DNA of 64,000 nt from Azospirillum ramasamyi (GTDB taxonomy: Bacteria; Pseudomonadota; Alphaproteobacteria; Azospirillales; Azospirillaceae), in the NCBI RefSeq assembly GCF_003233655.1, contig NZ_CP029829.1, positions 1,994,978-2,058,977 of the forward strand, given 5' to 3'. A program made the position numbers and the translations under genes. Within the stretch, counting starts at the first letter, position 1. Every line of letters starts with the position of its first letter. A model generated the notes under the pieces. It had not been told where the DNA came from and searched no databases. It was given only the letters and a program-made list of their open reading frames with translations. This document shows, piece after piece, positions 1-64,000 of this stretch.

Positions 1-1017
1 CATTACGTGACGGCCAGCATCGGCATCGCGCTCTACCCGTCGGACGGCGGTGACGGGCCGGAGCTGCTGCGCAACGCCGACCTCGCCCTCTACCGGGCGA
101 AGGAGCGCGGGCGGAACCGATACGAGTTCTTCACGGCCGAAATCAACGAGCGGGTCCAGCGGCGGATCATGCTGGAAAGCCGCCTGAGGCTCGCCGTGCT
201 GCAATCCGAATTCGTGCTCCACTACCAGCCGATCGTCGAGGCCGAGAGCCGCCGGCCCGCCGCCCTGGAGGCGCTGCTGCGCTGGCGCCAGCCCGACGGC
301 ACGCTGTTGGCGCCGGGACATTTCATCTGCGTGGCGGAAGAGGCCGGGCTGATCGGCGAGATCGGCGCCTGGGTGGTCGAGACGGCGATCCGTGAGACGG
401 CGGGGCTTTTCGGCAGGGAGGCCTCGGCACCGCGGGTCGCCGTCAACGTCTCGCCCCGGCAGCTGCGCGACCCGTGCTTCGTCATCCGCGTGATGGCGGC
501 GCTCGCCGCCCACGGCCTGCCGCCGGGCCGCCTGGAGCTGGAGATCACCGAAGGCGTCCTGATGGACGAGGCGCCGGAGGTGACCGACGCGCTGAACACG
601 CTGTGCGGCCACGGCGTCCGCCTGTCGATCGACGATTTCGGCACCGGCTATTCGAGCTTGAGCTATCTGCAGCGCTATCCCTTCGACATGCTGAAGATCG
701 ACCGCTGCTTCGTCTCCGACGCCACCGATGAGGCGGCGGCGGCCCGGCTGGTCGAAACCATCATCATGATGGCCCATGGCCTCGGCCTGGAAACCATCGC
801 CGAGGGGGTCGAGACGGAGGAGCAGTTCCGCTTCCTGCAATCGAAGGGCTGCGACCTGATGCAGGGCTATCTGATGGGCCGCCCCGCCCCGCTCGCCGAG
901 ATCGCCGCCCGTTTCGCCACCCGTTTCGCCGCCGACGCCGCGCCGCCTCCGCCGAAGTTGCTGGAAGCCGTGGCCGGGGACGGCCCTGCCTTCTCCCCCG
1001 CCCCCTCCGCGGGCTGA
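1..1017 (+). CDS. GGDEF-EAL cyclic-di-GMP protein, 3' part
   Basis: This is the C-terminal part of a cyclic-di-GMP enzyme; the frame is open through base 1, so the start lies outside the window. The first 40 residues are the end of a GGDEF domain (ASIGIALYP, then ADLALYRAKERGRNRYEFF). From about residue 50 a complete EAL phosphodiesterase domain follows. It shows EALLRW, NVS, EITE, DDFGTGYSSL, KID, ETIAEGVET and QGY, so the usual metal and catalytic residues are present and hydrolysis of c-di-GMP to pGpG is likely. Whether the GGDEF half is active cannot be judged because its signature is off the window. The last 35 residues are a Pro/Ala-rich tail. The gene converges on the helicase gene with 3 bp between the stops. 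Confidence 0.93.
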   Translation, partial: HYVTASIGIALYPSDGGDGPELLRNADLALYRAKERGRNRYEFFTAEINERVQRRIMLESRLRLAVLQSEFVLHYQPIVEAESRRPAALEALLRWRQPDGTLLAPGHFICVAEEAGLIGEIGAWVVETAIRETAGLFGREASAPRVAVNVSPRQLRDPCFVIRVMAALAAHGLPPGRLELEITEGVLMDEAPEVTDALNTLCGHGVRLSIDDFGTGYSSLSYLQRYPFDMLKIDRCFVSDATDEAAAARLVETIIMMAHGLGLETIAEGVETEEQFRFLQSKGCDLMQGYLMGRPAPLAEIAARFATRFAADAAPPPPKLLEAVAGDGPAFSPAPSAG

Positions 1018-1020
1018 CCC

Positions 1021-3795
1021 TCACCAGCCCCGCAGGAACTCCGCCGTCTCCTCCACCGCCTGCTTCAGGCCGACGCGGCGCATCTCCACCCCCTCCGGGA
1101 AGGCGCCGGCCAGCCGGCTCGGCATCATGGAATCGAGCAGGATGAAGACGCCGGTGTCGTCGGCGCGGCGGACCAGACGGCCGAAGGCCTGCTTCAGGCG
1201 CAGGCGGGTGATCATGTCCTCGTAGCGGCGGCGGCCGAAGGCGTCGCGCCGGGCACGGTGGAGGATGTCGGGACGCGGCCAGGGCACGCGGTCGAAGACG
1301 ATCAGGCGCAGCGAGCGGCCCGGTACGTCCACGCCGTCGCGCACCGCATCGGTGCCGAGCAGGCAGGCGTGCTCCTCGTTGCGGAAGATGTCGATCAGGG
1401 TGGACACGTCGAGCGGATCGACATGCTGGGCGTAAAGCGGGATGCCGGCCTGATCCAACGGCTCGGCGATGCGCTCGCGCACCGCGCGCAGGCGGCTGAT
1501 CGCGGTGAACAGGCCGAGCCCGCCGCCGCCCGCCGCCAGGAACAGCGACTTGTAGGCCGCCGACACCTGTCCCAGATCGTCCTTGCGCACGTCGTTGACC
1601 ACGAAGACGCGGGTGCGATTCGGGTAGTCGAAGGGGGACGGAACCTGGGCGCGGATCGCCGGGGCCGGCATATGGCTGGCGCCGGAGCGGTCCTCCGCCG
1701 CGCGCCAGTCCTGCCCGGTATCGCCGGTGCCGTCGGTCAGGGTGGCGGAGGTTACCACCAGCCCATGGGCCGGACCGGCCAGCGCCTCGGCGAAGGGAAC
1801 CGTCGGATCGACCCAATGACGGTAGAGTCCGACATCGACGTCGCGGCCGTCGATCCGCTCCACCGCGAACCAATCGACGAAATGCGACGGCGTCTCGGTC
1901 GGCAGGGTGCGCAGCATGGCGCGCCACGCCTCCACCGTCAGGGTGCCGCGGCGGTGCAGGCTGCGCGACAGCGCGTCGATGCGGCGGCGCTGGTCGGAGT
2001 CGAGTTCGGCGCTCTCGTCCTCCAGCCGCTGCGCCAGCCGGCGGGCCAGCGCCTCCACCGGCTCGGACAGGCGGACCAGCGCCTGCTCCAGCTCCGCCGC
2101 CGCTTCCAGCAGGCCATCCACCGGATAAGCCTTGTCGGCCTCCAGGCTGTAGGATCCGCCCTGGCCGGCGGTGCGGGCGTAGACCTGCTGGCGGGCGAGC
2201 AGAAGGAAGCGCTCGGTCGGCCCCTGCGGATTGTCGGCGGCCAGCCGCGCCGACCAGCCGTCGCCGGGCAGGACACGGGCGCCCATCAGGATGTCGTCGA
2301 GGTGGCGCAGCGCCTCCTCGTCGTTGGCGACGATGTCCTCCAGCCGGCGCTTCAGGCCGCGGGCGCGGCTGCGGCCGGTTTCCTCGGCGCCCAGCAGCCA
2401 GCGCCGCAGTTCCTGCGTCTCGCGGCAGGTCAGGTGGCCGGCGAAGGCGCTGTCGGCGGCGTCGAAGACGTGGTGGCCCTCGTCGAAGACATAGCGGCTG
2501 GGCAGCGTCGGCTCCTCGCCGCCACCCAGCGCCGCCTGCACCATCACCAGCGCGTGGTTGGCGATGACGATGTCGGCACGCCGCGCACGCCGCACGCTCT
2601 TCTCGATGTAGCAGCGGGCGTAGTGGTCGCAGGCGGAATAGATGCATTCGCCGCGGCGGTCGGCCAGCCCCATGGTCGGCCCGCGCCCGGCGATGTCGAC
2701 CAGCCAGCCGGGAAAATCGCCGCCGGTCATGTCGCCGTCGCGCGTCGCCGCCGCCCAGCGCGCCATCAGCCCGACGCCGACGGCGTTGTGCGGCTGGAAG
2801 GGCATGGCGCGCACCGCCTCCTCCAGGTTCAGCAGGCACAGGTAATTCTCGCGCCCCTTGCGCAGCACCACCTTGCGCGCCTTGGTCGCCGGGTCGGCAT
2901 AGAGCCGGTCCAGTTCGGCGTCGATCTGGTGCTGGAGGTTGCGGGTGTAGGTGGAAATCCACACCGTCCCGCCATTCTTCTCCGCCCACACCGTGGCCGG
3001 GGCCAGATAGCCCAGCGTCTTGCCGACGCCGGTCCCGGCCTCCGCCAGCACCACGTTGGGGGTGTCGGGCAGCTGGCGCGGGGCGAAGGCGGCGGACACC
3101 GCGCTGGAGTAATCGGCCTGCTGCGGCCGCGGCTCCGCCACCTTGCCCAGCACATTGGCCGACAGCATGACGGCGAGGCGGCGGCGCGCCTCCTCCGGGT
3201 CCACCGGGTTCTGGGCGGGCGGCGGCGGCGGAGCGCCCTCCTCCCACTCCTTGATGCGGGTCCAGACGCGCAGTCCCGACCGGGCGGCGCCCTTCTCCGG
3301 CCCGTCGGGCTTGCCGAGCGCCGCCAGCACCGCCGCCGCCCAGGGCCATCCGGAACGCCCCATCTCCCAGGCGAAGGCGACGGGGTCGGAGGACTCCTCG
3401 CGCCCCACCGCGCCGAGATCGCCCAGCAGGCGGCGCACGGCGCGCTGCAGGGCCAGCGCCTCCGCCTCGTGGCCGTCGGGAGTGGGCAGATCCAGCGCCT
3501 CGGCGATGCCGCGCGGGGTGGGGACGCAGAAGCGGGCGGGATGGACGAAGGCGAACAGTTCTAGCACGTCGAAGGCGGGAAAGCCGTCGATCCCCAGCCG
3601 GCGGGCGAAGGCGCGGGCATGGCAGACCAGCGGCGGCTGGCGGCGCACCCTGGATGCGGCGGCGGCCAGCGACAGTTCCTCCACCTCGCCGTCGAGCGTC
3701 AGCGACACGACGCGGCGCGCGCCGGCAACCATGGCGGGCGCGTCGTCGAGACTGTGGAGCGGGGTGGGATTGGCGGTCAGGTCCATCGGCGGCAC
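1021..3795 (-). CDS. DinG/Rad3-type ATP-dependent DNA helicase
   Basis: A 924-residue superfamily 2 helicase of the XPD/DinG class. Walker A is AGTGVGKT at about residues 250-258. A DEGHH box (in place of the usual DEAH) lies near residue 440. Four cysteines (NYLC near 321, then GEC, SAC and ARC near 380-395) sit between Walker A and Walker B, as expected for the 4Fe-4S cluster of this class. The C-terminal helicase motifs include LVVTSATL, LLGTDAVRDGVDVPG and the QAFGRLVRR motif VI. The first 230 residues are a family-specific N-terminal region, making it longer than E. coli DinG (about 716). Role inferred: 5'-3' unwinding of damaged or structured DNA. The start could also be the Met three codons further in. 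It diverges from mtgA with about 100 bp between. Confidence 0.9.
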   Translation of the reverse strand: MPPMDLTANPTPLHSLDDAPAMVAGARRVVSLTLDGEVEELSLAAAASRVRRQPPLVCHARAFARRLGIDGFPAFDVLELFAFVHPARFCVPTPRGIAEALDLPTPDGHEAEALALQRAVRRLLGDLGAVGREESSDPVAFAWEMGRSGWPWAAAVLAALGKPDGPEKGAARSGLRVWTRIKEWEEGAPPPPPAQNPVDPEEARRRLAVMLSANVLGKVAEPRPQQADYSSAVSAAFAPRQLPDTPNVVLAEAGTGVGKTLGYLAPATVWAEKNGGTVWISTYTRNLQHQIDAELDRLYADPATKARKVVLRKGRENYLCLLNLEEAVRAMPFQPHNAVGVGLMARWAAATRDGDMTGGDFPGWLVDIAGRGPTMGLADRRGECIYSACDHYARCYIEKSVRRARRADIVIANHALVMVQAALGGGEEPTLPSRYVFDEGHHVFDAADSAFAGHLTCRETQELRRWLLGAEETGRSRARGLKRRLEDIVANDEEALRHLDDILMGARVLPGDGWSARLAADNPQGPTERFLLLARQQVYARTAGQGGSYSLEADKAYPVDGLLEAAAELEQALVRLSEPVEALARRLAQRLEDESAELDSDQRRRIDALSRSLHRRGTLTVEAWRAMLRTLPTETPSHFVDWFAVERIDGRDVDVGLYRHWVDPTVPFAEALAGPAHGLVVTSATLTDGTGDTGQDWRAAEDRSGASHMPAPAIRAQVPSPFDYPNRTRVFVVNDVRKDDLGQVSAAYKSLFLAAGGGGLGLFTAISRLRAVRERIAEPLDQAGIPLYAQHVDPLDVSTLIDIFRNEEHACLLGTDAVRDGVDVPGRSLRLIVFDRVPWPRPDILHRARRDAFGRRRYEDMITRLRLKQAFGRLVRRADDTGVFILLDSMMPSRLAGAFPEGVEMRRVGLKQAVEETAEFLRGW

Positions 3796-3898
3796 TATAT
3801 GGCGGCGGCGTGCCGCAAAGCGAGCGCCGGATGTTGACGGAGCGCCGCCTCACCCCCATTGAGGGAAGTCCTGATGGGCCGAGCGGGGACGGGGGTAT

Positions 3899-4573
3899 AT
3901 GCGGAGACTGCTGCGCTGGGCGTTGATCGGGATGGCGGGGCTGGTGGCCTTCACCATCCTGTGGGCGGCCCTCTACCGGGTCGTGCCGCCGCCGGCCACC
4001 CCGCTGATGCTGATGCGGGCGCTGGGCGGCTCCGGCATGACGCGCGACTGGGAACCGCTGGAGCGCATCTCCCCGGCGCTGGTGGAGGCGGTGATCGCGT
4101 CGGAGGACAGCGATTTCTGCGGCCATGGCGGCTTCGACTGGGCCGCGATCGAGGGCGCCTTCGAGGACAACGAGGAGGGCAAGCGCCTGCGCGGCGGCAG
4201 CACGATCAGCCAGCAGACCGCCAAGAACGCCTTCCTCTGGCCCGACCGCAGCTGGACCCGCAAGGGGGCGGAAGCCTGGTTCACCCTTCTGATCGAAGGG
4301 ATGTGGACCAAGCGCCGCATCCTGGAGGTCTATCTGAACATCGTGGAGTGGGACGACGGCGTCTATGGCGCCGAGGCGGCGGCGCGGCACCATTTCGGCA
4401 AATCCGCCGCGGCGCTGACCCGGCGCGAGGCGGCGCTGCTGGCCGTGGTGCTGCCCAGCCCGCGCAACTGGTCGCCCGCCCGCCCCGGCCCCTATGTCTC
4501 CCGGAGGGCGGCGGTGATCGAGCGGCGGATGGCGGTGGTGCGCCGGGACGGGCTGGCGGACTGCGCAAGGTAG
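3899..4573 (+). CDS. mtgA: Monofunctional peptidoglycan transglycosylase
   Basis: A 224-residue glycosyltransferase family 51 enzyme without a penicillin-binding domain, which polymerises lipid II into glycan strands at the periplasmic face. One N-terminal membrane segment (about residues 5-27) anchors it. The catalytic glutamate motif [13 protein letters not shown] is near residue 68 and the second motif [13 protein letters not shown] near residue 100. [31 protein letters not shown] follows as separate conserved stretches. The length matches typical MtgA. The gene stands alone, pointing toward the 3' end of chrR. Confidence 0.95.
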
Positions 4574-4590
4574 CGCCGGCCGATCCCGCC

Positions 4591-5262
4591 TCAGAACTTG
4601 ATGAAGCGGTTGAACAGCCGCCCCACCGGACCGGTCAGCCTGAGGCCGCCGATGGTGGTGGCGAGGCACAGGCAGCCCTCCGGGTCCGACACCGGCCGGT
4701 GGACCAGCGACGGATCGCCGATGGCGAGGTCGCCCGGCAGGAAGGCGCCGAACTCGTCGGAGAAGCCGCCTTCCAGCACCACGGTCAGTTCGATGCCGCC
4801 ATGGGTGTGCTGGGGCACGCCGACGCCGCCCTTCATGCGGATCAGCCGGGTCGTCCCATCCGGGCCGGACAGCAGATCGATGCAGCGCATGCCCGGCTGC
4901 AGGAAGCGCCAGCCGCCCTCCGCGATCCGGCCATTGCGGTCGAGGCGGCCGCGCAGATAGCTGCGCAGCGGCTCCGGATAGCGCGAACGCTCGGCCGGCG
5001 GCTTCGGAGCGGGACGGCATGGCGCCGGCTGCTCGTGGTCGAGGCGGGCCATCAGCGCTTCCAGGCAGCCGTCGGACAGCGGTTCCGGCTCCAGCTCGTC
5101 GAGCAGGACGCCGCCGATCGCCTCCATCTCCGCCACCTCGTGGCGGCAGGCGGGGCAGAAGGCGAGATGGGTCGCCACGGCGAGCGACGCGCCTTCGGAC
5201 AGGGCGCCGCCGGCATAGTCGATCAGCAGGGTATCGCCCGGATGGTGGCTCGGCCGGATCAT
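4591..5262 (-). CDS. chrR: ChrR-type cupin anti-sigma factor
   Basis: A zinc-binding anti-sigma factor of the ChrR family that holds its ECF sigma partner inactive. The start at 5262 is chosen over an in-frame ATG at 5283 because a GATGAGG ribosome site lies 8 bases upstream and overlaps the sigma stop codon. With that start the N-terminal metal site reads His7, His32, Cys36, Cys39 (THLAFCPAC). This spacing matches the His6/His31/Cys35/Cys38 site described for Rhodobacter ChrR. Residues from about 100 to 215 form a cupin domain (TRLIRMKGGVGVPQHTHGGIELTVVLEGGFSDE). The gene follows the sigma gene with tight coupling, which supports the partner assignment. In this family singlet oxygen or organic hydroperoxides release the sigma factor. 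Confidence 0.9.
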   Translation of the reverse strand: MIRPSHHPGDTLLIDYAGGALSEGASLAVATHLAFCPACRHEVAEMEAIGGVLLDELEPEPLSDGCLEALMARLDHEQPAPCRPAPKPPAERSRYPEPLRSYLRGRLDRNGRIAEGGWRFLQPGMRCIDLLSGPDGTTRLIRMKGGVGVPQHTHGGIELTVVLEGGFSDEFGAFLPGDLAIGDPSLVHRPVSDPEGCLCLATTIGGLRLTGPVGRLFNRFIKF

Positions 5263-5272
5263 CGGAAATGCC

Positions 5273-5848
5273 TCATCCCACATCCCTCAGCGACCGGCGC
5301 AGGCGTTCCATCGCAAGACGCAGCCGCGATTTCACGGTGCCGAGCGGAATGCCGTGTTCCGCGGAGATGACGCTGTGCGGCTTGTCCTCGAAATAGGCCA
5401 TGCGCAGCAGTTCGGCCTGTTCGGGCGGAAGTTCCTTCAGCGCTGCCCGCAGGCGGCCGCTGCTTTCCTTCGCCTCGATCCGGTTGTCGGCGGCCTCCTG
5501 GGGTTCGGGGACCAGGGCCGGATCCTCGGGATCGATCTCCGGCCGCTGTTCGCGGCGCAACACGTCGATTCGCTTGTTGCGCGCGATGGTGAACACCCAG
5601 GTGCCGGCCGAGGCATGGATCGGATCGTAGGTTTCGGCACGACGCCAGACCAACAGCATGACCTCCTGAACAAGCTCCTCCGCCGCACCGGAATCACATC
5701 CCAACCGGCGCAGATACGTCTTCAGCCGTGGCGCGAAGTGGCCGAACAGAACCCCGAACGCCTGACGGTCCCGCTCGCGCCCGACGGCGACGAGCAGTTC
5801 TTCCAGGCTGGGGGCCATGTCGGCCGCGGGGGTGTGCTGGTCCTGCAT
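5273..5848 (-). CDS. rpoE: ECF sigma factor, RpoE-like partner of ChrR
   Basis: A 191-residue extracytoplasmic-function sigma factor. Region 2 (about residues 25-90) includes FGHFAPRLKTYLRRLG and AEELVQEVMLLVWRRAETYDP. Region 4 (about 130-185) includes LPPEQAELLRMAYFEDKPHSVIS and GTVKSRLRLAMERLRRSL. It heads a two-gene unit with chrR, the standard arrangement for the photooxidative-stress group. The start at 5848 gives a normal-length protein; an ATG at 5869 is also possible, and neither has a strong ribosome site. The open frame continues to 6310 without family similarity and is not counted as coding. A TGATCC-N18-TA element lies about 165 bases upstream and suggests autoregulation. Confidence 0.9.
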   Translation of the reverse strand: MQDQHTPAADMAPSLEELLVAVGRERDRQAFGVLFGHFAPRLKTYLRRLGCDSGAAEELVQEVMLLVWRRAETYDPIHASAGTWVFTIARNKRIDVLRREQRPEIDPEDPALVPEPQEAADNRIEAKESSGRLRAALKELPPEQAELLRMAYFEDKPHSVISAEHGIPLGTVKSRLRLAMERLRRSLRDVG

Positions 5849-6011
5849 GGCCCCATTCAAGGGGAACATCGGCCGCCGCACAAGCCGGGGATGGCATCCA
5901 TTCCCGGAATTCGCAGCACCCTCCCCTTCCTGGTCCGATTTTTCAGGTTTCCCGCACCGGTCTCCCGCGCCTCCGGCCGCCACCACGGGGCTGTATGTCG
6001 CATCGTGACCA

Positions 6012-6041
6012 TCGGTACGCAACCGCCCGGCCGCCGGATCA
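6012..6041 (-). promoter_or_regulatory. Candidate ECF-sigma promoter for the rpoE-chrR unit
   Basis: On the minus strand the sequence reads TGATCC, then 18 bases, then TACCGA. The -35 hexamer and the 18-base spacing match what I recall of Rhodobacter sigma-E promoters controlled by the RpoE/ChrR pair (TGATCC-N18-TA...). The -10 side matches only in its first two bases. It points toward rpoE and would leave a leader of about 155 bases. Its position upstream of an rpoE-chrR pair is the main support. Confidence 0.5.
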
Positions 6042-6108
6042 CGAAAAATCCCGACTTCCGGCATTTTGTTCGGATTCGTCCGGCCGCCAAATGAGGTCAT
6101 ATAATTCC

Positions 6109-6130
6109 AAAGCGGATCGGAATCCGCTTT
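6109..6130. repeat. Palindromic repeat overlapping a stop codon (copy 1)
   Basis: AAAGCGGAT and ATCCGCTTT form perfect 9-bp arms around a CGGA loop. The first bases on the minus strand overlap the TAA stop of the MoeA-fusion gene. Two close relatives lie at 16228-16247 and 16319-16340. It could act as a transcript-end hairpin, although no long T-run follows on the minus strand. Confidence 0.75.
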
Positions 6131-8105
6131 AGCGGATGAATCCCATGGCGCGCAGGGCCTCCGCCACCTCCGGCGTCTCCAGCGCCTCGACGAAGCGGCG
6201 GACCGCCGGACGGTCGCGGCGGGCGGCGGGGACGATGAAGTCGTAATGCTCCTCCTGCAGCGGCAGGAAGCCCAGCCCGTACATGGTCGCGGCCGTCTCG
6301 ATGGCCACACCCCAGTCGGCGCGGTTCTGCGCCACCGCGACGGCGACGGCGTTGTGCGACTTGGCCTGGGTCCAATAGCCGGTCGGCCGCGCCGGCCCGA
6401 GCAGGCGGTCGGTCAGGATGCGGGTGCCGCTGCCGGCATTGCGGTTGATCAGGATGCAGTCGGGCAAGCCCGCCACCGCCGCGACCGCCTCGGCCGCGGT
6501 CCTGCCTTCGAAGCGCGGATCGCCGCGGCGGAAGACGATGCCCTGCATCCGGCGATAGCCGGTAACGAGCTCCAGTCCCGGCGCCAGGAAGGGCGTGTTG
6601 TAGGCCCCGGTGGCGGGATCCATCAGATGGACCGGCGCGATGTCGCACTCGCCCCGCCGCGCCGCCGCCAGCCCGCCCATCGAGCCGACATTCAGCGCCT
6701 TGACCGTCATCCCCTCGCCGATCAGGCCGCCGAGCACGGCGTTGAGGCCGATGCACTGGCTTCCCACCACGATCAGGTCGGCCGGGGCAACGGAGCGGCC
6801 GAGCAGCTGGACCGAGACCGGCGTGCCCGCCTCCACCGCCTCCGCCTGGGCGTCGATGGCGAGGAAGCCGTCGGCATGGCTGAAGGCGGTGACGGCGCCG
6901 GATCCCTTGGACAGCGGGTAGGCCGCCAGCGCATCGCCGTCGGCGCCATGGACCAGCGAGACCATGACGTATTCGGTGCGTCCGCGTTCCGATCCCAGCC
7001 GCACCGGCAGGGTGGCCGGCACCTCCTCCGCCGCCGCGGGCGGCAGTCCGGCCATTGCGCGGATCACCGGCGCGACGAAGCTGTGGAAGGTGAACATCGC
7101 GGAGGTCGGGAAACCCGGCAGGATCACCACCGGCTTGCCGCCGGTCACCGCGAGGCACAGCGGCTTGCCGGGCTTCAGCGCCACGCCATGGGCGACGATG
7201 CCGGGATCGGACAGCCGCGCCACGATGCGGTGGGAGCGGTCGCCCGCCCCCTTCGACGTGCCGCCCGACAGCAGCAGCGCGTCGCATTGCAGCCCCTGGG
7301 CGACCAGCCGCTCCAGCGCCTCGTCCTCGTCCGGGGCGATGCCCAGCGGCACCGGCTCGGCCCCCAGCTCGGCCACCGCGGCGGCCAGGATGGCGCCGTT
7401 GCTGTCATAGACCGCCCCGGTGCGGATCGGCTGGCCGGGCGCCACGATCTCGTCGCCGGTGGACAGGATGGCGACGCGCGGCCGGCGCACCACCGCGACC
7501 TCGGCCAGTCCGATGGCGGCGAGCACGCCGATCTCGCGCGAGGTCAGGGATTGGCCCTTGCGCAGGACCACCTCGCCCCGGCCGATGTCGGATCCGGCGG
7601 CGGCGACGAAGGCGCCGGGGGTGGCGGGGCGGGTCAGCGTGACGAACAGGCCGTCGGGGCGTTCCACCGCCTCCGTCGTCTCAACCATCACCACCGCATC
7701 CGCGCCGCGCGGCAGCATGCCGCCGGTCGCGATCACCGTGGCGGTTCCCGGCTCCACCGTCAGTTCGGGGGCATGGCCGGCGGCCAGAACCTCGTCGTTC
7801 AGGCGCAGGGCGACCGGGCTGTCCTCCGCGGCGCCGGCCGTGTCGGCGGCACGCACGGCGAAGCCGTCCACCACCGAACGGTCGAAGCCGGGCACGTCCA
7901 CCTCGGCCGTCACGTCGGCGGAGAGCACGCGGCCGAGGGCCGCGGACAGCGGCACCCGCTCCTCCCCGCGCGGGGACAGGTCGAGATGGCGGTGGAAACG
8001 GGCGCGCGCCTCCTCCCCGCTCACCACCTCCAGGAACTGGTCCTGGCGGGCGGCCTGGGCGACGAAACGGCGGATGTCCTCGCGGCTGCGGTCGGAACTG
8101 TGCAC
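6129..8105 (-). CDS. MoeA-like molybdopterin protein fused to a periplasmic-binding-like domain
   Basis: A 658-residue two-part protein. Residues about 45-430 are a MoeA-type domain, with VPGFDRSVVDGFAVRAADT, TGGMLPRGADAVVMVE, the MPT-binding LLLSGGTSKGAGD and LPGFPTSAMFTF. MoeA inserts molybdenum into the pterin cofactor. Residues about 440-658 are a substrate-binding-like domain (LIVVGSQCIGLNAVLGGL ... CDIAPVHLMDPATGAYN ... ILINRNAGSGTRILTDRLL). This resembles the C-terminal domain found with some molybdate regulators. No signal peptide is present, so the binding domain is presumably cytoplasmic and may sense molybdate or another anion. It is the last gene of the minus-strand run and follows a second MoeA-like gene by 24 bp. 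Confidence 0.88.
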   Translation of the reverse strand: MHSSDRSREDIRRFVAQAARQDQFLEVVSGEEARARFHRHLDLSPRGEERVPLSAALGRVLSADVTAEVDVPGFDRSVVDGFAVRAADTAGAAEDSPVALRLNDEVLAAGHAPELTVEPGTATVIATGGMLPRGADAVVMVETTEAVERPDGLFVTLTRPATPGAFVAAAGSDIGRGEVVLRKGQSLTSREIGVLAAIGLAEVAVVRRPRVAILSTGDEIVAPGQPIRTGAVYDSNGAILAAAVAELGAEPVPLGIAPDEDEALERLVAQGLQCDALLLSGGTSKGAGDRSHRIVARLSDPGIVAHGVALKPGKPLCLAVTGGKPVVILPGFPTSAMFTFHSFVAPVIRAMAGLPPAAAEEVPATLPVRLGSERGRTEYVMVSLVHGADGDALAAYPLSKGSGAVTAFSHADGFLAIDAQAEAVEAGTPVSVQLLGRSVAPADLIVVGSQCIGLNAVLGGLIGEGMTVKALNVGSMGGLAAARRGECDIAPVHLMDPATGAYNTPFLAPGLELVTGYRRMQGIVFRRGDPRFEGRTAAEAVAAVAGLPDCILINRNAGSGTRILTDRLLGPARPTGYWTQAKSHNAVAVAVAQNRADWGVAIETAATMYGLGFLPLQEEHYDFIVPAARRDRPAVRRFVEALETPEVAEALRAMGFIR

Positions 8106-8129
8106 GCGGCAAACCCTTGCAGAGTCAAA

Positions 8130-9320
8130 TCAGGCGAAACGATACATGGTGAAATCATACATGGTGAAATCATACATGGTGACAGGGGCACCGTCCGGCA
8201 CGCCTTCACTGTCCGCCCCGATCAGGACGAAGCCGTCGGCCCGCGCCGCCGCCGCCAGCCCCGGCCAGCCCGGAGAGGCGACCGGCTCCACCTTGCCGTC
8301 ATCGTCCAGCCGCACCCGGTGCAGGTCGAGACAGCCGATTTCCGAAACCAGCTTGCGCGCGGTCACCGCCTGAATGGTGGCATGGGGCAGCGCGGCGGGC
8401 AAGCCGGCGGCACGCCGCACCGCGCGCCCGGCCAGCAACTCGTAGGCCGCCAGCGCCGCCATCGGTTCGCCCGGCAGCAGCAGAGCGGGAACACCGGCGG
8501 CGCTTCCCAACCCGGCGCTGCCGCCCGGCCGCATGGCGATGCCGTGAAGATCGAGGCTGCCGGCCTTCGCCAGGGCGGGGGGCGCCGCATCGTCCGGGCC
8601 GGTTCCGGTGCGTCCGGCCGACAGGATCAGGTCGGCCCCGGGCTGGGCGAAGGTCTCGGCCAGCGCATCCATGTCGGCGGGCAGAGCGGCCACCGCCTCG
8701 ACAACGCCGCCGTCACGCCGGACCAGCGCGGCCAGCATGTCCCCCAACTGCTCCGGCGCGCCGGCCTTGGGACCGCCGGCCAGCAGGAGCCTCACCCGCG
8801 GCGCCGGCAGGACCGGCAGGATGCGGTGCCCGGCGGCGGCGAGCAGGCCGAGGTCGGCGGGGCGCAGGCGCCGGCCGGCCGGCAGCAGCGGGCTTCCGGC
8901 CGCCATCCAGGCGCCCCGGCGCTCCACCCCGCCGCCGGGCGCCACGGCATCGACCGCCTCGACGAAGGGGCCGGCGGCCTGCGCCGATTCATAGGGGATC
9001 ACCGCGTCGCAGCCCGGCGGCAGCGGATCGCCGGCCACCACCGCAACCGCGCCCGTCAGCGGCACCGGATTGTAGGAGCCGGCACCCAGCGTATCGGCAG
9101 CGGCCACGGCATAGCCGTCCGTCGCGGCCCGGTCGGCCGCCGGCCAATCGCCCAGTGCCGCGACCGCCTCCGCCAGCACCAGGCCGCAACACTCCGCCAG
9201 CGGCAAAGGCCGCGCGGACGGCGCCGCGACCCGGCCGTCGATCCAGGCCCAGGCGGCATCCAGCGTCGAGCGGCGGGAGAAGCCCCGGCCGCGGACATCG
9301 CGGAACGGCGGGGCGGTCAT
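8130..9320 (-). CDS. Divergent MoeA-like molybdopterin-binding protein
   Basis: A 396-residue protein with the domain order of MoeA: PAADRAATDGYAVAAADT near residue 65, CDAVIPYE near 105, and LILSAGRTGTGPDD near 235. The last stretch stands where the family has SGGxSxGxxD. LPGEPMAALAAYELL follows. The changed MPT motif suggests altered or weak activity. The start ATG overlaps the stop of the upstream REC-GGDEF gene by 4 bp (ATGA), so the two are translationally coupled. The C-terminus ends in a repeated MYDFTMYDFTMY caused by a 15-bp DNA repeat. Together with the next gene this gives two MoeA-like proteins in tandem, as seen in some proteobacteria that use molybdenum enzymes. Confidence 0.82.
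   Translation of the reverse strand: MTAPPFRDVRGRGFSRRSTLDAAWAWIDGRVAAPSARPLPLAECCGLVLAEAVAALGDWPAADRAATDGYAVAAADTLGAGSYNPVPLTGAVAVVAGDPLPPGCDAVIPYESAQAAGPFVEAVDAVAPGGGVERRGAWMAAGSPLLPAGRRLRPADLGLLAAAGHRILPVLPAPRVRLLLAGGPKAGAPEQLGDMLAALVRRDGGVVEAVAALPADMDALAETFAQPGADLILSAGRTGTGPDDAAPPALAKAGSLDLHGIAMRPGGSAGLGSAAGVPALLLPGEPMAALAAYELLAGRAVRRAAGLPAALPHATIQAVTARKLVSEIGCLDLHRVRLDDDGKVEPVASPGWPGLAAAARADGFVLIGADSEGVPDGAPVTMYDFTMYDFTMYRFA
8142..8182. repeat. 15-bp in-frame tandem repeat (2.7 copies)
   Basis: The unit ATACATGGTGAAATC occurs at 8142 and 8157, with a partial copy from 8172. It lies inside the last codons of the upstream MoeA-like gene and adds MYDFT units to its C-terminus. Since the unit is 15 bp, copy-number change would keep the frame. 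It also lies 37 bases upstream of the next gene's start. Confidence 0.85.
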
Positions 9321-10234
9321 AGCGCCCTCACCATTGCATCCTGAACGCGGTTGCGGCCGGCGCGCTTGGCACGATAGAGCAGCTGGTCGGCCATCTCCGC
9401 CAGCCGTTCCGGGCTGCCGTCGGCGGACGGAGTCACGGTGGCGACGCCGAGGCTGATGGTGACGAAGGGGGCGACGGGCGACTGGGCGTGCGGAATGCGC
9501 TGTTCGGCCACGGCGGCGCGGAAGCCCTCGGCGACGCGGATGGCGCCGGTTCCGTCGGTCTCCGGCAGCAGGCAGACGAACTCCTCGCCGCCATAGCGGG
9601 CCACGAGGTCGCTCGGCCGCCTCGCCCGATCCGCCAGCAGCTCGGCCACCAGGCGCAGGCATTCGTCGCCGGCCTGATGGCCGTACTCGTCGTTGTAGGC
9701 CTTGAAATGGTCGACATCGAGGATGATGAGCGACAGCGGCAGGTGCGACCGGGTACAGCGCCGCCACTCGCGCGTCATCGCATCGTCGAAGCGGCGGCGG
9801 TTGGCGATGCCGGTCAGCCCGTCCAGGAAGGACAGGCTGCGCAGCAGATCGGCTTGGCGTTTCAGCAGCAGGTGGTTGCGCACCCGCGCCTTCACGATCG
9901 GCGGGCTGATCGGCTTGGTGATGAAGTCGATGGCCCCGACCTCCAGCCCGCGGGTTTCGTCCTCCACCTCGCTCTTGGCGGAGATGAAGATGACGGGGAT
10001 GTCGTGGGTGGCCGGGTCGGACTTGATGCGGCGGCACACCTCGAAGCCGTCCATTCCCGGCATCATGATGTCCAGCAGAACAAGGTCGGGCATCCGCGCC
10101 TGGACGAGATCCAGCGCCTTCTCGCCGTCGGTGGCGAAATAGATGTCGTAGTCGTCCTTCAGGATGCGGCTGAGCACATGGACGTTGGACGGGATGTCGT
10201 CCACCACCAGGATTTTTGGGCGGGGTTCGGCCAT
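9317..10234 (-). CDS. Response regulator with GGDEF domain (diguanylate cyclase)
   Basis: A 305-residue REC-GGDEF protein. The receiver (residues about 7-125) has VVDD, the phospho-acceptor aspartate in LVLLDIMMPGMDGFE (near residue 55), and the KPI lysine. The GGDEF domain (about 140-300) starts DGLTGIANRRRFD and carries the active-site YGGEEF near residue 220. There is no RxxD product-inhibition site just before GGEEF (the residues there read DLVARYGGEEF). It should make c-di-GMP when phosphorylated. It lies 8 bp downstream of the large hybrid kinase, its likely partner, and its stop overlaps the start of the MoeA-like gene. Confidence 0.93.
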   Translation of the reverse strand: MAEPRPKILVVDDIPSNVHVLSRILKDDYDIYFATDGEKALDLVQARMPDLVLLDIMMPGMDGFEVCRRIKSDPATHDIPVIFISAKSEVEDETRGLEVGAIDFITKPISPPIVKARVRNHLLLKRQADLLRSLSFLDGLTGIANRRRFDDAMTREWRRCTRSHLPLSLIILDVDHFKAYNDEYGHQAGDECLRLVAELLADRARRPSDLVARYGGEEFVCLLPETDGTGAIRVAEGFRAAVAEQRIPHAQSPVAPFVTISLGVATVTPSADGSPERLAEMADQLLYRAKRAGRNRVQDAMVRAL

Positions 10235-10242
10235 GGGCGCGT

Positions 10243-13200
10243 TCAGACCATCGGCAGTGGAAGGCCGAGGTCACGCGCGATCCGCTGCACGATCCCAAGC
10301 GCCTTGGTGAAATCCAGACCGTCGATGGCGGATGACAGCCCCTTGATCGTCGAGGGCTCGACCGAATCCGTCAGCAACGGCGCCAGCATAGCGAACTCTT
10401 CCGCCGCTGCGAAGTTGCTGTCATGTAACAACGTCGCGAACCGCGGCAGCCGCTCCGCCAGCTCCTTGCGGTTTTCCGCCGGCCGGCCGGGGTTGCCGGC
10501 GCCCGCCGGGCGCCCGGAACCATCGGCCGCCGCCAGCAGGACGGCGCTCTCCAGCACCAGGGCCAGTTCGGCGTGCAGCACCGGGAGCTGGGCGTCGGCC
10601 GCGGCGGCATCGCCCCGCTGCGCGGCGACCTGCACCGCGTCGGCGGCAGCGGACAGGCGCACGGCGCCGACATTGCCGGCGACGCTCTTCAGTTCATGCG
10701 CGATGCCTTTGGCGGCCGTCAGGTCGCCGGAACCCAGTGCCGCCGAGATCCGGTCGGCGACCTCGCCGTAGCCCGACGCGAACTGACCGATGAAGCGGCG
10801 GAACAGCCCGGCATCACCGCTAAGCCGGTCGAGCGCGTCGGCCAGATCGATTCCCGGCAGGTCGCCCGGCAGATCGCCTGCCGGGCGGTCCGACACCGCC
10901 ACGGGCGGCATGGCGATGCGCGAAGGGGCCGCGGCGGTCAGCATGGCCTGGCCGCGCGACGGGACCGGTCCGGGGGCGCAGGGCGTACAGGGCCGGATCG
11001 CCACCAGCGGCGGCCCGATCCAGCGGGCCAGCGTGGCGAAAAGCTGCGGCAGGTCGAGCGGCTTCGGCACATGGGCGTCCATCCCATTGTCCAGGCAGCG
11101 CTGACGGTCGGCGGGCAAGGCGCTGGCGGTCATCGCGATGATCGGCAGATGCCGCCCGCAAGGCAGGGCACGGATCGCCGCGGTCGCCGCGAACCCGTCC
11201 ATGTCCGGCATCTGCACGTCGAGCAGCACGGCATCGAAGGGCTGGTGGGCGGCGCGCACGCAGTCCACCGCCTGCCGTCCGGTGGCGGCCACGGTGACGG
11301 CCGCCCCCGCCCGCTCCAGGATCTCGCGCGCCACCTGCTGGCTGATGGCATTGTCGTCGGCCAGCAGCAGCCGGCGGCCGTGCAGCGCCCGGCTGGCATC
11401 CCAGGCCGCCCCGGAAAGGCCCCCATCCGGCCGCCCGCCCTCCGCGCCGGACCGAAGCGCGGGATAATCCGGGGCGGGAATGGCGGCGGGCAGGCGGACG
11501 CCCTCGCCGTCCGGCGCCTTCCGGGCATAGGCGACGGTGACGGCGTCGAGCAGGGTGGAGGCGGTGACCGGCTTCACCAGGAATCCGGCGGCTCCGGTCT
11601 CTTCGAAACGGGCGCCCAGCCGGTCGCGGCCATAGCCGCTGATGACGATGATCATCGGGGTGCCGGCACGGGCATCGGCGCGGATGCGGCGCGCCGCCTC
11701 GATCCCGTCCATTCCCGGCATCTTCCAGTCCATCAGCACGACGTCATAGGGGGTGCCGGCCGCCGCCGCCCGCTCCAGCTCGTCGATGGCGGCCTGTCCG
11801 TCGGCGCAGGCGGTCACCGCCCAGCCGAAGGCGGCGGCGATCTCGCCCAGCACCTCGCGCGCGGTGGCGTTGTCGTCCACCACCAGAACCGCCAGGTCGC
11901 GCGGAACCAGACGCGGCAGCCGCCCGGCCGGCCCGGCCGCGATCCCGGCGCCCGGCCCGATCCCCGCCGCGTTCCCGGCATGAAGCCCAAACTCGGCGCG
12001 GAAGCGGAAGACGCTGCCCTTGCCGGGCTCGCTCTCCACCTCCATGGCGCCGTTCATCAGCCGGACCAGCCGCGCGCAGATCGCCAGCCCCAGCCCGGTG
12101 CCGCCGAAGCGCCGGGTGGTGGAGCTGTCGCCCTGGCTGAAGGCCTGGAACAGCAGTTCGCGCTGTTCCGGCGCGATGCCGATGCCGGTGTCGCGCACCG
12201 CGAAGTCCAGCACGGCGCGGTCGTTGGACAGCGAGCGGACCCTGACCGCCACCACCACCTCGCCGGTCTCGGTGAACTTGATGGCGTTTCCGGCGAGGTT
12301 GATCAGGATCTGCTGCAGGCGCAACGGGTCGCCGATCAGGTCGAGCGGCACGTCCGGCGCCACCGAGAACAGGACGTCGATATCCTTTTCCTGGGCGGCG
12401 GAGCCGATGATCACCGCCAACGTCTGCAGCAGGTCGTCCAGGCGGAAATCGACCCGCTCAAGCTCCAGCTTGCCGGCCTCCACCTTGGAGAAATCGAGGA
12501 TGTCGTTCAGGATGCCCAGAAGCGACTGCGCCGACACCCGCACCTTGTGCACGTAATCCGCCTGCCGGTCGGTCAGCTCCGTCTGCTGAAGCAGGTGGAT
12601 CAGCCCGAGGATCGCGTTCATCGGCGTGCGGATCTCGTGGCTCATATTGGCCAGGAACTCGCTCTTGGCGCGGCTCGCCGCCTCCGCCGCCAGCCGGGCG
12701 CGCTGCATCGCCGCCTCCGCCCGCTTGCGCTCGGCGATCTCGTGGAAGACCACCACCGCCCCCTCCACCTTGCCGTCGGCCAGCATGGGCGAAGCGGTGT
12801 ATTCCACCAGGAGGGGCTTCCCGGCCTTGGTCCAGTAGGTGTCCTCCAGCCCGCGCCGGCTTTCCCCGCTCAGCAGCACCGCCGTCACCGGGCATTCCAG
12901 CGCCGGGAAGGGCGAACCGTCGGCGCGGCGGGAATGGATCAGCACATGCAGGTTGCCGCCCAGGAGTTCCTCGTTGCCATAGCCGGTCAGCACGGAGGTG
13001 GCGGGGTTGGCGAAGGTGATCCGCCCCTCGCGGTCGACGCCGCAGATGCTGTCGGACGCGGAATGCAGGATCAGGTTCAGGCGGCGGTTGGCGCTGGCGA
13101 AGGCCTCGTTGGCGGCCTCCAGCTCCCGCTTCTTGGCGTCGAGCTCTGCATTGGTGTCGGCCAGCCGGCGGCGGCCGGCCATCTCGCGCTCCAGGCTGCG

Positions 13201-14142
13201 CAGGGCGCCATAGACCAGCGCGGCACAGGCCAGCACCGCCAGCCCGACGAGGATGCCGCCGCGGACCGCCCGCTCCCGCCACGCCGCCAGTTCCGTCCGC
13301 TCCGACAGGGCGACGAAGACGACCAGCGGCAGGGTCGGCACCCGCTGATAGGACAGGATGCGCCGCTCGCCCGGCACCGGCCCGTCCACGTCGAAGGTTT
13401 CCGTGGCGGCTTCGGCGGCGTGGCGCAGCACGATCCTGCCGTCCGGCCCGTCCAGCGGTTCGCTGTCGGGGAAGCGCAGGATCGCCTTGCCGTCGGTGCG
13501 GTAGACCGCGACCGCCGAACCGGCGCCGAGATCGAGGCTTTCGTACAGCTGCTGGTAATAGTCGAGGTCGATGTTGGCGTGGACGACCCCCAGGAAGCGG
13601 CCGTCCTGCAGGAGCGGCCGGCTGACCGTGAAGGACAGGGAACCGGTCAGCCTGCCGGTGATCCGCTCGCCGACATGGAATTCCGCGCCGTCGCGGTGGA
13701 CCTGGAAATAGGTACGGTCAGCGACATTGCCGGGCGGCACCGGAAACTGCCGGCTGGACTGGACGTTGTCGCCGGTGGGGCCATGGATCCACAGGGCCGC
13801 GATCTCCGGCAGATTGTCCACCATGTCGCGGACGGTGATCCACGCCTCGCGGTTGGTGTCCAGCCCCGGCATGCCGTAGCGGTCGACGAGATCCTGGGCC
13901 CGCCGGATGGCGAGATCGGCGGTCGCGACCGTCCGGCGCACATTCTCCTGCATGAGCCGCGCCGACGCCTGCGCCTGCTCCTGCGCATGGCGCAACGTCT
14001 CCGTCCGGTCGGCCCAGACCACATAGCCCCAGAAACCGACGCCCAGCAATGCGATCAGCGAAAAGCCGGCGGCATGCAGCAGGCGGGTGCGGGTGGGAGA
14101 CAGGGCAAGCGCCGCAGCGTCGATCGCGTTTCTGTCCATCAT
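10243..14142 (-). CDS. Membrane hybrid histidine kinase with two receivers and HPt
   Basis: A 1299-residue sensor. Transmembrane segments at about 22-44 and 297-315 bracket a periplasmic sensor of the double-Cache kind. A coiled coil leads to a PAS domain (about 350-475). The kinase core has its phospho-histidine in [11 protein letters not shown] (about residue 501) and ATP-binding boxes LINLAGNAIKFTETG, DTGIGI and [10 protein letters not shown]. Two receiver domains follow, with aspartates in VLMDWKMPGMDG (about 806) and VLLDVQMPDMDG (about 974). A C-terminal HPt domain has its histidine in IAHELKSVAGNVG (about 1149). All relay residues are present. The adjacent REC-GGDEF gene is the likely output. 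The ligand is unknown. Confidence 0.93.
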   Translation of the reverse strand: MMDRNAIDAAALALSPTRTRLLHAAGFSLIALLGVGFWGYVVWADRTETLRHAQEQAQASARLMQENVRRTVATADLAIRRAQDLVDRYGMPGLDTNREAWITVRDMVDNLPEIAALWIHGPTGDNVQSSRQFPVPPGNVADRTYFQVHRDGAEFHVGERITGRLTGSLSFTVSRPLLQDGRFLGVVHANIDLDYYQQLYESLDLGAGSAVAVYRTDGKAILRFPDSEPLDGPDGRIVLRHAAEAATETFDVDGPVPGERRILSYQRVPTLPLVVFVALSERTELAAWRERAVRGGILVGLAVLACAALVYGALRSLEREMAGRRRLADTNAELDAKKRELEAANEAFASANRRLNLILHSASDSICGVDREGRITFANPATSVLTGYGNEELLGGNLHVLIHSRRADGSPFPALECPVTAVLLSGESRRGLEDTYWTKAGKPLLVEYTASPMLADGKVEGAVVVFHEIAERKRAEAAMQRARLAAEAASRAKSEFLANMSHEIRTPMNAILGLIHLLQQTELTDRQADYVHKVRVSAQSLLGILNDILDFSKVEAGKLELERVDFRLDDLLQTLAVIIGSAAQEKDIDVLFSVAPDVPLDLIGDPLRLQQILINLAGNAIKFTETGEVVVAVRVRSLSNDRAVLDFAVRDTGIGIAPEQRELLFQAFSQGDSSTTRRFGGTGLGLAICARLVRLMNGAMEVESEPGKGSVFRFRAEFGLHAGNAAGIGPGAGIAAGPAGRLPRLVPRDLAVLVVDDNATAREVLGEIAAAFGWAVTACADGQAAIDELERAAAAGTPYDVVLMDWKMPGMDGIEAARRIRADARAGTPMIIVISGYGRDRLGARFEETGAAGFLVKPVTASTLLDAVTVAYARKAPDGEGVRLPAAIPAPDYPALRSGAEGGRPDGGLSGAAWDASRALHGRRLLLADDNAISQQVAREILERAGAAVTVAATGRQAVDCVRAAHQPFDAVLLDVQMPDMDGFAATAAIRALPCGRHLPIIAMTASALPADRQRCLDNGMDAHVPKPLDLPQLFATLARWIGPPLVAIRPCTPCAPGPVPSRGQAMLTAAAPSRIAMPPVAVSDRPAGDLPGDLPGIDLADALDRLSGDAGLFRRFIGQFASGYGEVADRISAALGSGDLTAAKGIAHELKSVAGNVGAVRLSAAADAVQVAAQRGDAAAADAQLPVLHAELALVLESAVLLAAADGSGRPAGAGNPGRPAENRKELAERLPRFATLLHDSNFAAAEEFAMLAPLLTDSVEPSTIKGLSSAIDGLDFTKALGIVQRIARDLGLPLPMV

Positions 14143-14412
14143 TGCCGAACCGCCGCCGCATCGCTGCGGTCGGCCGGCGCCCGTCGCCAGCCATTCCGCC
14201 TACATCGGTCGGAGTATGGTCTTGTGCGCTCCTTGACCGCAAGCAACTTGATATGCTCCGCGGTGAAGTTGGGGACATCTGGCGCTTGTGGGGAACCCCG
14301 ACGGTACAGCCCCCCTTGCTCCGCCTGCCTTTGCGCGCGGCCGGCGGCATCGTGCCCCCATATTTGTCAAACCGACCGTTTCCGCTCCCGCTCCGCTGAA
14401 AGTGCCCGATCG

Positions 14413-15771
14413 ATGGCCGACCACCGCCTCGTCCCAGTCAAGTTTCTCCCGACCACCCTGTTGGGCGCCGGCCTGCTGGCCCTGGCGGTCTGCACCGCCC
14501 CGGCCGTGACGGCGCTGGCGCAGGGGACGATGACGAGGCAGGTACGGACCGACCCGATGCAGACGGTCGGGGCCGAGGTGCATGTGGGGATGGATACGCT
14601 GCCCAAGCCCTATGCCACCCCGTCCGTCGACAACGAGGCCGTGCTGGTGCCGCGGCCCGGCGGCCAGCCGCTGCGGGCGCCGCGCGGCTTCACCGTCAGC
14701 CTGTTCCGCGACGGGGTGGAGAATGCGCGCAACCTGCTGGTCCTGCCCAACGGCGACGTGCTGGTGGCCCAGCAGAAGCCCGGCACCCTGACCCTGCTGC
14801 GCGACGCCGACGGCGACGGCCATGCCGAGATGGCCGAGACCTGGGCCGAGGGCTTCGACCAGCCCTTCGGCCTCGCCTTCCATGACGGGGCGGTACTGGT
14901 CGGCGACCTGGACGGGGTGTGGCGGCTGCCCTGGACGGCCGGGACCGCGAAGGCGGGGGAGCGGCGGCGGCTGACCCCGGAGGGCGCCTTCGGCAAGCAT
15001 GGCGGCCACAACACCCGCTCGCTCGCGGTGGCGCCGGACGGCCGGCATTTCTACGTCGGCATCGGGTCGGAAGGGAATATCGGGGTGGAACCTGAACCGC
15101 GCGCCACCATCCAGGAATTCCGCATCGACGGCAGCGGCCAGCGCCAGTATGCCGGCGGGCTGCGCAACCCCGTCGGCCTCGCCTTCAAACCGGGCACCAA
15201 CGACCTCTACACGGTGGTAAACGAGCGCGACGGGATGGGCGACCAGCTGGTTCCCGATTTCCTGACCTCGGTTACCCCCGGCGGCTTCTATGGCTGGCCC
15301 TACTCCTACATCGGCGGCAACCCGCAGCCGGGCTTCGCCGGGCAGCGGCCCGATCTGGTCAAGGCGGCGCTGGCGCCCGGGTTGCTGTTCCAGGCCCATT
15401 CCGCGCCGATCGGCCTGGTCTTCGGCGACGCCACCCATTTCCCGGAGCGTTACCGCATGGGCGCCTTCGTCGCTCTGCGCGGGTCGTGGAACCGCTCCCG
15501 CCCTACCGGATACGCCATCGCCTTCGTGCCCTTCGACTCCGCCCCCTTCGACAAGAGCCGCCCGACCGGCACCTACGAGACCTTCGTCACCGGCTTCCGC
15601 GTCAACAGCCGGCCCGACGGCGACGAGACCCCACGGGTGTGGGGCCGGCCGAGCGGACTGGCGGTCGCCGCCGACGGCGCCCTGCTGATCGCCGACGACA
15701 CCTCCGGCTCGGTCTGGCGGGTGGCCTATGCCGCGGCGGACCGGGAGCCGGAGCCGGCGGCCAAGCCCTGA
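14413..15771 (+). CDS. Exported PQQ-type sorbosone/glucose dehydrogenase-like protein
   Basis: A 452-residue protein with a signal peptide (first about 37 residues, ending ALAQG) and a six-bladed propeller of the soluble PQQ glucose/sorbosone dehydrogenase family. Recognisable stretches are GFTVSLFRDGVENARNLLVL, GDVLVAQQKPG, FGLAFHDGAVLVGD, GHNTRSLAVAPDG, GLRNPVGLAFKPG and GRPSGLAVAADGALLIADD. It probably oxidises a sugar or aldose in the periplasm, though many family members have no proven substrate or cofactor. The open frame extends far upstream, but only from the ATG at 14413 does the sequence look like protein with an export signal. It diverges from the hybrid kinase with about 270 bp between and converges on cowN. 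Confidence 0.85.
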   Translation: MADHRLVPVKFLPTTLLGAGLLALAVCTAPAVTALAQGTMTRQVRTDPMQTVGAEVHVGMDTLPKPYATPSVDNEAVLVPRPGGQPLRAPRGFTVSLFRDGVENARNLLVLPNGDVLVAQQKPGTLTLLRDADGDGHAEMAETWAEGFDQPFGLAFHDGAVLVGDLDGVWRLPWTAGTAKAGERRRLTPEGAFGKHGGHNTRSLAVAPDGRHFYVGIGSEGNIGVEPEPRATIQEFRIDGSGQRQYAGGLRNPVGLAFKPGTNDLYTVVNERDGMGDQLVPDFLTSVTPGGFYGWPYSYIGGNPQPGFAGQRPDLVKAALAPGLLFQAHSAPIGLVFGDATHFPERYRMGAFVALRGSWNRSRPTGYAIAFVPFDSAPFDKSRPTGTYETFVTGFRVNSRPDGDETPRVWGRPSGLAVAADGALLIADDTSGSVWRVAYAAADREPEPAAKP

Positions 15772-15784
15772 CCGCCCTGCCCCG

Positions 15785-16081
15785 TCAGCAGCACTCGTCC
15801 TCCAGCTGGCGCAGCATCGCCAGCCCTTCCTCGTCGTCATGCTCCTCGAACAGGTCGGCGATGTAATAGATGTTGGAGCAGAGCAGGCACAGCCCGTCGG
15901 CCTGCCGCTTCAGCGGATCCTCGGCGACCGCCAGCTTGGCGCGGAACCGCTCCCAGAAGGCGTTCGTCTTGGCCGGGTCGTCGATGTGCATGTACAGCCG
16001 TTCGATGATGCGGCGGCTGTTGCCCTCGCAGTCGATTCCCTTGAACGATACGTAACGGTCGGGCGCGTCGATGCTGTCCAC
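15785..16081 (-). CDS. cowN: CowN, sustains nitrogen fixation in the presence of CO
   Basis: A 98-residue cytoplasmic protein matching the CowN family (DRYVSFKGIDCEGNSRRIIERL near the N-terminus; DPAKTNAFWERFRAKL; LCLLCSNIYYIADLFEEHDD; C-terminal DECC), shown here as separate stretches. CowN protects molybdenum nitrogenase from carbon monoxide. The GTG start at 16081 is chosen because GAGGAGG lies 8 bases upstream; further in-frame starts upstream have no family similarity. The gene lies downstream of, and on the same strand as, an RcoM-type CO sensor, with 257 bp between them. No convincing sigma-54 promoter was found just upstream. Confidence 0.9.
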   Translation of the reverse strand: MDSIDAPDRYVSFKGIDCEGNSRRIIERLYMHIDDPAKTNAFWERFRAKLAVAEDPLKRQADGLCLLCSNIYYIADLFEEHDDEEGLAMLRQLEDECC

Positions 16082-16227
16082 GGGATCGGCCTCCTCATGC
16101 CGGTTGCCAGGGGTGGGAAACGTGACGGCGATGCTTTCCCAGCCGTGACCCCGCCCGCAAGCCATGCCGCACCAGCGGCAGTCCACCCGCGCGAATGGTG
16201 GAATCGCTGCGTGAATGGGAACGCCTG

Positions 16228-16247
16228 AAGCGAATTTGCATTCGCTT
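16228..16247. repeat. Palindromic repeat (copy 2), upstream of cowN
   Basis: AAGCGAAT and ATTCGCTT form perfect 8-bp arms around TTGC. It belongs to the same family as 6109-6130 and 16319-16340 (consensus AAAGCGNAT-N4-ATNCGCTTT). It lies between rcoM and cowN, so it could be a transcript-end hairpin or part of the cowN control region. Confidence 0.7.
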
Positions 16248-16318
16248 TAGATTCTTTTTGATCTCATCCGCCGGTCGGGCTTCGGCCGCGTGAGCGGCCG
16301 GGGCCGCCGTCGCGGTCC

Positions 16319-16340
16319 AAAGCGGATTGCAATGCGCTTT
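16319..16340. repeat. Palindromic repeat overlapping the rcoM stop (copy 3)
   Basis: A 22-bp near-perfect palindrome centred on ATTGCAAT, with arms AAAGCG and CGCTTT. The TAA stop of rcoM overlaps its right edge, the same placement as copy 1 at the end of the MoeA-fusion gene. Confidence 0.75.
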
Positions 16341-17067
16341 ATAGCGCCAGCCGCTTCTTCAGCGCGTCCGCCCGGTTGCGGCTGACCGGCACGCGGGGAG
16401 CGCCGGGGGCGGCCATGACGAAGGCGGCGCGGCCGTCCTGCCGTTCCACCGCGCGGGCATGGCGCAGGTTGACGATGTAGCCGCGATGGGTGCGCACGAA
16501 GGAGCGCGGGTCGAGCCGCGCCTCCAGCTCCGACAGGGGCAGGCCGCAGAAGAAGGCGCCATCGCCGGTGTGGACAGTGGTGTAATGGCCGTCGGCCTGC
16601 AGATAGACGGCGTCGGCCGGGTCGAGCAGGACGATGCCCTGCCCTTTTTCCACCGGCAGCTTGACCAGCGGTTCGGGCGGCGATGCGGATGGCGGGACGG
16701 CGGGTGCCTGCGCATCCGCTACGGTGGGCCGGGCGGCCTCCATCAGCATCAGCGCGGTGACGGCACTGCCATCCGCCACGGTCGCGGCGGGCGCCAGCGC
16801 GGTGGCCTTCACCACCAGCACCCGGCCGGGCAGCGCCACCATCATCGAACTGGCGGCGGCGGGAGCCGCCGGATCGCCGGCCGCGGCCAGCAGCAGTTCC
16901 ACCTTTGCCCGGTGCGAGGGCGGGTGGAGGTCGTGCAGATAGGCGCCGACCAGCCCGGCCGCGCGTTCCCCCAGCAGCCGCACCGCCGCCGGGTTGAGGG
17001 CGAGCACGCGCCGTGCGCTGTCCAGCAGCACCAGCCCGACGTCCATGTTCTGCAACGCGTAGTCCAT
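16339..17067 (-). CDS. rcoM: RcoM-type CO-sensing PAS-LytTR regulator
   Basis: A 242-residue single-component regulator. An N-terminal PAS domain (residues about 1-115) is followed by a linker and a LytTR DNA-binding domain (about 140-242, with DAVYLQADGHYTTVHT and RTHRGYIVNLRHARAV). The PAS domain carries a histidine in DLHPPSH near residue 49 and a Met pair in SSMMVALPGR near residue 77. These stand where RcoM has its heme ligands His74 and Met104. The cysteine that ligates oxidised heme in some RcoM proteins has no counterpart: the segment before the Met pair has no Cys. The position upstream of cowN on the same strand supports CO-dependent control of cowN. A redox or other PAS ligand is the alternative. 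Confidence 0.83.
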   Translation of the reverse strand: MDYALQNMDVGLVLLDSARRVLALNPAAVRLLGERAAGLVGAYLHDLHPPSHRAKVELLLAAAGDPAAPAAASSMMVALPGRVLVVKATALAPAATVADGSAVTALMLMEAARPTVADAQAPAVPPSASPPEPLVKLPVEKGQGIVLLDPADAVYLQADGHYTTVHTGDGAFFCGLPLSELEARLDPRSFVRTHRGYIVNLRHARAVERQDGRAAFVMAAPGAPRVPVSRNRADALKKRLAL

Positions 17068-17096
17068 GGACGCCCACTATAGCCGCGATTTTGGTT

Positions 17097-17873
17097 TTAG
17101 CTCTCGCCTTTCCGGCGGCTGCCCTGGACCAGTGCGGCGACGACGCCGTGGAAGGTGCGGACCTCCTGCTCGGTCATCTCCATGCGCTCGAAGGCGTTGC
17201 GCAGGGTGCGGACCATCGACGGGCGCTTTTCCTCGCTGGTGAAGAAGCCGGTGCGGTCCAGCACCGCCTCCAGCCGCTCGAAGAAGTTCACCCGCTCCGC
17301 CATCGTCGCCGGGCGGGTCTGGCCGGTGTGCAGGAAGCGGTCGGGCGTGCGGTCGCCGGCCTGGAACCACTCGTAGCCGATCAGCAGAACCGCCTGCGCC
17401 AGGTTGAGCGAGGAGAAGGCCGGGTTCAGCGGCACCGTCACCAGCGTCTGGGCGAAGGTCAGGTCGTCGTTGACCAGTCCGGTGCGCTCCGGCCCGAACA
17501 TCACGCCGACCTTCTGCCCGGCGGCATAACGTTCCCGCATCTCGCCCGCGGCGACGCGCGGGGTGACGAAGCGCTGGATCATGTCGCGGGTGCGCACGGT
17601 GGTGGCGTAGACCGCCTCCAGGTCGGCGACCGCCTCCGCCGTCGTCTCGAAGATCCTGGCGTTGTCGATGACGATGTCGGCGCCGGAGGCCGCGGCGCTC
17701 GCCTTCGGGTTCGGCCAGCCGTCGCGCGGCTTGACGAGACGCAGGTCGGTCAGCCCGCAATTCAGCATCGCGCGCGCGCAGGCGCCGATGTTCTCGCCGA
17801 GCTGCGGCTGCACCAGGATGACGGCGGGACCGCCAAGGATGGACTCACGCGTGGGGTTCTGGCCGGAGGTCAT
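17097..17873 (-). CDS. trmJ: TrmJ-like tRNA/rRNA 2'-O-methyltransferase (SpoU family)
   Basis: A 258-residue SPOUT methyltransferase. The SAM-binding trefoil knot shows VILVQPQLGENIGACARAM near residue 18, then VGVMFGPERTGLVNDDL near 125 and VPLNPAFSSLNLAQAVLL near 150. Together these are the three SpoU motifs. The C-terminal helical part (about 180-258, FFERLEAVLDRTGFF) is typical of TrmJ, which methylates the 2'-OH at position 32 of tRNA anticodon loops. The start ATG at 17873 gives a normal family length. rcoM follows 29 bp downstream on the same strand and may be partly cotranscribed. Confidence 0.88.
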   Translation of the reverse strand: MTSGQNPTRESILGGPAVILVQPQLGENIGACARAMLNCGLTDLRLVKPRDGWPNPKASAAASGADIVIDNARIFETTAEAVADLEAVYATTVRTRDMIQRFVTPRVAAGEMRERYAAGQKVGVMFGPERTGLVNDDLTFAQTLVTVPLNPAFSSLNLAQAVLLIGYEWFQAGDRTPDRFLHTGQTRPATMAERVNFFERLEAVLDRTGFFTSEEKRPSMVRTLRNAFERMEMTEQEVRTFHGVVAALVQGSRRKGES

Positions 17874-17910
17874 GGTACGTAGGTTCGTTTTGAGATGAAG
17901 TGCTGAGGAT

Positions 17911-17956
17911 CCCTCCCTGAGCCCTCCCATCTTCTGCGGGAGATGATCAGGGAGGG
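17911..17956. repeat. Inverted repeat between lpxD and trmJ
   Basis: CCCTCCCTGA and TCAGGGAGGG are perfect 10-bp arms. Inside them CATCT and AGATG form a second stem. It lies between the stop of lpxD and the start of trmJ and may end or attenuate the lpxD transcript. It resembles other GGGAGG-type intergenic hairpins in this window. Confidence 0.6.
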
Positions 17957-17980
17957 GGGCAACCCGAAGCCGGGTTCCGC

Positions 17981-19126
17981 CTATTCCTGCTGCTCCGCCT
18001 TCTCCTCCTCGACCTTCACCGGGCCGCCGTCGATGGCGGTCAGGCGCTTCTTCAGGTCGGAGACATCGGCGTACAGGCGCTTCAGGCGGGCGAGGCCCTT
18101 GTATTGTTCGAAGGCGCGGGCGCGCGGCACGGCGGGATAGCCCATCCACACCGACTTGGGCGGGATGTCCATGCCGACGCCGGAATTGGCGGCCACCACC
18201 GCGTCGCTGCCGATCTTCACATGGTCGGCGACGCCCACCTTGCCGGCCAGCACCACGCGGTCGCCGATGACCGTGCTGCCGGCGATGCCGACATGGCCGC
18301 ACAGCATGCAGTTGGTGCCGACCTGGACGTTGTGGCCGATCTGGACGAGGTTGTCGATCTTGGTGCCGTTGCCGATGCGGGTGGCCGTCACCGTGCCGCG
18401 GTCGATGGTGGCGCCGGCGCCGACCTCCACGTCGTCGCCCAGGATCACCGTGCCGATGGAGTTCACCCGGCGGATCAGCACGTTGGTGCCGACGACCCGG
18501 CCGGTGGTCTTGGCCGATTCGACGCTGCCCGGTTCCGGCGTGACGAAGCTGAAGCCGTCGTTGCCGATGGCGGCGTTCGGATGGATGATGCAGCGCGCGC
18601 CCATCTCCACCCGCTCGCCGATGCGGGCGCCGGGATGCAGGAGGCAGCCCTCCCCGATCACCGCGTCGGCACCGACGGTGACATGCGGCAGGACGATGGC
18701 GCCGGCCCCGATGCGGGCGCGCGGACCGATATAGGCGAAGGGGGCGATGGAGGCATCCGGCGCCACGACCGCGTCGGGCGCCACATAGGCCTGGGGCGAC
18801 ACCCCCGGCTCGGCATGGACCGGCCTCTCGAAGATGTCGAGCATCCCGGCCATGGCATAGCGCGGGCGCTTCACCACGATGCGGTTCTCGATGCCGGCCG
18901 GCACCTCGACCCCTTCGGCGACCACGGCGGCGACCGCCTTGCTGCCGGACAGCAGGGCCAGAAGATCCTTGTCCATCGCCAGCGCCAGATCCTCCGGCCC
19001 TTCCGCCTCAGACGGGTGGACGGCGCGGCGGACGGTCAGGGATCCGTCGCCTTCGACCGTCGCGCCCAGCGCTTCGGCGATCTCGGCCAGGGTACGGGGA
19101 GATTGGGTCATGGCAGGCTGGGTCAT
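17981..19126 (-). CDS. lpxD: UDP-3-O-acylglucosamine N-acyltransferase
   Basis: A 381-residue LpxD, which adds the N-linked hydroxyacyl chain to UDP-3-O-acylglucosamine in lipid A synthesis using acyl-ACP. An N-terminal uridine-binding domain (residues 1-105, LAEIAEALGATVEGDG) is followed by a left-handed beta-helix of hexapeptide repeats (about 110-325). The catalytic histidine lies in NLVQIGHNVQVG (about residue 257). A helical C-terminus with a Glu/Lys-rich tail extends it somewhat beyond the usual 340-350 residues. It is not next to lpxA or fabZ, unlike in many proteobacteria, where it lies between bamA/skp and fabZ. Confidence 0.93.
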   Translation of the reverse strand: MTQPAMTQSPRTLAEIAEALGATVEGDGSLTVRRAVHPSEAEGPEDLALAMDKDLLALLSGSKAVAAVVAEGVEVPAGIENRIVVKRPRYAMAGMLDIFERPVHAEPGVSPQAYVAPDAVVAPDASIAPFAYIGPRARIGAGAIVLPHVTVGADAVIGEGCLLHPGARIGERVEMGARCIIHPNAAIGNDGFSFVTPEPGSVESAKTTGRVVGTNVLIRRVNSIGTVILGDDVEVGAGATIDRGTVTATRIGNGTKIDNLVQIGHNVQVGTNCMLCGHVGIAGSTVIGDRVVLAGKVGVADHVKIGSDAVVAANSGVGMDIPPKSVWMGYPAVPRARAFEQYKGLARLKRLYADVSDLKKRLTAIDGGPVKVEEEKAEQQE

Positions 19127-19215
19127 GGGGGAGCACCGGTGTCAAAGTCGTCACGAACCGCCCTGCCGGACGGCGCGGCGGACCCTAACACGGGCGTCCG
19201 GCGGATGGCGAGGTA

Positions 19216-19680
19216 TCAGAACGCGGCACCGGCCTGCGCATCCCTCGCCCGACCGCCCTTTGCCCCCGGCCGCAGCCAGCCCTTCACCCTCTCCTTCACC
19301 CGCCGCAGCAGCGGCTGGCGCGCCTGGACCGCGTAGTATTTGCGCACCGTCTCCAGGATCTCCCAGGTGCCGGTGAAGCCCATCGGCAGGACCAGCGCGT
19401 CGCCGGCCCGGTATTCGCGGGGGCTGCCGCCCTCCGGCGTGATGATGACGCGGCCGGACAGCAGGACGCAGAACTCGTGGTACGGCCAGTCCTTCATCGC
19501 CACGATGCCCGGCGTGCATTGCCACACCCCCGACTTGAAGCGGCCGTAATCGCCGTCGAACAGGTTGCGGTGAATCTCCTGCGGCTGGCCGGACAGGATG
19601 GCGCCGAAGACCGCGGGCTTGCCGATCTCGTCATCGGCGATGCGGCGGCTTTCGATCGGCACGGGGGTGAAATCGGGCAT
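19216..19680 (-). CDS. Cupin-domain protein (DUF861-like)
   Basis: A 154-residue single-domain cupin. Conserved parts are GVWQCTPGIVAMKDWPYHEFCVLLSGRVIITPEGG and DALVLPMGFTGTWEI, seen in two blocks near residues 50-85 and 90-110; this is the pattern of the EutQ/ureidoglycine-hydrolase-like cupins. The start ATG at 19680 fits the family length. The last 35 residues are basic (LLRRVKERVKGWLRPGAKGG) and unlike the domain. The substrate is unknown, and the neighbours give no pathway clue. Confidence 0.75.
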   Translation of the reverse strand: MPDFTPVPIESRRIADDEIGKPAVFGAILSGQPQEIHRNLFDGDYGRFKSGVWQCTPGIVAMKDWPYHEFCVLLSGRVIITPEGGSPREYRAGDALVLPMGFTGTWEILETVRKYYAVQARQPLLRRVKERVKGWLRPGAKGGRARDAQAGAAF

Positions 19681-19770
19681 CGGCTCTCCCGGTCGCGGAG
19701 GTGTAGGTACGGGCGGCGCTCCTGCGCAACACCGCAAGTGCCCGAAGGTTCCCGGCAGGACCAAAAAAAA

Positions 19771-20376
19771 TCAGCCGCCCAGATTGACGATCTCCACCCG
19801 CCGGTTGGCTGCCGCCTTCGGTTCCTCGGGCAGCAGCAGCTCCCGGGCGCCCATGCCCGACGCCTCCAGCCGGTCGCGGCGGATTTTGTGGTTCGACGCC
19901 AGATACTCGACCACCGCCGCCGCCCGCCGCCTGGACAGGGCGAGGTTCGCCCCGTCGCGGCCCACGGCATCGGTGTGGCCGACGATGCGGAAGCGCGTGT
20001 CGCCCGCCGCCGCCATCACCGCGGCCACCTTGTCCAGGATCGCCCGCGACTCCGGCTTGATGCGGGTGGAATTGAAGTCGAACTCCACCCGGAAGGCGGC
20101 GCGCAGTTCCGGCGCCGGCAGGGCGGCCGGCCCCGGCAGCGGCGGCACCGCCACCGGACCGGGAGGAGCGGCCACGGTCGCCGGCGGCGGAGCGGCGGGG
20201 CGCTGCATCGTCACCGGCGGGCAGTTGGGGCCGGTGGTGCCGAGCAGCGCCGCCTGGATCTCGCATTCGCTGGGGTTTGGCCCCATCGGCATGGCCGGGT
20301 TGGGCAGCGCTTGGGCGACGGCCGCCACCGGCAGCGTCAGCCAGATGCAGGCGCCGAGCTTCAGGCCGAGTTGCAT
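19771..20376 (-). CDS. OmpA-family outer membrane protein
   Basis: A 201-residue exported protein. It has a signal peptide (LGACIWLTLPVAAVAQA), a short Pro-rich segment (residues about 60-90) and a C-terminal OmpA peptidoglycan-binding domain (about 95-200). The domain reads VEFDFNSTRIKPESRAIL, IVGHTDAVGRDGANLALSRRRA and ANRRVEI. It likely ties the outer membrane to the cell wall. An in-frame ATG at 20403 would lengthen the N-terminus by 9 residues; neither start has a clear ribosome site. It diverges from the TRAP binding-protein gene with about 140 bp between. Confidence 0.82.
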   Translation of the reverse strand: MQLGLKLGACIWLTLPVAAVAQALPNPAMPMGPNPSECEIQAALLGTTGPNCPPVTMQRPAAPPPATVAAPPGPVAVPPLPGPAALPAPELRAAFRVEFDFNSTRIKPESRAILDKVAAVMAAAGDTRFRIVGHTDAVGRDGANLALSRRRAAAVVEYLASNHKIRRDRLEASGMGARELLLPEEPKAAANRRVEIVNLGG

Positions 20377-20518
20377 AACCGCATCACGGCTCCGCCACCG
20401 CATGGCCGTATTGTTCGTATCGCGGACGGTCGTATTGCATTGCCCGTGGAACAGTCCTGCGTGCATCTGTACGATCCCGTTCGTGTCTTTCGTATAGGGC
20501 GCTTGGGAGGAAACAAGC

Positions 20519-21556
20519 ATGAAATCGCTTAAGGCTCTGCTCGCCGGCATCGCGCTGGCAGCGCTGACGGTTCCCGCCGTTCTGGCCGGTGCCGCGAACG
20601 CTGCCGACTACAAGGCGGAGTACAGGCTTTCCACCGTTCTGGGCAAGCCTTTCCCCTGGGGCGTGGGCGGCGACCGCTGGGCCGAACTGGTCAAGGAGAA
20701 GACCAATGGCCGCATCAACATCAAGATGTATCCCGGCACCTCGCTGGTGAACGGCGACCAGACCAAGGAATTCACCGCGCTCCGCCAGGGCACCATCGAC
20801 ATGGCGGTCGGCTCCACCATCAACTGGTCGCCGCAGGTGAAGGAACTGAACCTCTTCTCCCTGCCCTTCCTGATGCCCGACCACAAGGCGCTGGACGCCC
20901 TGACCCAGGGCGAGGTGGGGAAGAAGCTGTTCGACCTACTCGCCACCAAGGACGTCGTGCCGCTGGCCTGGGGCGAGAACGGCTTCCGCGAGATCTCCAA
21001 TTCCAAGCGCCCGATCCGCACGCCCGCCGACCTGAAGGGGCTGAAGATCCGCGTCGTCGGCTCGCCGCTCTATCTCGACACCTTCACCGCGCTGGGCGCC
21101 AACCCGACGCAGATGAGCTGGGCCGACGCGCAGCCCGCGCTGTCCACCGGCGCCGTCGACGGCCAGGAGAACCCGCTGACCATCTTCGTCGCCGCCAAGC
21201 TGGCGACGCTGGGCCAGAAGAACCTGACGCTGTGGGGCTATGTCGCCGATCCGCTGATCTTCGTGGTCAACAAGGAGGTGTGGGCGAGCTGGTCGAAGGA
21301 GGACCAGGAGGCCGTGCGCGCCGCCGCCGTGCAGGCCGCGGCCGAAGAGGTCGCCCTCTCCCGCAAGGGCATCACCGCCGACGACGACAGCCTGCTGAAG
21401 GACATCGCCGCCCAGGGCGTCGAGGTCGTCCGCCTGACGCCGGAGCAGCAGAAGGCCTTCCAGACCGCCACCCAGCCGGTCTTCGACAAGTGGACCAAGC
21501 AGATCGGCCCCGATCTGGTGAAGTCGGCCCAGGCCGCCATCGCCGAGCGGAAGTAA
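20519..21556 (+). CDS. TRAP transporter substrate-binding protein, DctP family
   Basis: A 345-residue periplasmic binding protein with a clear signal peptide (residues 1-28, ending GAANA). DctP-family stretches include GVGGDRWAELVKEKTNGRINIKMYPG, GTIDMAVGSTINWSPQVKELNLFSLPFLM and TPADLKGLKIRVVGSPLYLDTFTALGANP, listed here in parts. The arginine of KIRVVGS is the residue that usually binds the substrate carboxylate in this family. A GGAGG ribosome site lies before the ATG. No membrane subunits (dctQ, dctM) are next to it, so it either pairs with distant subunits or serves as a receptor. A strong terminator follows. Confidence 0.92.
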   Translation: MKSLKALLAGIALAALTVPAVLAGAANAADYKAEYRLSTVLGKPFPWGVGGDRWAELVKEKTNGRINIKMYPGTSLVNGDQTKEFTALRQGTIDMAVGSTINWSPQVKELNLFSLPFLMPDHKALDALTQGEVGKKLFDLLATKDVVPLAWGENGFREISNSKRPIRTPADLKGLKIRVVGSPLYLDTFTALGANPTQMSWADAQPALSTGAVDGQENPLTIFVAAKLATLGQKNLTLWGYVADPLIFVVNKEVWASWSKEDQEAVRAAAVQAAAEEVALSRKGITADDDSLLKDIAAQGVEVVRLTPEQQKAFQTATQPVFDKWTKQIGPDLVKSAQAAIAERK

Positions 21557-21578
21557 GCGCCTTCTCGCCCGTGTCACG

Positions 21579-21609
21579 AAAAGCGGCGTCCTGCGGGGCG
21601 CCGCTTTTT
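21579..21609 (+). terminator. Rho-independent terminator after the dctP gene
   Basis: AAAAGCGGCG and CGCCGCTTTT form a stem around a TCCTGCGGGG loop, ending in a run of five T. It lies 23 bp after the stop codon. Confidence 0.9.
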
Positions 21610-21701
21610 CATGGCCGCAAAGCACTTGCTTGTGATGCGTGCCTGGACGGATTGCGCTACAACTTCCCCAACTTGCCGGATGGTTTGCGGAGCGGGCGCG
21701 G

Positions 21702-22241
21702 ATGACGTCGGAAATGCTGCTGGCGCTGTTCTGCATCGGCGCCACCCTGCTGTTCCTGGCGGTCCGCCGCGGCTTGATCCTTCGCACCGACCGGGAAATC
21801 CGCCACGCCGGCGCGACCCTGATGACGGAGCGCGATGCGCTGGAACGTCAGGCCGACGAGCTTGAGGCCATGCAGGCCGGCGTCGACGCGATGAAGGCCA
21901 AGCTGGTCGAGCTGTCCACCGACAGGCTGGTCCTCAGCCGCCGCGGCGGCAAGCGAACCGCGGCGTCGCGCCGCTTCATCCACGAGATCGGCCGGCCGGA
22001 GCCGGGCCGGAAATGCTTCGTCTTCCGGCTGGCGATGGCGCCCGGCTTCGCCGCCCGGCCCGACGCCAAGGCGGTGGTCCATCCCGCCCTATGGCGCTTC
22101 GAGAATGTGGCGCAGGTGTGGGCCGCCGATTTCGCCGCCGCCCAGATGCTGACCCGCAGTATTTTCCATGAAGGCGTCGGCGTGACGGTTTCCGGCGAAG
22201 ATGCCGAGCAGGACGCCGTTTCAGGAGGCCCCGCGCCATGA
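21702..22241 (+). CDS. Membrane-anchored coiled-coil protein, unknown function
   Basis: A 179-residue protein I do not recognise. A single N-terminal transmembrane helix (residues about 3-22, LLALFCIGATLLFLAVRRG) is followed by a predicted coiled coil (about 32-75, rich in Glu, Ala and Met). After it comes a globular part with RRFIHEIGRPEPGRKCFVFRLAM and VVHPALWRFENVAQVWAAD. The gene overlaps the next one by 4 bp, and the two proteins share the same architecture, so they probably work together at the inner membrane. The start ATG at 21702 places the membrane helix at the N-terminus. Confidence 0.7.
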   Translation: MTSEMLLALFCIGATLLFLAVRRGLILRTDREIRHAGATLMTERDALERQADELEAMQAGVDAMKAKLVELSTDRLVLSRRGGKRTAASRRFIHEIGRPEPGRKCFVFRLAMAPGFAARPDAKAVVHPALWRFENVAQVWAADFAAAQMLTRSIFHEGVGVTVSGEDAEQDAVSGGPAP

Positions 22242-22732
22242 CCATCCTTTGGGTGCTGGGGGCGGTCGCCAGCCTCGGGGCCGGTGTGGTGGGGGAACGG
22301 ATCCTCGGCATCCGCGCCCGCCGGCAGTCGCAGAAGCTGGCCGCGCTGAAGGAACGGCTGGACGTCTACGCCAATTACGCCAAGCTCGCCGCCATCCGCC
22401 GGGCGGAGACGGAGGAAACGCTGGCCGCCCTGCGCCGCGAGGTGGCGGAGGCGGAGGGCGAGATCCTGTCCCTGCAATCGGCCGCGGCCGATGAGGCCGC
22501 GCTCGCGCCGATGGAGTTTTACTCCGTCGACCGCGTCGCCCGTTCCGGCGGCCCGCTGTGGTACGTCGCGGTGGAGGCTCTGGACGCCGCCGCCCCATGG
22601 TCGGGCGTGCGCCATTACGCCGTCGCCGCCGAGAGTGCGGAGGACGCGCGCAAGCGGATCGCCGAACGCTATCCTTCGCCCACCGCCTTCGCCATCTCCC
22701 CCGCCGCGCAGTTGGTGCTGCCGGAGCGTTGA
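22238..22732 (+). CDS. Second membrane-anchored coiled-coil protein, unknown function
   Basis: A 164-residue protein with an N-terminal membrane segment (residues about 2-20, ILWVLGAVASLGAGVVGER). A coiled coil follows (about 28-90, RRAETEETLAALRREVAEAEGEI). The C-terminal part contains MEFYSVDRVARSGGPLWYVAVEAL and RHYAVAAESAEDARKRIAERYP. Its ATG overlaps the upstream stop (ATGA), so the two are coupled. No family was recognised. The pair sits between a TRAP binding protein and acs without an evident pathway link. Confidence 0.7.
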   Translation: MTILWVLGAVASLGAGVVGERILGIRARRQSQKLAALKERLDVYANYAKLAAIRRAETEETLAALRREVAEAEGEILSLQSAAADEAALAPMEFYSVDRVARSGGPLWYVAVEALDAAAPWSGVRHYAVAAESAEDARKRIAERYPSPTAFAISPAAQLVLPER

Positions 22733-22786
22733 GGCTCTCACGGTCGGGGAGTGGCCGGCTTCGCTTTCCTCAGCACACCCAAAGGA

Positions 22787-22816
22787 AAAGGGGCGCCCCA
22801 AGCGGAGCGCCCCCTT
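22787..22816 (-). terminator. Terminator hairpin after acs
   Basis: GGGGCGC and GCGCCCC form a stem 16 bp beyond the acs stop. Read on the minus strand it ends in CCCCTTTTCCTTT, a usable T-rich tail. It could also serve the convergent small gene pair. Confidence 0.65.
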
Positions 22817-22832
22817 CCCCGTCACTCTCAGA

Positions 22833-24773
<1,941 letters not shown>

Positions 24774-25185
24774 GAGTGCGATTCCCCCGTAGTGCTTCCG
24801 AATTGGCCGGAAGATGTTGCAGGGCGGCGGGCCGCCGCCCGGAATTGAGCGGCATTATCCACACATGTTGCAGGACTAACAAGCAAATCGACCCCCGCGG
24901 CCCCCCCGACCAAAGGAGGATTGTGCCCCTGATTTTGCAGCGCAAGACTGTTTCTTCTCCAAGCATACTCCAAGCAGATCAGGGTATGCGGAATCCTGCG
25001 CCGTCGAAGACCGCGCGGCGGCGAACATTTGCCGCGACCATCCGCCGCGCCGCAGTGCAAAAACACGCCATGACCATCCTGTAACGGGCCTGTAACGGAC
25101 GATCCCTTGCTTAACCCGACCTTAACCGGGTGGCGGGTATAGAATTGCTGCATCACGGTAACGATCATCGCCGGCAAGGATCGCA
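24774..25185. other. Intergenic region between acs and a small gene
   Basis: This 412-bp stretch holds the divergent control regions of acs (minus strand) and the small gene at 25186 (plus strand). The sequence TGCAACAT occurs twice within about 50 bp of the acs leader. No gene with family similarity, no clear sigma-54 site and no strong hairpin was seen. Confidence 0.5.
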
Positions 25186-25410
25186 ATGCCCAGCACCACG
25201 AACGCGGACGATCTTCCCGAAACCGGCGAGCGCAGCGACCGTCTCGCCGGCCTGGCCGACCGCACCAGCCTGACGGCCATCGACGCCACGCTGCGCGCGC
25301 TCGGCGTTCCCCCCACCGCCAATTCCGCCTCCAGCGTGGCGGACATCGCCCGGCGCATGAAGCAGGCGACCAACGACTTCCGCGCCGCGATGCAGGACGC
25401 GGCGGAGTAG
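25186..25410 (+). CDS. Small protein of unknown function
   Basis: A 74-residue hydrophilic protein, not recognised. It begins with a polar Asp/Glu/Arg segment and ends in an amphipathic helix-like stretch (VADIARRMKQATNDFRAAMQ). AAGGA lies 8 bases before the ATG. It has no signal peptide or membrane segment. An inverted repeat at 25452 follows and may end its transcript. Evidence for translation is the ribosome site, good codon bias and isolated position. Confidence 0.55.
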   Translation: MPSTTNADDLPETGERSDRLAGLADRTSLTAIDATLRALGVPPTANSASSVADIARRMKQATNDFRAAMQDAAE

Positions 25411-25451
25411 TTCCTTCATCGAGTGCTATGGAGTGCCGGGGTCGGCCCCCA

Positions 25452-25483
25452 CCCGACCTTCCCGCTGGGCGGGGAAGGTCGGG
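25452..25483. repeat. Intergenic inverted repeat, possible terminator
   Basis: CCCGACCTTCCC and GGGAAGGTCGGG are perfect 12-bp arms with an 8-base loop. It lies between the small gene and the EVE gene, which converge, so it could end transcription from both sides. It belongs with the GC-rich intergenic hairpins seen at several sites in this window. Confidence 0.65.
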
Positions 25484-25516
25484 AGGAGGCAGGAATTCAG
25501 CCCCAGATCACCCGGC

Positions 25517-25936
25517 TCAAGCCGGCACCCCAAGCCCCGCCAGATCGCACACCCGCGCCCATTCCTCCTCGCTGACCGGACAGACCGACAGCCGCGACTG
25601 GCGGACCAGCGCCATCGACTGCAGCAGGGGATCGGCCTTGATCTGCTTCAGCGTGACGGGCGTCTTCACCGGCATCACCGGGGCCACGTCGACCATGCCG
25701 AAGCGGCCGGATTCGTCGCTGGGGTCCGGGTAATAGGTGCGGACGATCTCGACGATACCGACGATCTCGAGCCCTTCGTTGGAGTGATAGAAGAAGGCGC
25801 GGTCGCCCACCTCCATCGCCTTCAGATTGTTGGACGCCTGGTAGTTGCGCACCCCGTCCCAATGGGTCCGGCCGTCGGCGACCATGCGGTCCCACGAATA
25901 TTTGAACGGCTCGGACTTCAGCAGCCAATAGGCCAT
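25517..25936 (-). CDS. EVE-domain protein (thymocyte nuclear protein 1-like)
   Basis: A 139-residue EVE (PUA-like) domain protein. It starts MAYWLLKSEPFKYSWDRM, then THWDGVRNYQASNNLKAM and GDRAFFYHSN, all typical of the family. EVE domains bind modified bases such as 5-methylcytosine derivatives in DNA, or RNA. Bacterial copies are often found near translation or modification genes. The start ATG at 25936 leaves the full domain and nothing extra. It is 17 bp downstream of the yciI-like gene on the same strand, so the two likely share a transcript. Confidence 0.93.
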   Translation of the reverse strand: MAYWLLKSEPFKYSWDRMVADGRTHWDGVRNYQASNNLKAMEVGDRAFFYHSNEGLEIVGIVEIVRTYYPDPSDESGRFGMVDVAPVMPVKTPVTLKQIKADPLLQSMALVRQSRLSVCPVSEEEWARVCDLAGLGVPA

Positions 25937-25953
25937 CGCCGGCACTCTCCCGC

Positions 25954-26238
25954 TCAGGCCTTGGGGTAGACGCGGCGCCAGGGCCGGATCGTCACGCTGT
26001 CGAACAGGCCGGCCTTGGCATAGGGGTCGCCGGCGGCGAAGGCCTGCGCGGCGGCGGCATCGGCGCATTCGACGATCAGCAGGCTGCCGACCATGCCGCT
26101 CTGGTCGTCCGACAACAGCGGGCCGCCGGCGAAGATGCGGTCGGCGTTGGCTTCCAGATAGGCCAGATGCTCGGCGCGGTTGGCGGCGCGGACATCGGCG
26201 GCACCCGCCTTGTCGACGCAATGGAACATGAACAGCAT
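25954..26238 (-). CDS. YciI-like protein
   Basis: A 94-residue ferredoxin-like fold protein of the YciI family. Conserved parts are FMFHCVDKAGA, RAEHLAYLEANADRIFAGGPLLSDD and the C-terminal FAAGDPYAKAGLFDSVTIRPWRR. The His of EHLAYL and the Asp pair of LLSDD form the putative active site of the family. The biochemical role of this group is not settled. It is followed within 17 bp by the EVE gene and preceded by an exonuclease gene 86 bp upstream. Confidence 0.88.
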   Translation of the reverse strand: MLFMFHCVDKAGAADVRAANRAEHLAYLEANADRIFAGGPLLSDDQSGMVGSLLIVECADAAAAQAFAAGDPYAKAGLFDSVTIRPWRRVYPKA

Positions 26239-26324
26239 ACGCTTCCCTCCTCCATACGGTGGAGCGGGAGCCTAGCGCAGGGGGCGGCGGCGGGAAAGCG
26301 TGGGCTTGCCCCTTCGGCGTTATG

Positions 26325-26954
26325 TTATGCCACCACGCGCGGGCGCCGCGGCGAGGACCTGCCTCCCTTGCACGGGCTGTAGCCGCCGGGAGTGATGCGG
26401 CCGAGGCTGATGCCGGTTCCCTCGATTTCGCCGAAGCCGCGCAGCCCCATTTCCCGCGTCGCGGCCAGCGCGATCCGGCCGCAGGCTTCGGCATCGCTGC
26501 CGGCCCGGTGATGGTCGAGCGCGATGCCCAGAAAATCGGCCAGATGGTTCAACCGGTGCGCGCTCAACGTCGGCCAGGCGCGGCGCGCCAGCACGACCGT
26601 GCAGAGATAGTCGCAGGCGGGCCAGTCGAGCCCGTAATCGGTCAGGGTGTGGCGCAGAACGCTGAGGTCGAAGGCGGCGTTGTGCGCCAGGATCAGCCGG
26701 CCCTGCACCCGCTCGCGCAAGGCCGCCCAAACCTCCGGGAATTCGGGCGCTCCGGCCACGTCCTCCTCCCGGATGCCGTGGATGGCGCTGTTGAAGGAGT
26801 TGAATCGCAGTTCGCGCGGTCGGATCAGGTGTTCCTCCGTCCCGGTCACGCGGCCGTTCTCGATCCAGGCGACGCCGATGGAGCAGGCGCTGGTGCGGGT
26901 CTCGTTCGCGGTCTCGAAATCGATGGCGACGGCGTGGCCGGAAATGACGGTCAT
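26325..26954 (-). CDS. DEDDh 3'-5' exonuclease, DnaQ-like
   Basis: A 209-residue exonuclease of the DnaQ superfamily. Exo I is AIDFETAN near residue 10, Exo II is LILAHNAAFDLSVL near 93, and Exo III is HRAGSDAEAC near 150 (HxxxxD). All four acidic residues and the histidine of the DEDDh class are present. It is a stand-alone domain, distinct from the polymerase epsilon subunit by its short length and the basic C-terminal tail. A repair or RNA-processing role is plausible. It lies 22 bp downstream of the NUDIX gene on the same strand. Confidence 0.9.
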   Translation of the reverse strand: MTVISGHAVAIDFETANETRTSACSIGVAWIENGRVTGTEEHLIRPRELRFNSFNSAIHGIREEDVAGAPEFPEVWAALRERVQGRLILAHNAAFDLSVLRHTLTDYGLDWPACDYLCTVVLARRAWPTLSAHRLNHLADFLGIALDHHRAGSDAEACGRIALAATREMGLRGFGEIEGTGISLGRITPGGYSPCKGGRSSPRRPRVVA

Positions 26955-26976
26955 TGATGTCCGCTCTGCAGGCAGG

Positions 26977-27579
26977 TCAGAGGCGGAGAATTCCGGCGAG
27001 ATCCTCGGGCAGCGCCTGTTCCGCCGCCAGCACCCGCAGCTTCAGCAGGCTGGCGACCGCCATGGCGTCGGTGATGTCGCCGGCCAGCACCATGTCGATC
27101 GCCTCGGCGAAAGGCACGCGGCGGACCGCCAGCACCTCGGTCTCGTCGGGGGCGGATTCGCCCTGCTCCAGGCCCCAGGCGACGAAGGTATAGGCCACCT
27201 CGTCGGTGATGCAGTTGGACAGGTGCAGCTTCATCAGCGGCATCCAGCGCCGTGCCGTCAGGCCGGTTTCCTCGCGCAGTTCGCGCGCCGCCGATTCCTG
27301 CGGCTCCACCCCCTTGCGCCCGCCGCCTTCCGGTATCTCCCAGCTGTATTGCTTCAGCGGGAACCGGTACTGGCCGACCAGCGTCACCGTGCCGTCGTCG
27401 TGGATCGGCACCACGCCGGTGGCGAGGCTGCGGGGATGGACGACGCCGTATATGCCGGGAGCGCCCTTCGGGGTCAGAACCTTATGCTCGACCACCTGCA
27501 TCCAGGCATTCTCGTACTTCGTCGTGCTGGTCAGCACGGTCCAGGGATTGCCGGTGTTCTCACCGGTTTCGATCGCCAC
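26977..27579 (-). CDS. NUDIX hydrolase (ADP-ribose pyrophosphatase-like)
   Basis: A 200-residue NUDIX enzyme. The NUDIX box reads EGGGRKGVEPQESAARELREETGL near residue 80, given here as the G-x5-E-x7-RELREETGL pattern, and is complete. The surrounding sequence (HPRSLATGVVPIHDDGTVTLVGQYRF) fits the ADP-ribose/NDP-sugar pyrophosphatase group. The GTG start at 27579 is preceded by GGAGGGGG at good spacing and is preferred over longer frames. It likely removes toxic or signalling nucleoside diphosphate derivatives. It heads the minus-strand group NUDIX, exonuclease, YciI, EVE. Confidence 0.9.
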   Translation of the reverse strand: MAIETGENTGNPWTVLTSTTKYENAWMQVVEHKVLTPKGAPGIYGVVHPRSLATGVVPIHDDGTVTLVGQYRFPLKQYSWEIPEGGGRKGVEPQESAARELREETGLTARRWMPLMKLHLSNCITDEVAYTFVAWGLEQGESAPDETEVLAVRRVPFAEAIDMVLAGDITDAMAVASLLKLRVLAAEQALPEDLAGILRL

Positions 27580-27835
27580 GCGAGGCCCCCTCCGTCGGTT
27601 GCGGCCGGAGTATAGGGAGGCAGCTTCGCGGTCGCAATGGCCCCACCTCGACAGGTCACAGACAAAGCCGATAAAATTTTCCAACAATTGGCGGAGTCGA
27701 AGTTTAAACCCCTGAATATCGGCTTCTTGACAGCCAAATTGACCGCGCTTACTTCTAAATCGCGACAGCAGAAGTCGCGGCATACTCCGAATGGGTGAGC
27801 GATAGCTTGCCCATTCACCTGGAAAGGGCAGCTAC

Positions 27836-28897
27836 GTGGCTCCGCAGCGCAGTCCACAGGATTTGGAGCGGTGGCGAAATCCCGACTGGCGTATCCGTTT
27901 GGCCGCCTGGTGGGAGGGGTATGACCTCTCCCGACTGCCCCGCGTCACGAACCGGTCTGCCCTGTGTAACCTGAGGGACGAGCGCAAACACGGGCCGGTG
28001 AATGCGGTCGGCGGCGGCCCCGGCCTCTCCGCCCCCTTCCCCACTGCCGTCGATCCGCCTCCATCCGGCCCGGCGGCCGGCGGCAATCCGGAACTGGACC
28101 GCTTGTCGTTGATGCAACTCGACCGCCATGGCGAACCCGTCTGGTCGCCGGCACGCAGCGAGGGGGCGCAGCTTCTGTGGGGCCGGGACATGACCGGGCC
28201 GGAGGAGGCGGAGTGGATGATCGACTCCGTCCGCTCCTTCGGGCTGAACCCGGCCAAGAGCGTGCTGGACCTGTCGGCCGGCCTCGGCGGCACCGCCCGC
28301 GCCCTGGTGGAGAGCTGCGACACCTGGGTGACCGGGCTGGAATCGTCGCCGCTGCTCGCGAGACTGGCGATGGACCGCTCGAAGGCCCTGGGACTGTCGA
28401 AGAAGGCGCCGATCGCCCAGTACGACCCGGAGCATTTCAACCAGGCCGGCAGCTTCGACCTCGTCATGGCCGACCGCATCGTCCACCGCGTTCGCGACAA
28501 GGAACTGTTCCTGGACCGCGTCGGCGACTGCGTGAAGCGCAAGGGCGGCATCGCCCTGTTCGATTACGTGATCGACGGCGCCCCCGGCTCCTGGGATGCC
28601 TGGAACACCTGGCGGGAGGAGGAGCCGATGGAGGTCTATCCCTGGACCGCCACCCGCATGGCGGACGAGTTGACGCAACGCAACCTCGACCTCCGCATTT
28701 GCGAGGATCTGACCCTGCTGCACCGCCGCCACATCATCGACCGGGTGCGAAAGCTGGCCGACACGCTGGCCGCCGCCGTACCGCCGGCGCCGGTGCTGGC
28801 GGCGCTGAAGCGCGAGCTTGCCCTGTGGTGGGCGCGGCTGCGCGTGCTGGGCAGCGGCCTGCGCTTCGTCCGCTATGTGGCGATGAAGCCCGCTTGA
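27836..28897 (+). CDS. SAM-dependent methyltransferase, substrate unknown
   Basis: A 353-residue protein with a class I methyltransferase core in the C-terminal two thirds: SVLDLSAGLGGTARALVES near residue 144 as motif I, VTGLESSPLLARLA as motif II, and FDLVMADRIVHRVRDKELF further on. The N-terminal 110 residues (RWRNPDWRIRLAAWWEGYDL) and the C-terminal helical part are not recognised. The start is a GTG at 27836 with GGAAAGGG before it. The upstream 250 bp is unusually AT-rich for this genome and holds a TTGACA at about 27727. The small-molecule target is unknown. Confidence 0.8.
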   Translation: MAPQRSPQDLERWRNPDWRIRLAAWWEGYDLSRLPRVTNRSALCNLRDERKHGPVNAVGGGPGLSAPFPTAVDPPPSGPAAGGNPELDRLSLMQLDRHGEPVWSPARSEGAQLLWGRDMTGPEEAEWMIDSVRSFGLNPAKSVLDLSAGLGGTARALVESCDTWVTGLESSPLLARLAMDRSKALGLSKKAPIAQYDPEHFNQAGSFDLVMADRIVHRVRDKELFLDRVGDCVKRKGGIALFDYVIDGAPGSWDAWNTWREEEPMEVYPWTATRMADELTQRNLDLRICEDLTLLHRRHIIDRVRKLADTLAAAVPPAPVLAALKRELALWWARLRVLGSGLRFVRYVAMKPA

Positions 28898-29242
28898 GGC
28901 GGCGGAGCAGACCCCTCTAATGCTCATATGAATAAAGAGGGCGTCTCATAAGGCGGCATATGATATTCGATGCATCCCCGTCTAATGCCGCCCCGATGGA
29001 CAGGCTTTGGGCGACGCTCAACAACCATGCCCATGCTCCCGCTTTCTTCGGGCCAAGCGTTTGATCTGTACAGACCACGCCCTACATCTTGCCTGCATGA
29101 CGCGCGGGCGCCGTTGCGGCCGTCCCAGTCTTTTGGACGATCTCCAGCGTCCTTTTGACCGTCATCAGCCGGACCGTAACCGAAGCGCCCTCCCAAGCGC
29201 CGCTCAAGGCGCATGCCCGACCCAAAGCCAAGGAGGCTTCCC
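28898..29242. other. Leader and promoter region of acnA
   Basis: This 345-bp gap lies between the methyltransferase stop and the acnA start, on the same strand. Its first 90 bp are AT-rich with CATATG twice, likely holding the promoter. The rest shows no similarity to a protein and no strong hairpin. No operator could be assigned. Confidence 0.45.
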
Positions 29243-31930
<2,688 letters not shown>

Positions 31931-31950
31931 CGGGATCGCAACCTGAATAA

Positions 31951-31990
31951 GGAAAGGGCCGCTTCCCGGTGTGGGGAGCGGCCCTTTTTC
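31951..31990 (+). terminator. Rho-independent terminator after acnA
   Basis: AAAGGGCCGCTTCCC and GGGGAGCGGCCCTTT pair as a long stem with a GGTGT loop, followed by T residues. Confidence 0.93.
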
Positions 31991-32046
31991 CTGGCGAATG
32001 CAGTCGCCTCGATGCGCGGGTGGAGGCTATCGCCTCCGCGTGCGCC

Positions 32047-35000
32047 TCATGCCGCCCCGGCGCTCGCCATCATGCGGCGGAGGTCGTTGGGGAAGACCGG
32101 CTTGTGCAGCAGGCGGAAGCCGCGGCGCTCGGCCTCTTCCTGGCGTTCGGAGCTGGTGTCGCCGGTCAGGATGATGCCGGGAACGGTCCGCCCCATCATG
32201 GCCTGGACCGCGACAACCGCCTCCGGGCCGGTGCGGCCCTGCTGGAGCTGGTAGTCGGCCAGCACGATCTGCGGGCAGCGTCCGTCGGCGCGCAGCCGCT
32301 CCAGCGCCTGATCGCCCGACTTGGCGGTCAGCACGTCATAGCCCCAGCCCTCCAGGATCGCCTTCAGGCCGAGCAGGATGATCGCCTCGTCGTCGATCAC
32401 CAGAACCATGCCCTTGGCATCCGTTCCCGGACCGGGCGTGACCGCCGTCTTGACCGCAATGTCGCCACCACGTCCACCCGTCGCCACCCTGCCCTTGCCG
32501 CCGCCGAACGCGCTGGCGATGGCGCTGATCGCCTGCCCGCGGTCGTTGGCGGCGGCGTCGGCCGCATCGTTGGCGGCGGCGGAGCGGCGGGCCAGCGTCG
32601 CCGCGGCGGCGGCCGTGCCGATGGCGGGACGGGCATTGCCCAGGATCACCCGCGGCAGTTCCACCGTGAAGACCGAGCCCCTGCCCTCCCACGACCGCAC
32701 CGTCACCGGATGGCCGAGCAGCCGCGACAGCCGCTTGACGATGGCCAGCCCCAGCCCCAGGCCGCGCTCGCTGCGCTCGCCGAGCTGGGTGAACTCCTCG
32801 AAGATGTCCTCCAGCCGCTCGGCGGGGATGCCGGCGCCGGTGTCCCAGACCTCCACCCGCATGCCCGACGGCGTGCGGCGGCAGCCCAGCAGCACCTTGC
32901 CGCTGGCGGTGTAGCGCAGGGCGTTCTCCACCAGATTGCGCAGGATGCGCTCCAGATGGGCCGGGTCGGTGCGCACCCAGGCGCGGGTCGGCACGGCGCG
33001 CAGTTCCAGCCCCTTCTGGGCGGCGCGCGGGCCGTATTCGGCGACCAGCCGGCCGAGCATCTGGTTCAGCCGCACCTCGACCGGGGTGGCGACGATCTTG
33101 CCGGATTCCAGACGAGACATGTCGAGCAGGCCGTCCAGCAGGGTCTTCAGCGTGTCCAATCCCTGGCGGATGTTGTCCAGGATCGGCAGGGCCGGGTGCC
33201 CCTGCAGCCGGTCGCTCAGCGCCGCGGTGAAGAGGTAGAGCGACTGGACCGGCTGGCGCAGGTCGTGGCTGGCGGCGGCCAGGAACTTCGACTTGCCTTC
33301 GTTGGCAAGGTCGGCCTCCTCCCGCGCCCGCTGCAGTTCGGCCTCGGCCTTCTTGCGGTCGGTGACCTCGACGGCGGCGCAGGTGACGCCTTCCACCCGG
33401 CCGGAGGGATCGCGCAGCGGATCGACGGTCAGGTCGAAGAATCGCTCCTCGCCCTTCAAGCGGATGCGGACCTCCTCCCGCGCGCCGACGCCGCTCTCCA
33501 TCACGCGGCGCTTCAGCGCCATCAGGTTGTCGACCTCCTCGCCGGGGTCGAACAGGTCGGCATCGGTGCGGCCGTTGAGCGTCTCCGGCGTGAAGCCCAG
33601 CAATTCGGAATGGGACCAGGTGTAGCGCAGGTCGCGGTCCTGGTTGAACACCGCCACGCCCGAATTGCGCAACCCGGTGCGCACGCGCTCCTCGGCGACG
33701 CGCAGGGCCTCCTCGGTGCGCTTGCGCTCGGTGATGTCGATGCCCGACGCGATCAGGTGGGTGACATGGCCATCGGCATCGACCATCGGCGTCAGGTTGA
33801 CGTCGACGGTCACCTCGCGCCCATCGCCCATCCGCAGCCCGGAGTCGAAGCGGGAGGAGCGGCCGTGCGCGCCCAGCGCCAGCGCCTGGCGCAGCCGTTC
33901 ACGCCCGGACTCGTCGAAGGACAGCCAACAGATCTCGTCGAAGGAGCGGCCGACGATGCGGGCGGGCGGCAGCCCGGCGGCATCGGCGGCGGCACGGTTG
34001 ACCTGGGCCACCGCGCCGTCCGGCGTCAGCACGCCGACATAGGCCGGCAGCGCGTCCAGAACCGCGCGGATGTGGCTTTCCGACTGGCGCAGCGCCGCCT
34101 CGCGCGCTTCCAGCCGGTCGGCCATCATGTCGAAGGCATGGCCGAGCTGACCGATCTCCGACGAGCGGTCGGACAGCTTCACGCGGGTGGCGGTCTTGCC
34201 CTCGCTCCAGTCGCGGGCGGCACGGACCAGCGCGTCGACCGGGCGGCGGATGAACAGGGTGCCGCCGATCCAGGCCGCGGCGGCGGCGACCAGGAAGCCC
34301 GACAGGGTCATCAGCAGCCCGTCGCGGGTGGCGCGGTCCACCGCCCCCATCGCGGCGCCGCGGTCGACGCCGACGCTGATGAACAGGTCGCGGATTCCGG
34401 CGGTGGGCGGCGAGAAGGCCAGGATGCGGGAGACGCCGTCGGTTCCCGACAGCATCGTCACACCCGAATCAGTCTCCGACAGCAGCGGCAGGTAGTTGTC
34501 CGGCAGCCGCTCGCCCACGCGGCCCTGGGTGTCCGACAGCTTTACCAGGACGGTGCCGGACCGGTCGGCGACGGTCAGGGCGGTGTTCTCCGGCATCGGG
34601 CGGGTGGCGAAGATGGCGGTCAGCTGCGGCAGGTCGAGCGACAGGGCAATCACCCCGGCCCGCTTGCCCTCGGCGTCGGTGTAGGGGACCGCGACCGGAA
34701 GCTCGCCGTCGGCGGCGCCGGAATGGGTGATCGTCCATTCGCCGACGACGAAACGGCCCTGGGCCATAGCCCGGCGGAAATGCGGCTGGGAGGCCAGGGA
34801 GGAGCCGATGCGCGACGGGTCGGCGCTGCACGTGATGCGTCCGCCGGCATCGGTGACCGACAGGGTGCGGTAGTCGGCGGAACGGGCGGACAGCCGCTCC
34901 AGATATGATTGGCAGCCGGCGACCTCGCCCCCGCGCAGGAAGGGGGCCTCCGTCACCGCCGTGACCATCAGCCGGGCGCTTTCCAGGATGCGGGCATTTT

Positions 35001-35151
35001 CGCTCTCCACCTGGGTCAGCAGCCGTTCGGCCTGGAGGGTGACCTCCGCCTCGCGCTCCGCCCGCTGGTCGAGCACGCTGTAGATCTGGATTCCGATCGC
35101 CGGCAGGACCGCGAGCAGGACCAGGATGAAGAGGCGTGCCAGAAGGGTCAT
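32047..35151 (-). CDS. Membrane hybrid histidine kinase with Cache, HAMP, two PAS and a receiver
   Basis: A 1034-residue sensor. A membrane helix at residues 5-25 and another near 280-300 enclose a periplasmic Cache-like sensor (LSARSADYRTLSVTDAGGRITCSADPS is part of it). A HAMP segment lies at about 305-355 and PAS domains at about 365-485 and 490-610. The phospho-histidine is in AAASHDLRQPVQSL (near residue 627), the variant typical of this hybrid-kinase group. ATP boxes are LVENALRYT, DTGAGIP and GLGLGLAIVKRL. The C-terminal receiver has IDDE and the acceptor aspartate in VLADYQLQQGRTG (near 965). No partner regulator is adjacent. The stimulus is unknown. Confidence 0.92.
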   Translation of the reverse strand: MTLLARLFILVLLAVLPAIGIQIYSVLDQRAEREAEVTLQAERLLTQVESENARILESARLMVTAVTEAPFLRGGEVAGCQSYLERLSARSADYRTLSVTDAGGRITCSADPSRIGSSLASQPHFRRAMAQGRFVVGEWTITHSGAADGELPVAVPYTDAEGKRAGVIALSLDLPQLTAIFATRPMPENTALTVADRSGTVLVKLSDTQGRVGERLPDNYLPLLSETDSGVTMLSGTDGVSRILAFSPPTAGIRDLFISVGVDRGAAMGAVDRATRDGLLMTLSGFLVAAAAAWIGGTLFIRRPVDALVRAARDWSEGKTATRVKLSDRSSEIGQLGHAFDMMADRLEAREAALRQSESHIRAVLDALPAYVGVLTPDGAVAQVNRAAADAAGLPPARIVGRSFDEICWLSFDESGRERLRQALALGAHGRSSRFDSGLRMGDGREVTVDVNLTPMVDADGHVTHLIASGIDITERKRTEEALRVAEERVRTGLRNSGVAVFNQDRDLRYTWSHSELLGFTPETLNGRTDADLFDPGEEVDNLMALKRRVMESGVGAREEVRIRLKGEERFFDLTVDPLRDPSGRVEGVTCAAVEVTDRKKAEAELQRAREEADLANEGKSKFLAAASHDLRQPVQSLYLFTAALSDRLQGHPALPILDNIRQGLDTLKTLLDGLLDMSRLESGKIVATPVEVRLNQMLGRLVAEYGPRAAQKGLELRAVPTRAWVRTDPAHLERILRNLVENALRYTASGKVLLGCRRTPSGMRVEVWDTGAGIPAERLEDIFEEFTQLGERSERGLGLGLAIVKRLSRLLGHPVTVRSWEGRGSVFTVELPRVILGNARPAIGTAAAAATLARRSAAANDAADAAANDRGQAISAIASAFGGGKGRVATGGRGGDIAVKTAVTPGPGTDAKGMVLVIDDEAIILLGLKAILEGWGYDVLTAKSGDQALERLRADGRCPQIVLADYQLQQGRTGPEAVVAVQAMMGRTVPGIILTGDTSSERQEEAERRGFRLLHKPVFPNDLRRMMASAGAA

Positions 35152-35489
35152 GGCGTAGACGAGGCTCCCACCGCGAATCCGACCGGATGGCGCATCGCGC
35201 GCGCCGCCGTGCCGCTTGCCTATCGCTAACGCACTTATGGTTAAGCGGTCGTTAATTTAGACAAAAATTGGATAGAATGGGTCAAATGTTCTGAGACAAT
35301 CGAAAGAATCATCTCAAAGAATGCCGGTTGGTTAGCCGCATTTGCATAAAAATCCAGAGCTTACCCCCAACGAGTGATTACGGCCAAAAGAGGTATGCCG
35401 TTTCTACGACCTGAAACCCCCATTCAAGGGTGGATCTGGATTTCCGACATGCGGGAACAGCAAGGGGAATCGGGTGTTGATGGCTTGCA
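35152..35489. other. Divergent control region, kinase and amidoligase genes
   Basis: This 338-bp region is distinctly AT-rich in 35225-35400 compared with its neighbours, as expected for promoters in such a GC-rich genome. It must serve the kinase (minus) and the amidoligase pair (plus). No conserved operator or small gene was identified. Confidence 0.45.
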
Positions 35490-36512
35490 ATGACCCATCC
35501 CTTCTTCCTCCCCCCGCATCGCAACACCCCCCAGGGCACACCGCGCCGCGTCGGGGTGGAACTTGAATTCGCCGACCTGGACGCGCCGTCGGCCGCGTCC
35601 TGCGTGCGCGAGTTGTTCGGAGGGACGGTCACCGTCGAGGACCCGCACAGATGTCTGGTGAGCGGCACCAGCCTGGGCGACTTCACGGTGGAACTGGACA
35701 TGCGCTCCGCCCATCCCGGCAAGGGAGGGTCCAAGGTGCTGGACCCCTTGCGTCCGATCTGGGGCAACATCGGCAGTCTGGTGATGCCGTTCGAAATCGC
35801 CGCCCCGCCGGTGACGGTGGAGCAGATGCCGGACCTGGAAAGACTGGTCGCCTGCCTGCGCGACCGCGGCGCCGCCGGGACGGAGGCCAGCCCGCTGTTC
35901 GCCTTCGGCCTGCATTTCAATCCGGAGGTGGCGCGGACGGACGGCGACTATGTGCTGGACCACCTGAAGGCCTTCCTGATCCTGGCGCCCTGGCTGCGGC
36001 GGGAGATCCGCGTCGATCCGACCCGCCGCCTGTCCGGCTTCATCGCCGCCTTCCCCGTTCCTTATGCCGCCAAGCTCGCCGATCCGGCCTATCGCCCCGA
36101 TCTGGGCGGGTTGATCGACGATTATCTGGCCGACAACCCCAGCCGCAACCGCGAGTTGGACCTGTTTCCGCTCTTCGCCCATCTCGCCCCCGATCGCCTG
36201 GCGAAGGCGATGGAGGATCCGCATGTCCGCCCGCGTCCGACCTTCCACTATCGGCTGCCCAACGCGCGGCTGAGCGATCCGGACTGGTCGCTCGCCGCCG
36301 ACTGGAACCGCTGGGTGGCGGTGGAGCGGCTGGCGTCGGACCGCGCCTTGCTGGACGGGCTGGGCGCCGAGTTCATGCAGATGGCCGCCACCCAGGCGCC
36401 CGATCGCTGGGCCGAGCGGATCGACGGCTTCCTGGCCGCGAACCCCACGATCCATGGCCTTTCCGGTGAGGAGAACGGCGCCGCGGACGGCACCCTGCGG
36501 CAGGCCGGCTGA
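35490..36512 (+). CDS. Putative amidoligase (ATP-dependent carboxylate-amine ligase fold)
   Basis: A 340-residue protein of the amidoligase family related to glutamine synthetase and gamma-glutamylcysteine ligase folds. The start motif RRVGVELEFADL (near residue 20) and SLGDFTVELDMRSA (near 60) supply the acidic metal-binding residues. FAFGLHFNPEV (near 130) and LKAFLILAPWLRREI follow. Members are predicted to form amide or peptide bonds, but substrates are mostly unproven. The next gene, 14 bp downstream, encodes a class I glutamine amidotransferase-like hydrolase. This pairing recurs in predicted peptide-modification operons and implies one job for both. Confidence 0.8.
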   Translation: MTHPFFLPPHRNTPQGTPRRVGVELEFADLDAPSAASCVRELFGGTVTVEDPHRCLVSGTSLGDFTVELDMRSAHPGKGGSKVLDPLRPIWGNIGSLVMPFEIAAPPVTVEQMPDLERLVACLRDRGAAGTEASPLFAFGLHFNPEVARTDGDYVLDHLKAFLILAPWLRREIRVDPTRRLSGFIAAFPVPYAAKLADPAYRPDLGGLIDDYLADNPSRNRELDLFPLFAHLAPDRLAKAMEDPHVRPRPTFHYRLPNARLSDPDWSLAADWNRWVAVERLASDRALLDGLGAEFMQMAATQAPDRWAERIDGFLAANPTIHGLSGEENGAADGTLRQAG

Positions 36513-36526
36513 AAAGGGAGCGTGCC

Positions 36527-37303
36527 ATGGCAGCCGTCATCGGAAGATCCCGGCCGCTGGTCGGCATCACCGCCTCCGTCCATGGCAGCCGCATCGCCGC
36601 CATGGCCAACCGCCTTGCCCTGTGGCGGGCCGGCGCCACGTCGGTCCGCATCACGGCCGAGGCGCCCTTCCCCATCGACCGGCTGGACGCGCTGGTGGTC
36701 GGCGGCGGCGACGACATCGACGCGTCGCTCTACGGCGAATCCGCCCGGCCGCAAATCCGCATTGATCCCGACCGCGACCGGCTGGAGATGCGTGCGCTGG
36801 ACTGCGCAGCGAAGCTCGGCCTGCCGGTGCTGGGCATCTGCCGCGGCTCGCAGATGATCAACGTCCACCGCGGCGGCTCGCTGCACGTCGACATCCACGA
36901 GGTGTACGAGGAAGCGCCGCACATGCGCACCGTTCTGCCGCGCAAGCGCATCCGCATCGAGCCCGACAGCCGGCTCTATTGCATCCTCGGCATCGCCGAA
37001 TGCCGGGTGAACGCCCTGCACCACCAGTCGGTGGACCGCGTCGGCGACGGTCTGCGCGTCGTCGCCCGCGAGCGCGCCGGCATCGTCCAGGGCATCGAGG
37101 CGCCGGACGAACCCTTCATGATCGGCGTGCAGTGGCACCCGGAATATCTGGTGACGGACAGCCGCCAGCAGGGCCTGTTCCGCCGTCTGGTCGCCACCGC
37201 CATGGGCGTCGCCCCGCTGGACGACATCGCCGGAACCTGCCAGACCGACGCCGATCCTGCCGAAGCCCCAACCATGCAGCGGCCCGCGCGGGCGCGGGGG
37301 TAA
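36527..37303 (+). CDS. Class I glutamine amidotransferase-like gamma-glutamyl hydrolase (peptidase C26)
   Basis: A 258-residue protein of the PuuD/C26 group. The nucleophile cysteine is in LGICRGSQMINV (near residue 105). The histidine and glutamate of the triad are in GVQWHPE (near 203). HHQSVD near 166 is also typical of gamma-glutamyl-GABA hydrolases. GGGDDIDASLYGE is the family's N-terminal signature. No synthase domain is attached. Its tight linkage to the amidoligase suggests it either supplies ammonia or removes a gamma-glutamyl group from the ligase product. An independent PuuD function in polyamine catabolism is possible, but no other puu gene is nearby. Confidence 0.85.
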   Translation: MAAVIGRSRPLVGITASVHGSRIAAMANRLALWRAGATSVRITAEAPFPIDRLDALVVGGGDDIDASLYGESARPQIRIDPDRDRLEMRALDCAAKLGLPVLGICRGSQMINVHRGGSLHVDIHEVYEEAPHMRTVLPRKRIRIEPDSRLYCILGIAECRVNALHHQSVDRVGDGLRVVARERAGIVQGIEAPDEPFMIGVQWHPEYLVTDSRQQGLFRRLVATAMGVAPLDDIAGTCQTDADPAEAPTMQRPARARG

Positions 37304-37374
37304 ACGGGGAGCGGTAGGTTTCCAGCCGCTTCCGCGCCATCCCCTTTCAAGATGCTCCGGCCCAAAACGGACAC

Positions 37375-37407
37375 GGGCGCCGCCGGAGGGTAAGCTCCGG
37401 GGCGCCC
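37375..37407. terminator. Hairpin between convergent genes
   Basis: GGGCGCC and GGCGCCC, with inner CGGAG and CTCCG, form a strong stem around GGTAAG. There is no T-run, so termination is likely but not certain. It lies between the C26 hydrolase and the exported low-complexity gene, which converge. Confidence 0.55.
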
Positions 37408-37433
37408 GCGCCGTGTTGGCCGCTAAGCGGAGG

Positions 37434-37832
37434 TTACTGGCTGCCGCCGCCCTGGTCCGGGCCGCAGTTCGGGGTGCCCGGCGGGCAGTGGGTGCCCGTG
37501 GCGGTCTGGTTGTCGCGCGGGATGTTGCTGCCGGTGTTGTTGCCCATGCCCGACGGCGCGGTGGTCACGCCCGGCGTGGACGAGCCGGACATGCTGCCGC
37601 TGGAGGTGCCGGTCGAACCCGAGGTGCCCGGAGCGTTCATCGGGCCGTTGGTGGCCGAGCCGGCCGACGGCGAGGTGGTGGCGCCCGGCGTGGTGCGGAC
37701 GACGCCGTCCGAACCGGTGTAGCTGGAGGTGCCGCTGGTCGAACCCTGCGGAACTTGCGTGCCCGTCTGGGCAAGCGCCGGAGTGGCCATCAGGAGAACC
37801 GCCGAAACGGCGCCGATCATCAGGTTACGCAT
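37434..37832 (-). CDS. Exported Ser/Thr/Gly-rich low-complexity protein
   Basis: A 132-residue protein. A signal peptide (residues 1-21, ending ALAQ) is followed by about 110 residues dominated by Ser, Thr, Gly and Pro, with no recognisable domain. The C-terminus has CPPGTPNCGPDQGGG, two cysteines that could pair in the periplasm. Its function is unknown. Such proteins are common under envelope-stress control, but nothing here shows regulation. Confidence 0.7.
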   Translation of the reverse strand: MRNLMIGAVSAVLLMATPALAQTGTQVPQGSTSGTSSYTGSDGVVRTTPGATTSPSAGSATNGPMNAPGTSGSTGTSSGSMSGSSTPGVTTAPSGMGNNTGSNIPRDNQTATGTHCPPGTPNCGPDQGGGSQ

Positions 37833-38226
37833 CCTCGAACTCCTTGCATGGTGGCAACGCCTCGCAGTTGGGCGTCTTTCGGATCGGGGCGAATGGCGAA
37901 CCCTGCATCGCGTGCCGCGTCGGCGTCGCGCTTGCCGGCCGGGCCATCGCCTCCTTCACCGGGTTCAACAGAGCAATCCGGCCATGGTTTCGGTGGTCGA
38001 ATGCGCTTTTTTCAAAAATCAGCGGCAAAAGCGTTCCCGCGGAACCTCATTCGGCAAGATCCCGACGCACCGGACCGGCGGCGGGAACAACCGGCCCGCG
38101 CCGGGGTTCAAGCCGCGAGGCGGACAGTGTGCCGGGCAGCCAGCCGGACGATTTCCATGCGTATCCGCCTTTGATGCGTTTCCGCCTGCCATGCGTTTCC
38201 GCTGCGCCCGGAGTCGATTTTCCCCG
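37833..38226. other. Divergent control region before the phospholipase D-like gene
   Basis: This 394-bp region separates the exported low-complexity gene (minus) from the phospholipase D-like gene (plus). An open frame runs through it but lacks protein-like character. Its 3' end holds a 17-bp tandem repeat described separately. CTTTTTTC at about 38008 gives the only AT-rich patch. Confidence 0.45.
38157..38207. repeat. 17-bp direct repeat, three copies
   Basis: ATGCGTWTCCGC begins at 38157, 38174 and 38191, an exact 17-bp period. The third copy ends 20 bp before the proposed start of the phospholipase D-like gene. The spacing is not far from two helical turns, so it may be a multi-site operator, or it may be a slippage product. 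Confidence 0.8.
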
Positions 38227-39870
38227 ATGAAGCTCAATCCTTCCGCCACGCCGGTCCTTGTCCCTCATCCCGCAGCCGGCCCGGTGCTGCGGTCCGGCGT
38301 CACCTGCTGGCGGACGGAGCGGGCCGGGCGAGTGGCGGTTCTGGTCGACGGCGCCGATTATTTCGTCGCCGCCCGCGCCGCGATGGAAAAGGCACAGCAT
38401 TCGATCCTGCTGATCGGCTGGGACGTCGATCCGCGCATGCGGCTCGATCCCCACAGCCCGGAAACGCTCGGCCGCTTCCTGGCCCGGCTGGTGCGGTCGC
38501 GCCCCGGCCTGCATGTGCGGGCGCTGAAATGGGACATGCCCTTCCCCATCGCGCTCGATCACCCGCATGAGCCGCTGGAGCGCTTGGACCGCAACACCGG
38601 CCGCCGGCTGAACGCCCGGCTGGACGGGGAACTGCCGGTCGGCGCCGCCCAGCACCAGAAGATCCTGGTGATCGACGACGCGCTCGCCTTCTGCGGCGGC
38701 ATCGACTTCTCCTTCGACCGCTGGGACACGTCGGAGCATCGCGACGACGACCCGCGCCGCCTCGGCCCGGATGGCGAGCCCTACAGCCCCCGCCACGACG
38801 TGATGATGATGGTCGACGGCGACGCCGCCCGCGCGCTGGCGGATCTGGCGCGGGAGCGTTGGCGCTGCGCCACCGGCGAGGCGCTGGAACCCTGCCCGCC
38901 GCCAAGCCGGGCTCCCTCGGCCCATGATCCCTCGGCCCATGATCCCTCGGGCCACGACCCCTGGCCCGACTGCCCGCTGCGCGACTGCTCCCACCCGGTG
39001 CTGACCGATGCCGTGATCGGCGTGTCACGCACCGTGCCGGCGACCGAGGACAAACCGGCGATCCGCGAGAGCGAGGCGCTGACCTTCGCCGCCATCGCCG
39101 CGGCGGAGCGGACCATCTATCTGGAAAGCCAGTATTTCGCCTCCGCCCGCATCGCCAGCGCGCTGGCCCGCCGGCTGGCCGAGCCCGATGGGCCGGAGGT
39201 GGTGGTGGTGGTGTCGATGGAAAGCCCGAGCTGGTTCGACCGGATGGCGATGGACACCTCGCGGGCGGTCGCCCTGCGCTGCCTGCGCGAGGCCGACCGC
39301 TTCGGCCGCCTGCGCGCCATGACCCCGGTGACGGCACAGGGGGCGCCGGTGATCGTCCATTCCAAGGTGGTGGCGGTGGACGGCCGGCTGCTGCGCATCG
39401 GCTCATCCAACCTGAACAACCGCTCGATGGGCTACGATTCCGAATGCGACCTGACCATCGAGGCGCCGGAGGACGGTCCCGAGCGCGACCGGGCGGCCGA
39501 CGCCATCACCGGCGTGCGCAACCGTCTGTTGGCCGAGCATATGGGCATCGACCAGGAGCGGTTGGAGGCCGAATTGCGGGAGACGGGAAGCCTGGTCGCC
39601 GCCATCGACCGCCTGTGCCGGCACTCCGGCCGCCGTCTGGTGGACCTTCCCGCCACCGATCCCAGCCTGACCGATCAGGCCTTCGCCGCCCTGCGCATCG
39701 CCGATCCCGACGACCCGGACGAGGCCTGGGCCCCTTGGAAGCGCCTGCCCGCCCCGCCGCGCTCCGCCTTGCGCGTGGCCGCCGCGGCGCTGCTGACCGT
39801 GGGTCTGGCCGCCGGCGCCTGGGGGGTGGTGCGGGCGGCGCGGAAGGAGGAGCGCAGCCGGCAGGGATAG
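38227..39870 (+). CDS. Phospholipase D-like protein with two HKD motifs
   Basis: A 547-residue phosphatidyltransferase/phosphodiesterase-fold protein. The two catalytic motifs are QHQKILVIDD (HxKx4D, near residue 142) and VHSKVVAVDG (near 378), each followed by the conserved CGGIDF or GSSNLNNRSM. Between the halves a short tandem repeat (SAHDP, SAHDP, SGHDP near 235) is present. A single C-terminal membrane segment (about 520-540, LRVAAAALLTVGLAAGAWGVV) anchors it. Related proteins often carry a C-terminal DedA/VTT domain; here a separate DedA gene lies 1.6 kb away. It may act on phospholipids or as a cardiolipin synthase-like enzyme. The start at 38227 has only a distant ribosome site. Confidence 0.85.
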   Translation: MKLNPSATPVLVPHPAAGPVLRSGVTCWRTERAGRVAVLVDGADYFVAARAAMEKAQHSILLIGWDVDPRMRLDPHSPETLGRFLARLVRSRPGLHVRALKWDMPFPIALDHPHEPLERLDRNTGRRLNARLDGELPVGAAQHQKILVIDDALAFCGGIDFSFDRWDTSEHRDDDPRRLGPDGEPYSPRHDVMMMVDGDAARALADLARERWRCATGEALEPCPPPSRAPSAHDPSAHDPSGHDPWPDCPLRDCSHPVLTDAVIGVSRTVPATEDKPAIRESEALTFAAIAAAERTIYLESQYFASARIASALARRLAEPDGPEVVVVVSMESPSWFDRMAMDTSRAVALRCLREADRFGRLRAMTPVTAQGAPVIVHSKVVAVDGRLLRIGSSNLNNRSMGYDSECDLTIEAPEDGPERDRAADAITGVRNRLLAEHMGIDQERLEAELRETGSLVAAIDRLCRHSGRRLVDLPATDPSLTDQAFAALRIADPDDPDEAWAPWKRLPAPPRSALRVAAAALLTVGLAAGAWGVVRAARKEERSRQG

Positions 39871-39977
39871 CTGTCGGCAGGGCAACTTTCGTCGCCACGG
39901 TCGAAATCCCCCGTCCCGCTCGCGTGGGAAAGGGGATTTCTTATGCGAGGTTGTGGAGAGGGGGTCCGAGGCCCCCT

Positions 39978-40763
39978 TCAGCGTACCTGCGCCACCGTGC
40001 CGTCGTCGGAGATGATGATCTCGACGCGGCGGTTCTGCTGGCGGCCGGCATCGTTGCTGTTGGAGGCGACGGGCTGCGCCTCGCCCATGCCCTGGGTGAC
40101 GATGCGCGACGGCGAGACGCCGCGCGCCGACAGCGCGTCGCGGACGGCCTGGGCGCGGGCTTCCGACAGGCGCAGGTTGGTGGCGTCGCTGCCGGTGTTG
40201 TCGGTGTGGCCCTCGATCCGCACGGTGCGGGCCGGATGCGCCTGCAGGAACTGGGCGAGCCGGTCCATGCGCTCATAGGCGCCGGGGGTCAGGTCGGCCC
40301 GGCCGGTGGAGAAGAGGATGTCGCCCAGGGTCATCACGAGGCCGCGCTCGGTGCGCTGGGCCTGGAGGTCGCGCAGCTGCTGCTCCAGCTCGGTGTTGCG
40401 GGCCTGGAGGCGGTAGGTGTCGGCGTTGGCGACCACGGTCTGCGCGCCCTTCACCCCGGCGGTTTCCTGTGCGATCTGCACGCGGCGGCTGGCGATGTAG
40501 GCCTGGTGATCGACCTCGGAGGCGTCGGCGCCCCGGTCTCGCAGCGCTTCGGCCTGGCGCAGGGCCTGCTCGGCGTCGCGCAGCTGCAGCGGGGCATTGC
40601 CGGCGATCTGCGGGTTGGCGGCGGCGAGGCTGTAGTCCTGGCGCGCCTGGATCAGGGCGGCGCTGTCGGTGGGCTGGGTGGCGCAGCCGGCAAGGCCGAG
40701 CCCGAGGCCGGCCAGCACCAGCAAAGTGCGGGGGGCCATGCTGCGAGGAACGGGCGCGCTCAT
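39978..40763 (-). CDS. OmpA-family lipoprotein
   Basis: A 261-residue lipoprotein: the signal ends at the lipobox LAGC (Cys near residue 27). A helical Ala/Gln/Arg-rich segment (about 40-140, including DUF4398-like QLRDAEQALRQAEALRDRG) precedes an OmpA peptidoglycan-binding domain (about 145-250). The latter shows LGDILFSTGRADLTPGAYERM, RIEGHTDNTGSDATNLRLSEARAQAV and QNRRVEIII. Its start overlaps the stop of the upstream DUF4398 gene by 4 bp. The two probably form an envelope-spanning pair tied to peptidoglycan. Confidence 0.9.
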   Translation of the reverse strand: MSAPVPRSMAPRTLLVLAGLGLGLAGCATQPTDSAALIQARQDYSLAAANPQIAGNAPLQLRDAEQALRQAEALRDRGADASEVDHQAYIASRRVQIAQETAGVKGAQTVVANADTYRLQARNTELEQQLRDLQAQRTERGLVMTLGDILFSTGRADLTPGAYERMDRLAQFLQAHPARTVRIEGHTDNTGSDATNLRLSEARAQAVRDALSARGVSPSRIVTQGMGEAQPVASNSNDAGRQQNRRVEIIISDDGTVAQVR

Positions 40764-41341
40764 TGCCGCACCTCCGGATAGCTGTAGCCCCAGCTGTTGC
40801 CGGTGCTTGTGCCGAGCGACCCGGCGGGGACCGGCGGGACGGCGGACGGTGCGGGATGGCTGGAGCCGCTCATGCTGGAGCCGCCCGTGGTGGAGTTGGG
40901 CGCGGGCAGCGTGCCGAGCGTCGAGCCGCTGTAGGCCGGCGCGCCGTTCGGCGCGGCATTGGGCGCCATCGCCGATTGCGGCCGGTTCGGGGTGACGGAC
41001 TCGCGGACGGCCGCGGCGGCCTGCTGGGTCACGGCGCGCTGCGAGGTGACCGTGGCCAGCTCGGCATCGACGCGGGCCTCCTCGGCAAGGCGGCGGGCGC
41101 GGGTGCGTTCGTCGGCGCGCATCGCCTTGTCGGCGGCGGCCAGCTTGTCGCGGGCGCTCTGCAGGGCGACCGGGGCATACTGCAGGGCGTTGGCGCGCTC
41201 CGCCTCCTGCACCGCCTGGGAGGCGGCGCCGAGCTGTGCGGTGGGCGGCGGCACGTCGGAGGCGCAGGCGGCCATGCCGAGCGCCGCCGACAGGACGGCG
41301 GCGGCACGCCACCGGTTCGTCGTTGCGAAATTGCGGGTCAT
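40760..41341 (-). CDS. DUF4398-type lipoprotein
   Basis: A 193-residue lipoprotein with the lipobox MAAC (near residue 26). Residues about 40-110 form an Ala-rich helical DUF4398 region (SQAVQEAERANALQYAPVALQSARDKLAAADKAM). The remainder is Pro/Ser/Gly-rich and unstructured. The start ATG at 41341 gives the lipobox the right distance. It is translationally coupled to the OmpA lipoprotein, a combination found in other proteobacteria. The role is unknown, presumably envelope structure. Confidence 0.82.
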   Translation of the reverse strand: MTRNFATTNRWRAAAVLSAALGMAACASDVPPPTAQLGAASQAVQEAERANALQYAPVALQSARDKLAAADKAMRADERTRARRLAEEARVDAELATVTSQRAVTQQAAAAVRESVTPNRPQSAMAPNAAPNGAPAYSGSTLGTLPAPNSTTGGSSMSGSSHPAPSAVPPVPAGSLGTSTGNSWGYSYPEVRQ

Positions 41342-41490
41342 CGCAGTGGATCCTTTCGGAAACGGCTCATGCCGAACATCCTGGCCGACGCTCCTGGCCG
41401 CAAGGCCATGTCCGTTCGGGTTGTTCGCGCCTCCAACGCGCAAGCCTGCCAGAAGGTTCCACGGTGGTTCGACTACCGTCACCCGGAAGA

Positions 41491-42129
41491 TCAACCTTCG
41501 CTGCGCGATGCCCCGCCCCGTACCGCACGGCGGCTGTCGCGGCGGTGGCGGAACAGCCGCAGCGCATAGGCGCCGATCAGGACGATGAACAGCAGCAGCG
41601 TCCCCGGCACCATCAGGTCGGCGATCCAGGGGAAGCCCACCCGCACCAGATAGCCGGTGCAGGCCAGCACCAGCGACCAGAGCGTCGCTCCCGCCGCGGC
41701 ATAGAGCAGGAACACCCCCATCGGCAGTCCGCAGGCTCCGGCGGGGACGGAAATCAGGGTGCGCAGGCCCGGCAGCGGCTGGCACAGCAGGACGGCGAGG
41801 CCGCCGTGCCGGGCGAACCATCCGGTGGCGCGGTGGACCTGCTCCGGCTTCACGGTCAGCCAATGGCCGTGACGGCCGAGGAAGACCTCGAACCGCTCGC
41901 GCCCCATCCAATGGGCCGGCGCATACCAGACCAGTTCCCCCACCGCGGAGCCGAGCCCGGCGGCCAGCGCCACCAGCAGCAGGTTGAACTCCCCCGTCGC
42001 CGCCCCCATGCCGGCCAGCGGGATCACCGTCTCCGCCGGGATCGGCGGAAGCGCACGGGCCAGGATCAGCATCAGGAAAATGCCGAGATAGCCGAACTGC
42101 TGTACGATCTGGATGATCCACTCGGTCAT
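41491..42129 (-). CDS. DedA-family membrane protein
   Basis: A 212-residue DedA/VTT protein. The conserved LGIFLMLILARALPPIPAETVIPLAGMGA opens it (read in two parts), with the family's acidic and proline residues. GLGSAVGELVWYAPAHWMGRERFE and the re-entrant arginine segment LPGLRTLISVPAGACG follow. Four or five membrane helices are predicted. DedA proteins flip polyprenyl phosphate or phospholipids and support membrane homeostasis. The ATG at 42129 is chosen because the sequence before it is polar and lacks similarity. It diverges from NnrU. Confidence 0.9.
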   Translation of the reverse strand: MTEWIIQIVQQFGYLGIFLMLILARALPPIPAETVIPLAGMGAATGEFNLLLVALAAGLGSAVGELVWYAPAHWMGRERFEVFLGRHGHWLTVKPEQVHRATGWFARHGGLAVLLCQPLPGLRTLISVPAGACGLPMGVFLLYAAAGATLWSLVLACTGYLVRVGFPWIADLMVPGTLLLFIVLIGAYALRLFRHRRDSRRAVRGGASRSEG

Positions 42130-42298
42130 GTGCCTGATCGGGTCGGTGGTGGACTTCGCGGTTTCGATATCTTGAACCGCGCGGCCGGTGCGGGCGTTCC
42201 CGACCCGGTCCTCTCCTCGTCGGAGTCTCCCTTGACCGGGGGTTCTTTTGACCGGAGTCAAGGCGCGGACCGTTCGTCTACGGTTGGGTGTCTCCATC

Positions 42299-42970
42299 AT
42301 GACCGCATCCCTCGCCCTCGCCGCCGCACTGCTGTTCCTCAGCCATGCCCTGCCCTCCTGGCCGGGGGTCCGGCCCGCCCTGATCGCCCGGTTCGGCCGC
42401 GGCGGCTTCGTGACCCTCCATTCCGCCGGTTCACTGCTGACGCTGGCCCTGTTCGTGCTGGCCTACCGGGCGGCAGACGGCGGGGAGGTGGTGTTCACGC
42501 CCTTCGGCTGGGCGGCGGCGCTGGTGGCGGTGGTGATGCCGGTGGTCTTCCTGCTGCTGGTCGCCCGCGTCACCATGCGCTTCGGCAGCCAGAGCGCGCC
42601 CAACCCGCCGCACGGCATCTACCGCCTCACCCGCGCGCCGGGCAGCCTGGCGCTGCTGCTGTGGGCGCTGGCGCATCTGAACGCCACCGGCGACGGGCGC
42701 CGCGTGCTGCTGTTCGGCACCATGGCGGCCATCGCGCTGTTCGCGCTGGTCAAGAACGAGATCGTCCTGGGCCGCAGCCCGGCCGGCCGCGCCTTCCGGG
42801 CGGAGACCTCGCTTCTGCCGCTGGCCGGACCGCAAGGGGTGCGCGGCGCGCTGACGGGACTGGCGGAGATGGGGCCGGCGCGATTGGCCGGAGGGCTGGC
42901 CGCTTATGGGGGCATGCTGTTGCTTCATGCCTGGCTCTTCGGTGTGGATCCCCTCTACTGGATAGGTTGA
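42299..42970 (+). CDS. NnrU-family membrane protein
   Basis: A 223-residue integral membrane protein of the NnrU family. It shows LFLSHALPSWPGVRPALIARFG at the N-terminus, LHSAGSLLTLALFVLAYRAAD, and PHGIYRLTRAPGSLALLLWALAHL, with five to six membrane helices. In some denitrifiers nnrU is linked to nitric oxide or nitrite reductase genes, but here no denitrification gene is adjacent. The ATG at 42299 is preferred over an earlier one at 42248 as it directly precedes the first helix. Confidence 0.88.
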   Translation: MTASLALAAALLFLSHALPSWPGVRPALIARFGRGGFVTLHSAGSLLTLALFVLAYRAADGGEVVFTPFGWAAALVAVVMPVVFLLLVARVTMRFGSQSAPNPPHGIYRLTRAPGSLALLLWALAHLNATGDGRRVLLFGTMAAIALFALVKNEIVLGRSPAGRAFRAETSLLPLAGPQGVRGALTGLAEMGPARLAGGLAAYGGMLLLHAWLFGVDPLYWIG

Positions 42971-43049
42971 GCGCGACGGTGGACCGGCGCATCTGTTGAA
43001 GCGGGACCGGAGTACCGCGCCTCACCGCCACTGTGCCAGGAAGCCCCGC

Positions 43050-43484
43050 ATGAAAATCCGCGAGATCATGACCCGCGACGTGCAGACGGTCCGGCCCGAC
43101 GACAGCATCCGCCGGGCCGCGCAATTGATGGACCAGTTGAACGTCGGCATCCTGCCCGTCTGCGAAGGGCGGGATCTGGTCGGCGTGGTGACCGACCGCG
43201 ACATCACCATCCGCGCCATCTCGGCCGGAAAGCAACCCGACCGCTGCAAGGTGGCGGAGGTGATGACCTCGAATCCCCGCTATTGCTACGAGGACGACCC
43301 GGTCGGCAGCGTCACCGAACTGATGGCCGGCCAGCAGATCCGCCGCGTGCCGGTGGTCGACCGCAACGACCGGCTGACGGGCATCGTGTCGCTGGGCGAT
43401 CTTGCCACCGAAGCCAAGAACGACCGCGCCGTGCAGGGCGCGCTGGAGCGGATCTCCTCCCCCTCCCAGCCGGACCGGGGCTGA
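43050..43484 (+). CDS. Two-CBS-domain protein
   Basis: A 144-residue soluble protein made of two CBS domains, KIREIMTRDVQTVRPDDSIRRAAQLM ... GVVTDRDITIRAI (residues 1-62) and KVAEVMTSNPRYCYEDDPVGSVTELM ... GIVSLGDLATEA (70-130). CBS pairs bind adenine nucleotides and signal energy state. An AGGA ribosome site lies 9 bases before the ATG at 43050. A DUF2934 gene follows 35 bp downstream; both look like small stress-associated proteins. Confidence 0.92.
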   Translation: MKIREIMTRDVQTVRPDDSIRRAAQLMDQLNVGILPVCEGRDLVGVVTDRDITIRAISAGKQPDRCKVAEVMTSNPRYCYEDDPVGSVTELMAGQQIRRVPVVDRNDRLTGIVSLGDLATEAKNDRAVQGALERISSPSQPDRG

Positions 43485-43519
43485 CCGGCCCGCAACCCTT
43501 CGGATTGGAAGCGAGCATC

Positions 43520-43786
43520 ATGGAACACACACTGGGCCCGGACGACCCGCGGATCCGCGAACGCGCCTATCGGCTTTGGGAGCAGGAAGGGCGGCCCGAA
43601 CACCGCCATCTCGACCATTGGGCGCAGGCCGCCCGCGAGATCGAGGAGGAAGACCGCCGCAACTCGGGCGGTCCCCGTGTCAACGGCCCGGACGCCGGGC
43701 TCGCCACCCCCGACGACCCCGCCGCCCGCAACCAGCGGGAAGCGGCGGAGCATCTGGGGCAATCCACGCTGCCGTCCGACAAATAG
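43520..43786 (+). CDS. DUF2934 protein
   Basis: An 88-residue protein with an N-terminal DUF2934 domain (IRERAYRLWEQEGRPEHRHLDHWAQAAREIEEED) and a disordered polar tail. DUF2934 proteins are common in alphaproteobacteria and usually lie near stress or cold-shock genes. Their function is unknown. It follows the CBS gene on the same strand and converges on the cold-shock gene. Confidence 0.88.
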   Translation: MEHTLGPDDPRIRERAYRLWEQEGRPEHRHLDHWAQAAREIEEEDRRNSGGPRVNGPDAGLATPDDPAARNQREAAEHLGQSTLPSDK

Positions 43787-43804
43787 GCCGGGCGGCGGAA
43801 GCGG

Positions 43805-44671
43805 TCACTCGACTTTGAGGCTGACCGCCTCCATGCCCTTTTCGGTCTGGCGGACGGTCATGCGCACGCGCTGTCCGTCATCCAGGCCGCGCAGGCCGGC
43901 GCTCTCCAGCGCGCGGGCCGGGATGAACACGTCGCGCCCGCCGCCGTCGGGCTGCGCGAAGCCATAACCCTTGCCGCCGTTGAACCACTTCACGGTGGCG
44001 CCCATCTCGCTGGTCGGGCCGCTGTCCTGCTGCGGGCGACGCGGACCGCGATCCTGGAAACCACCATGGTCCTGGCCACGGTCCTGGCCCCGGTCCTGGA
44101 AACCACGGTCCTGGCCACGATCTTGGAAGCCACGGCCCGGCCCACGGTCCTGGAAGCCGCGGCCCTGCCCACGGTCTTGGAAACCGCCGCGGTCGCCGCC
44201 CCGATCCCCGAAGTTGCGGTCGCCGAAGTTGCGGTCACGCGGACCGCCGGCATCGCGGCGCGCGCCGAACCCGCGGTCCCCACCCCGGTCACCGAAGCCA
44301 CGGTCGCCAAAACCGCGGTCACCGCCCCGATCGCCGCCCCGATCCCCGAAGCTGCGCTCGCCGAAGCCACGGTCGCGGCCCTGCGGACGGGCCGGGGCGG
44401 CGGTGGAGAGATCGACGGAATGCAGGACGCTGACCTGCTGGCCCTTGCGGTCCTCGACGATGTCGACGACGACGGTGGCGCCGTCCGGCAGGGTGGTGTG
44501 GCCGGCGGGCACGACGAGCGAGGCCGGCAACAGGGCATCCTTGCCGCTGTCCCCGACCTTGACGAAGCCGTAGCCGCGTTCGGGGTTGAACCATTTCACG
44601 ATGGCCGTCACCTGGGTGGCGACGACGTTGGGCTGACGATAGACGTGGCTGCGGGGCGGCTGATTGTACAT
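43805..44671 (-). CDS. Two-domain cold-shock protein with long Arg/Gly/Asp repeat linker
   Basis: A 288-residue nucleic-acid-binding protein. CSD1 spans about residues 18-85 (TAIVKWFNPERGYGFVK, KDALLPASLV). CSD2 spans about 222-288 (GATVKWFNGGKGYGFAQ, RDVFIPARAL). Both keep the aromatic RNP1 core (RGYGFV, KGYGFA), while RNP2 is changed from the usual VFVHF. Between them lie about 125 residues of repeats such as FGDRGGDRG and FQDRGQDRG, a disordered RGG-like linker that could drive RNA binding and condensation. The start ATG at 44671 is chosen because CSD1 begins soon after it. The linker's DNA is repetitive, but the frame is open throughout. Confidence 0.9.
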   Translation of the reverse strand: MYNQPPRSHVYRQPNVVATQVTAIVKWFNPERGYGFVKVGDSGKDALLPASLVVPAGHTTLPDGATVVVDIVEDRKGQQVSVLHSVDLSTAAPARPQGRDRGFGERSFGDRGGDRGGDRGFGDRGFGDRGGDRGFGARRDAGGPRDRNFGDRNFGDRGGDRGGFQDRGQGRGFQDRGPGRGFQDRGQDRGFQDRGQDRGQDHGGFQDRGPRRPQQDSGPTSEMGATVKWFNGGKGYGFAQPDGGGRDVFIPARALESAGLRGLDDGQRVRMTVRQTEKGMEAVSLKVE

Positions 44672-44830
44672 GGGAAACCCGAACTCCGGCAAACAGAAGC
44701 GGCGCCCGGAACGGTCCCGACATGGACCGGCGAACGCCAACCCCTGACTCATCGCCCGTCCCGGCGGCTTTGGCAAGTCGGGACCGCTCCGCATACACCG
44801 GACAGGCAGTAAAATATCACACCCGGGGCC

Positions 44831-45028
44831 TCAGCCCATCAGGCGGTCCATCAAACGGTCGGGCACCGGCGGCGGTTCCCGCGGCGGAACCGGGATGGGG
44901 GACGGCGGCTCCCCCACCGGCGGGCGGGACGGATCGCCCGGCACCGGCAACGGTTCGTCGGGGCCGACCGGGGGAATGGACGGCTCGCGCGGCGGAGACG
45001 GCGGAAAAGGACCAAGGCTGAAATTCAT
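44831..45028 (-). CDS. Small proline-rich protein
   Basis: A 65-residue protein in which about one third of residues are proline (FPPSPPREPSIPPVGPDEP is typical). It has no signal peptide or membrane segment. A GGAGGA ribosome site sits 8 bases upstream of the ATG, the main evidence that it is translated. The function is unknown. It lies between the cold-shock gene and an exported hypothetical protein on the same strand. Confidence 0.55.
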   Translation of the reverse strand: MNFSLGPFPPSPPREPSIPPVGPDEPLPVPGDPSRPPVGEPPSPIPVPPREPPPVPDRLMDRLMG

Positions 45029-45110
45029 GCTCGGCGTCCTCCAACGGTGGAAGGGGCGGCGGTGGAAGGGGCGGCGAAAGCGCGGCAGTGATTGGAACGG
45101 GCGCGGCCGG

Positions 45111-45698
45111 TCAGCCGCCCTGGCCGTCGGGCGTGGTCTGCGACAGGCGGCGGGCGTCGTTCAGGCTTTCCATGCAGCGGGCCTCGTCGCCCTCGCGGGC
45201 GGCGCTGCGGGCCGCCGTGACCAGGGATTCCATCTGGGCGTTGCGCGCCGCCTGCCCCATCAGCCCGTTGGCCCCGCCGGAACCGCCGGGTCCGCTGTCC
45301 GGCGTGGCGCGGGAGTTGGCCTGCGGAGCGACGGAAGGAGCGGTCGGCATGTTGCTGCCGATCGCCGGAGGTTCGATCACCGCCTGGTCGCCGACGGCGG
45401 GCGGCGCCACCATGCCGCCGGACTGGGCCAACCCCCCGCTGCCGATGCCCGACCCGGAACCGGAGCCCTGCTCGTCGCGCGGGGTCGAGCCGGACAGGCC
45501 GGGCGCAGCGCTGTCGGGGACGGCGACCGGCGGCGGTTCGGTCGACAGGCCGTGGTTGGCCGCGAACTGCTCCACCATCGCGGCGCATCCGGTTTGCGCC
45601 CCGCTCTGTGCGGCTGCCGGCTGGACGGCCAGAAGCCCGGCCGCCACCGCGAGCGCCAGCGGGACGGCGGGGCCGGACCTCGTGAAATCTGTCCGCAT
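45111..45698 (-). CDS. Exported low-complexity protein, unknown function
   Basis: A 195-residue protein with a signal peptide (residues about 5-31, LALAVAAGLLAVQPAAAQ). Cysteines near 38 and 178 flank a Gly/Ser/Pro/Ala-rich middle. The C-terminal 45 residues (MESLVTAARSAAREGDEARCMESLNDARRL) look helical and regular. The start at 45698 is preferred over an ATG at 45707 since GAGGAGG abuts the latter but is 9 bases from the former. The function is unknown; it may be a periplasmic helper. Confidence 0.7.
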   Translation of the reverse strand: MRTDFTRSGPAVPLALAVAAGLLAVQPAAAQSGAQTGCAAMVEQFAANHGLSTEPPPVAVPDSAAPGLSGSTPRDEQGSGSGSGIGSGGLAQSGGMVAPPAVGDQAVIEPPAIGSNMPTAPSVAPQANSRATPDSGPGGSGGANGLMGQAARNAQMESLVTAARSAAREGDEARCMESLNDARRLSQTTPDGQGG

Positions 45699-45889
45699 CG
45701 GTCGCATCCTCCTCGATTGGCTGTGCCACGAACGGGTATGTCGACGGACTCAACGGCAACCGGCGGGGGTGGGTTCCGATGGCCGGGCGGAAGATCGGCC
45801 CGGCCATGCAGCTTGCTCATTTCGCGGGCAGTCTCCTGCTGCTGTAGAGTGCCGGCCCACGACCTCAACCACGGGTTCACAGTTCCATC

Positions 45890-46804
45890 ATGATCGCCAA
45901 TATGGCTGCGCTCGGCGCGGCGTTGTGCTGGGCCGCGGGCGGCCTGATCGCCATCGGGCCGGTGCGGGTGCTCGGCTCCATCGCGTTCAACCGGGTGCGC
46001 CTGACCATCGTCGCCGCGGTCCTGCTCGTCGCCACCACGCTGCTGGGCGGCTGGGAAACACTGGACACCGGAGCCGTCCTGACGCTGGCCCTGTCGGGGG
46101 CCGCCGGCATCGTGATGGGCGACATGGCGCTGTTCTGGTCGCTCAGCCGGCTGGGGCCGCGGCGCAACGTGGTGATCTACGCCGCCAACGCGCCGCTGAC
46201 GGCCCTGCTCGGCTACACCCTGCTGGGCGAGGCGCTGGGGCCGTGGACGACGCTGGGAATCGTTCTGGTGACGCTGGGGGTGATGATGGCGGTGGCCTTG
46301 CGGTCCGGCTCCACCCACAATTGGGAAGCGGTGCAGGGCAGCCTGCTGGCCGGCGTCGGCGTCTGCCTGGTGGCGGCGGTGGCGCAGGCGGTGGGATCGG
46401 TGATCGCCAAGCCGGTGATGGCGGCCGGCGCCGATCCGGTCGCGTCGGCCACCGTGCGGGTGACGACGGCGGCGCTGATGTTCACCGCCATCGGCGCCCT
46501 GTCGGCGATGCGGGGCGGCGATGCGGCGGCGGCCGGCGGCGGCCTGTTCCTGCCGCGCGGGCTGACGCCGAAGCTTGCCCTGCAGATCGCCGGCAACGGG
46601 CTGCTGGGCGTCGGTGTGGGGATGACGCTGCTGCTGGTCGGGCTGGCACATGGCAATGCCGGGGTGGTCGCCACCCTGTCGGCCCTGAGCCCGGTGCTGA
46701 TCCTGCCGATGATGTGGCTGCTGACCGGCCAGCGTCCGTCTCTGGGCGCCTGGGCCGGCGCCGCGGTCGCCGTGGCCGGCGTCGCCCTGATCGTCAACCG
46801 CTGA
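45890..46804 (+). CDS. EamA/DMT-family transporter
   Basis: A 304-residue protein with ten predicted membrane helices in two EamA repeats. The first shows NMAALGAALCWAAGGLIAIGP and LSRLGPRRNVVIYAANAPLTALLGYTLLGEAL. The second shows GLAHGNAGVVATLSALSPVLILPMMWLLTGQ and the final VAVAGVALIVNR. Such proteins export metabolites, amino acids or nucleotide sugars; the substrate is unknown. The start is ATG at 45890 or the Met five codons on. Confidence 0.9.
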   Translation: MIANMAALGAALCWAAGGLIAIGPVRVLGSIAFNRVRLTIVAAVLLVATTLLGGWETLDTGAVLTLALSGAAGIVMGDMALFWSLSRLGPRRNVVIYAANAPLTALLGYTLLGEALGPWTTLGIVLVTLGVMMAVALRSGSTHNWEAVQGSLLAGVGVCLVAAVAQAVGSVIAKPVMAAGADPVASATVRVTTAALMFTAIGALSAMRGGDAAAAGGGLFLPRGLTPKLALQIAGNGLLGVGVGMTLLLVGLAHGNAGVVATLSALSPVLILPMMWLLTGQRPSLGAWAGAAVAVAGVALIVNR

Positions 46805-46824
46805 CCGTTGGTTTATGCCCGCCC

Positions 46825-49440
46825 TCAGCGGGCCTGCTCCACCGCGACGCCCAGGGTGGGCAGCGCCGCCCGGAGCGCGGCGGAGGCGCGGTTGACGGCG
46901 TCGCGCAACTGCGCCTTCAACGCCGGCACCTCGGGGCGATCCTGTTCACAGGCATGCTGCAGCATGCGGGCCAGCCGCGACAGCTCCAGCAGGCCGACAT
47001 TGCCGGCCAGCGACACCATGGCATGGGCATCGGTGGCGGCCTCCTTCATGGTCGCCGCCCCGCCGATGCGGTCTGCGCGCAGGGCCAGTTCCTCCAGCGT
47101 GCCGGTGACGAAGCGGGGAAGCACGTCGCCGCCCAGCATATCGGCCAGCGTGTCGAGCGTGGCGCGGTTCAGCACGGGGGCGCCGCCGGACACCGGAGCG
47201 ACCCCGGCCAGCGCCGCCGCCGCCTCCGCGTCGTCGCCGGACCGGGCGGCATCCGCCGCGGCCTTCGCATCCGCTTCCGCCCCGGCCTCCAGCCAGCGGT
47301 CGACCGTCGACAGCAGGGTGTCGCGCTCGATCGGTTTGGTCACATGGTCGTTCATGCCGACATCCAGGCAAAGCTGCAGCTGATCGGTCAGCGCGTTGGC
47401 GGTCAGCGCGATGATAGGCACAGCACCCCGCCTTCCGCCAAGCTGACGGATCGCCGCGGTCGCCTGCAACCCGTCCATCCGGGGCATCTGCATGTCCATC
47501 AGGACCAGATCGAACCTGCCGCCGCGCACGGCCTCCAGCGCCAGCACGCCGTCCTCCGCCACCTCCACCGTGTGGCCGGCCTTGCAGAGGATGGAGGAGG
47601 TGACGATCTGGTTCATCGGCACATCCTCGGCCAGCAGGATGCGGGCGCTGCGCCCGGCGGCGCCCTCCGCCCGCCGCTCCGCCCGCCGCTCCGCCGCGAG
47701 GCCGGGGGCCTCCGCCACCGGAAGCGGCAGCTCGAACCAGAAGGTGCTGCCGACGCCCGGGCTGCTCTGCACGCCGATCCGCCCGCCCATCAGCTCCGAC
47801 AGCTGCTTTGAGATGATCAGCCCCAGCCCGGTGCCGCCGAAGCGCCGCGTGGTGGAGCGGTCGCCCTGGCTGAAGCGCTGGAACAGCTTCGCCTGATCGG
47901 CCGCCGGAATGCCCGGCCCGGTGTCGCTGACGGAGAAGCGGATCAGGGCCGGCGCATCCTCGCCATGGCCGTCCGCCTCTCCCGACAGCAGGCCGACGGA
48001 GACCAGCACCGATCCGCGTTCGGTGAACTTCACGGCATTGCCGACGAGGTTCAGCAGGATCTGGCGGATGCGCGCCTCGTCGCCGCGGACGAAGCGCGGC
48101 ACCGTGCCGCCCAGCGACAGCTGAAGCAGCAGCCCCTTCTGCGAGGCGGCGTTGCTCATCAGATCGCGGCAGTCGCGCAGCAGCCGGTGCAGGTCGAAGG
48201 CGCGCTCCTCCAGCTCCAGCTTGCCGGCCTCGATCTTCGAATAGTCCAGGATGTCGCCGATGATCGCCAGCAGCCCCCGCCCGGCCTCGCGCTGGAGCGA
48301 GACATACTGGCGCTGTTCCGCCGTCAGGTCGGTGCCCAGCAGCAGGTCGGCGAACCCGATGACGCCGTTCAGCGGCGTGCGGATCTCGTGGCTCATGGAG
48401 GCCAGGAATTCCGACTTCACCCGGTTGGCCGCCTCGGCCTCGGCGCGGGCGGCGGACAGTTCCTCCTCATAACGCTTGCGCTCGGTCACGTCGCGGACGA
48501 CGCCGACCACGACGAACTCGCCGTCGGCCCCCACCGTCGGGCGCATGCTGGATTCGACCCACAGGTAATGGCCGTCGCGGTGGCGCAGCCGGTGGGTGAA
48601 GGTGACGGGCGGCGAGCCCGGCTGCATGCCGGCGAAGGCCATCGCCGCACTTTCCAGGTCGTCGGGGTGCAGCAGGATGGCGGGGGCCCGGCCGACGAGT
48701 TCGACAGGATCATGGCCCAGGATGTCGCGCACCGACGGCGACAGATAGCGCACCGCCCCGTCCGCCTTCATCTCCAGAATCATGTCGGTGGCGTTGTCGG
48801 CCAGCAGGCGGTAACGCGCCTCGCTCTCGCCCAGCCGCTGTTCGGAACCGTGATGGCGCTGTTCGCGCAGCAGCAGGCCGCCCAGGACCAGGGTGCCGAG
48901 CGGCACGATCGCCAGCATGGGCGCCGCCGTCCGCTCCGCCACTTGCAACGCCAGCTCCAGGCTGGGAAGCAAGGCCAGCGTGGACAGCGACGCCAGCGTC
49001 AAAAGCAGGCCGAACAGCAGGAGCGGCAGCACCCCCAACCCGACGCGGCGCCGTTTCATCCAGGCGGCGAAGCCGATGCCGACCAGGAAGGACAACCCGG
49101 CATTGGCGACGCCGGCCTCCATCCCCGCCCCGCCCAGGGAGAGGCGGTAGCCGGCCACGCAGGCCGCCGCCATCGCCGCGGAGACCGGCCCGCCGAACAG
49201 GGCGGCCAGCCCGACCAGCGGCGCCCGCGCATCGATGAAGATGCCCGGTCCGAGATGGATCGGGTGGACCATGGAGAACAGGGCGGTCATCGCCATGACC
49301 GTGCCGAAGACGACCTGCCGGGTGAACTGGCTCCAGCCGCCGGACCGGCGGATCAGGAAGGTGTAGGCGAGAACGACGAAGGCGCTTGCCGCGATGTTTT
49401 CGGCAAGGTCGTAGGCCATCGAGGAAAAGTTGCCCAACAT
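46825..49440 (-). CDS. LytS-like hybrid histidine kinase with receiver and HPt
   Basis: An 871-residue sensor. The N-terminus carries a 5TMR-LYT-type membrane sensor (residues 10-195; [25 protein letters not shown] is typical, split here). A PAS domain follows (about 205-325), then the kinase with its histidine in [12 protein letters not shown] (near residue 349) and ATP boxes [19 protein letters not shown] and FGGTGLGLI. One receiver has its aspartate in [12 protein letters not shown] (near 646). A C-terminal HPt domain carries a histidine in [13 protein letters not shown] (near 806). No cognate regulator is adjacent. The stimulus is unknown; other 5TMR-LYT sensors respond to pyruvate or envelope status. 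Confidence 0.9.
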
Positions 49441-49536
49441 CGCCCGGTCGCCGTCCCCGCACCAGTTCCGGCCACCCTTATACCACGGATGGGTGTCGCA
49501 AAACCGCTAACACCGACGGGGAGATGTGATGCGGTA

Positions 49537-50187
49537 TCAGGCCTCCGCGTCGGGCTGGCGGTCGGGGGCGGCGGCGGCGAAGGCCGGCAGGGAGCGGCAG
49601 GCCTCGTCGATGCGCAGCAGCGTCGGATAGCCGTCCAGCGGACAGGCCAGCCGGCGGGCGTTCGCCATCTGCGGCACCAGCAGCACGTCGGCCAGCCCCG
49701 GCGCATCGCCGTGGCAGAAGCGACCGGTGCGCGGATCGCCGGCCAGCTGCGCCTCCAGCGCCGTCAGCCCGACGGCGATCCAGTGGCGATACCAGTCGTC
49801 GACCTCCTCCTGGCTGTGGCCCATCGCCTTCAGCCGGCCCAGCACCCGCAGGTTGTTCAACGGATGGATGTCGCAGGCCACCGCCAGCGCCAGCGCCCGC
49901 ACCCGCGCGCGGCCCAGCGGATCGGCCGGCAACAGCGGCGGAGCGGGATGGGTCTCGTCCAGATATTCGATGATGGCGAGCGACTGGGTCAGCACATGGT
50001 GCCCGTCCGGCCCGTCGACCTCCAGCGCCGGCACCAGATGCTCCGGGTTGAGGGCGGCGAAGGGCGGCCTGGCCTGCTCGCCCCGGCGCAGATGGACGAA
50101 GGCCTGGTCCGGCGCCAGCCCCTTCAGGTTCAGGGCGATGCGCACGCGGTAGGCGGCGGAGGAGCGGAAGTAGGTGTGGAGTTTCAC
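49537..50187 (-). CDS. maiA: Maleylacetoacetate isomerase (zeta-class GST)
   Basis: A 216-residue zeta glutathione transferase. The signature SSAAYRVRIALNLKG lies near residue 8 (the Ser of the active site), and then QSLAIIEYLDETHPAPPLLP and CDIHPLNNLRVL. It isomerises maleylacetoacetate to fumarylacetoacetate with glutathione in homogentisate breakdown. The GTG start at 50187 is the only one that gives a standard N-terminus. fahA and hmgA of the same pathway lie about 12 kb away at the end of the window, so the pathway genes are split here. Confidence 0.92.
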   Translation of the reverse strand: MKLHTYFRSSAAYRVRIALNLKGLAPDQAFVHLRRGEQARPPFAALNPEHLVPALEVDGPDGHHVLTQSLAIIEYLDETHPAPPLLPADPLGRARVRALALAVACDIHPLNNLRVLGRLKAMGHSQEEVDDWYRHWIAVGLTALEAQLAGDPRTGRFCHGDAPGLADVLLVPQMANARRLACPLDGYPTLLRIDEACRSLPAFAAAAPDRQPDAEA

Positions 50188-50294
50188 GGGCGTTGGTCCG
50201 CTAGGTTGATGCTGCGCTTTGCCCCCTCCCCATCCCGCCCTCAACCGTCGGCGGGAAAGGGGGGAAGTGTTGATTCGGGACAGCGACGACAGTC

Positions 50295-50377
50295 CCTCCC
50301 CCGCCCAGCTCTCGCACAAAGCTGCGCTTTGTGCTGACGCGACAGGCGGACCGTAGGTCCGCTGAGAGCGGGGGAGG
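50295..50377. repeat. 83-bp cloverleaf-like repeat (copy 1)
   Basis: Outer arms are CCTCCCCC and GGGGGAGG, then GCTCTC and GAGAGC. Inside are two perfect hairpins, GCACAAAGC-TGC-GCTTTGTGC and GCGGACC-GTA-GGTCCGC, separated by a short linker. An element of the same length and plan, inverted, is at 54004-54086. It lies between livF and maiA, on the 3' side of livF. Confidence 0.85.
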
Positions 50378-50405
50378 TTGGGAGGGGGCTAACGCCGCCA
50401 CCCTA

Positions 50406-51110
50406 TCACAGCCCCAGGTAAGCCTGCCGCACCCGCTCGTTGCTCAGAAGCGCGGCGCCGCTGTCGCTCAGCACGATCTCGCCGGTCTCGATCACATAGC
50501 CGCGGTCGGCGATGGCGAGCGCGGCGTGGGCGTTCTGCTCCACCAGCAGGATGGTCGTGCCTTCCCGCTTCAGCCGCTGCACGGCGTCGAAGATCTCCGC
50601 CACCAGCAGCGGCGCCAGCCCCATGCTGGGCTCGTCGAGCAGGAGCAGGCGCGGCTTCGCCATCAGCGCGCGGGCCAGCGCCACGATCTGCTGCTGGCCG
50701 CCCGACAGGGTTCCGGCGGGCTGGTCGCGCTTGACCTTCAGCACCGGGAACATCTCGTACAGCCGCTCGATGTCGTCGTCGGGCTTGCCGCTGCCGCGGC
50801 GGAAGGCGCCGAGGCGCAGGTTGTCCTCGACCGTCTGCGGGCCGAACAGCTGCCGGCCCTCCGGCACCTGGACCACGCCTTCGGCGACGCGGCGCGACGC
50901 CTTCATCCGGGTGATGTCGCAACCGTCGAAGGTGATGCGCCCGCTGCTGGCGGGATGGACGCCGGACAGGGTGCGGAGCAGCGTCGTCTTGCCGGCGCCG
51001 TTGGCGCCGACCAGCGCCACCAGTTCGCCTTCCCGCACGGACAGGCTGGCCGATTTCAGCGCGTGGATGCGGCCGTAATGGCTGTTGAGGCCCTCGATCT
51101 CCAGAAGCAT
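50406..51110 (-). CDS. livF: Liv-type ABC transporter ATPase
   Basis: A 234-residue ATPase of the branched-chain amino acid/HAAT class. Walker A is GANGAGKTTLL near residue 36, the signature is LSGGQQQIVALARALM near 135, and Walker B is LLLLDEPSMGLAP near 155. An EQNAHAAL motif in the H-loop region is typical of LivF. It is the last gene of livKHMGF on the minus strand, 13 bp after livG. The unit's substrate may not be branched-chain amino acids; see the livK entry. Confidence 0.95.
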   Translation of the reverse strand: MLLEIEGLNSHYGRIHALKSASLSVREGELVALVGANGAGKTTLLRTLSGVHPASSGRITFDGCDITRMKASRRVAEGVVQVPEGRQLFGPQTVEDNLRLGAFRRGSGKPDDDIERLYEMFPVLKVKRDQPAGTLSGGQQQIVALARALMAKPRLLLLDEPSMGLAPLLVAEIFDAVQRLKREGTTILLVEQNAHAALAIADRGYVIETGEIVLSDSGAALLSNERVRQAYLGL

Positions 51111-51123
51111 GGCCGGACCTCCC

Positions 51124-51948
51124 TTACGGCGCCGCGCCGAGATAGGCGGCGATGACGTCGGGGTTGGCCGCCACCTCCTGCGGCGTGCCCTCGGCCAGCA
51201 TGCGGCCCTGGTTCAGCGCGGTGATCCGGTGCGAGATCCCCATCACCATCTTCATGTCGTGCTCCACCAGGACGATGGTGACGCCGCTTTTCGCCACGGT
51301 CTTGATCACCTCGTCGATCTCGCGGCTTTCGGTGGCGTTCAGGCCGGCGGCCGGTTCGTCCAGCAGAAGCAGCTTCGGTTCAGACGCCAGCGCGCGGGCG
51401 ATCTCCAGCCGTTTCAGCGCGCCGTAGGGCATGGAGGCCGCGTCGGCGTCGATGTACTTCTCCAGCCCGACCTCGGCCATCAGCTGGGCGGCCCGGTCGC
51501 GCGCCTCGCGGTCCCTGCGCACCAGCGAGGGGAAGCGGAACAGCGCCGGCAGCAGCCGGGTGTTCAGGTGCAGGTGCCGCCCCACCATGACGTTCTCCAG
51601 CGCCGTCATGTTGAAGAAGATCTGCAGGTTCTGGAAGGTGCGCGACATGCCGCGGGCGGCCAGCTTGTAGGGCGCCATGCCCGATACGTCGGCCCCGTCG
51701 AACAGCACCCGGCCGCCCGACGGCTTGTAGACGCCGGTCACCAGGTTGAACAGCGTGGTCTTGCCCGCCCCGTTCGGCCCGATGATCGAATGGATGTCGC
51801 CGGCCGCGATGGTGAAGCTGAGATCGCCGACGGCGAGCACGCCGCCGAACTCGCGGCTGAGATGCTCCACCTGCAGGATCGGCGGGCCGACGCGGCGCGC
51901 CTGCGCGCTGGTGTCGGGAGCGAGATCGGGAGTGGTCAGCATGTTCAT
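51124..51948 (-). CDS. livG: Liv-type ABC transporter ATPase
   Basis: A 274-residue ATPase. Walker A is GPNGAGKTTLFNL near residue 57, the LivG-specific ARGMSRTFQNLQIF follows near 97, then YGALKRLEIARALA and LLLLDEPAAGLN. The C-terminal VLVEHDMKMVMGISHRITALNQGRMLAEGTP, given here in parts, is typical of LivG. The first 20 residues are an extra N-terminal extension. The start overlaps the livM stop by 4 bp. Confidence 0.95.
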   Translation of the reverse strand: MNMLTTPDLAPDTSAQARRVGPPILQVEHLSREFGGVLAVGDLSFTIAAGDIHSIIGPNGAGKTTLFNLVTGVYKPSGGRVLFDGADVSGMAPYKLAARGMSRTFQNLQIFFNMTALENVMVGRHLHLNTRLLPALFRFPSLVRRDREARDRAAQLMAEVGLEKYIDADAASMPYGALKRLEIARALASEPKLLLLDEPAAGLNATESREIDEVIKTVAKSGVTIVLVEHDMKMVMGISHRITALNQGRMLAEGTPQEVAANPDVIAAYLGAAP

Positions 51949-52892
51949 GCCCGCCTCCGCGCCGGGACCAGCGCCGCCAGGGTGGGAAGAAGGCCCTTCG
52001 GCATGAAGACCATCGTCGCCATCAGGATGCCGCCCAGCACGATCTGCTGGTAATCCTGGAAGACGGTCAACGCCTGCGGCAGCAGGGTCAGCACCACGGC
52101 CCCGACGACGGCGCCGAAGGTGGACGCCATGCCGCCGAACACCACCATCGTCACCAGCTCGATCGACTTGAAGAAGTCGGCCTTGGCCGGGGTGATCAGG
52201 CCGGTGTAATGGGCGAACAGGCTGCCGGCGACGCTGGCGAACACCGCCGACAGCACGAAGACCAGCACCTTGAAGCGCGCGGTATCGACGCCGACCACCT
52301 CGGCCGCCACCTCCGAGCCGTGGACGGCGCGCAGCGCCCGGCCCATCGGGCTGTCTATCAGGTTCAGCGACAGCCAGACCACGCCCAGCAGGAACGCGCC
52401 GACCACCCAGTACCAGACCTTCTCGCCATACAGCTCGACGCCGAAGATTTTGAACGGCTCCACCATCATGCCGTCGGGACCGCCGGTCAGGCCGCTTTCG
52501 GTGCGCAGCACGATCGACACGATGATGCCGATGCCGAGGGTCGCCATGGCGAGGTAATGGCCCTTCAGCCGCAGGATCGGCTTGGCGACCAGGAAGGCCA
52601 GCAGCCCGACGAAGACGGCGCCGGCCAGCAGCGCCACCACCGGCGGCCAGCCGTAGCTGCCGACAAGCACGCCCGACGCATAGGCGCCGATGCCGAAGAA
52701 GCCGGCATGGCCGAGGCTGATCTGCCCGGCATAGCCGATCAGCAGGTTCAGCCCGACGCAGACCACGGCGTTGAAGCCGGCCAGGATGGCGATGTCGAGA
52801 TAGAAGTTGTTGGGCAGGAAGGCCGGCAGGACCGCGATCACCGCGCCCAGCGCCAAAAGCCCGGTCAGCCGCCCGTGAAGGAGTGCGTTCAT
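51945..52892 (-). CDS. livM: Liv-type ABC transporter permease
   Basis: A 315-residue permease with about ten membrane helices. The family stretch GLNLLIGYAGQISLGHAGFFGIGAYA is present (in parts), and the cytoplasmic loop has the EAA-like segment around RALRAVHGSEVAAEVVGVDTARFK. It forms the inner-membrane channel with LivH. It lies 14 bp after livH and overlaps livG by 4 bp, so the whole unit is tightly coupled. Confidence 0.94.
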   Translation of the reverse strand: MNALLHGRLTGLLALGAVIAVLPAFLPNNFYLDIAILAGFNAVVCVGLNLLIGYAGQISLGHAGFFGIGAYASGVLVGSYGWPPVVALLAGAVFVGLLAFLVAKPILRLKGHYLAMATLGIGIIVSIVLRTESGLTGGPDGMMVEPFKIFGVELYGEKVWYWVVGAFLLGVVWLSLNLIDSPMGRALRAVHGSEVAAEVVGVDTARFKVLVFVLSAVFASVAGSLFAHYTGLITPAKADFFKSIELVTMVVFGGMASTFGAVVGAVVLTLLPQALTVFQDYQQIVLGGILMATMVFMPKGLLPTLAALVPARRRA

Positions 52893-52906
52893 CGGTTATC
52901 CGGTCC

Positions 52907-53782
52907 TTACACCCGTTCGGTGCCGCGCTTGCCGAACAGTCCGTTCGGCATGAAGAGAAGGACGGCCAGGATGATGACGAAGGCCACCGCATCCTTGTAG
53001 GCCGAGGAGATGTAGCCGGCGCCCAGCGCCTCCGCGACGCCGACGATCAGCCCGCCGGCGACGGCGCCCGGCCCGTTGCCGAGACCGCCCAGCACCGCGG
53101 CGGTGAAGCCCTTCAGCCCCAGCATGATGCCCATCTCGGTGTAGGAGAAGGTGATGGGGGCGACCACCGCCCCGCCGATGGCGCCCAGCGCCGCCGACAG
53201 CGCGAAGGAGGCGAGCACCACCCGCTTCACGTCGATGCCCACCAGCTGCGCCGCCAGACGGTTGTGCGAGGTGGCGAGGATCGCCTTGCCGGTCAGCGTC
53301 TTGTTGAAGAAGAGGCCGATGGCGACGATCAGCACGCATGCGGTGCCCACCACCCACAGCGACTGCGGCTGCATCGAGGCGCCCAGGATCTGGATCGGCG
53401 TTTCGCCGGAAAAAGCCTCCAGCCGCTTGAAATCCTTGCCCCAGATCAGCTCGGCGATGCCGCGCAGGAAGATCGACGCGCCGATGGTGATGATGATGAG
53501 GGTGACGGTGGAGGCGTTGCGCGCCCGTTCCACCGCGAATTTCGCCACCAGCACGCCGACCAGCATGGCGCCGCCGCAGCCGATCATGATCGCCAGCGGC
53601 AGCGGCACCCCCGACGCGGTCAGCGTGGCCGACGCCATGCCGCCGACCATGATGAACTCGCCCTGGGCGAAGTTGATGACATGGCTGGCGTTGTAGATGA
53701 TCGAAAAGCCGAGCCCCGCCAGCGCATAGATCGCGCCGATGGTCAGCCCCGACAGCATGTATTGCAGCAGTTCCGCGAACAT
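52907..53782 (-). CDS. livH: Liv-type ABC transporter permease
   Basis: A 291-residue permease with about eight membrane helices. It starts LLQYMLSGLTIGAIYALAGLGFSIIYNASHVINFAQGEFIM, seen in separate parts, and has ILATSHNRLAAQLVGIDVKRV in the cytoplasmic loop. It pairs with LivM. A 330-bp gap with an 83-bp cloverleaf repeat separates it from livK upstream on the same strand, unlike the tight spacing within livHMGF. Confidence 0.94.
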   Translation of the reverse strand: MFAELLQYMLSGLTIGAIYALAGLGFSIIYNASHVINFAQGEFIMVGGMASATLTASGVPLPLAIMIGCGGAMLVGVLVAKFAVERARNASTVTLIIITIGASIFLRGIAELIWGKDFKRLEAFSGETPIQILGASMQPQSLWVVGTACVLIVAIGLFFNKTLTGKAILATSHNRLAAQLVGIDVKRVVLASFALSAALGAIGGAVVAPITFSYTEMGIMLGLKGFTAAVLGGLGNGPGAVAGGLIVGVAEALGAGYISSAYKDAVAFVIILAVLLFMPNGLFGKRGTERV

Positions 53783-54112
53783 CGTTGGGTTCCTGTGATC
53801 CTATCCCGATCCGGGAGAGGGCATGGAGCCGACGGCCGCAGGCCGGACGAGCGCCGACGGCGGTCGTAGGCGGAATGCGGCCGCGAGACTTGCGAGCGGC
53901 CTCGGGGCCCATGCGCAGCATGGGAAGGGTGAGGGTGCGGCAAGGATCCAGGCCTTCAATCCTTGGATTCCCCCTCACCCTCCCCGCCTGCGGCGGGTTC
54001 CCTCCCTCTCCCGGGGCTCTCAGCGGATCTTCGATCCGCCTGACGCCGTCAGCACAAACAGAGTTTGTGCGAGAGGCGGGAGAGGGTCGCTGCGCCCGTC
54101 AGAGAGCTGGGT
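53783..54112. other. Intergenic region between livK and livH
   Basis: This 330-bp gap carries the 83-bp cloverleaf repeat next to the livK stop, a second inverted repeat (AAGGATCCAGGCC region near 53942-53967) and no protein-like frame. The folded RNA could allow livK to be made in greater amount than the downstream transporter genes. Confidence 0.55.
54004..54086. repeat. 83-bp cloverleaf-like repeat (copy 2, inverted)
   Basis: Outer arms are CCCTCTCCC and GGGAGAGGG, then CTCTC and GAGAG. Inside are GCGGATC-TTC-GATCCGC and GCACAAAC-AGA-GTTTGTGC with a TGACGCCGTCA linker. The order of the two inner hairpins is reversed relative to the copy at 50295, so it is the same element in opposite orientation. 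It starts 26 bp after the livK stop on the minus strand. Confidence 0.85.
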
Positions 54113-55279
54113 TTACTTCACCAGCGACCAGTCGCCCTGCTTGACCTCCACCATGTGGAAGGCGTCCAGCGTCAGGCCCATGTGGTCCGTCGGGCTCATG
54201 GTCACGGTGCCGCCGGTGCCGACATAGCCCTTGGTCTGCTCGATGGCGTCGCGCAGCTTGGCCTTGTCGGTGCCGCCGGCGCGCTTCACCGCCTCCAGCG
54301 CGATCATCAGCCCGTCATAGGCATGGCCGGCGAAAGTCGACACCTCGGTGTTGAAGTTGTCCTCGTAGACCTTGGTGAACTCGGTCACGACCTTCTTCTG
54401 CGGATCGTTGTCGGGCAGCTGCGCGGCGACGACCAGACCGGCGGCCGGCAGGCGGACACCCTCGGCGGCACCGCCGGCCAGCCGGATGAACTCCTTCGAC
54501 GCGACGCCGTGCGACTGGTAGAGCGGCAGCGAGATGCCGAGCTGGCGGTAGTTCTTGGTCACCACCGCGGGGCCCTGGCCCAGGCCGAACACCAGCACCG
54601 CCTGCGCCGCGGCGTTGTTCTTGATCTTGGTCAGCTGGGCGGTGACGTCGGTGTCCTTGGCGCCATAGGTCTCGTCGGCGACCAGCTCGATCCCGCGTTC
54701 CTTGGCGACGGCGATGGTCTGGTCGCGGCCCGACTTGCCGAAGCCGGAATCCTCCGACAGCAGCGCCAGCTTGGTCAGCCCGCGCTTCTTCATGTCCTCC
54801 ATCACCTTTTCCGCGGCCATGCGGTCGGTATGGGGGGTCTTGAACACCCACTTCTTCACCGGCTCGACGATCACCACGGCGCCGGCCAGCGAGATGAAGG
54901 GCACGCCGGCGCGCTCCACCAGGGGCACCGCCGCCATGGTCGCCGCGGTCGTGGTGCCGCCGACGATGAAGTCGACGCCGTCGCTCTCGATCAGGCGCTT
55001 GGTGAAGGAGGCCGCCTTGTCGGCCGCGCCGCCGTCGTCATAGACGGTCAGCTTCACCGGACGGCCGTCGACGCCGCCGGCCTTGTTGATGCGGTCGGCA
55101 TACAGCTCCAGCACCTTCTTCTCCGGATCGCCGAGGAAGGAGGCCGGGCCGGTGGCCGAGACGATGGCGCCGACCTTGATCGGGTCCGCGGCCTGCGCCG
55201 CCCCGGACAGCAGCCCGGACACCGCCGTCATGGCGGTCATGGCGGTGAAGGCGATGGTGGCAAGCAGGCGTTTGCGCAT
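54113..55279 (-). CDS. livK: Liv-type periplasmic substrate-binding protein
   Basis: A 388-residue exported binding protein of the Leu/Ile/Val-binding family. A signal peptide (residues 1-30, ending AAQA) is followed by DPIKVGAIVSATGPASFLGDPEKK, VDFIVGGTTTAATMAAVPLVERAGVPFISLAGA (in two blocks) and KDTDVTAQLTKIK. A GGGAGGA ribosome site lies before the ATG at 55279. The family also includes receptors for aromatic acids and amides, so the ligand is not fixed by family. Its promoter region carries the same operator-like element as the diiron oxygenase gene, suggesting the cargo is that enzyme's substrate or a relative. Confidence 0.92.
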   Translation of the reverse strand: MRKRLLATIAFTAMTAMTAVSGLLSGAAQAADPIKVGAIVSATGPASFLGDPEKKVLELYADRINKAGGVDGRPVKLTVYDDGGAADKAASFTKRLIESDGVDFIVGGTTTAATMAAVPLVERAGVPFISLAGAVVIVEPVKKWVFKTPHTDRMAAEKVMEDMKKRGLTKLALLSEDSGFGKSGRDQTIAVAKERGIELVADETYGAKDTDVTAQLTKIKNNAAAQAVLVFGLGQGPAVVTKNYRQLGISLPLYQSHGVASKEFIRLAGGAAEGVRLPAAGLVVAAQLPDNDPQKKVVTEFTKVYEDNFNTEVSTFAGHAYDGLMIALEAVKRAGGTDKAKLRDAIEQTKGYVGTGGTVTMSPTDHMGLTLDAFHMVEVKQGDWSLVK

Positions 55280-55496
55280 GATGTCCTCCCTTTGGCTGCC
55301 CGCCTTGACACCGGACCGGACGAGGGCCCGATCCCGGAGCGGCGGGACGATTTGCATCACATAATGTTTCAAACGAAACGATTTCGGAAGAGGATTTTTG
55401 GCCTCCGTGACCACAATCGAAGTGCGGATGTTTCCGCCCGCCCCCGTTTCCCAATGCGATCCCTGCATCTTCGGCCCAGGGGATCGCCGTTTCGTT

Positions 55497-55542
55497 TTAT
55501 GACACAATTTTGCTTTGATGATCCAACGTAGTGTATCACATT
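55497..55542 (-). promoter_or_regulatory. Operator-like spaced element upstream of livK
   Basis: Read toward livK it is GTGATACAC, 25 bases, GTGTCATAAAA. The same element with the same 25-base spacing stands at 57485-57529 ahead of the diiron oxygenase. A TTGGAT lies in the spacer and CATAAA in the right arm, which could be -35 and -10 with a 19-base gap. A third, single site GCATCACATAATG is at 55354-55366. Confidence 0.6.
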
Positions 55543-55725
55543 AATGATTGTCAAACGGAAAGTCCGGATTGCCTCCTATCGGCCGCCGGCCGGTATCCGC
55601 TCCGGTCTCCCGCGCTGTCGTGGCGCTGGCCGAACCGGGTCCGGGTTGCGTATACAACTCCATCGTACCGCCTCGCCCGGCTCCTCCCGCATCACCAGCC
55701 GTATCGATAAGGACGCCCCCACCGC

Positions 55726-56670
55726 ATGGCCCGCCCGCGCCGCACCGAAGACCTTGCCGCCCAGTTGACCGAGACGATCGCGCCGCGGGCGAAGTCGCTG
55801 ATCATCACCGTCTATGGCGACGCCGTGCTGCCGCATGGCGGATCGCTGTGGCTGGGCAGCCTGATCGACCTGATGGGGCTGTTCGGGATGAGCGAGCGGA
55901 TCATCCGCACCTCCGTCTTCCGGCTGTGCAAGGACGACTGGCTGACCAACACCCAGATCGGCCGGCGCAGCTTCTACCGCGTCACCGACAGCGGCAAGGA
56001 ACGCTTCGCCGCGGCGGAGCGGCGGATCTACGCGCCGCTGGCCCGCGAATGGGATCGCGGATGGGATCTGCTGATGGTACCGCCAAACGCGCTGGACGCG
56101 GAGACGCGCGACGCCCTGCGGCGGGAACTGACCTGGCAGGGGTTCGGCGCCGCCTCGGCCACCGTCTACGCCCATCCCAACTGCGACGAGGCGGCGATGC
56201 ACCGCTCGCTGGCGGAACTGGGGGTTGCCGACAAGATCGTCCACATGAAGGCCAGCCTGGACCGGGCGGAGGGCTTCGGGGCGTTGCGCGATCTGGTGCG
56301 CGGCTGCTGGGACATCGATCAGCTCGAACACGACTATGCGGCGTTTCTGGATCATTTCCGTCCGGTCTGGGCGGCGGTCGATGCCGCCGACACCCCGGAC
56401 CCGGCATCCTGCTTCGTCCTGCGCACGCTGATGATCCACGACTTCCGCCGCATCCTGCTGCGCGACCCGATGCTGCCGCCCGACCTGCTGCCGGCTGATT
56501 GGCCGGGCCAGGAATCGCGGATGCTCACCCGCAACCTCTATCGCCGGCTGGCCGGTCCGTCCGAAGCCTTCCTGATGCAGGCGGCGACCACGGCCAACGG
56601 TCCGCTGCCCGATGCGCAGCCGGCCTTCCAGGGGCGGTTCGGCGGGCTGGAGAGCATCCCGGCCGGTTGA
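55726..56670 (+). CDS. PaaX-family transcriptional regulator
   Basis: A 314-residue regulator of the PaaX family. The N-terminal winged helix (residues about 15-90) shows SLIITVYGDAVLPHGGSLWLGSLIDLM and ERIIRTSVFRLCKDDWL. The PaaX middle and C-terminal domains follow (WDRGWDLLMVPPNALDAETRDALRREL; HDFRRILLRDPMLPPDLLPADWPG), shown in parts. PaaX represses phenylacetate genes until phenylacetyl-CoA binds it. Here no paaABCDE or CoA ligase is nearby, so the effector may be another aryl-CoA. It diverges from livK across 446 bp that contain a spaced operator-like element. Confidence 0.92.
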   Translation: MARPRRTEDLAAQLTETIAPRAKSLIITVYGDAVLPHGGSLWLGSLIDLMGLFGMSERIIRTSVFRLCKDDWLTNTQIGRRSFYRVTDSGKERFAAAERRIYAPLAREWDRGWDLLMVPPNALDAETRDALRRELTWQGFGAASATVYAHPNCDEAAMHRSLAELGVADKIVHMKASLDRAEGFGALRDLVRGCWDIDQLEHDYAAFLDHFRPVWAAVDAADTPDPASCFVLRTLMIHDFRRILLRDPMLPPDLLPADWPGQESRMLTRNLYRRLAGPSEAFLMQAATTANGPLPDAQPAFQGRFGGLESIPAG

Positions 56671-56830
56671 CCCGCACCCCAGCGACGGTACCCCAGCGGC
56701 TGTAGCGGCCCGGCGGCAATGGGCGCCCGTCCCGCCGGCCGCCTCGGCTAAAGGCCTATACATCGAATGCAAGGAATCATCGTAGGCTTGGGACTGTCGC
56801 CGTTCGATCCGACCGTTTCCGGGATGCCGT

Positions 56831-57316
56831 ATGCTGACCATCATCTACCGCAGCGAGGCTATTGACCGGCTGCCCTACAGCGCCCTCGCCGACATCTGTC
56901 TGTTCAGCGCCCGCAAGAACCGCGAGTTGGGAGTGACCGGCTTTCTGGTGGAGTTCGAGGGCATCTTCCTGCAGGTCCTGGAAGGCGAAGCCGAGGTGGT
57001 CGAGCCGCTATACACCCGCATCGCCGCCGACCCGCGCCACCGCAACGTCCAACTGCTCCTGCGCGAGCATTCGGCCGGCCAACCAAATTTCGGCTTTTGG
57101 GCGATGAATTTCGGACCGCTCGACACCCCGACCTTCTGGCAGGCGGTGTTCGGTTCCCCGGTCCGGGTCGAGGAGTTCCGCCGCCGGTCGCACGATGCCG
57201 GCTTCGCACTCGACGTGCTGGCCCGCGCCTACATGCATGCCTGCATCCTGGCCGACATCGATCCCGCCACCCGCGACCTGGTGCGCGGCACCATCCCCAG
57301 TTTCCCGGTCGGCTGA
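56831..57316 (+). CDS. BLUF-domain blue-light sensor
   Basis: A 161-residue protein with an N-terminal BLUF domain (residues 1-95) that binds FAD. The functional residues are in place: Tyr6 (IIYRS), Asn30 (RKNREL) and Gln48 (FLQVLEG). GVTGFLV and RIAADPRHRNVQLL also match. A helical C-terminal part (about 105-161) has no known output domain, so it likely acts by protein contact, like short BLUF proteins. It lies between the PaaX-like regulator and the diiron oxygenase on the same strand, but gaps of 160 and 274 bp leave cotranscription open. Confidence 0.92.
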   Translation: MLTIIYRSEAIDRLPYSALADICLFSARKNRELGVTGFLVEFEGIFLQVLEGEAEVVEPLYTRIAADPRHRNVQLLLREHSAGQPNFGFWAMNFGPLDTPTFWQAVFGSPVRVEEFRRRSHDAGFALDVLARAYMHACILADIDPATRDLVRGTIPSFPVG

Positions 57317-57484
57317 CCTAGCGGCCGACGCGGGTCCGACGCCGCTCCGGCGGCGTCCTCAATTCCGATACCAATTACCCGAATATCGAGCACATCCCGT
57401 ACGAATTGATCTGGATCAATTCGGCACCTCCACATGCCTTTCTTTTCAAATCAATGCATTATGACGTCCGGCCCGCCCCTCAAC

Positions 57485-57529
57485 GTGATACACAATTTGT
57501 TGAACGATCTGATTTTTCGTGTCATATAA
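57485..57529 (+). promoter_or_regulatory. Operator-like spaced element and promoter of the diiron oxygenase
   Basis: It reads GTGATACAC, 25 bases, GTGTCATATAA, 62 bp before the oxygenase ATG. A sigma-70-like promoter fits inside it: TTGAAC at 57500-57505, 17 bases, CATATA at 57523-57528. The -10 overlaps the right arm, as expected for a repressor site. The same element is upstream of livK. Confidence 0.65.
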
Positions 57530-57590
57530 AGACCACAGGGCGCCGATGGAAAAGTGAGCGCCCGCCGAAATTCCCGGAGGAAACGCCCCC

Positions 57591-58619
57591 ATGTCCAAGG
57601 ACTACGCCCCCATCGCCAACACGATGGAGCTCCCCCCCGCCACGCCCCAGCCGAATGTCTACCCGCTGTCCTGGGTGTCGCAGACCAAGAAGCTGGAAGA
57701 GGTCTACGCCGCCGCCCAGCGCGAGAACTGGGATCCGGCCAAGCTGCCCTGGGACAGCTTCGACGTGTCGCGCTACAGCTGGGAGGAGCGGGAGGCCATC
57801 GCCTATTGGTGGACCATCCTGTCGGTGTTCGACGCTTCCGCCCCGCCGGTCTTCGCCCATGCGCTGATCAAGACCTACGAGGTGCATGAGGAGGATCCCG
57901 TCCGCCGCTGCTTCTTCTCCGTCACCCGCGACGAGCAGAACCACGAGCAGATGTGCGGGCTGGCCATCACCAAGCTGCTGGAGGCCGACAGCCCGCTGAC
58001 CTACGAGCCGAAGACCGATCTCGGCCGCCGGCTGCAGAAGAACGCCCACTGGCTGTACTACAATGGCGGACGCTATTGGGACGGCTACAAGAAGGCGGTT
58101 CCGAAATACTCGCTGGCGGTGCTGTTCAGCTCCTTCCTGATGGGCGAGATCGCGGCGGCGACCATCTTCCACCAGATGGCGGCGGGCTGCACCGAGCCGG
58201 TGTTCAAGGAGGCCTTCCGCAACATCGGCCGCGACGAGGGCCGCCACATGGCGATCTGCATGTCGGTGATGGAGCGCGACTATCCCCATCTGGCGGTGGA
58301 GGACAAATCCGTCATCACCAAGCAGATCCGCGCCGGCTACCTGTTCCTGTCCGCCGTCCTGTTCGAACCGCCGCCCCAGTTCTGGGACCTGCCGGACGAC
58401 TTCATCGCCACCCAGCGCGAGGCCGAGGCCATCGCCCGCAACGCCGGCTTCCACATCCCGGATTACGAGGCGAAGAAGGAGAACTGGCGCAACGCCATGC
58501 TGAACCTCAAGGGCGTGCTGGACCGCTACGGCATCCCGTTCCCGGCGATCCCCGAAGTCGGCATCACCGGCGAGGAAGTGCGGGACGTCGACATGGACGA
58601 GATCATTCCGGTGTTCTGA
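57591..58619 (+). CDS. Ferritin-like diiron oxygenase, substrate unknown
   Basis: A 342-residue all-helical protein with the carboxylate-bridged diiron pattern. A helix with Glu residues (EEREAIAYWW near residue 65) is followed by ExxH in DEQNHEQMC (near 115), a lone Glu in LMGEIAAATIFH (near 185), and a second ExxH in GRDEGRHMAIC (near 215). This is the ligand order of R2-like oxygenases. A 2Fe-2S/FAD reductase gene follows at 58807 and is the natural electron donor. An AGGA ribosome site precedes the ATG. It is not BoxB-like in length (about 470) and lacks multicomponent partner subunits. The PaaX-family regulator nearby suggests an aromatic or aryl-CoA substrate; a p-aminobenzoate N-oxygenase-like activity is an alternative. 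Confidence 0.8.
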   Translation: MSKDYAPIANTMELPPATPQPNVYPLSWVSQTKKLEEVYAAAQRENWDPAKLPWDSFDVSRYSWEEREAIAYWWTILSVFDASAPPVFAHALIKTYEVHEEDPVRRCFFSVTRDEQNHEQMCGLAITKLLEADSPLTYEPKTDLGRRLQKNAHWLYYNGGRYWDGYKKAVPKYSLAVLFSSFLMGEIAAATIFHQMAAGCTEPVFKEAFRNIGRDEGRHMAICMSVMERDYPHLAVEDKSVITKQIRAGYLFLSAVLFEPPPQFWDLPDDFIATQREAEAIARNAGFHIPDYEAKKENWRNAMLNLKGVLDRYGIPFPAIPEVGITGEEVRDVDMDEIIPVF

Positions 58620-58647
58620 GGCGCCCGCAAGATTTGCTCCCACCCTA

Positions 58648-58760
58648 CCCCTCCCCCGCTGGGCGGGGGAGGGAGCTCCGCCGATCTCCCGCGAAGCTCC
58701 TGTCCCCCTCCCCTGCATCGGACCGGCCTCCGGTCGGCCGAGAGCGGGAGAGGGTCGGGG
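58648..58760. repeat. Related GC-rich intergenic hairpins
   Basis: CTCCCCCGC-TGG-GCGGGGGAG near 58651-58671 and GACCGG-CCT-CCGGTC at 58721-58735 lie between the oxygenase and its reductase. The flanking CCTCCCC and GAGAGCGGGAGAGGG resemble the outer arms of the 83-bp cloverleaf elements, but the GCACAAA hairpin is missing, so this may be a degenerate relative. Confidence 0.5.
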
Positions 58761-58806
58761 TGGGGCACGTGTTTTCCCGACCGATCAAATCCCAAGGATC
58801 CCCCCG

Positions 58807-59859
58807 GTGAGCCGAATCCGCCTCCACCCCTCCGGCCGCACGGTCGAGTGCCGTGACGGCGAGACCGTCCTGTCGGCGCTGGAACAGGCCGGCTACGCCC
58901 TGCCCAACAACTGCCGCGCCGGCGCCTGCGGCGAATGCAAGGTCAAGGTGCTCAGCGGCCAGTTCGACCAGGGCATGGTTCTGGACATGGCGCTGTCCCA
59001 GGGCGAGCGGAAGGACGGCTACGGCCTGATGTGCATGGCCAAGCCGATCTCCGACGAGCTGGTGATCGAATACGGCACCGCCGACGCCCAGCCCAAGCTG
59101 TTCCCGCCGCGCGAGAACGTGCTGTTCATCGTCACCGACCGCATCCCGCGCACGCCGCGCATCGTGGAGCTGCGCCTGCGCCCGCTCGGCCAGCCGCTGC
59201 GCTACTGGCCGGGCCAGTATGTGATGCTGGGCGACGACTCCGCCGGAGCGCCGCCGCGCTGCTATTCCATCGCCAACGCCCCCCGCCCCGACGGCGAGAT
59301 CGTGCTGCAGGTGACGCGCGTGGACGGCGGGCCGACCAGCGGCTGGATCCACGACACGCTGACCGTCGGCAGCATGGTCAAGCTGTCCGGCCCCTACGGC
59401 ACCTTCATCGGCGACCCGTCGGTGGACAGCCCGGTGCTGTGCATGGCCGCCGGCTCCGGCCTCGCGCCGATCCTGGCGCTGACCGACGCGGCGCTGCGCC
59501 GCGGCTACCGTCCGCCGGTGACGCTGCTGTTCTCCGCCTGCACGCAGGCCGACGTGTATGAACTCGGTCTGCTCAGCTACTGGCAGGCCAAGTACCGCAA
59601 CTTCAAGGTCAAGGTGACGCTGACGCGGGAGGAAGCCGCCGGCCATCTCAAGGGCCGCATCCCCGCCATCCTGCCCGGCCTGTTCCCCGACCTGTCCGGC
59701 CACGCCATCTTCACCGCCGGCAGCCCCGCCTTCGTCGAGTCCTGCGTCGCCGCCGCCCGTTCGCTGGGCGCCAGGGACGACCAGATCCACAGCGAAGGCT
59801 ATGTCTCGCAGCACATCCCGGAGACGCTGCCGGCCGACCGGCTGATGGCGGTGGGGTGA
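58807..59859 (+). CDS. 2Fe-2S/FAD/NAD(P)H oxidoreductase, likely donor to the diiron oxygenase
   Basis: A 350-residue modular reductase. A plant-type 2Fe-2S domain (residues 1-92) holds the cluster cysteines in CRAGACGEC (C-x4-C-x2-C) and LMCMA. An FAD-binding domain (about 100-205) has the RCYSIAN motif, and the NAD(P)H domain (about 215-340) has AAGSGLAPILAL. It is the class that feeds electrons from NAD(P)H to diiron or Rieske oxygenases. The start is GTG at 58807 with AAGGA before it. A 187-bp repeat-bearing gap separates it from the oxygenase gene. Confidence 0.9.
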   Translation: MSRIRLHPSGRTVECRDGETVLSALEQAGYALPNNCRAGACGECKVKVLSGQFDQGMVLDMALSQGERKDGYGLMCMAKPISDELVIEYGTADAQPKLFPPRENVLFIVTDRIPRTPRIVELRLRPLGQPLRYWPGQYVMLGDDSAGAPPRCYSIANAPRPDGEIVLQVTRVDGGPTSGWIHDTLTVGSMVKLSGPYGTFIGDPSVDSPVLCMAAGSGLAPILALTDAALRRGYRPPVTLLFSACTQADVYELGLLSYWQAKYRNFKVKVTLTREEAAGHLKGRIPAILPGLFPDLSGHAIFTAGSPAFVESCVAAARSLGARDDQIHSEGYVSQHIPETLPADRLMAVG

Positions 59860-59866
59860 ACGGACG

Positions 59867-59918
59867 CGCGCATTCCGGGAAACGCTGGTCCTGTAAGGCG
59901 CTGGCCCCGGAATGCGCG
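59867..59918. terminator. Bidirectional hairpin between convergent genes
   Basis: CGCGCATTCCGGG and CCCGGAATGCGCG are perfect 13-bp arms around 26 bases. It lies between the reductase and chemoreceptor stops and probably terminates both, although there is no T-run. Confidence 0.65.
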
Positions 59919-59922
59919 GGTT

Positions 59923-62007
59923 TCAAGCCTTGTGGACACCGGCGATGAAGCCGTCGATCTCGCGGGTCAGATCCTTCGACTGGCCGGCGAGCGCGGCGGC
60001 GGCGGCGAGAAGCTGGTCGGCGGCCGCGCCGGTTTCGCCGGCGCCCGCCCGGATCTTGCCCATGCCGCCGCTGACCTCCTGCGCCCCGTCGGCGGCGCGG
60101 CTCACGCTGCGGGCGATCTCCTGGGTTGCCGCCGCCTGCTGATCCACCGCCGCGGCGATCCCCGACGCGATGCGGCTGACCTGGGCGATGGTCTCGCCGA
60201 TGCCGTGGACGGCGGTCACCGCATCCTGCGTCGCATCGCGGATGCCCTTGATCTGGCCGACGATGTCCTCGGTCGCCTGCGCGGTCTGGTTGGCGAGGTT
60301 CTTGACCTCCGATGCCACGACGGCGAAGCCCCTGCCCGCTTCACCGGCCCGCGCCGCCTCGATGGTGGCGTTCAGCGCCAGCAGGTTGGTCTGGCCGGCG
60401 ATGGAGTTGATGAGTTCCACCACGGCGCCGATCCGTTCGGCGCTCTCCGCCAGAACGGCGACCGCATCGTCGGCCCGCTTCACATCCGACACCGCGGCAT
60501 CCGCGATGCGGGCGGAGTCCGCCACCTGCCGGCCGATGTCCTGGACCGAGGCGGATAGCTCCTCCGTCGCCGCGGCGGCGGTCTGCACGCTGTCGGCGGC
60601 GGCGCTGGCGGAGGCGGCCACCTGCTCCGACCGGCCCAGGCTCTGGTCGGCGATGCCGGTCAGGGCGCGGGCGGTCGATTCGAGCTGCTGGGCGGACGAG
60701 GCCAGCGCCCCGGTCAGGCCGCCGACCCGATGCTCGAAGCTCTCCTGAAGGTCGGCCAGCGCCGCGGTGCGGGCTTCCCTGGCGTGCCAGTCGGCCTGCT
60801 GCCGGCGGTCAAGCTCCTTTGCCCGGACCAGCCCTTCCTTGAACACCTCGACGGCGCGGGCCATGCCGCCGGCCTCGTCGTCGCGGTCGGCGCCCGGCAC
60901 CGTCACCGCCAGATCGCCGGCCGCCAGCCGGTCCATGGCGACGGTGACGGCGCTGACCGGCCGGGCGATGCCGTCGCCGACCCTCCAGGCGACCAGGCAT
61001 CCCAACGCGACGCAACCCAGGCTGACCAGCACGATCAGCAGGGCGAGCCGGTTCGCATCGGCCATCACGCTGGATTGCGGCGCCGCCACCATGAAGGACC
61101 AGGCGCCCTCCGCGCCGGAGAAGCGCACCGGCGCCAGCCGCAGGTAATGCGGCGCCCCGGCAAGCGTGACGACGCCGTCGAAGGCGCGCCCCTCGGCGAC
61201 CGCGCGGCGGGCGGCCTCCGGCAGGTCGTCGGCGGTCTTCGACAGCCGCCCGGCGTCGGGATGGGCGACATAGAGGCCGGATCCGGTCAGCACCGCGGCG
61301 AAACCGTCGCCATAGGGCTTCACCGAGCGGACAAGATCGGTCAGGCCGCTGAGCGCCATGTCGACCCCGGCGACCCCGACCACCCGCCCTCCACCCGCCG
61401 CGCCGTCCATCACCGGCGCCGCGGCGCTGGTCATCAGCCGCTGGGTGAAGTCATCGAGATAGGGCTCGGTCAGGACGGGCTTTCGAGCGGCGGCGGCAGA
61501 CTTGTAATATTCCTTCTCCTGCACGTCGGAGAAGGGATAGCCCTCGCTGTCGTCGGCCTGCACGCCCTTTTCCCCCGGCAGCCACAGCAGGCTCATCCGG
61601 CCGGTCTTGGGCAGGCCGAGAATCTCGGTCGAGCGGTCATGGCCGGCGAACACCGCATCCCGGCCGTCGAACCCGTCGTCGGACATGTCCACCCACACCC
61701 CGACATAGAGCGGGTTGGCTTCCGCCACGCGGCGCAGGTAACGGTTCACCGTTTCGCGCCGCGGGGTTCCGGTGGACCGTTCGACCTCCACCAGCGCAGC
61801 GGCGGCACGGGCGGCGTCGAGCGCCGCGGAAAGATCGGCGGCGACCCGCGCTCCATGGCGGTCCGCCATCTCGGCCGCCAGGGTCTGGGCCGCCTTGTGC
61901 CCGGCGTCGCGCGACAGGGTGAGCGACACCACCGTCACCGCGGCGGCGCCCGCCGCCAGAACCGCCGCCACGCCGATGATGATCTTCGTCCTGAACCGAG
62001 CCGTCAT
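59923..62007 (-). CDS. Methyl-accepting chemotaxis protein with double Cache sensor
   Basis: A 694-residue chemoreceptor. A first membrane helix (about 8-30) and a second (about 320-345) enclose a periplasmic dCACHE domain ([19 protein letters not shown] and [32 protein letters not shown], in parts). HAMP (about 345-400) follows, then the signalling domain with its tip near residues 535-565 ([23 protein letters not shown] split around the centre). No CheR-binding pentapeptide is seen at the C-terminus. The dCACHE sensors often bind amino acids or organic acids. The ligand here is unknown, but the neighbouring uptake and aromatic genes make an organic acid plausible. Confidence 0.93.
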
Positions 62008-62304
62008 GCCGCACGCCTTTTTCCGGTCCGCCAGATGTTCTGGAAAGAACGGTAAGGCGGTACAAAATAGGGGTAAGGGCCGGCACCATATAATCGATAA
62101 CGACCGGAAGGCACGTCAAATCTCATGACTTGGCGGCCAGGGTCTCAACCTTGGAGCGGCTTTCGGACCCGGCGCCGTTCCTGGACGCCCAGGCATCCGA
62201 TATTGCTGCAGCTGCGATAAAAGAGCGCAGGCGGAGCAAAGAAGCCCCGCCCGCATCATGTTCACAACCAATAATGTACGGTGCCCCGGTGCGGGTGGCG
62301 TCCC

Positions 62305-63321
62305 TTACGGCCCCTCGTACCGCACCACCTGCTGGTCGATGGCGCCGAACACGCTGGCGCCGGACTCGTCGAACAGCTCGATCCGCACGCGGTCGCCGAA
62401 GCGCATGAAGGGGGTCTTCGGCGCACCATGCTCGATGGTTTCGATCATCCGCAGCTCCGCAAGGCAGGAATAGCCGACGCCGCCGGCGCTGACCGGCTTG
62501 CCGGGTCCGCCGTCCAGCTTGTTCGACACCGTGCCCGACCCGACGATGCTGCCGGCCGCCAGATGGCGGGTCTTGGCGGCATGGGCGATCAGCGTCGGGA
62601 AATCGAAGGTCATATCGACCCCGGCATTCGGGCAGCCGAAGGGCTCGCCGTTCAGCGTCGTCACCAGCGGACGGTGCAGCTTGCCGCCGTCCCAGGCGTC
62701 GCCCAGCTCGTCCGGCGTCACCGCGACGGGGGAGAAACTGGAGGCCGGCTTGGACTGGAAGAAGCCGAAGCCCTTGCCCAGCTCCGCCGGGATCAGGTTG
62801 CGCAAGGATACGTCGTTGACCAGCATCAGCAGCCGGATCTGTCCGCGCGCCGCCTCGGCCGAGACGCCCATCGGCACGTCGCCGGTGATGGCGGCGATCT
62901 CCGCCTCGAAATCGATGCCCCAGGCCTCGGTCGCCGCCGGGATCGGGTCGGTCGGCGCCAGGAAGCTGTCGGAACAGCCCTGATACATCAGCGGGTCGGT
63001 CCAGAAGCTGGGCGGCATCTCCGCCCCGCGAGCCTTGCGCACCAGCTCAACATGGTTGACGTAGGCCGAGCCGTCCGCCCATTGATAGGCGCGCGGCAGC
63101 GGCGAGGCCGCCTCGGCCGGGTCGAAGGGCCGGCCCGATGCCGGATCGGCGTTCAGCGCGCGATAGGCCTCCTCCAGCTTGGGCGCCAGCGCCGACCAGT
63201 CGTCCAGCGCCGCCTGCAAGGTCTTCGCGATTTCCGGCACCGGCGTCGCGCGGGTCAGGTCGCGCGACACCACGACCAGGGTGCCGTCGCGCCCGCCCGC
63301 CTTCAAACTTGCCAGCTTCAT
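62305..63321 (-). CDS. fahA: Fumarylacetoacetate hydrolase family protein
   Basis: A 338-residue protein of the FAH family. The N-terminus is MKLASLKAGGRDGTLVVVSRD. The catalytic core has EAWGIDFEAEIAAITGDVPMG, LMLVNDVSLRNLIPAELGKGFGFFQSKPASSFSPVAVTP in parts, and GSGTVSNKL with the metal-binding acidic residues. It hydrolyses fumarylacetoacetate to fumarate and acetoacetate. The next gene upstream on the same strand, hmgA, 49 bp away, supports the homogentisate route. The 297 bp between it and the chemoreceptor holds nothing recognisable. Confidence 0.92.
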   Translation of the reverse strand: MKLASLKAGGRDGTLVVVSRDLTRATPVPEIAKTLQAALDDWSALAPKLEEAYRALNADPASGRPFDPAEAASPLPRAYQWADGSAYVNHVELVRKARGAEMPPSFWTDPLMYQGCSDSFLAPTDPIPAATEAWGIDFEAEIAAITGDVPMGVSAEAARGQIRLLMLVNDVSLRNLIPAELGKGFGFFQSKPASSFSPVAVTPDELGDAWDGGKLHRPLVTTLNGEPFGCPNAGVDMTFDFPTLIAHAAKTRHLAAGSIVGSGTVSNKLDGGPGKPVSAGGVGYSCLAELRMIETIEHGAPKTPFMRFGDRVRIELFDESGASVFGAIDQQVVRYEGP

Positions 63322-63370
63322 TCGTCTCTTCCCTTCCTGAAATATCAGCCTGCGGCGGCCTTATGGCCGC

Positions 63371-64000
63371 TCATTTCGCTTTCCAGCTGTCGGCGTAGCC
63401 GCCCCATTCGACGCCCTCCATCGCCGGGTAGACGTCCAGCGGGTCGCGGGTGTCGATCATCACCGCCACCTCGTCGGTCTCCTTGCGCTCGAATTTCTGC
63501 GCCACCTCGTAGGCCTTCGGATGCGGCCCGTGCGGGAAGCCCGAGGGGTGATAAGTCACCATGCCGGGGTGGATGTTGTCGCGCGAGAAGAACTGGCCGC
63601 GGTGATAGAACAGCACCTCGTCGTAATCCTCGTTGGAGTGGTAATAGGGCAGCTTCAGCGCCTCCGGATCCGACTCGATGGGCCGCGGCACGAAGGTGCA
63701 GACGACGAAGCCGTTGGCGATCCAGGTGCTGTGCGCCGAGGGCGGCAGGTGGTAGCGGTGGCTCATCAGCGGCCGGATATCGCGCCAGTTCAGCCGCACC
63801 GGCGCCAGATCGCCGTGCCAGCCCACCGCGTCCAGCGGGTTGAACGGATAGGTCATGGCGCAGATCCGATTGCGCTTCTTCACCCGGACCAGCGTTTCGC
63901 GCTCGTGCTTCTGCGCCTGGAAGGCATCGTCCAGGGCCGGGACGTCCAGCACCGCCGGGTCGAAGATGGCGTGGGTGCCGACCAGCCCCTTGTGCGGCAG
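63371..64000 (-). CDS. hmgA: Homogentisate 1,2-dioxygenase, C-terminal part
   Basis: The frame is open to the window edge, so the start is missing and only the last 210 residues are seen (beginning LPHKGLVGTHAIFDPA). Family stretches include NPLDAVGWHGDLAPVRLNWRDI, YYHSNEDYDEVLFYHRGQF and MVTYHPSGFPHGPHP. These hold the iron-binding Glu and His residues of the dioxygenase. It opens the homogentisate ring to maleylacetoacetate. It is the likely promoter-proximal partner of fahA; maiA is located separately at 49.5 kb. Confidence 0.93.
   Translation of the reverse strand: MPHKGLVGTHAIFDPAVLDVPALDDAFQAQKHERETLVRVKKRNRICAMTYPFNPLDAVGWHGDLAPVRLNWRDIRPLMSHRYHLPPSAHSTWIANGFVVCTFVPRPIESDPEALKLPYYHSNEDYDEVLFYHRGQFFSRDNIHPGMVTYHPSGFPHGPHPKAYEVAQKFERKETDEVAVMIDTRDPLDVYPAMEGVEWGGYADSWKAK

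Follow-up and report, generated by a model that had tools for sequence, protein, structure and literature searches.

The window analysed here, 64,000 nucleotides of Azospirillum ramasamyi DNA, carries on its plus strand genes for a PaaX repressor, a BLUF blue-light sensor, a diiron oxygenase (OXY) and a reductase (RED), and a Liv importer running divergently from the PaaX side over about 50406-55279 of the minus strand (Table 1). This gene content and order, as given in the original prediction, was borne out by open reading frames and profile matches. The names LivF, LivG and LivM are presumptive and follow from conserved position.

Table 1. Genes and regulatory site at the OXY-RED locus (positions in the window).
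Feature	Position	Strand	Basis or remark
PaaX, phenylacetate-pathway repressor	55726..56670	+	TIGR02277 305.3 bits, cut-off 264.55
BLUF blue-light sensor protein	56831..57316	+	PF04940 79.8 bits, cut-off 25
Presumed FNR/Anr/FixK-type box TTGATCTGGATCAA	57406..57419	+	between BLUF and OXY
OXY, ferritin-like diiron oxygenase, 342 aa	57591..58619	+	proposed as catalytic subunit of a phenylacetyl-CoA epoxidase other than PaaABCE
RED, 2Fe-2S/FAD/NAD reductase	58807..59859	+	proposed electron donor of OXY
LivK-type periplasmic binding protein	54113..55279	-	PF13458 216.5 bits
LivH permease	52907..53782	-	PF02653
LivM permease (presumed)	51945..52892	-	ORF and cluster kept in relatives; named by position
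LivG ATPase (presumed)	51124..51948	-	ORF and cluster kept in relatives; start inferred from relatives
LivF ATPase (presumed)	50406..51110	-	ORF and cluster kept in relatives; named by position

The oxygenase had been placed outside the known families, and indeed OXY exceeded no family cut-off in Pfam or NCBIfam. Its sole Pfam match was a sub-threshold one to AurF (PF11583; 20.8 against 29.6 bits) over the ligand region. Two proteins of a more distant kind, type II, which are about 50-52% identical to the type I OXY, scored 26.2 and 25.1 bits, again under the AurF cut-off of 29.6. At E<=0.001, OXY matched none of the NCBIfam families, nor PF05138 (PaaA_PaaC) or TIGR02156, and a sequence search of solved structures returned no real relative. 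Residues D81, E115, H118, E186, E216 and H219 do not vary among 47 close relatives and 8 more remote ones, and from their spacing we infer that they are the metal ligands. The ferritin-like diiron type read from a ligand order Glu, ExxH, Glu, ExxH is thereby retained, but not its first member, which to judge by spacing is more likely Asp81 than Glu. The structure model (pLDDT 86.3) suggests an R2lox-like fold: R2lox was the best match (Z 19.5, rmsd 3.4, 265 aligned residues, 11% identity), VlmB reached Z 18.1, and Foldseek gave TM values of about 0.5 with R2-like folds. These R2lox, R2 and VlmB matches, like the sub-threshold AurF matches, are what would favour an AurF-like N-oxygenase or an oxidase of the R2/R2lox type, with no role in phenylacetate breakdown. 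We find that reading scarcely credible, given that no match passes a cut-off, that OXY has a dedicated 2Fe-2S/FAD reductase and that it is linked to paa genes. OXY differs from R2lox, the ribonucleotide reductase (RNR) R2 and VlmB by its 8-14% identity, its probable Asp as first ligand, its reductase and its catabolic context, and from the p-aminobenzoate N-oxygenase AurF by the same context. A role in RNR or housekeeping was ruled out by the catabolic linkage.

The coupling to a reductase recurs in other genomes: at each of the 78 loci with room for it, RED follows OXY downstream within 700 bp. OXY and RED also co-vary (Mantel r 0.73, a value matched by 0 of 999 permutations and one from which shared species history has not been removed). 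Linkage to the regulator is common as well, with PaaX near OXY at 18/18 Azospirillum loci and 18/62 others. RED has the order Fer2 (5-80), FAD_binding_6 (113-200) and NAD_binding_1 (214-313), and its best NCBIfam match is BenC (NF040810), with 139.5 bits against a cut-off of 430 and profile positions 13-330 of 333 matched. Its 2Fe-2S domain comes first, whereas PaaE has the FAD/NAD part first and the 2Fe-2S part last, according to the available portion of PMC9493321. The PaaE profile TIGR02160 likewise separates the genome's own PaaE (468 bits) from RED (124.3 bits).

The original prediction had left the locus without a nameable pathway. In relatives, however, OXY-RED lies in or near phenylacetate (paa) clusters, and on this context its pathway can be assigned to phenylacetate catabolism. 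In Sedimenticola (L074), PaaK, PcaF/PaaJ, PaaH, PaaG, PaaF and PaaZ, all over their cut-offs, adjoin OXY-RED; also over cut-off are PaaN, PaaG, PaaK and PaaX in Telmatospirillum (L021), and PaaN, PaaG and PaaK in Accumulibacter (L053). At the Arcobacter locus (L073), PaaG, PaaI and PcaF are over and PaaK, PaaX, PaaH and PaaF under their cut-offs. Three of the six type II loci in the class sample have OXY beside PaaK and PaaI (L112, L114) or near PaaG and PaaK (L110), and the other three have no paa gene nearby (L111, L113, L115). Neither PaaX nor a core paa gene was found within the available flanks of 30 of the 62 non-Azospirillum loci. As for the genome of the window, paaABCDE and a CoA ligase had been thought absent. 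The window holds no PF05138 match, and the genome's only two (E<=0.001) are on contig 5, in a canonical cluster uniting PaaA/PaaC, PaaD, PaaE, PaaN, PaaG, PaaH, PaaI, PcaF and PaaK. The picture of a compact uptake-and-oxidise pathway therefore survives as an aromatic oxidation locus with matched reductase, PaaX and importer, but not as a self-contained one. Indole-3-acetate catabolism, our first guess, turned up nothing in the literature and was overtaken by the paa contexts.

PF05138 was searched in 50 of the 66 locus genomes, chosen beforehand mostly for longer contigs (of the 16 left out, L005 appears by coordinates in the genus search below). Strong PaaA/PaaC, that is a PF05138 match at E<=1e-40, was present in 29 of the 50 and missing in 21, counts which, like all genome and locus counts here, are inflated by shared ancestry. 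Species without strong PaaA/PaaC include Sedimenticola selenatireducens and Azospirillum halopraeferens. Among the 21, 14 had no PF05138 match at E<=0.001 and 7 had weaker ones (E 6.5e-37 to 1.5e-4), four of which (G002, G008, G041, G044) exceeded Pfam's low cut-off. The rest of the pathway was mostly in place in these 21 genomes: the epoxide isomerase PaaG was over cut-off in 19, and a PaaK-type ligase was found at E<=1e-100 in 19 (over cut-off in 16); both were absent at the limits used in two (G008, G047). For scale, 62 of the 385 genomes sampled from the class have PaaG over its cut-off. In the genus, 45 genomes were sorted by PaaG, PaaA/PaaC and type I OXY: 23 had all three, 14 none, 5 PaaG with OXY and 3 PaaG with PaaA/PaaC, and PaaG was thus present exactly where PaaA/PaaC or OXY was. 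All five genus genomes without PaaA/PaaC carry a paaN-G-H-I-J-K block on the contig of OXY, with PaaG 2-20 kb away, and in three a divergent PaaA relative adjoins PaaX (in L013 it scores 69 bits against the TIGR02156 cut-off of 280).

OXY-RED could instead act upstream, converting an amine, styrene or the like into phenylacetate or phenylacetaldehyde, a further enzyme being the ring epoxidase of genomes without PaaA/PaaC. The divergent importer adjoining the locus in Azospirillum would suit such a step. So would the class sample, where 33 genomes have PaaG and lack PaaA/PaaC: OXY occurs in 5, leaving most such genomes unexplained by it, and the 28 with neither enzyme imply that other epoxidases may exist. 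Yet in several genomes without PaaA/PaaC the oxygenase that accompanies paaK-to-paaZ or paaN-to-paaK blocks is OXY-RED, and an upstream step would hardly be expected to track PaaG so exactly in the genus. We regard such a step as very unlikely.

Beside the computed pairing, the linkage to paa genes, the box and the lack of strong PaaA/PaaC in an otherwise present pathway, we infer the reaction, substrate, ligands and oxygen control, and propose, with good though incomplete confidence, that OXY-RED is a second, non-orthologous phenylacetyl-CoA epoxidase. PaaK would form phenylacetyl-CoA. RED would take electrons from NAD(P)H and relay them via FAD and 2Fe-2S to a carboxylate- and histidine-bound diiron site in OXY, which would activate O2 and add one oxygen atom to the ring, giving the 1,2-epoxide. 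PaaG, PaaZ or PaaN, PaaF, PaaH and PaaJ would then complete the normal oxepin pathway. OXY-RED would stand in for PaaABCDE in some lineages and be a second enzyme beside it in others, including the genome of the window, with PaaX adjacent and the FNR-type box ahead. It would resemble PaaABC(D)E in the proposed reaction, the pathway neighbours, the pairing of diiron oxygenase and 2Fe-2S/FAD reductase, and PaaX, and differ from it as a single oxygenase protein outside PF05138 with no PaaB, PaaC or PaaD beside it. BoxAB, the benzoyl-CoA epoxidase, also combines a diiron oxygenase subunit with a reductase and attacks an aryl-CoA ring, as proposed for OXY-RED. What sets OXY apart from it is the missing NCBIfam match (E<=0.001) and the PaaK/PaaG context.

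Since PaaA/PaaC accompanies OXY in 29 of the 50 genomes, OXY could act there on another aryl-CoA. OXY-RED would then epoxidise or hydroxylate a related thioester, for example hydroxy- or indole-acetyl-CoA, and borrow the downstream paa enzymes. A Variovorax type II gene accompanied by AMP-binding ligase, MaoC-type, enoyl-CoA hydratase, thiolase and Liv genes, and the homogentisate-type genes flanking the Azospirillum locus, point the same way. However, where PaaA/PaaC is missing, the ligase and isomerase of the same genome, often linked to OXY, can be identified as PaaK and PaaG by scores above or close to the cut-offs, and the type I OXY of 61 non-Azospirillum loci are about 80% identical on average, which argues for a single substrate. 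We therefore consider a related aryl-CoA unlikely, and phenylacetyl-CoA the probable substrate.

Where both enzymes coexist, OXY-RED would most simply be an isozyme for low oxygen. The box ahead of OXY, which we presumptively assign to the FNR/Anr/FixK type by its consensus, is the one place in the window that fits with 0-1 mismatches; 0.27 such places are expected, and 27 of 100 shuffles contain one. Its weight comes not from these single-window statistics but from its recurrence upstream of OXY in other lineages: such boxes precede OXY at 32/78 loci (17/60 outside Azospirillum), whereas block shuffles contain one in 1.2% of cases and random windows in 1.5%. The box and its recurrence make a low-oxygen isozyme plausible, the control by oxygen and its direction being putative. 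In the genus, the perfect box is found at OXY in 22 of the 23 genomes that also have PaaA/PaaC versus 0 of the 5 without, as assembled by hand with genomes paired to loci via coordinates, and among the 50 genomes a box with 0-1 mismatches shows a weak trend in that direction (14/29 versus 3/21, p=0.016). A near-box with one mismatch also lies at the canonical paaA in 17 of 26 genus genomes. The box alone therefore does not tell the two enzymes apart, and a clean rule that it occurs only when PaaABCE coexists is undercut.

Phenylacetate is a central hub of aromatic breakdown, and its ring-attacking step is tied to the PaaABCE complex. Our literature search, for which subscription papers were mostly out of reach, found no description of an OXY-RED enzyme. 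As far as its available text goes, a 2026 survey records both PaaA and PaaC for every one of the 825 genomes that carry its final ligase set, and backs them as pathway markers, and its final filter retained only ligases co-localised with PaaABCDE (PMC13186573). More tentatively, OXY-RED may represent a widespread, unannotated second epoxidase class, made of one R2lox-like diiron protein and one reductase, which replaces PaaABCDE in several lineages and is an FNR-controlled low-oxygen isozyme where both are kept; PaaA/PaaC would then not be universal markers. If true, a two-protein epoxidase would alter genome-based pathway calls, provide a simpler enzyme for mechanistic and biocatalytic work, and offer a direct example of one diiron enzyme displacing another.

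The other neighbours of OXY vary in their reach. At 9 of 80 loci, every one of them in Azospirillum, a strong BLUF match (73-90% identity) directly precedes OXY, and weak ones (36-39%) lie near OXY at two more (L047, L081); by this distribution BLUF is a local addition, its strong relatives here confined to part of Azospirillum. A LivK relative accompanies OXY at all 18 Azospirillum loci and at 8 of the 62 others.

The locus under study had been thought to match no nameable pathway. Open reading frame and profile searches confirmed its predicted gene content (PaaX, BLUF, the ferritin-like diiron oxygenase OXY, its paired reductase RED and the Liv importer), and we now assign OXY-RED with good confidence to the phenylacetate pathway. 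We predict that it acts as a second, non-orthologous phenylacetyl-CoA epoxidase, beside or in place of PaaABCE. OXY matched no NCBIfam model at E<=0.001, fell below the AurF cut-off (20.8 against 29.6 bits), and had no real relative in a sequence search of solved structures. Its AlphaFold2 model, built from 47 rows (pLDDT 86.3, pTM 0.85), was grouped by Foldseek and VIA-align with R2lox, RNR R2, deformylating oxidase and VlmB at Z 18-19, VIA-align warning that helical bundles under Z ~13 are common arrangements. The residues D81, E115, H118, E186, E216 and H219, invariant in OXY relatives, fit a putative diiron site by their spacing.

Genes of the window locus and divergent PaaA relatives found at other loci (L-numbers)
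Feature	Position	Strand	Profile result
Liv-type importer	window ~50406-55279	minus	
PaaX	window 55726-56670	plus	curated cut-off passed, 305.3 vs 264.55 bits
BLUF	window 56831-57316	plus	
OXY	window 57591-58619	plus	over no family cut-off
RED	window 58807-59859	plus	domains 2Fe-2S, FAD, NAD in that order
Divergent PaaA relative	L013:7606-8424		
Divergent PaaA relative	L015:7600-8418		
Divergent PaaA relative	L119:2665-3462		

Scanning one genome per species yielded 214 stretches that encode relatives; the counts in this paragraph refer to the best 80 of them, which are 77-99% identical to OXY. The conserved linkage of oxygenase and reductase, looked for in other genomes, was found in all 78 loci where 1500 bp or more of downstream sequence was available, RED following within 700 bp of OXY. 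Distances for the two proteins were correlated (r 0.73, 79 loci), also without Azospirillum (r 0.60, 61 loci), with 0/999 permutations in each case; part of this correlation could come from species history alone. Over the 61 non-Azospirillum loci RED diverges far more than OXY (mean identity ~65% versus ~80%). PaaX and LivK were present in 18/18 Azospirillum loci. The siting of PaaX at the OXY locus fits PMC13186573, which reports that neither PaaR nor PaaX is detectable in Azospirillum paa contexts. Among the 62 other loci, some on short contigs, PaaX occurred in 18 and at least one core paa gene in 24; 32 had one or the other and 30 neither. On a Vitreoscilla plasmid, paaABCDE, pcaF and paaZ lie upstream of OXY-RED.

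For 50 of these loci, we then searched the corresponding genome with the PaaA/PaaC profile PF05138. Strong matches (E<=1e-89) occurred in 29, no match at E<=0.001 in 14, and weaker matches only (6.5e-37 to 1.5e-4) in seven, four of which passed Pfam's low cut-off. Five of the seven (G033, G036, G041, G044 and G047) matched at 1e-6 to 1e-4, in four cases through ~506-residue reading frames that may be BoxB. PaaG (TIGR02280) was over cut-off in 19 of the 21 genomes without strong PaaA/PaaC, and PaaK (TIGR02155) reached E<=1e-100 in 19, being over cut-off in 16. Since PaaG acts on the epoxide made by PaaABCE, as stated in the part of PMC9493321 consulted, a pathway that uses PaaG but lacks PaaABCE requires a different epoxidase. 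At the Sedimenticola locus L074, PaaK, PcaF, PaaH, PaaG and PaaF share a strand and are followed by PaaZ, OXY, RED and PaaX; the six Paa and PcaF enzymes are over cut-off, and PaaX is named from similarity only, with no NCBIfam match at E<=1e-90. Loci of Telmatospirillum (L021; PaaN, PaaG, PaaK and PaaX over cut-off, PaaH under), Accumulibacter (L053; PaaN, PaaG and PaaK over) and Rhodospirillum (L080; PaaN and PaaG over) agree with this picture. At the Arcobacter locus L073, PaaG, PaaI and PcaF were over and PaaK, PaaX, PaaH and PaaF under. Our literature search found no account of any non-PaaABCE phenylacetyl-CoA epoxidase; PMC13186573 notes configurations without the epoxidase and, in the parts covered, does not propose a replacement, and the portions seen of PMC9493321, PMC2653477, PMC9765128, PMC3916325 and PMC9416434 gave background only.

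Within the window's genus (45 genomes), PaaA/PaaC was found at E<=1e-30 in 26, PaaG over cut-off in 31 and OXY-like (type I) oxygenases in 28, one more genome having only the more distant type II. The genomes split into 23 with PaaG, PaaA/C and OXY, five with PaaG and OXY, three with PaaG and PaaA/C, and 14 with none; within the 19 genomes lacking PaaA/C, Fisher's test for OXY gave 8.6e-5, relatedness ignored. In all five OXY genomes without PaaA/C, a paaN-G-H-I-J-K block shares the OXY contig, with PaaG 2-20 kb away. Three of them also carry a divergent PaaA relative and a small partner gene, divergent from the PaaX next to OXY (L013: PF05138 84.7 bits; TIGR02156 69 against a cut-off of 280). 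The window's genome has a canonical cluster on another contig (contig 5), including two PF05138 genes, with PaaA, PaaD, PaaE, PaaN, PaaG, PaaH, PaaI, PcaF and PaaK (713.9 against 646.3) over cut-offs. The profile search of this genome found no PaaZ over cut-off, and PaaN is therefore its likely ring-opening partner.

In a class sample of 385 genomes, OXY matched in 13, 11 of them at E<=1e-100, while PaaG was over cut-off in 62 and PaaA/PaaC present at E<=1e-30 in 49. The 11 strong OXY genomes followed PaaG (7/62 versus 4/323 without it, p=4e-4). However, OXY occurred in only 5 of the 33 genomes having PaaG without PaaA/C, so there must be additional epoxidases or PaaG look-alikes, either being possible in the 28 genomes with PaaG over cut-off and neither PaaA/PaaC nor OXY. 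Type II was the best full match in 6 of the 11, with ~50-52% identity to OXY (five of six aligned); one genome (G117) also has type I-like pieces on other contigs. At L112 and L114, type II adjoins PaaI and PaaK, and at L110 it lies near PaaG and PaaK; no paa neighbour was found in L111, L113 and L115. At two Variovorax loci (L083, L084), the type II oxygenase is accompanied by a diverged reductase of its own and by a CoA ligase, MaoC, thiolase, Liv genes and indolepyruvate ferredoxin oxidoreductase; the substrate is perhaps another arylacetyl-CoA. An actinobacterial homologue from Nonomuraea (L085:7959-8981; 49% identity to OXY) is possibly a third type; when the ORFs in its 8 kb flanks were compared with the other loci, neither a paa gene nor a reductase was recognised.

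A role for oxygen is likewise predicted. A perfect TTGAT-N4-ATCAA box, the FNR/Anr/FixK consensus, lies at 57406-57419. The window has no other match with 0-1 mismatches; 27/100 shuffles contained one or more, so this box alone proves little. Among the best 80 of the 214 stretches, 0-1-mismatch boxes lie upstream of OXY in 32/78 loci, and outside Azospirillum in 17/60 with differing spacers, against background rates of 1.2% (block shuffles) and 1.5% (random windows). By hand-assembled counts, the perfect box occurs in 22/23 genus genomes with both enzymes and in 0/5 with OXY alone. However, a one-mismatch FNR-type box, TTGATCTGTATCAT, also precedes canonical paaA in 17/26 genus genomes (L096:8873; L134-L151). 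In a Bradyrhizobium microoxia study, the part consulted includes a protein/gene expression comparison table giving phenylacetyl-CoA epoxidase subunit A a value of 4.6 (PMC6515984). Together with the boxes, this listing makes oxygen control of the phenylacetate pathway plausible; the direction of such control on OXY is one that we infer.

Homogentisate-type genes (MaiA over cut-off, FAH family, HGO-like) flank the window locus at 49537-50319 and 62305-64000 and in the adjoining DNA (L097:1-3907), as do a PaaY-like gene, whose L009 relative scored 296.5 against a cut-off of 319.6, and a flavin monooxygenase. In L119, from one of the five genus genomes with OXY and no PaaA/C, the paa block lies downstream of OXY-RED and of FAH, HGO-like and PaaY-like genes, and the flavin monooxygenase follows the block; just past the window, the PaaY-like gene and the same monooxygenase directly adjoin, as if the block were missing there. 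2-Hydroxyphenylacetate is described as a shunt product in the part of PMC3916325 consulted, and the flanking genes could salvage it via homogentisate.
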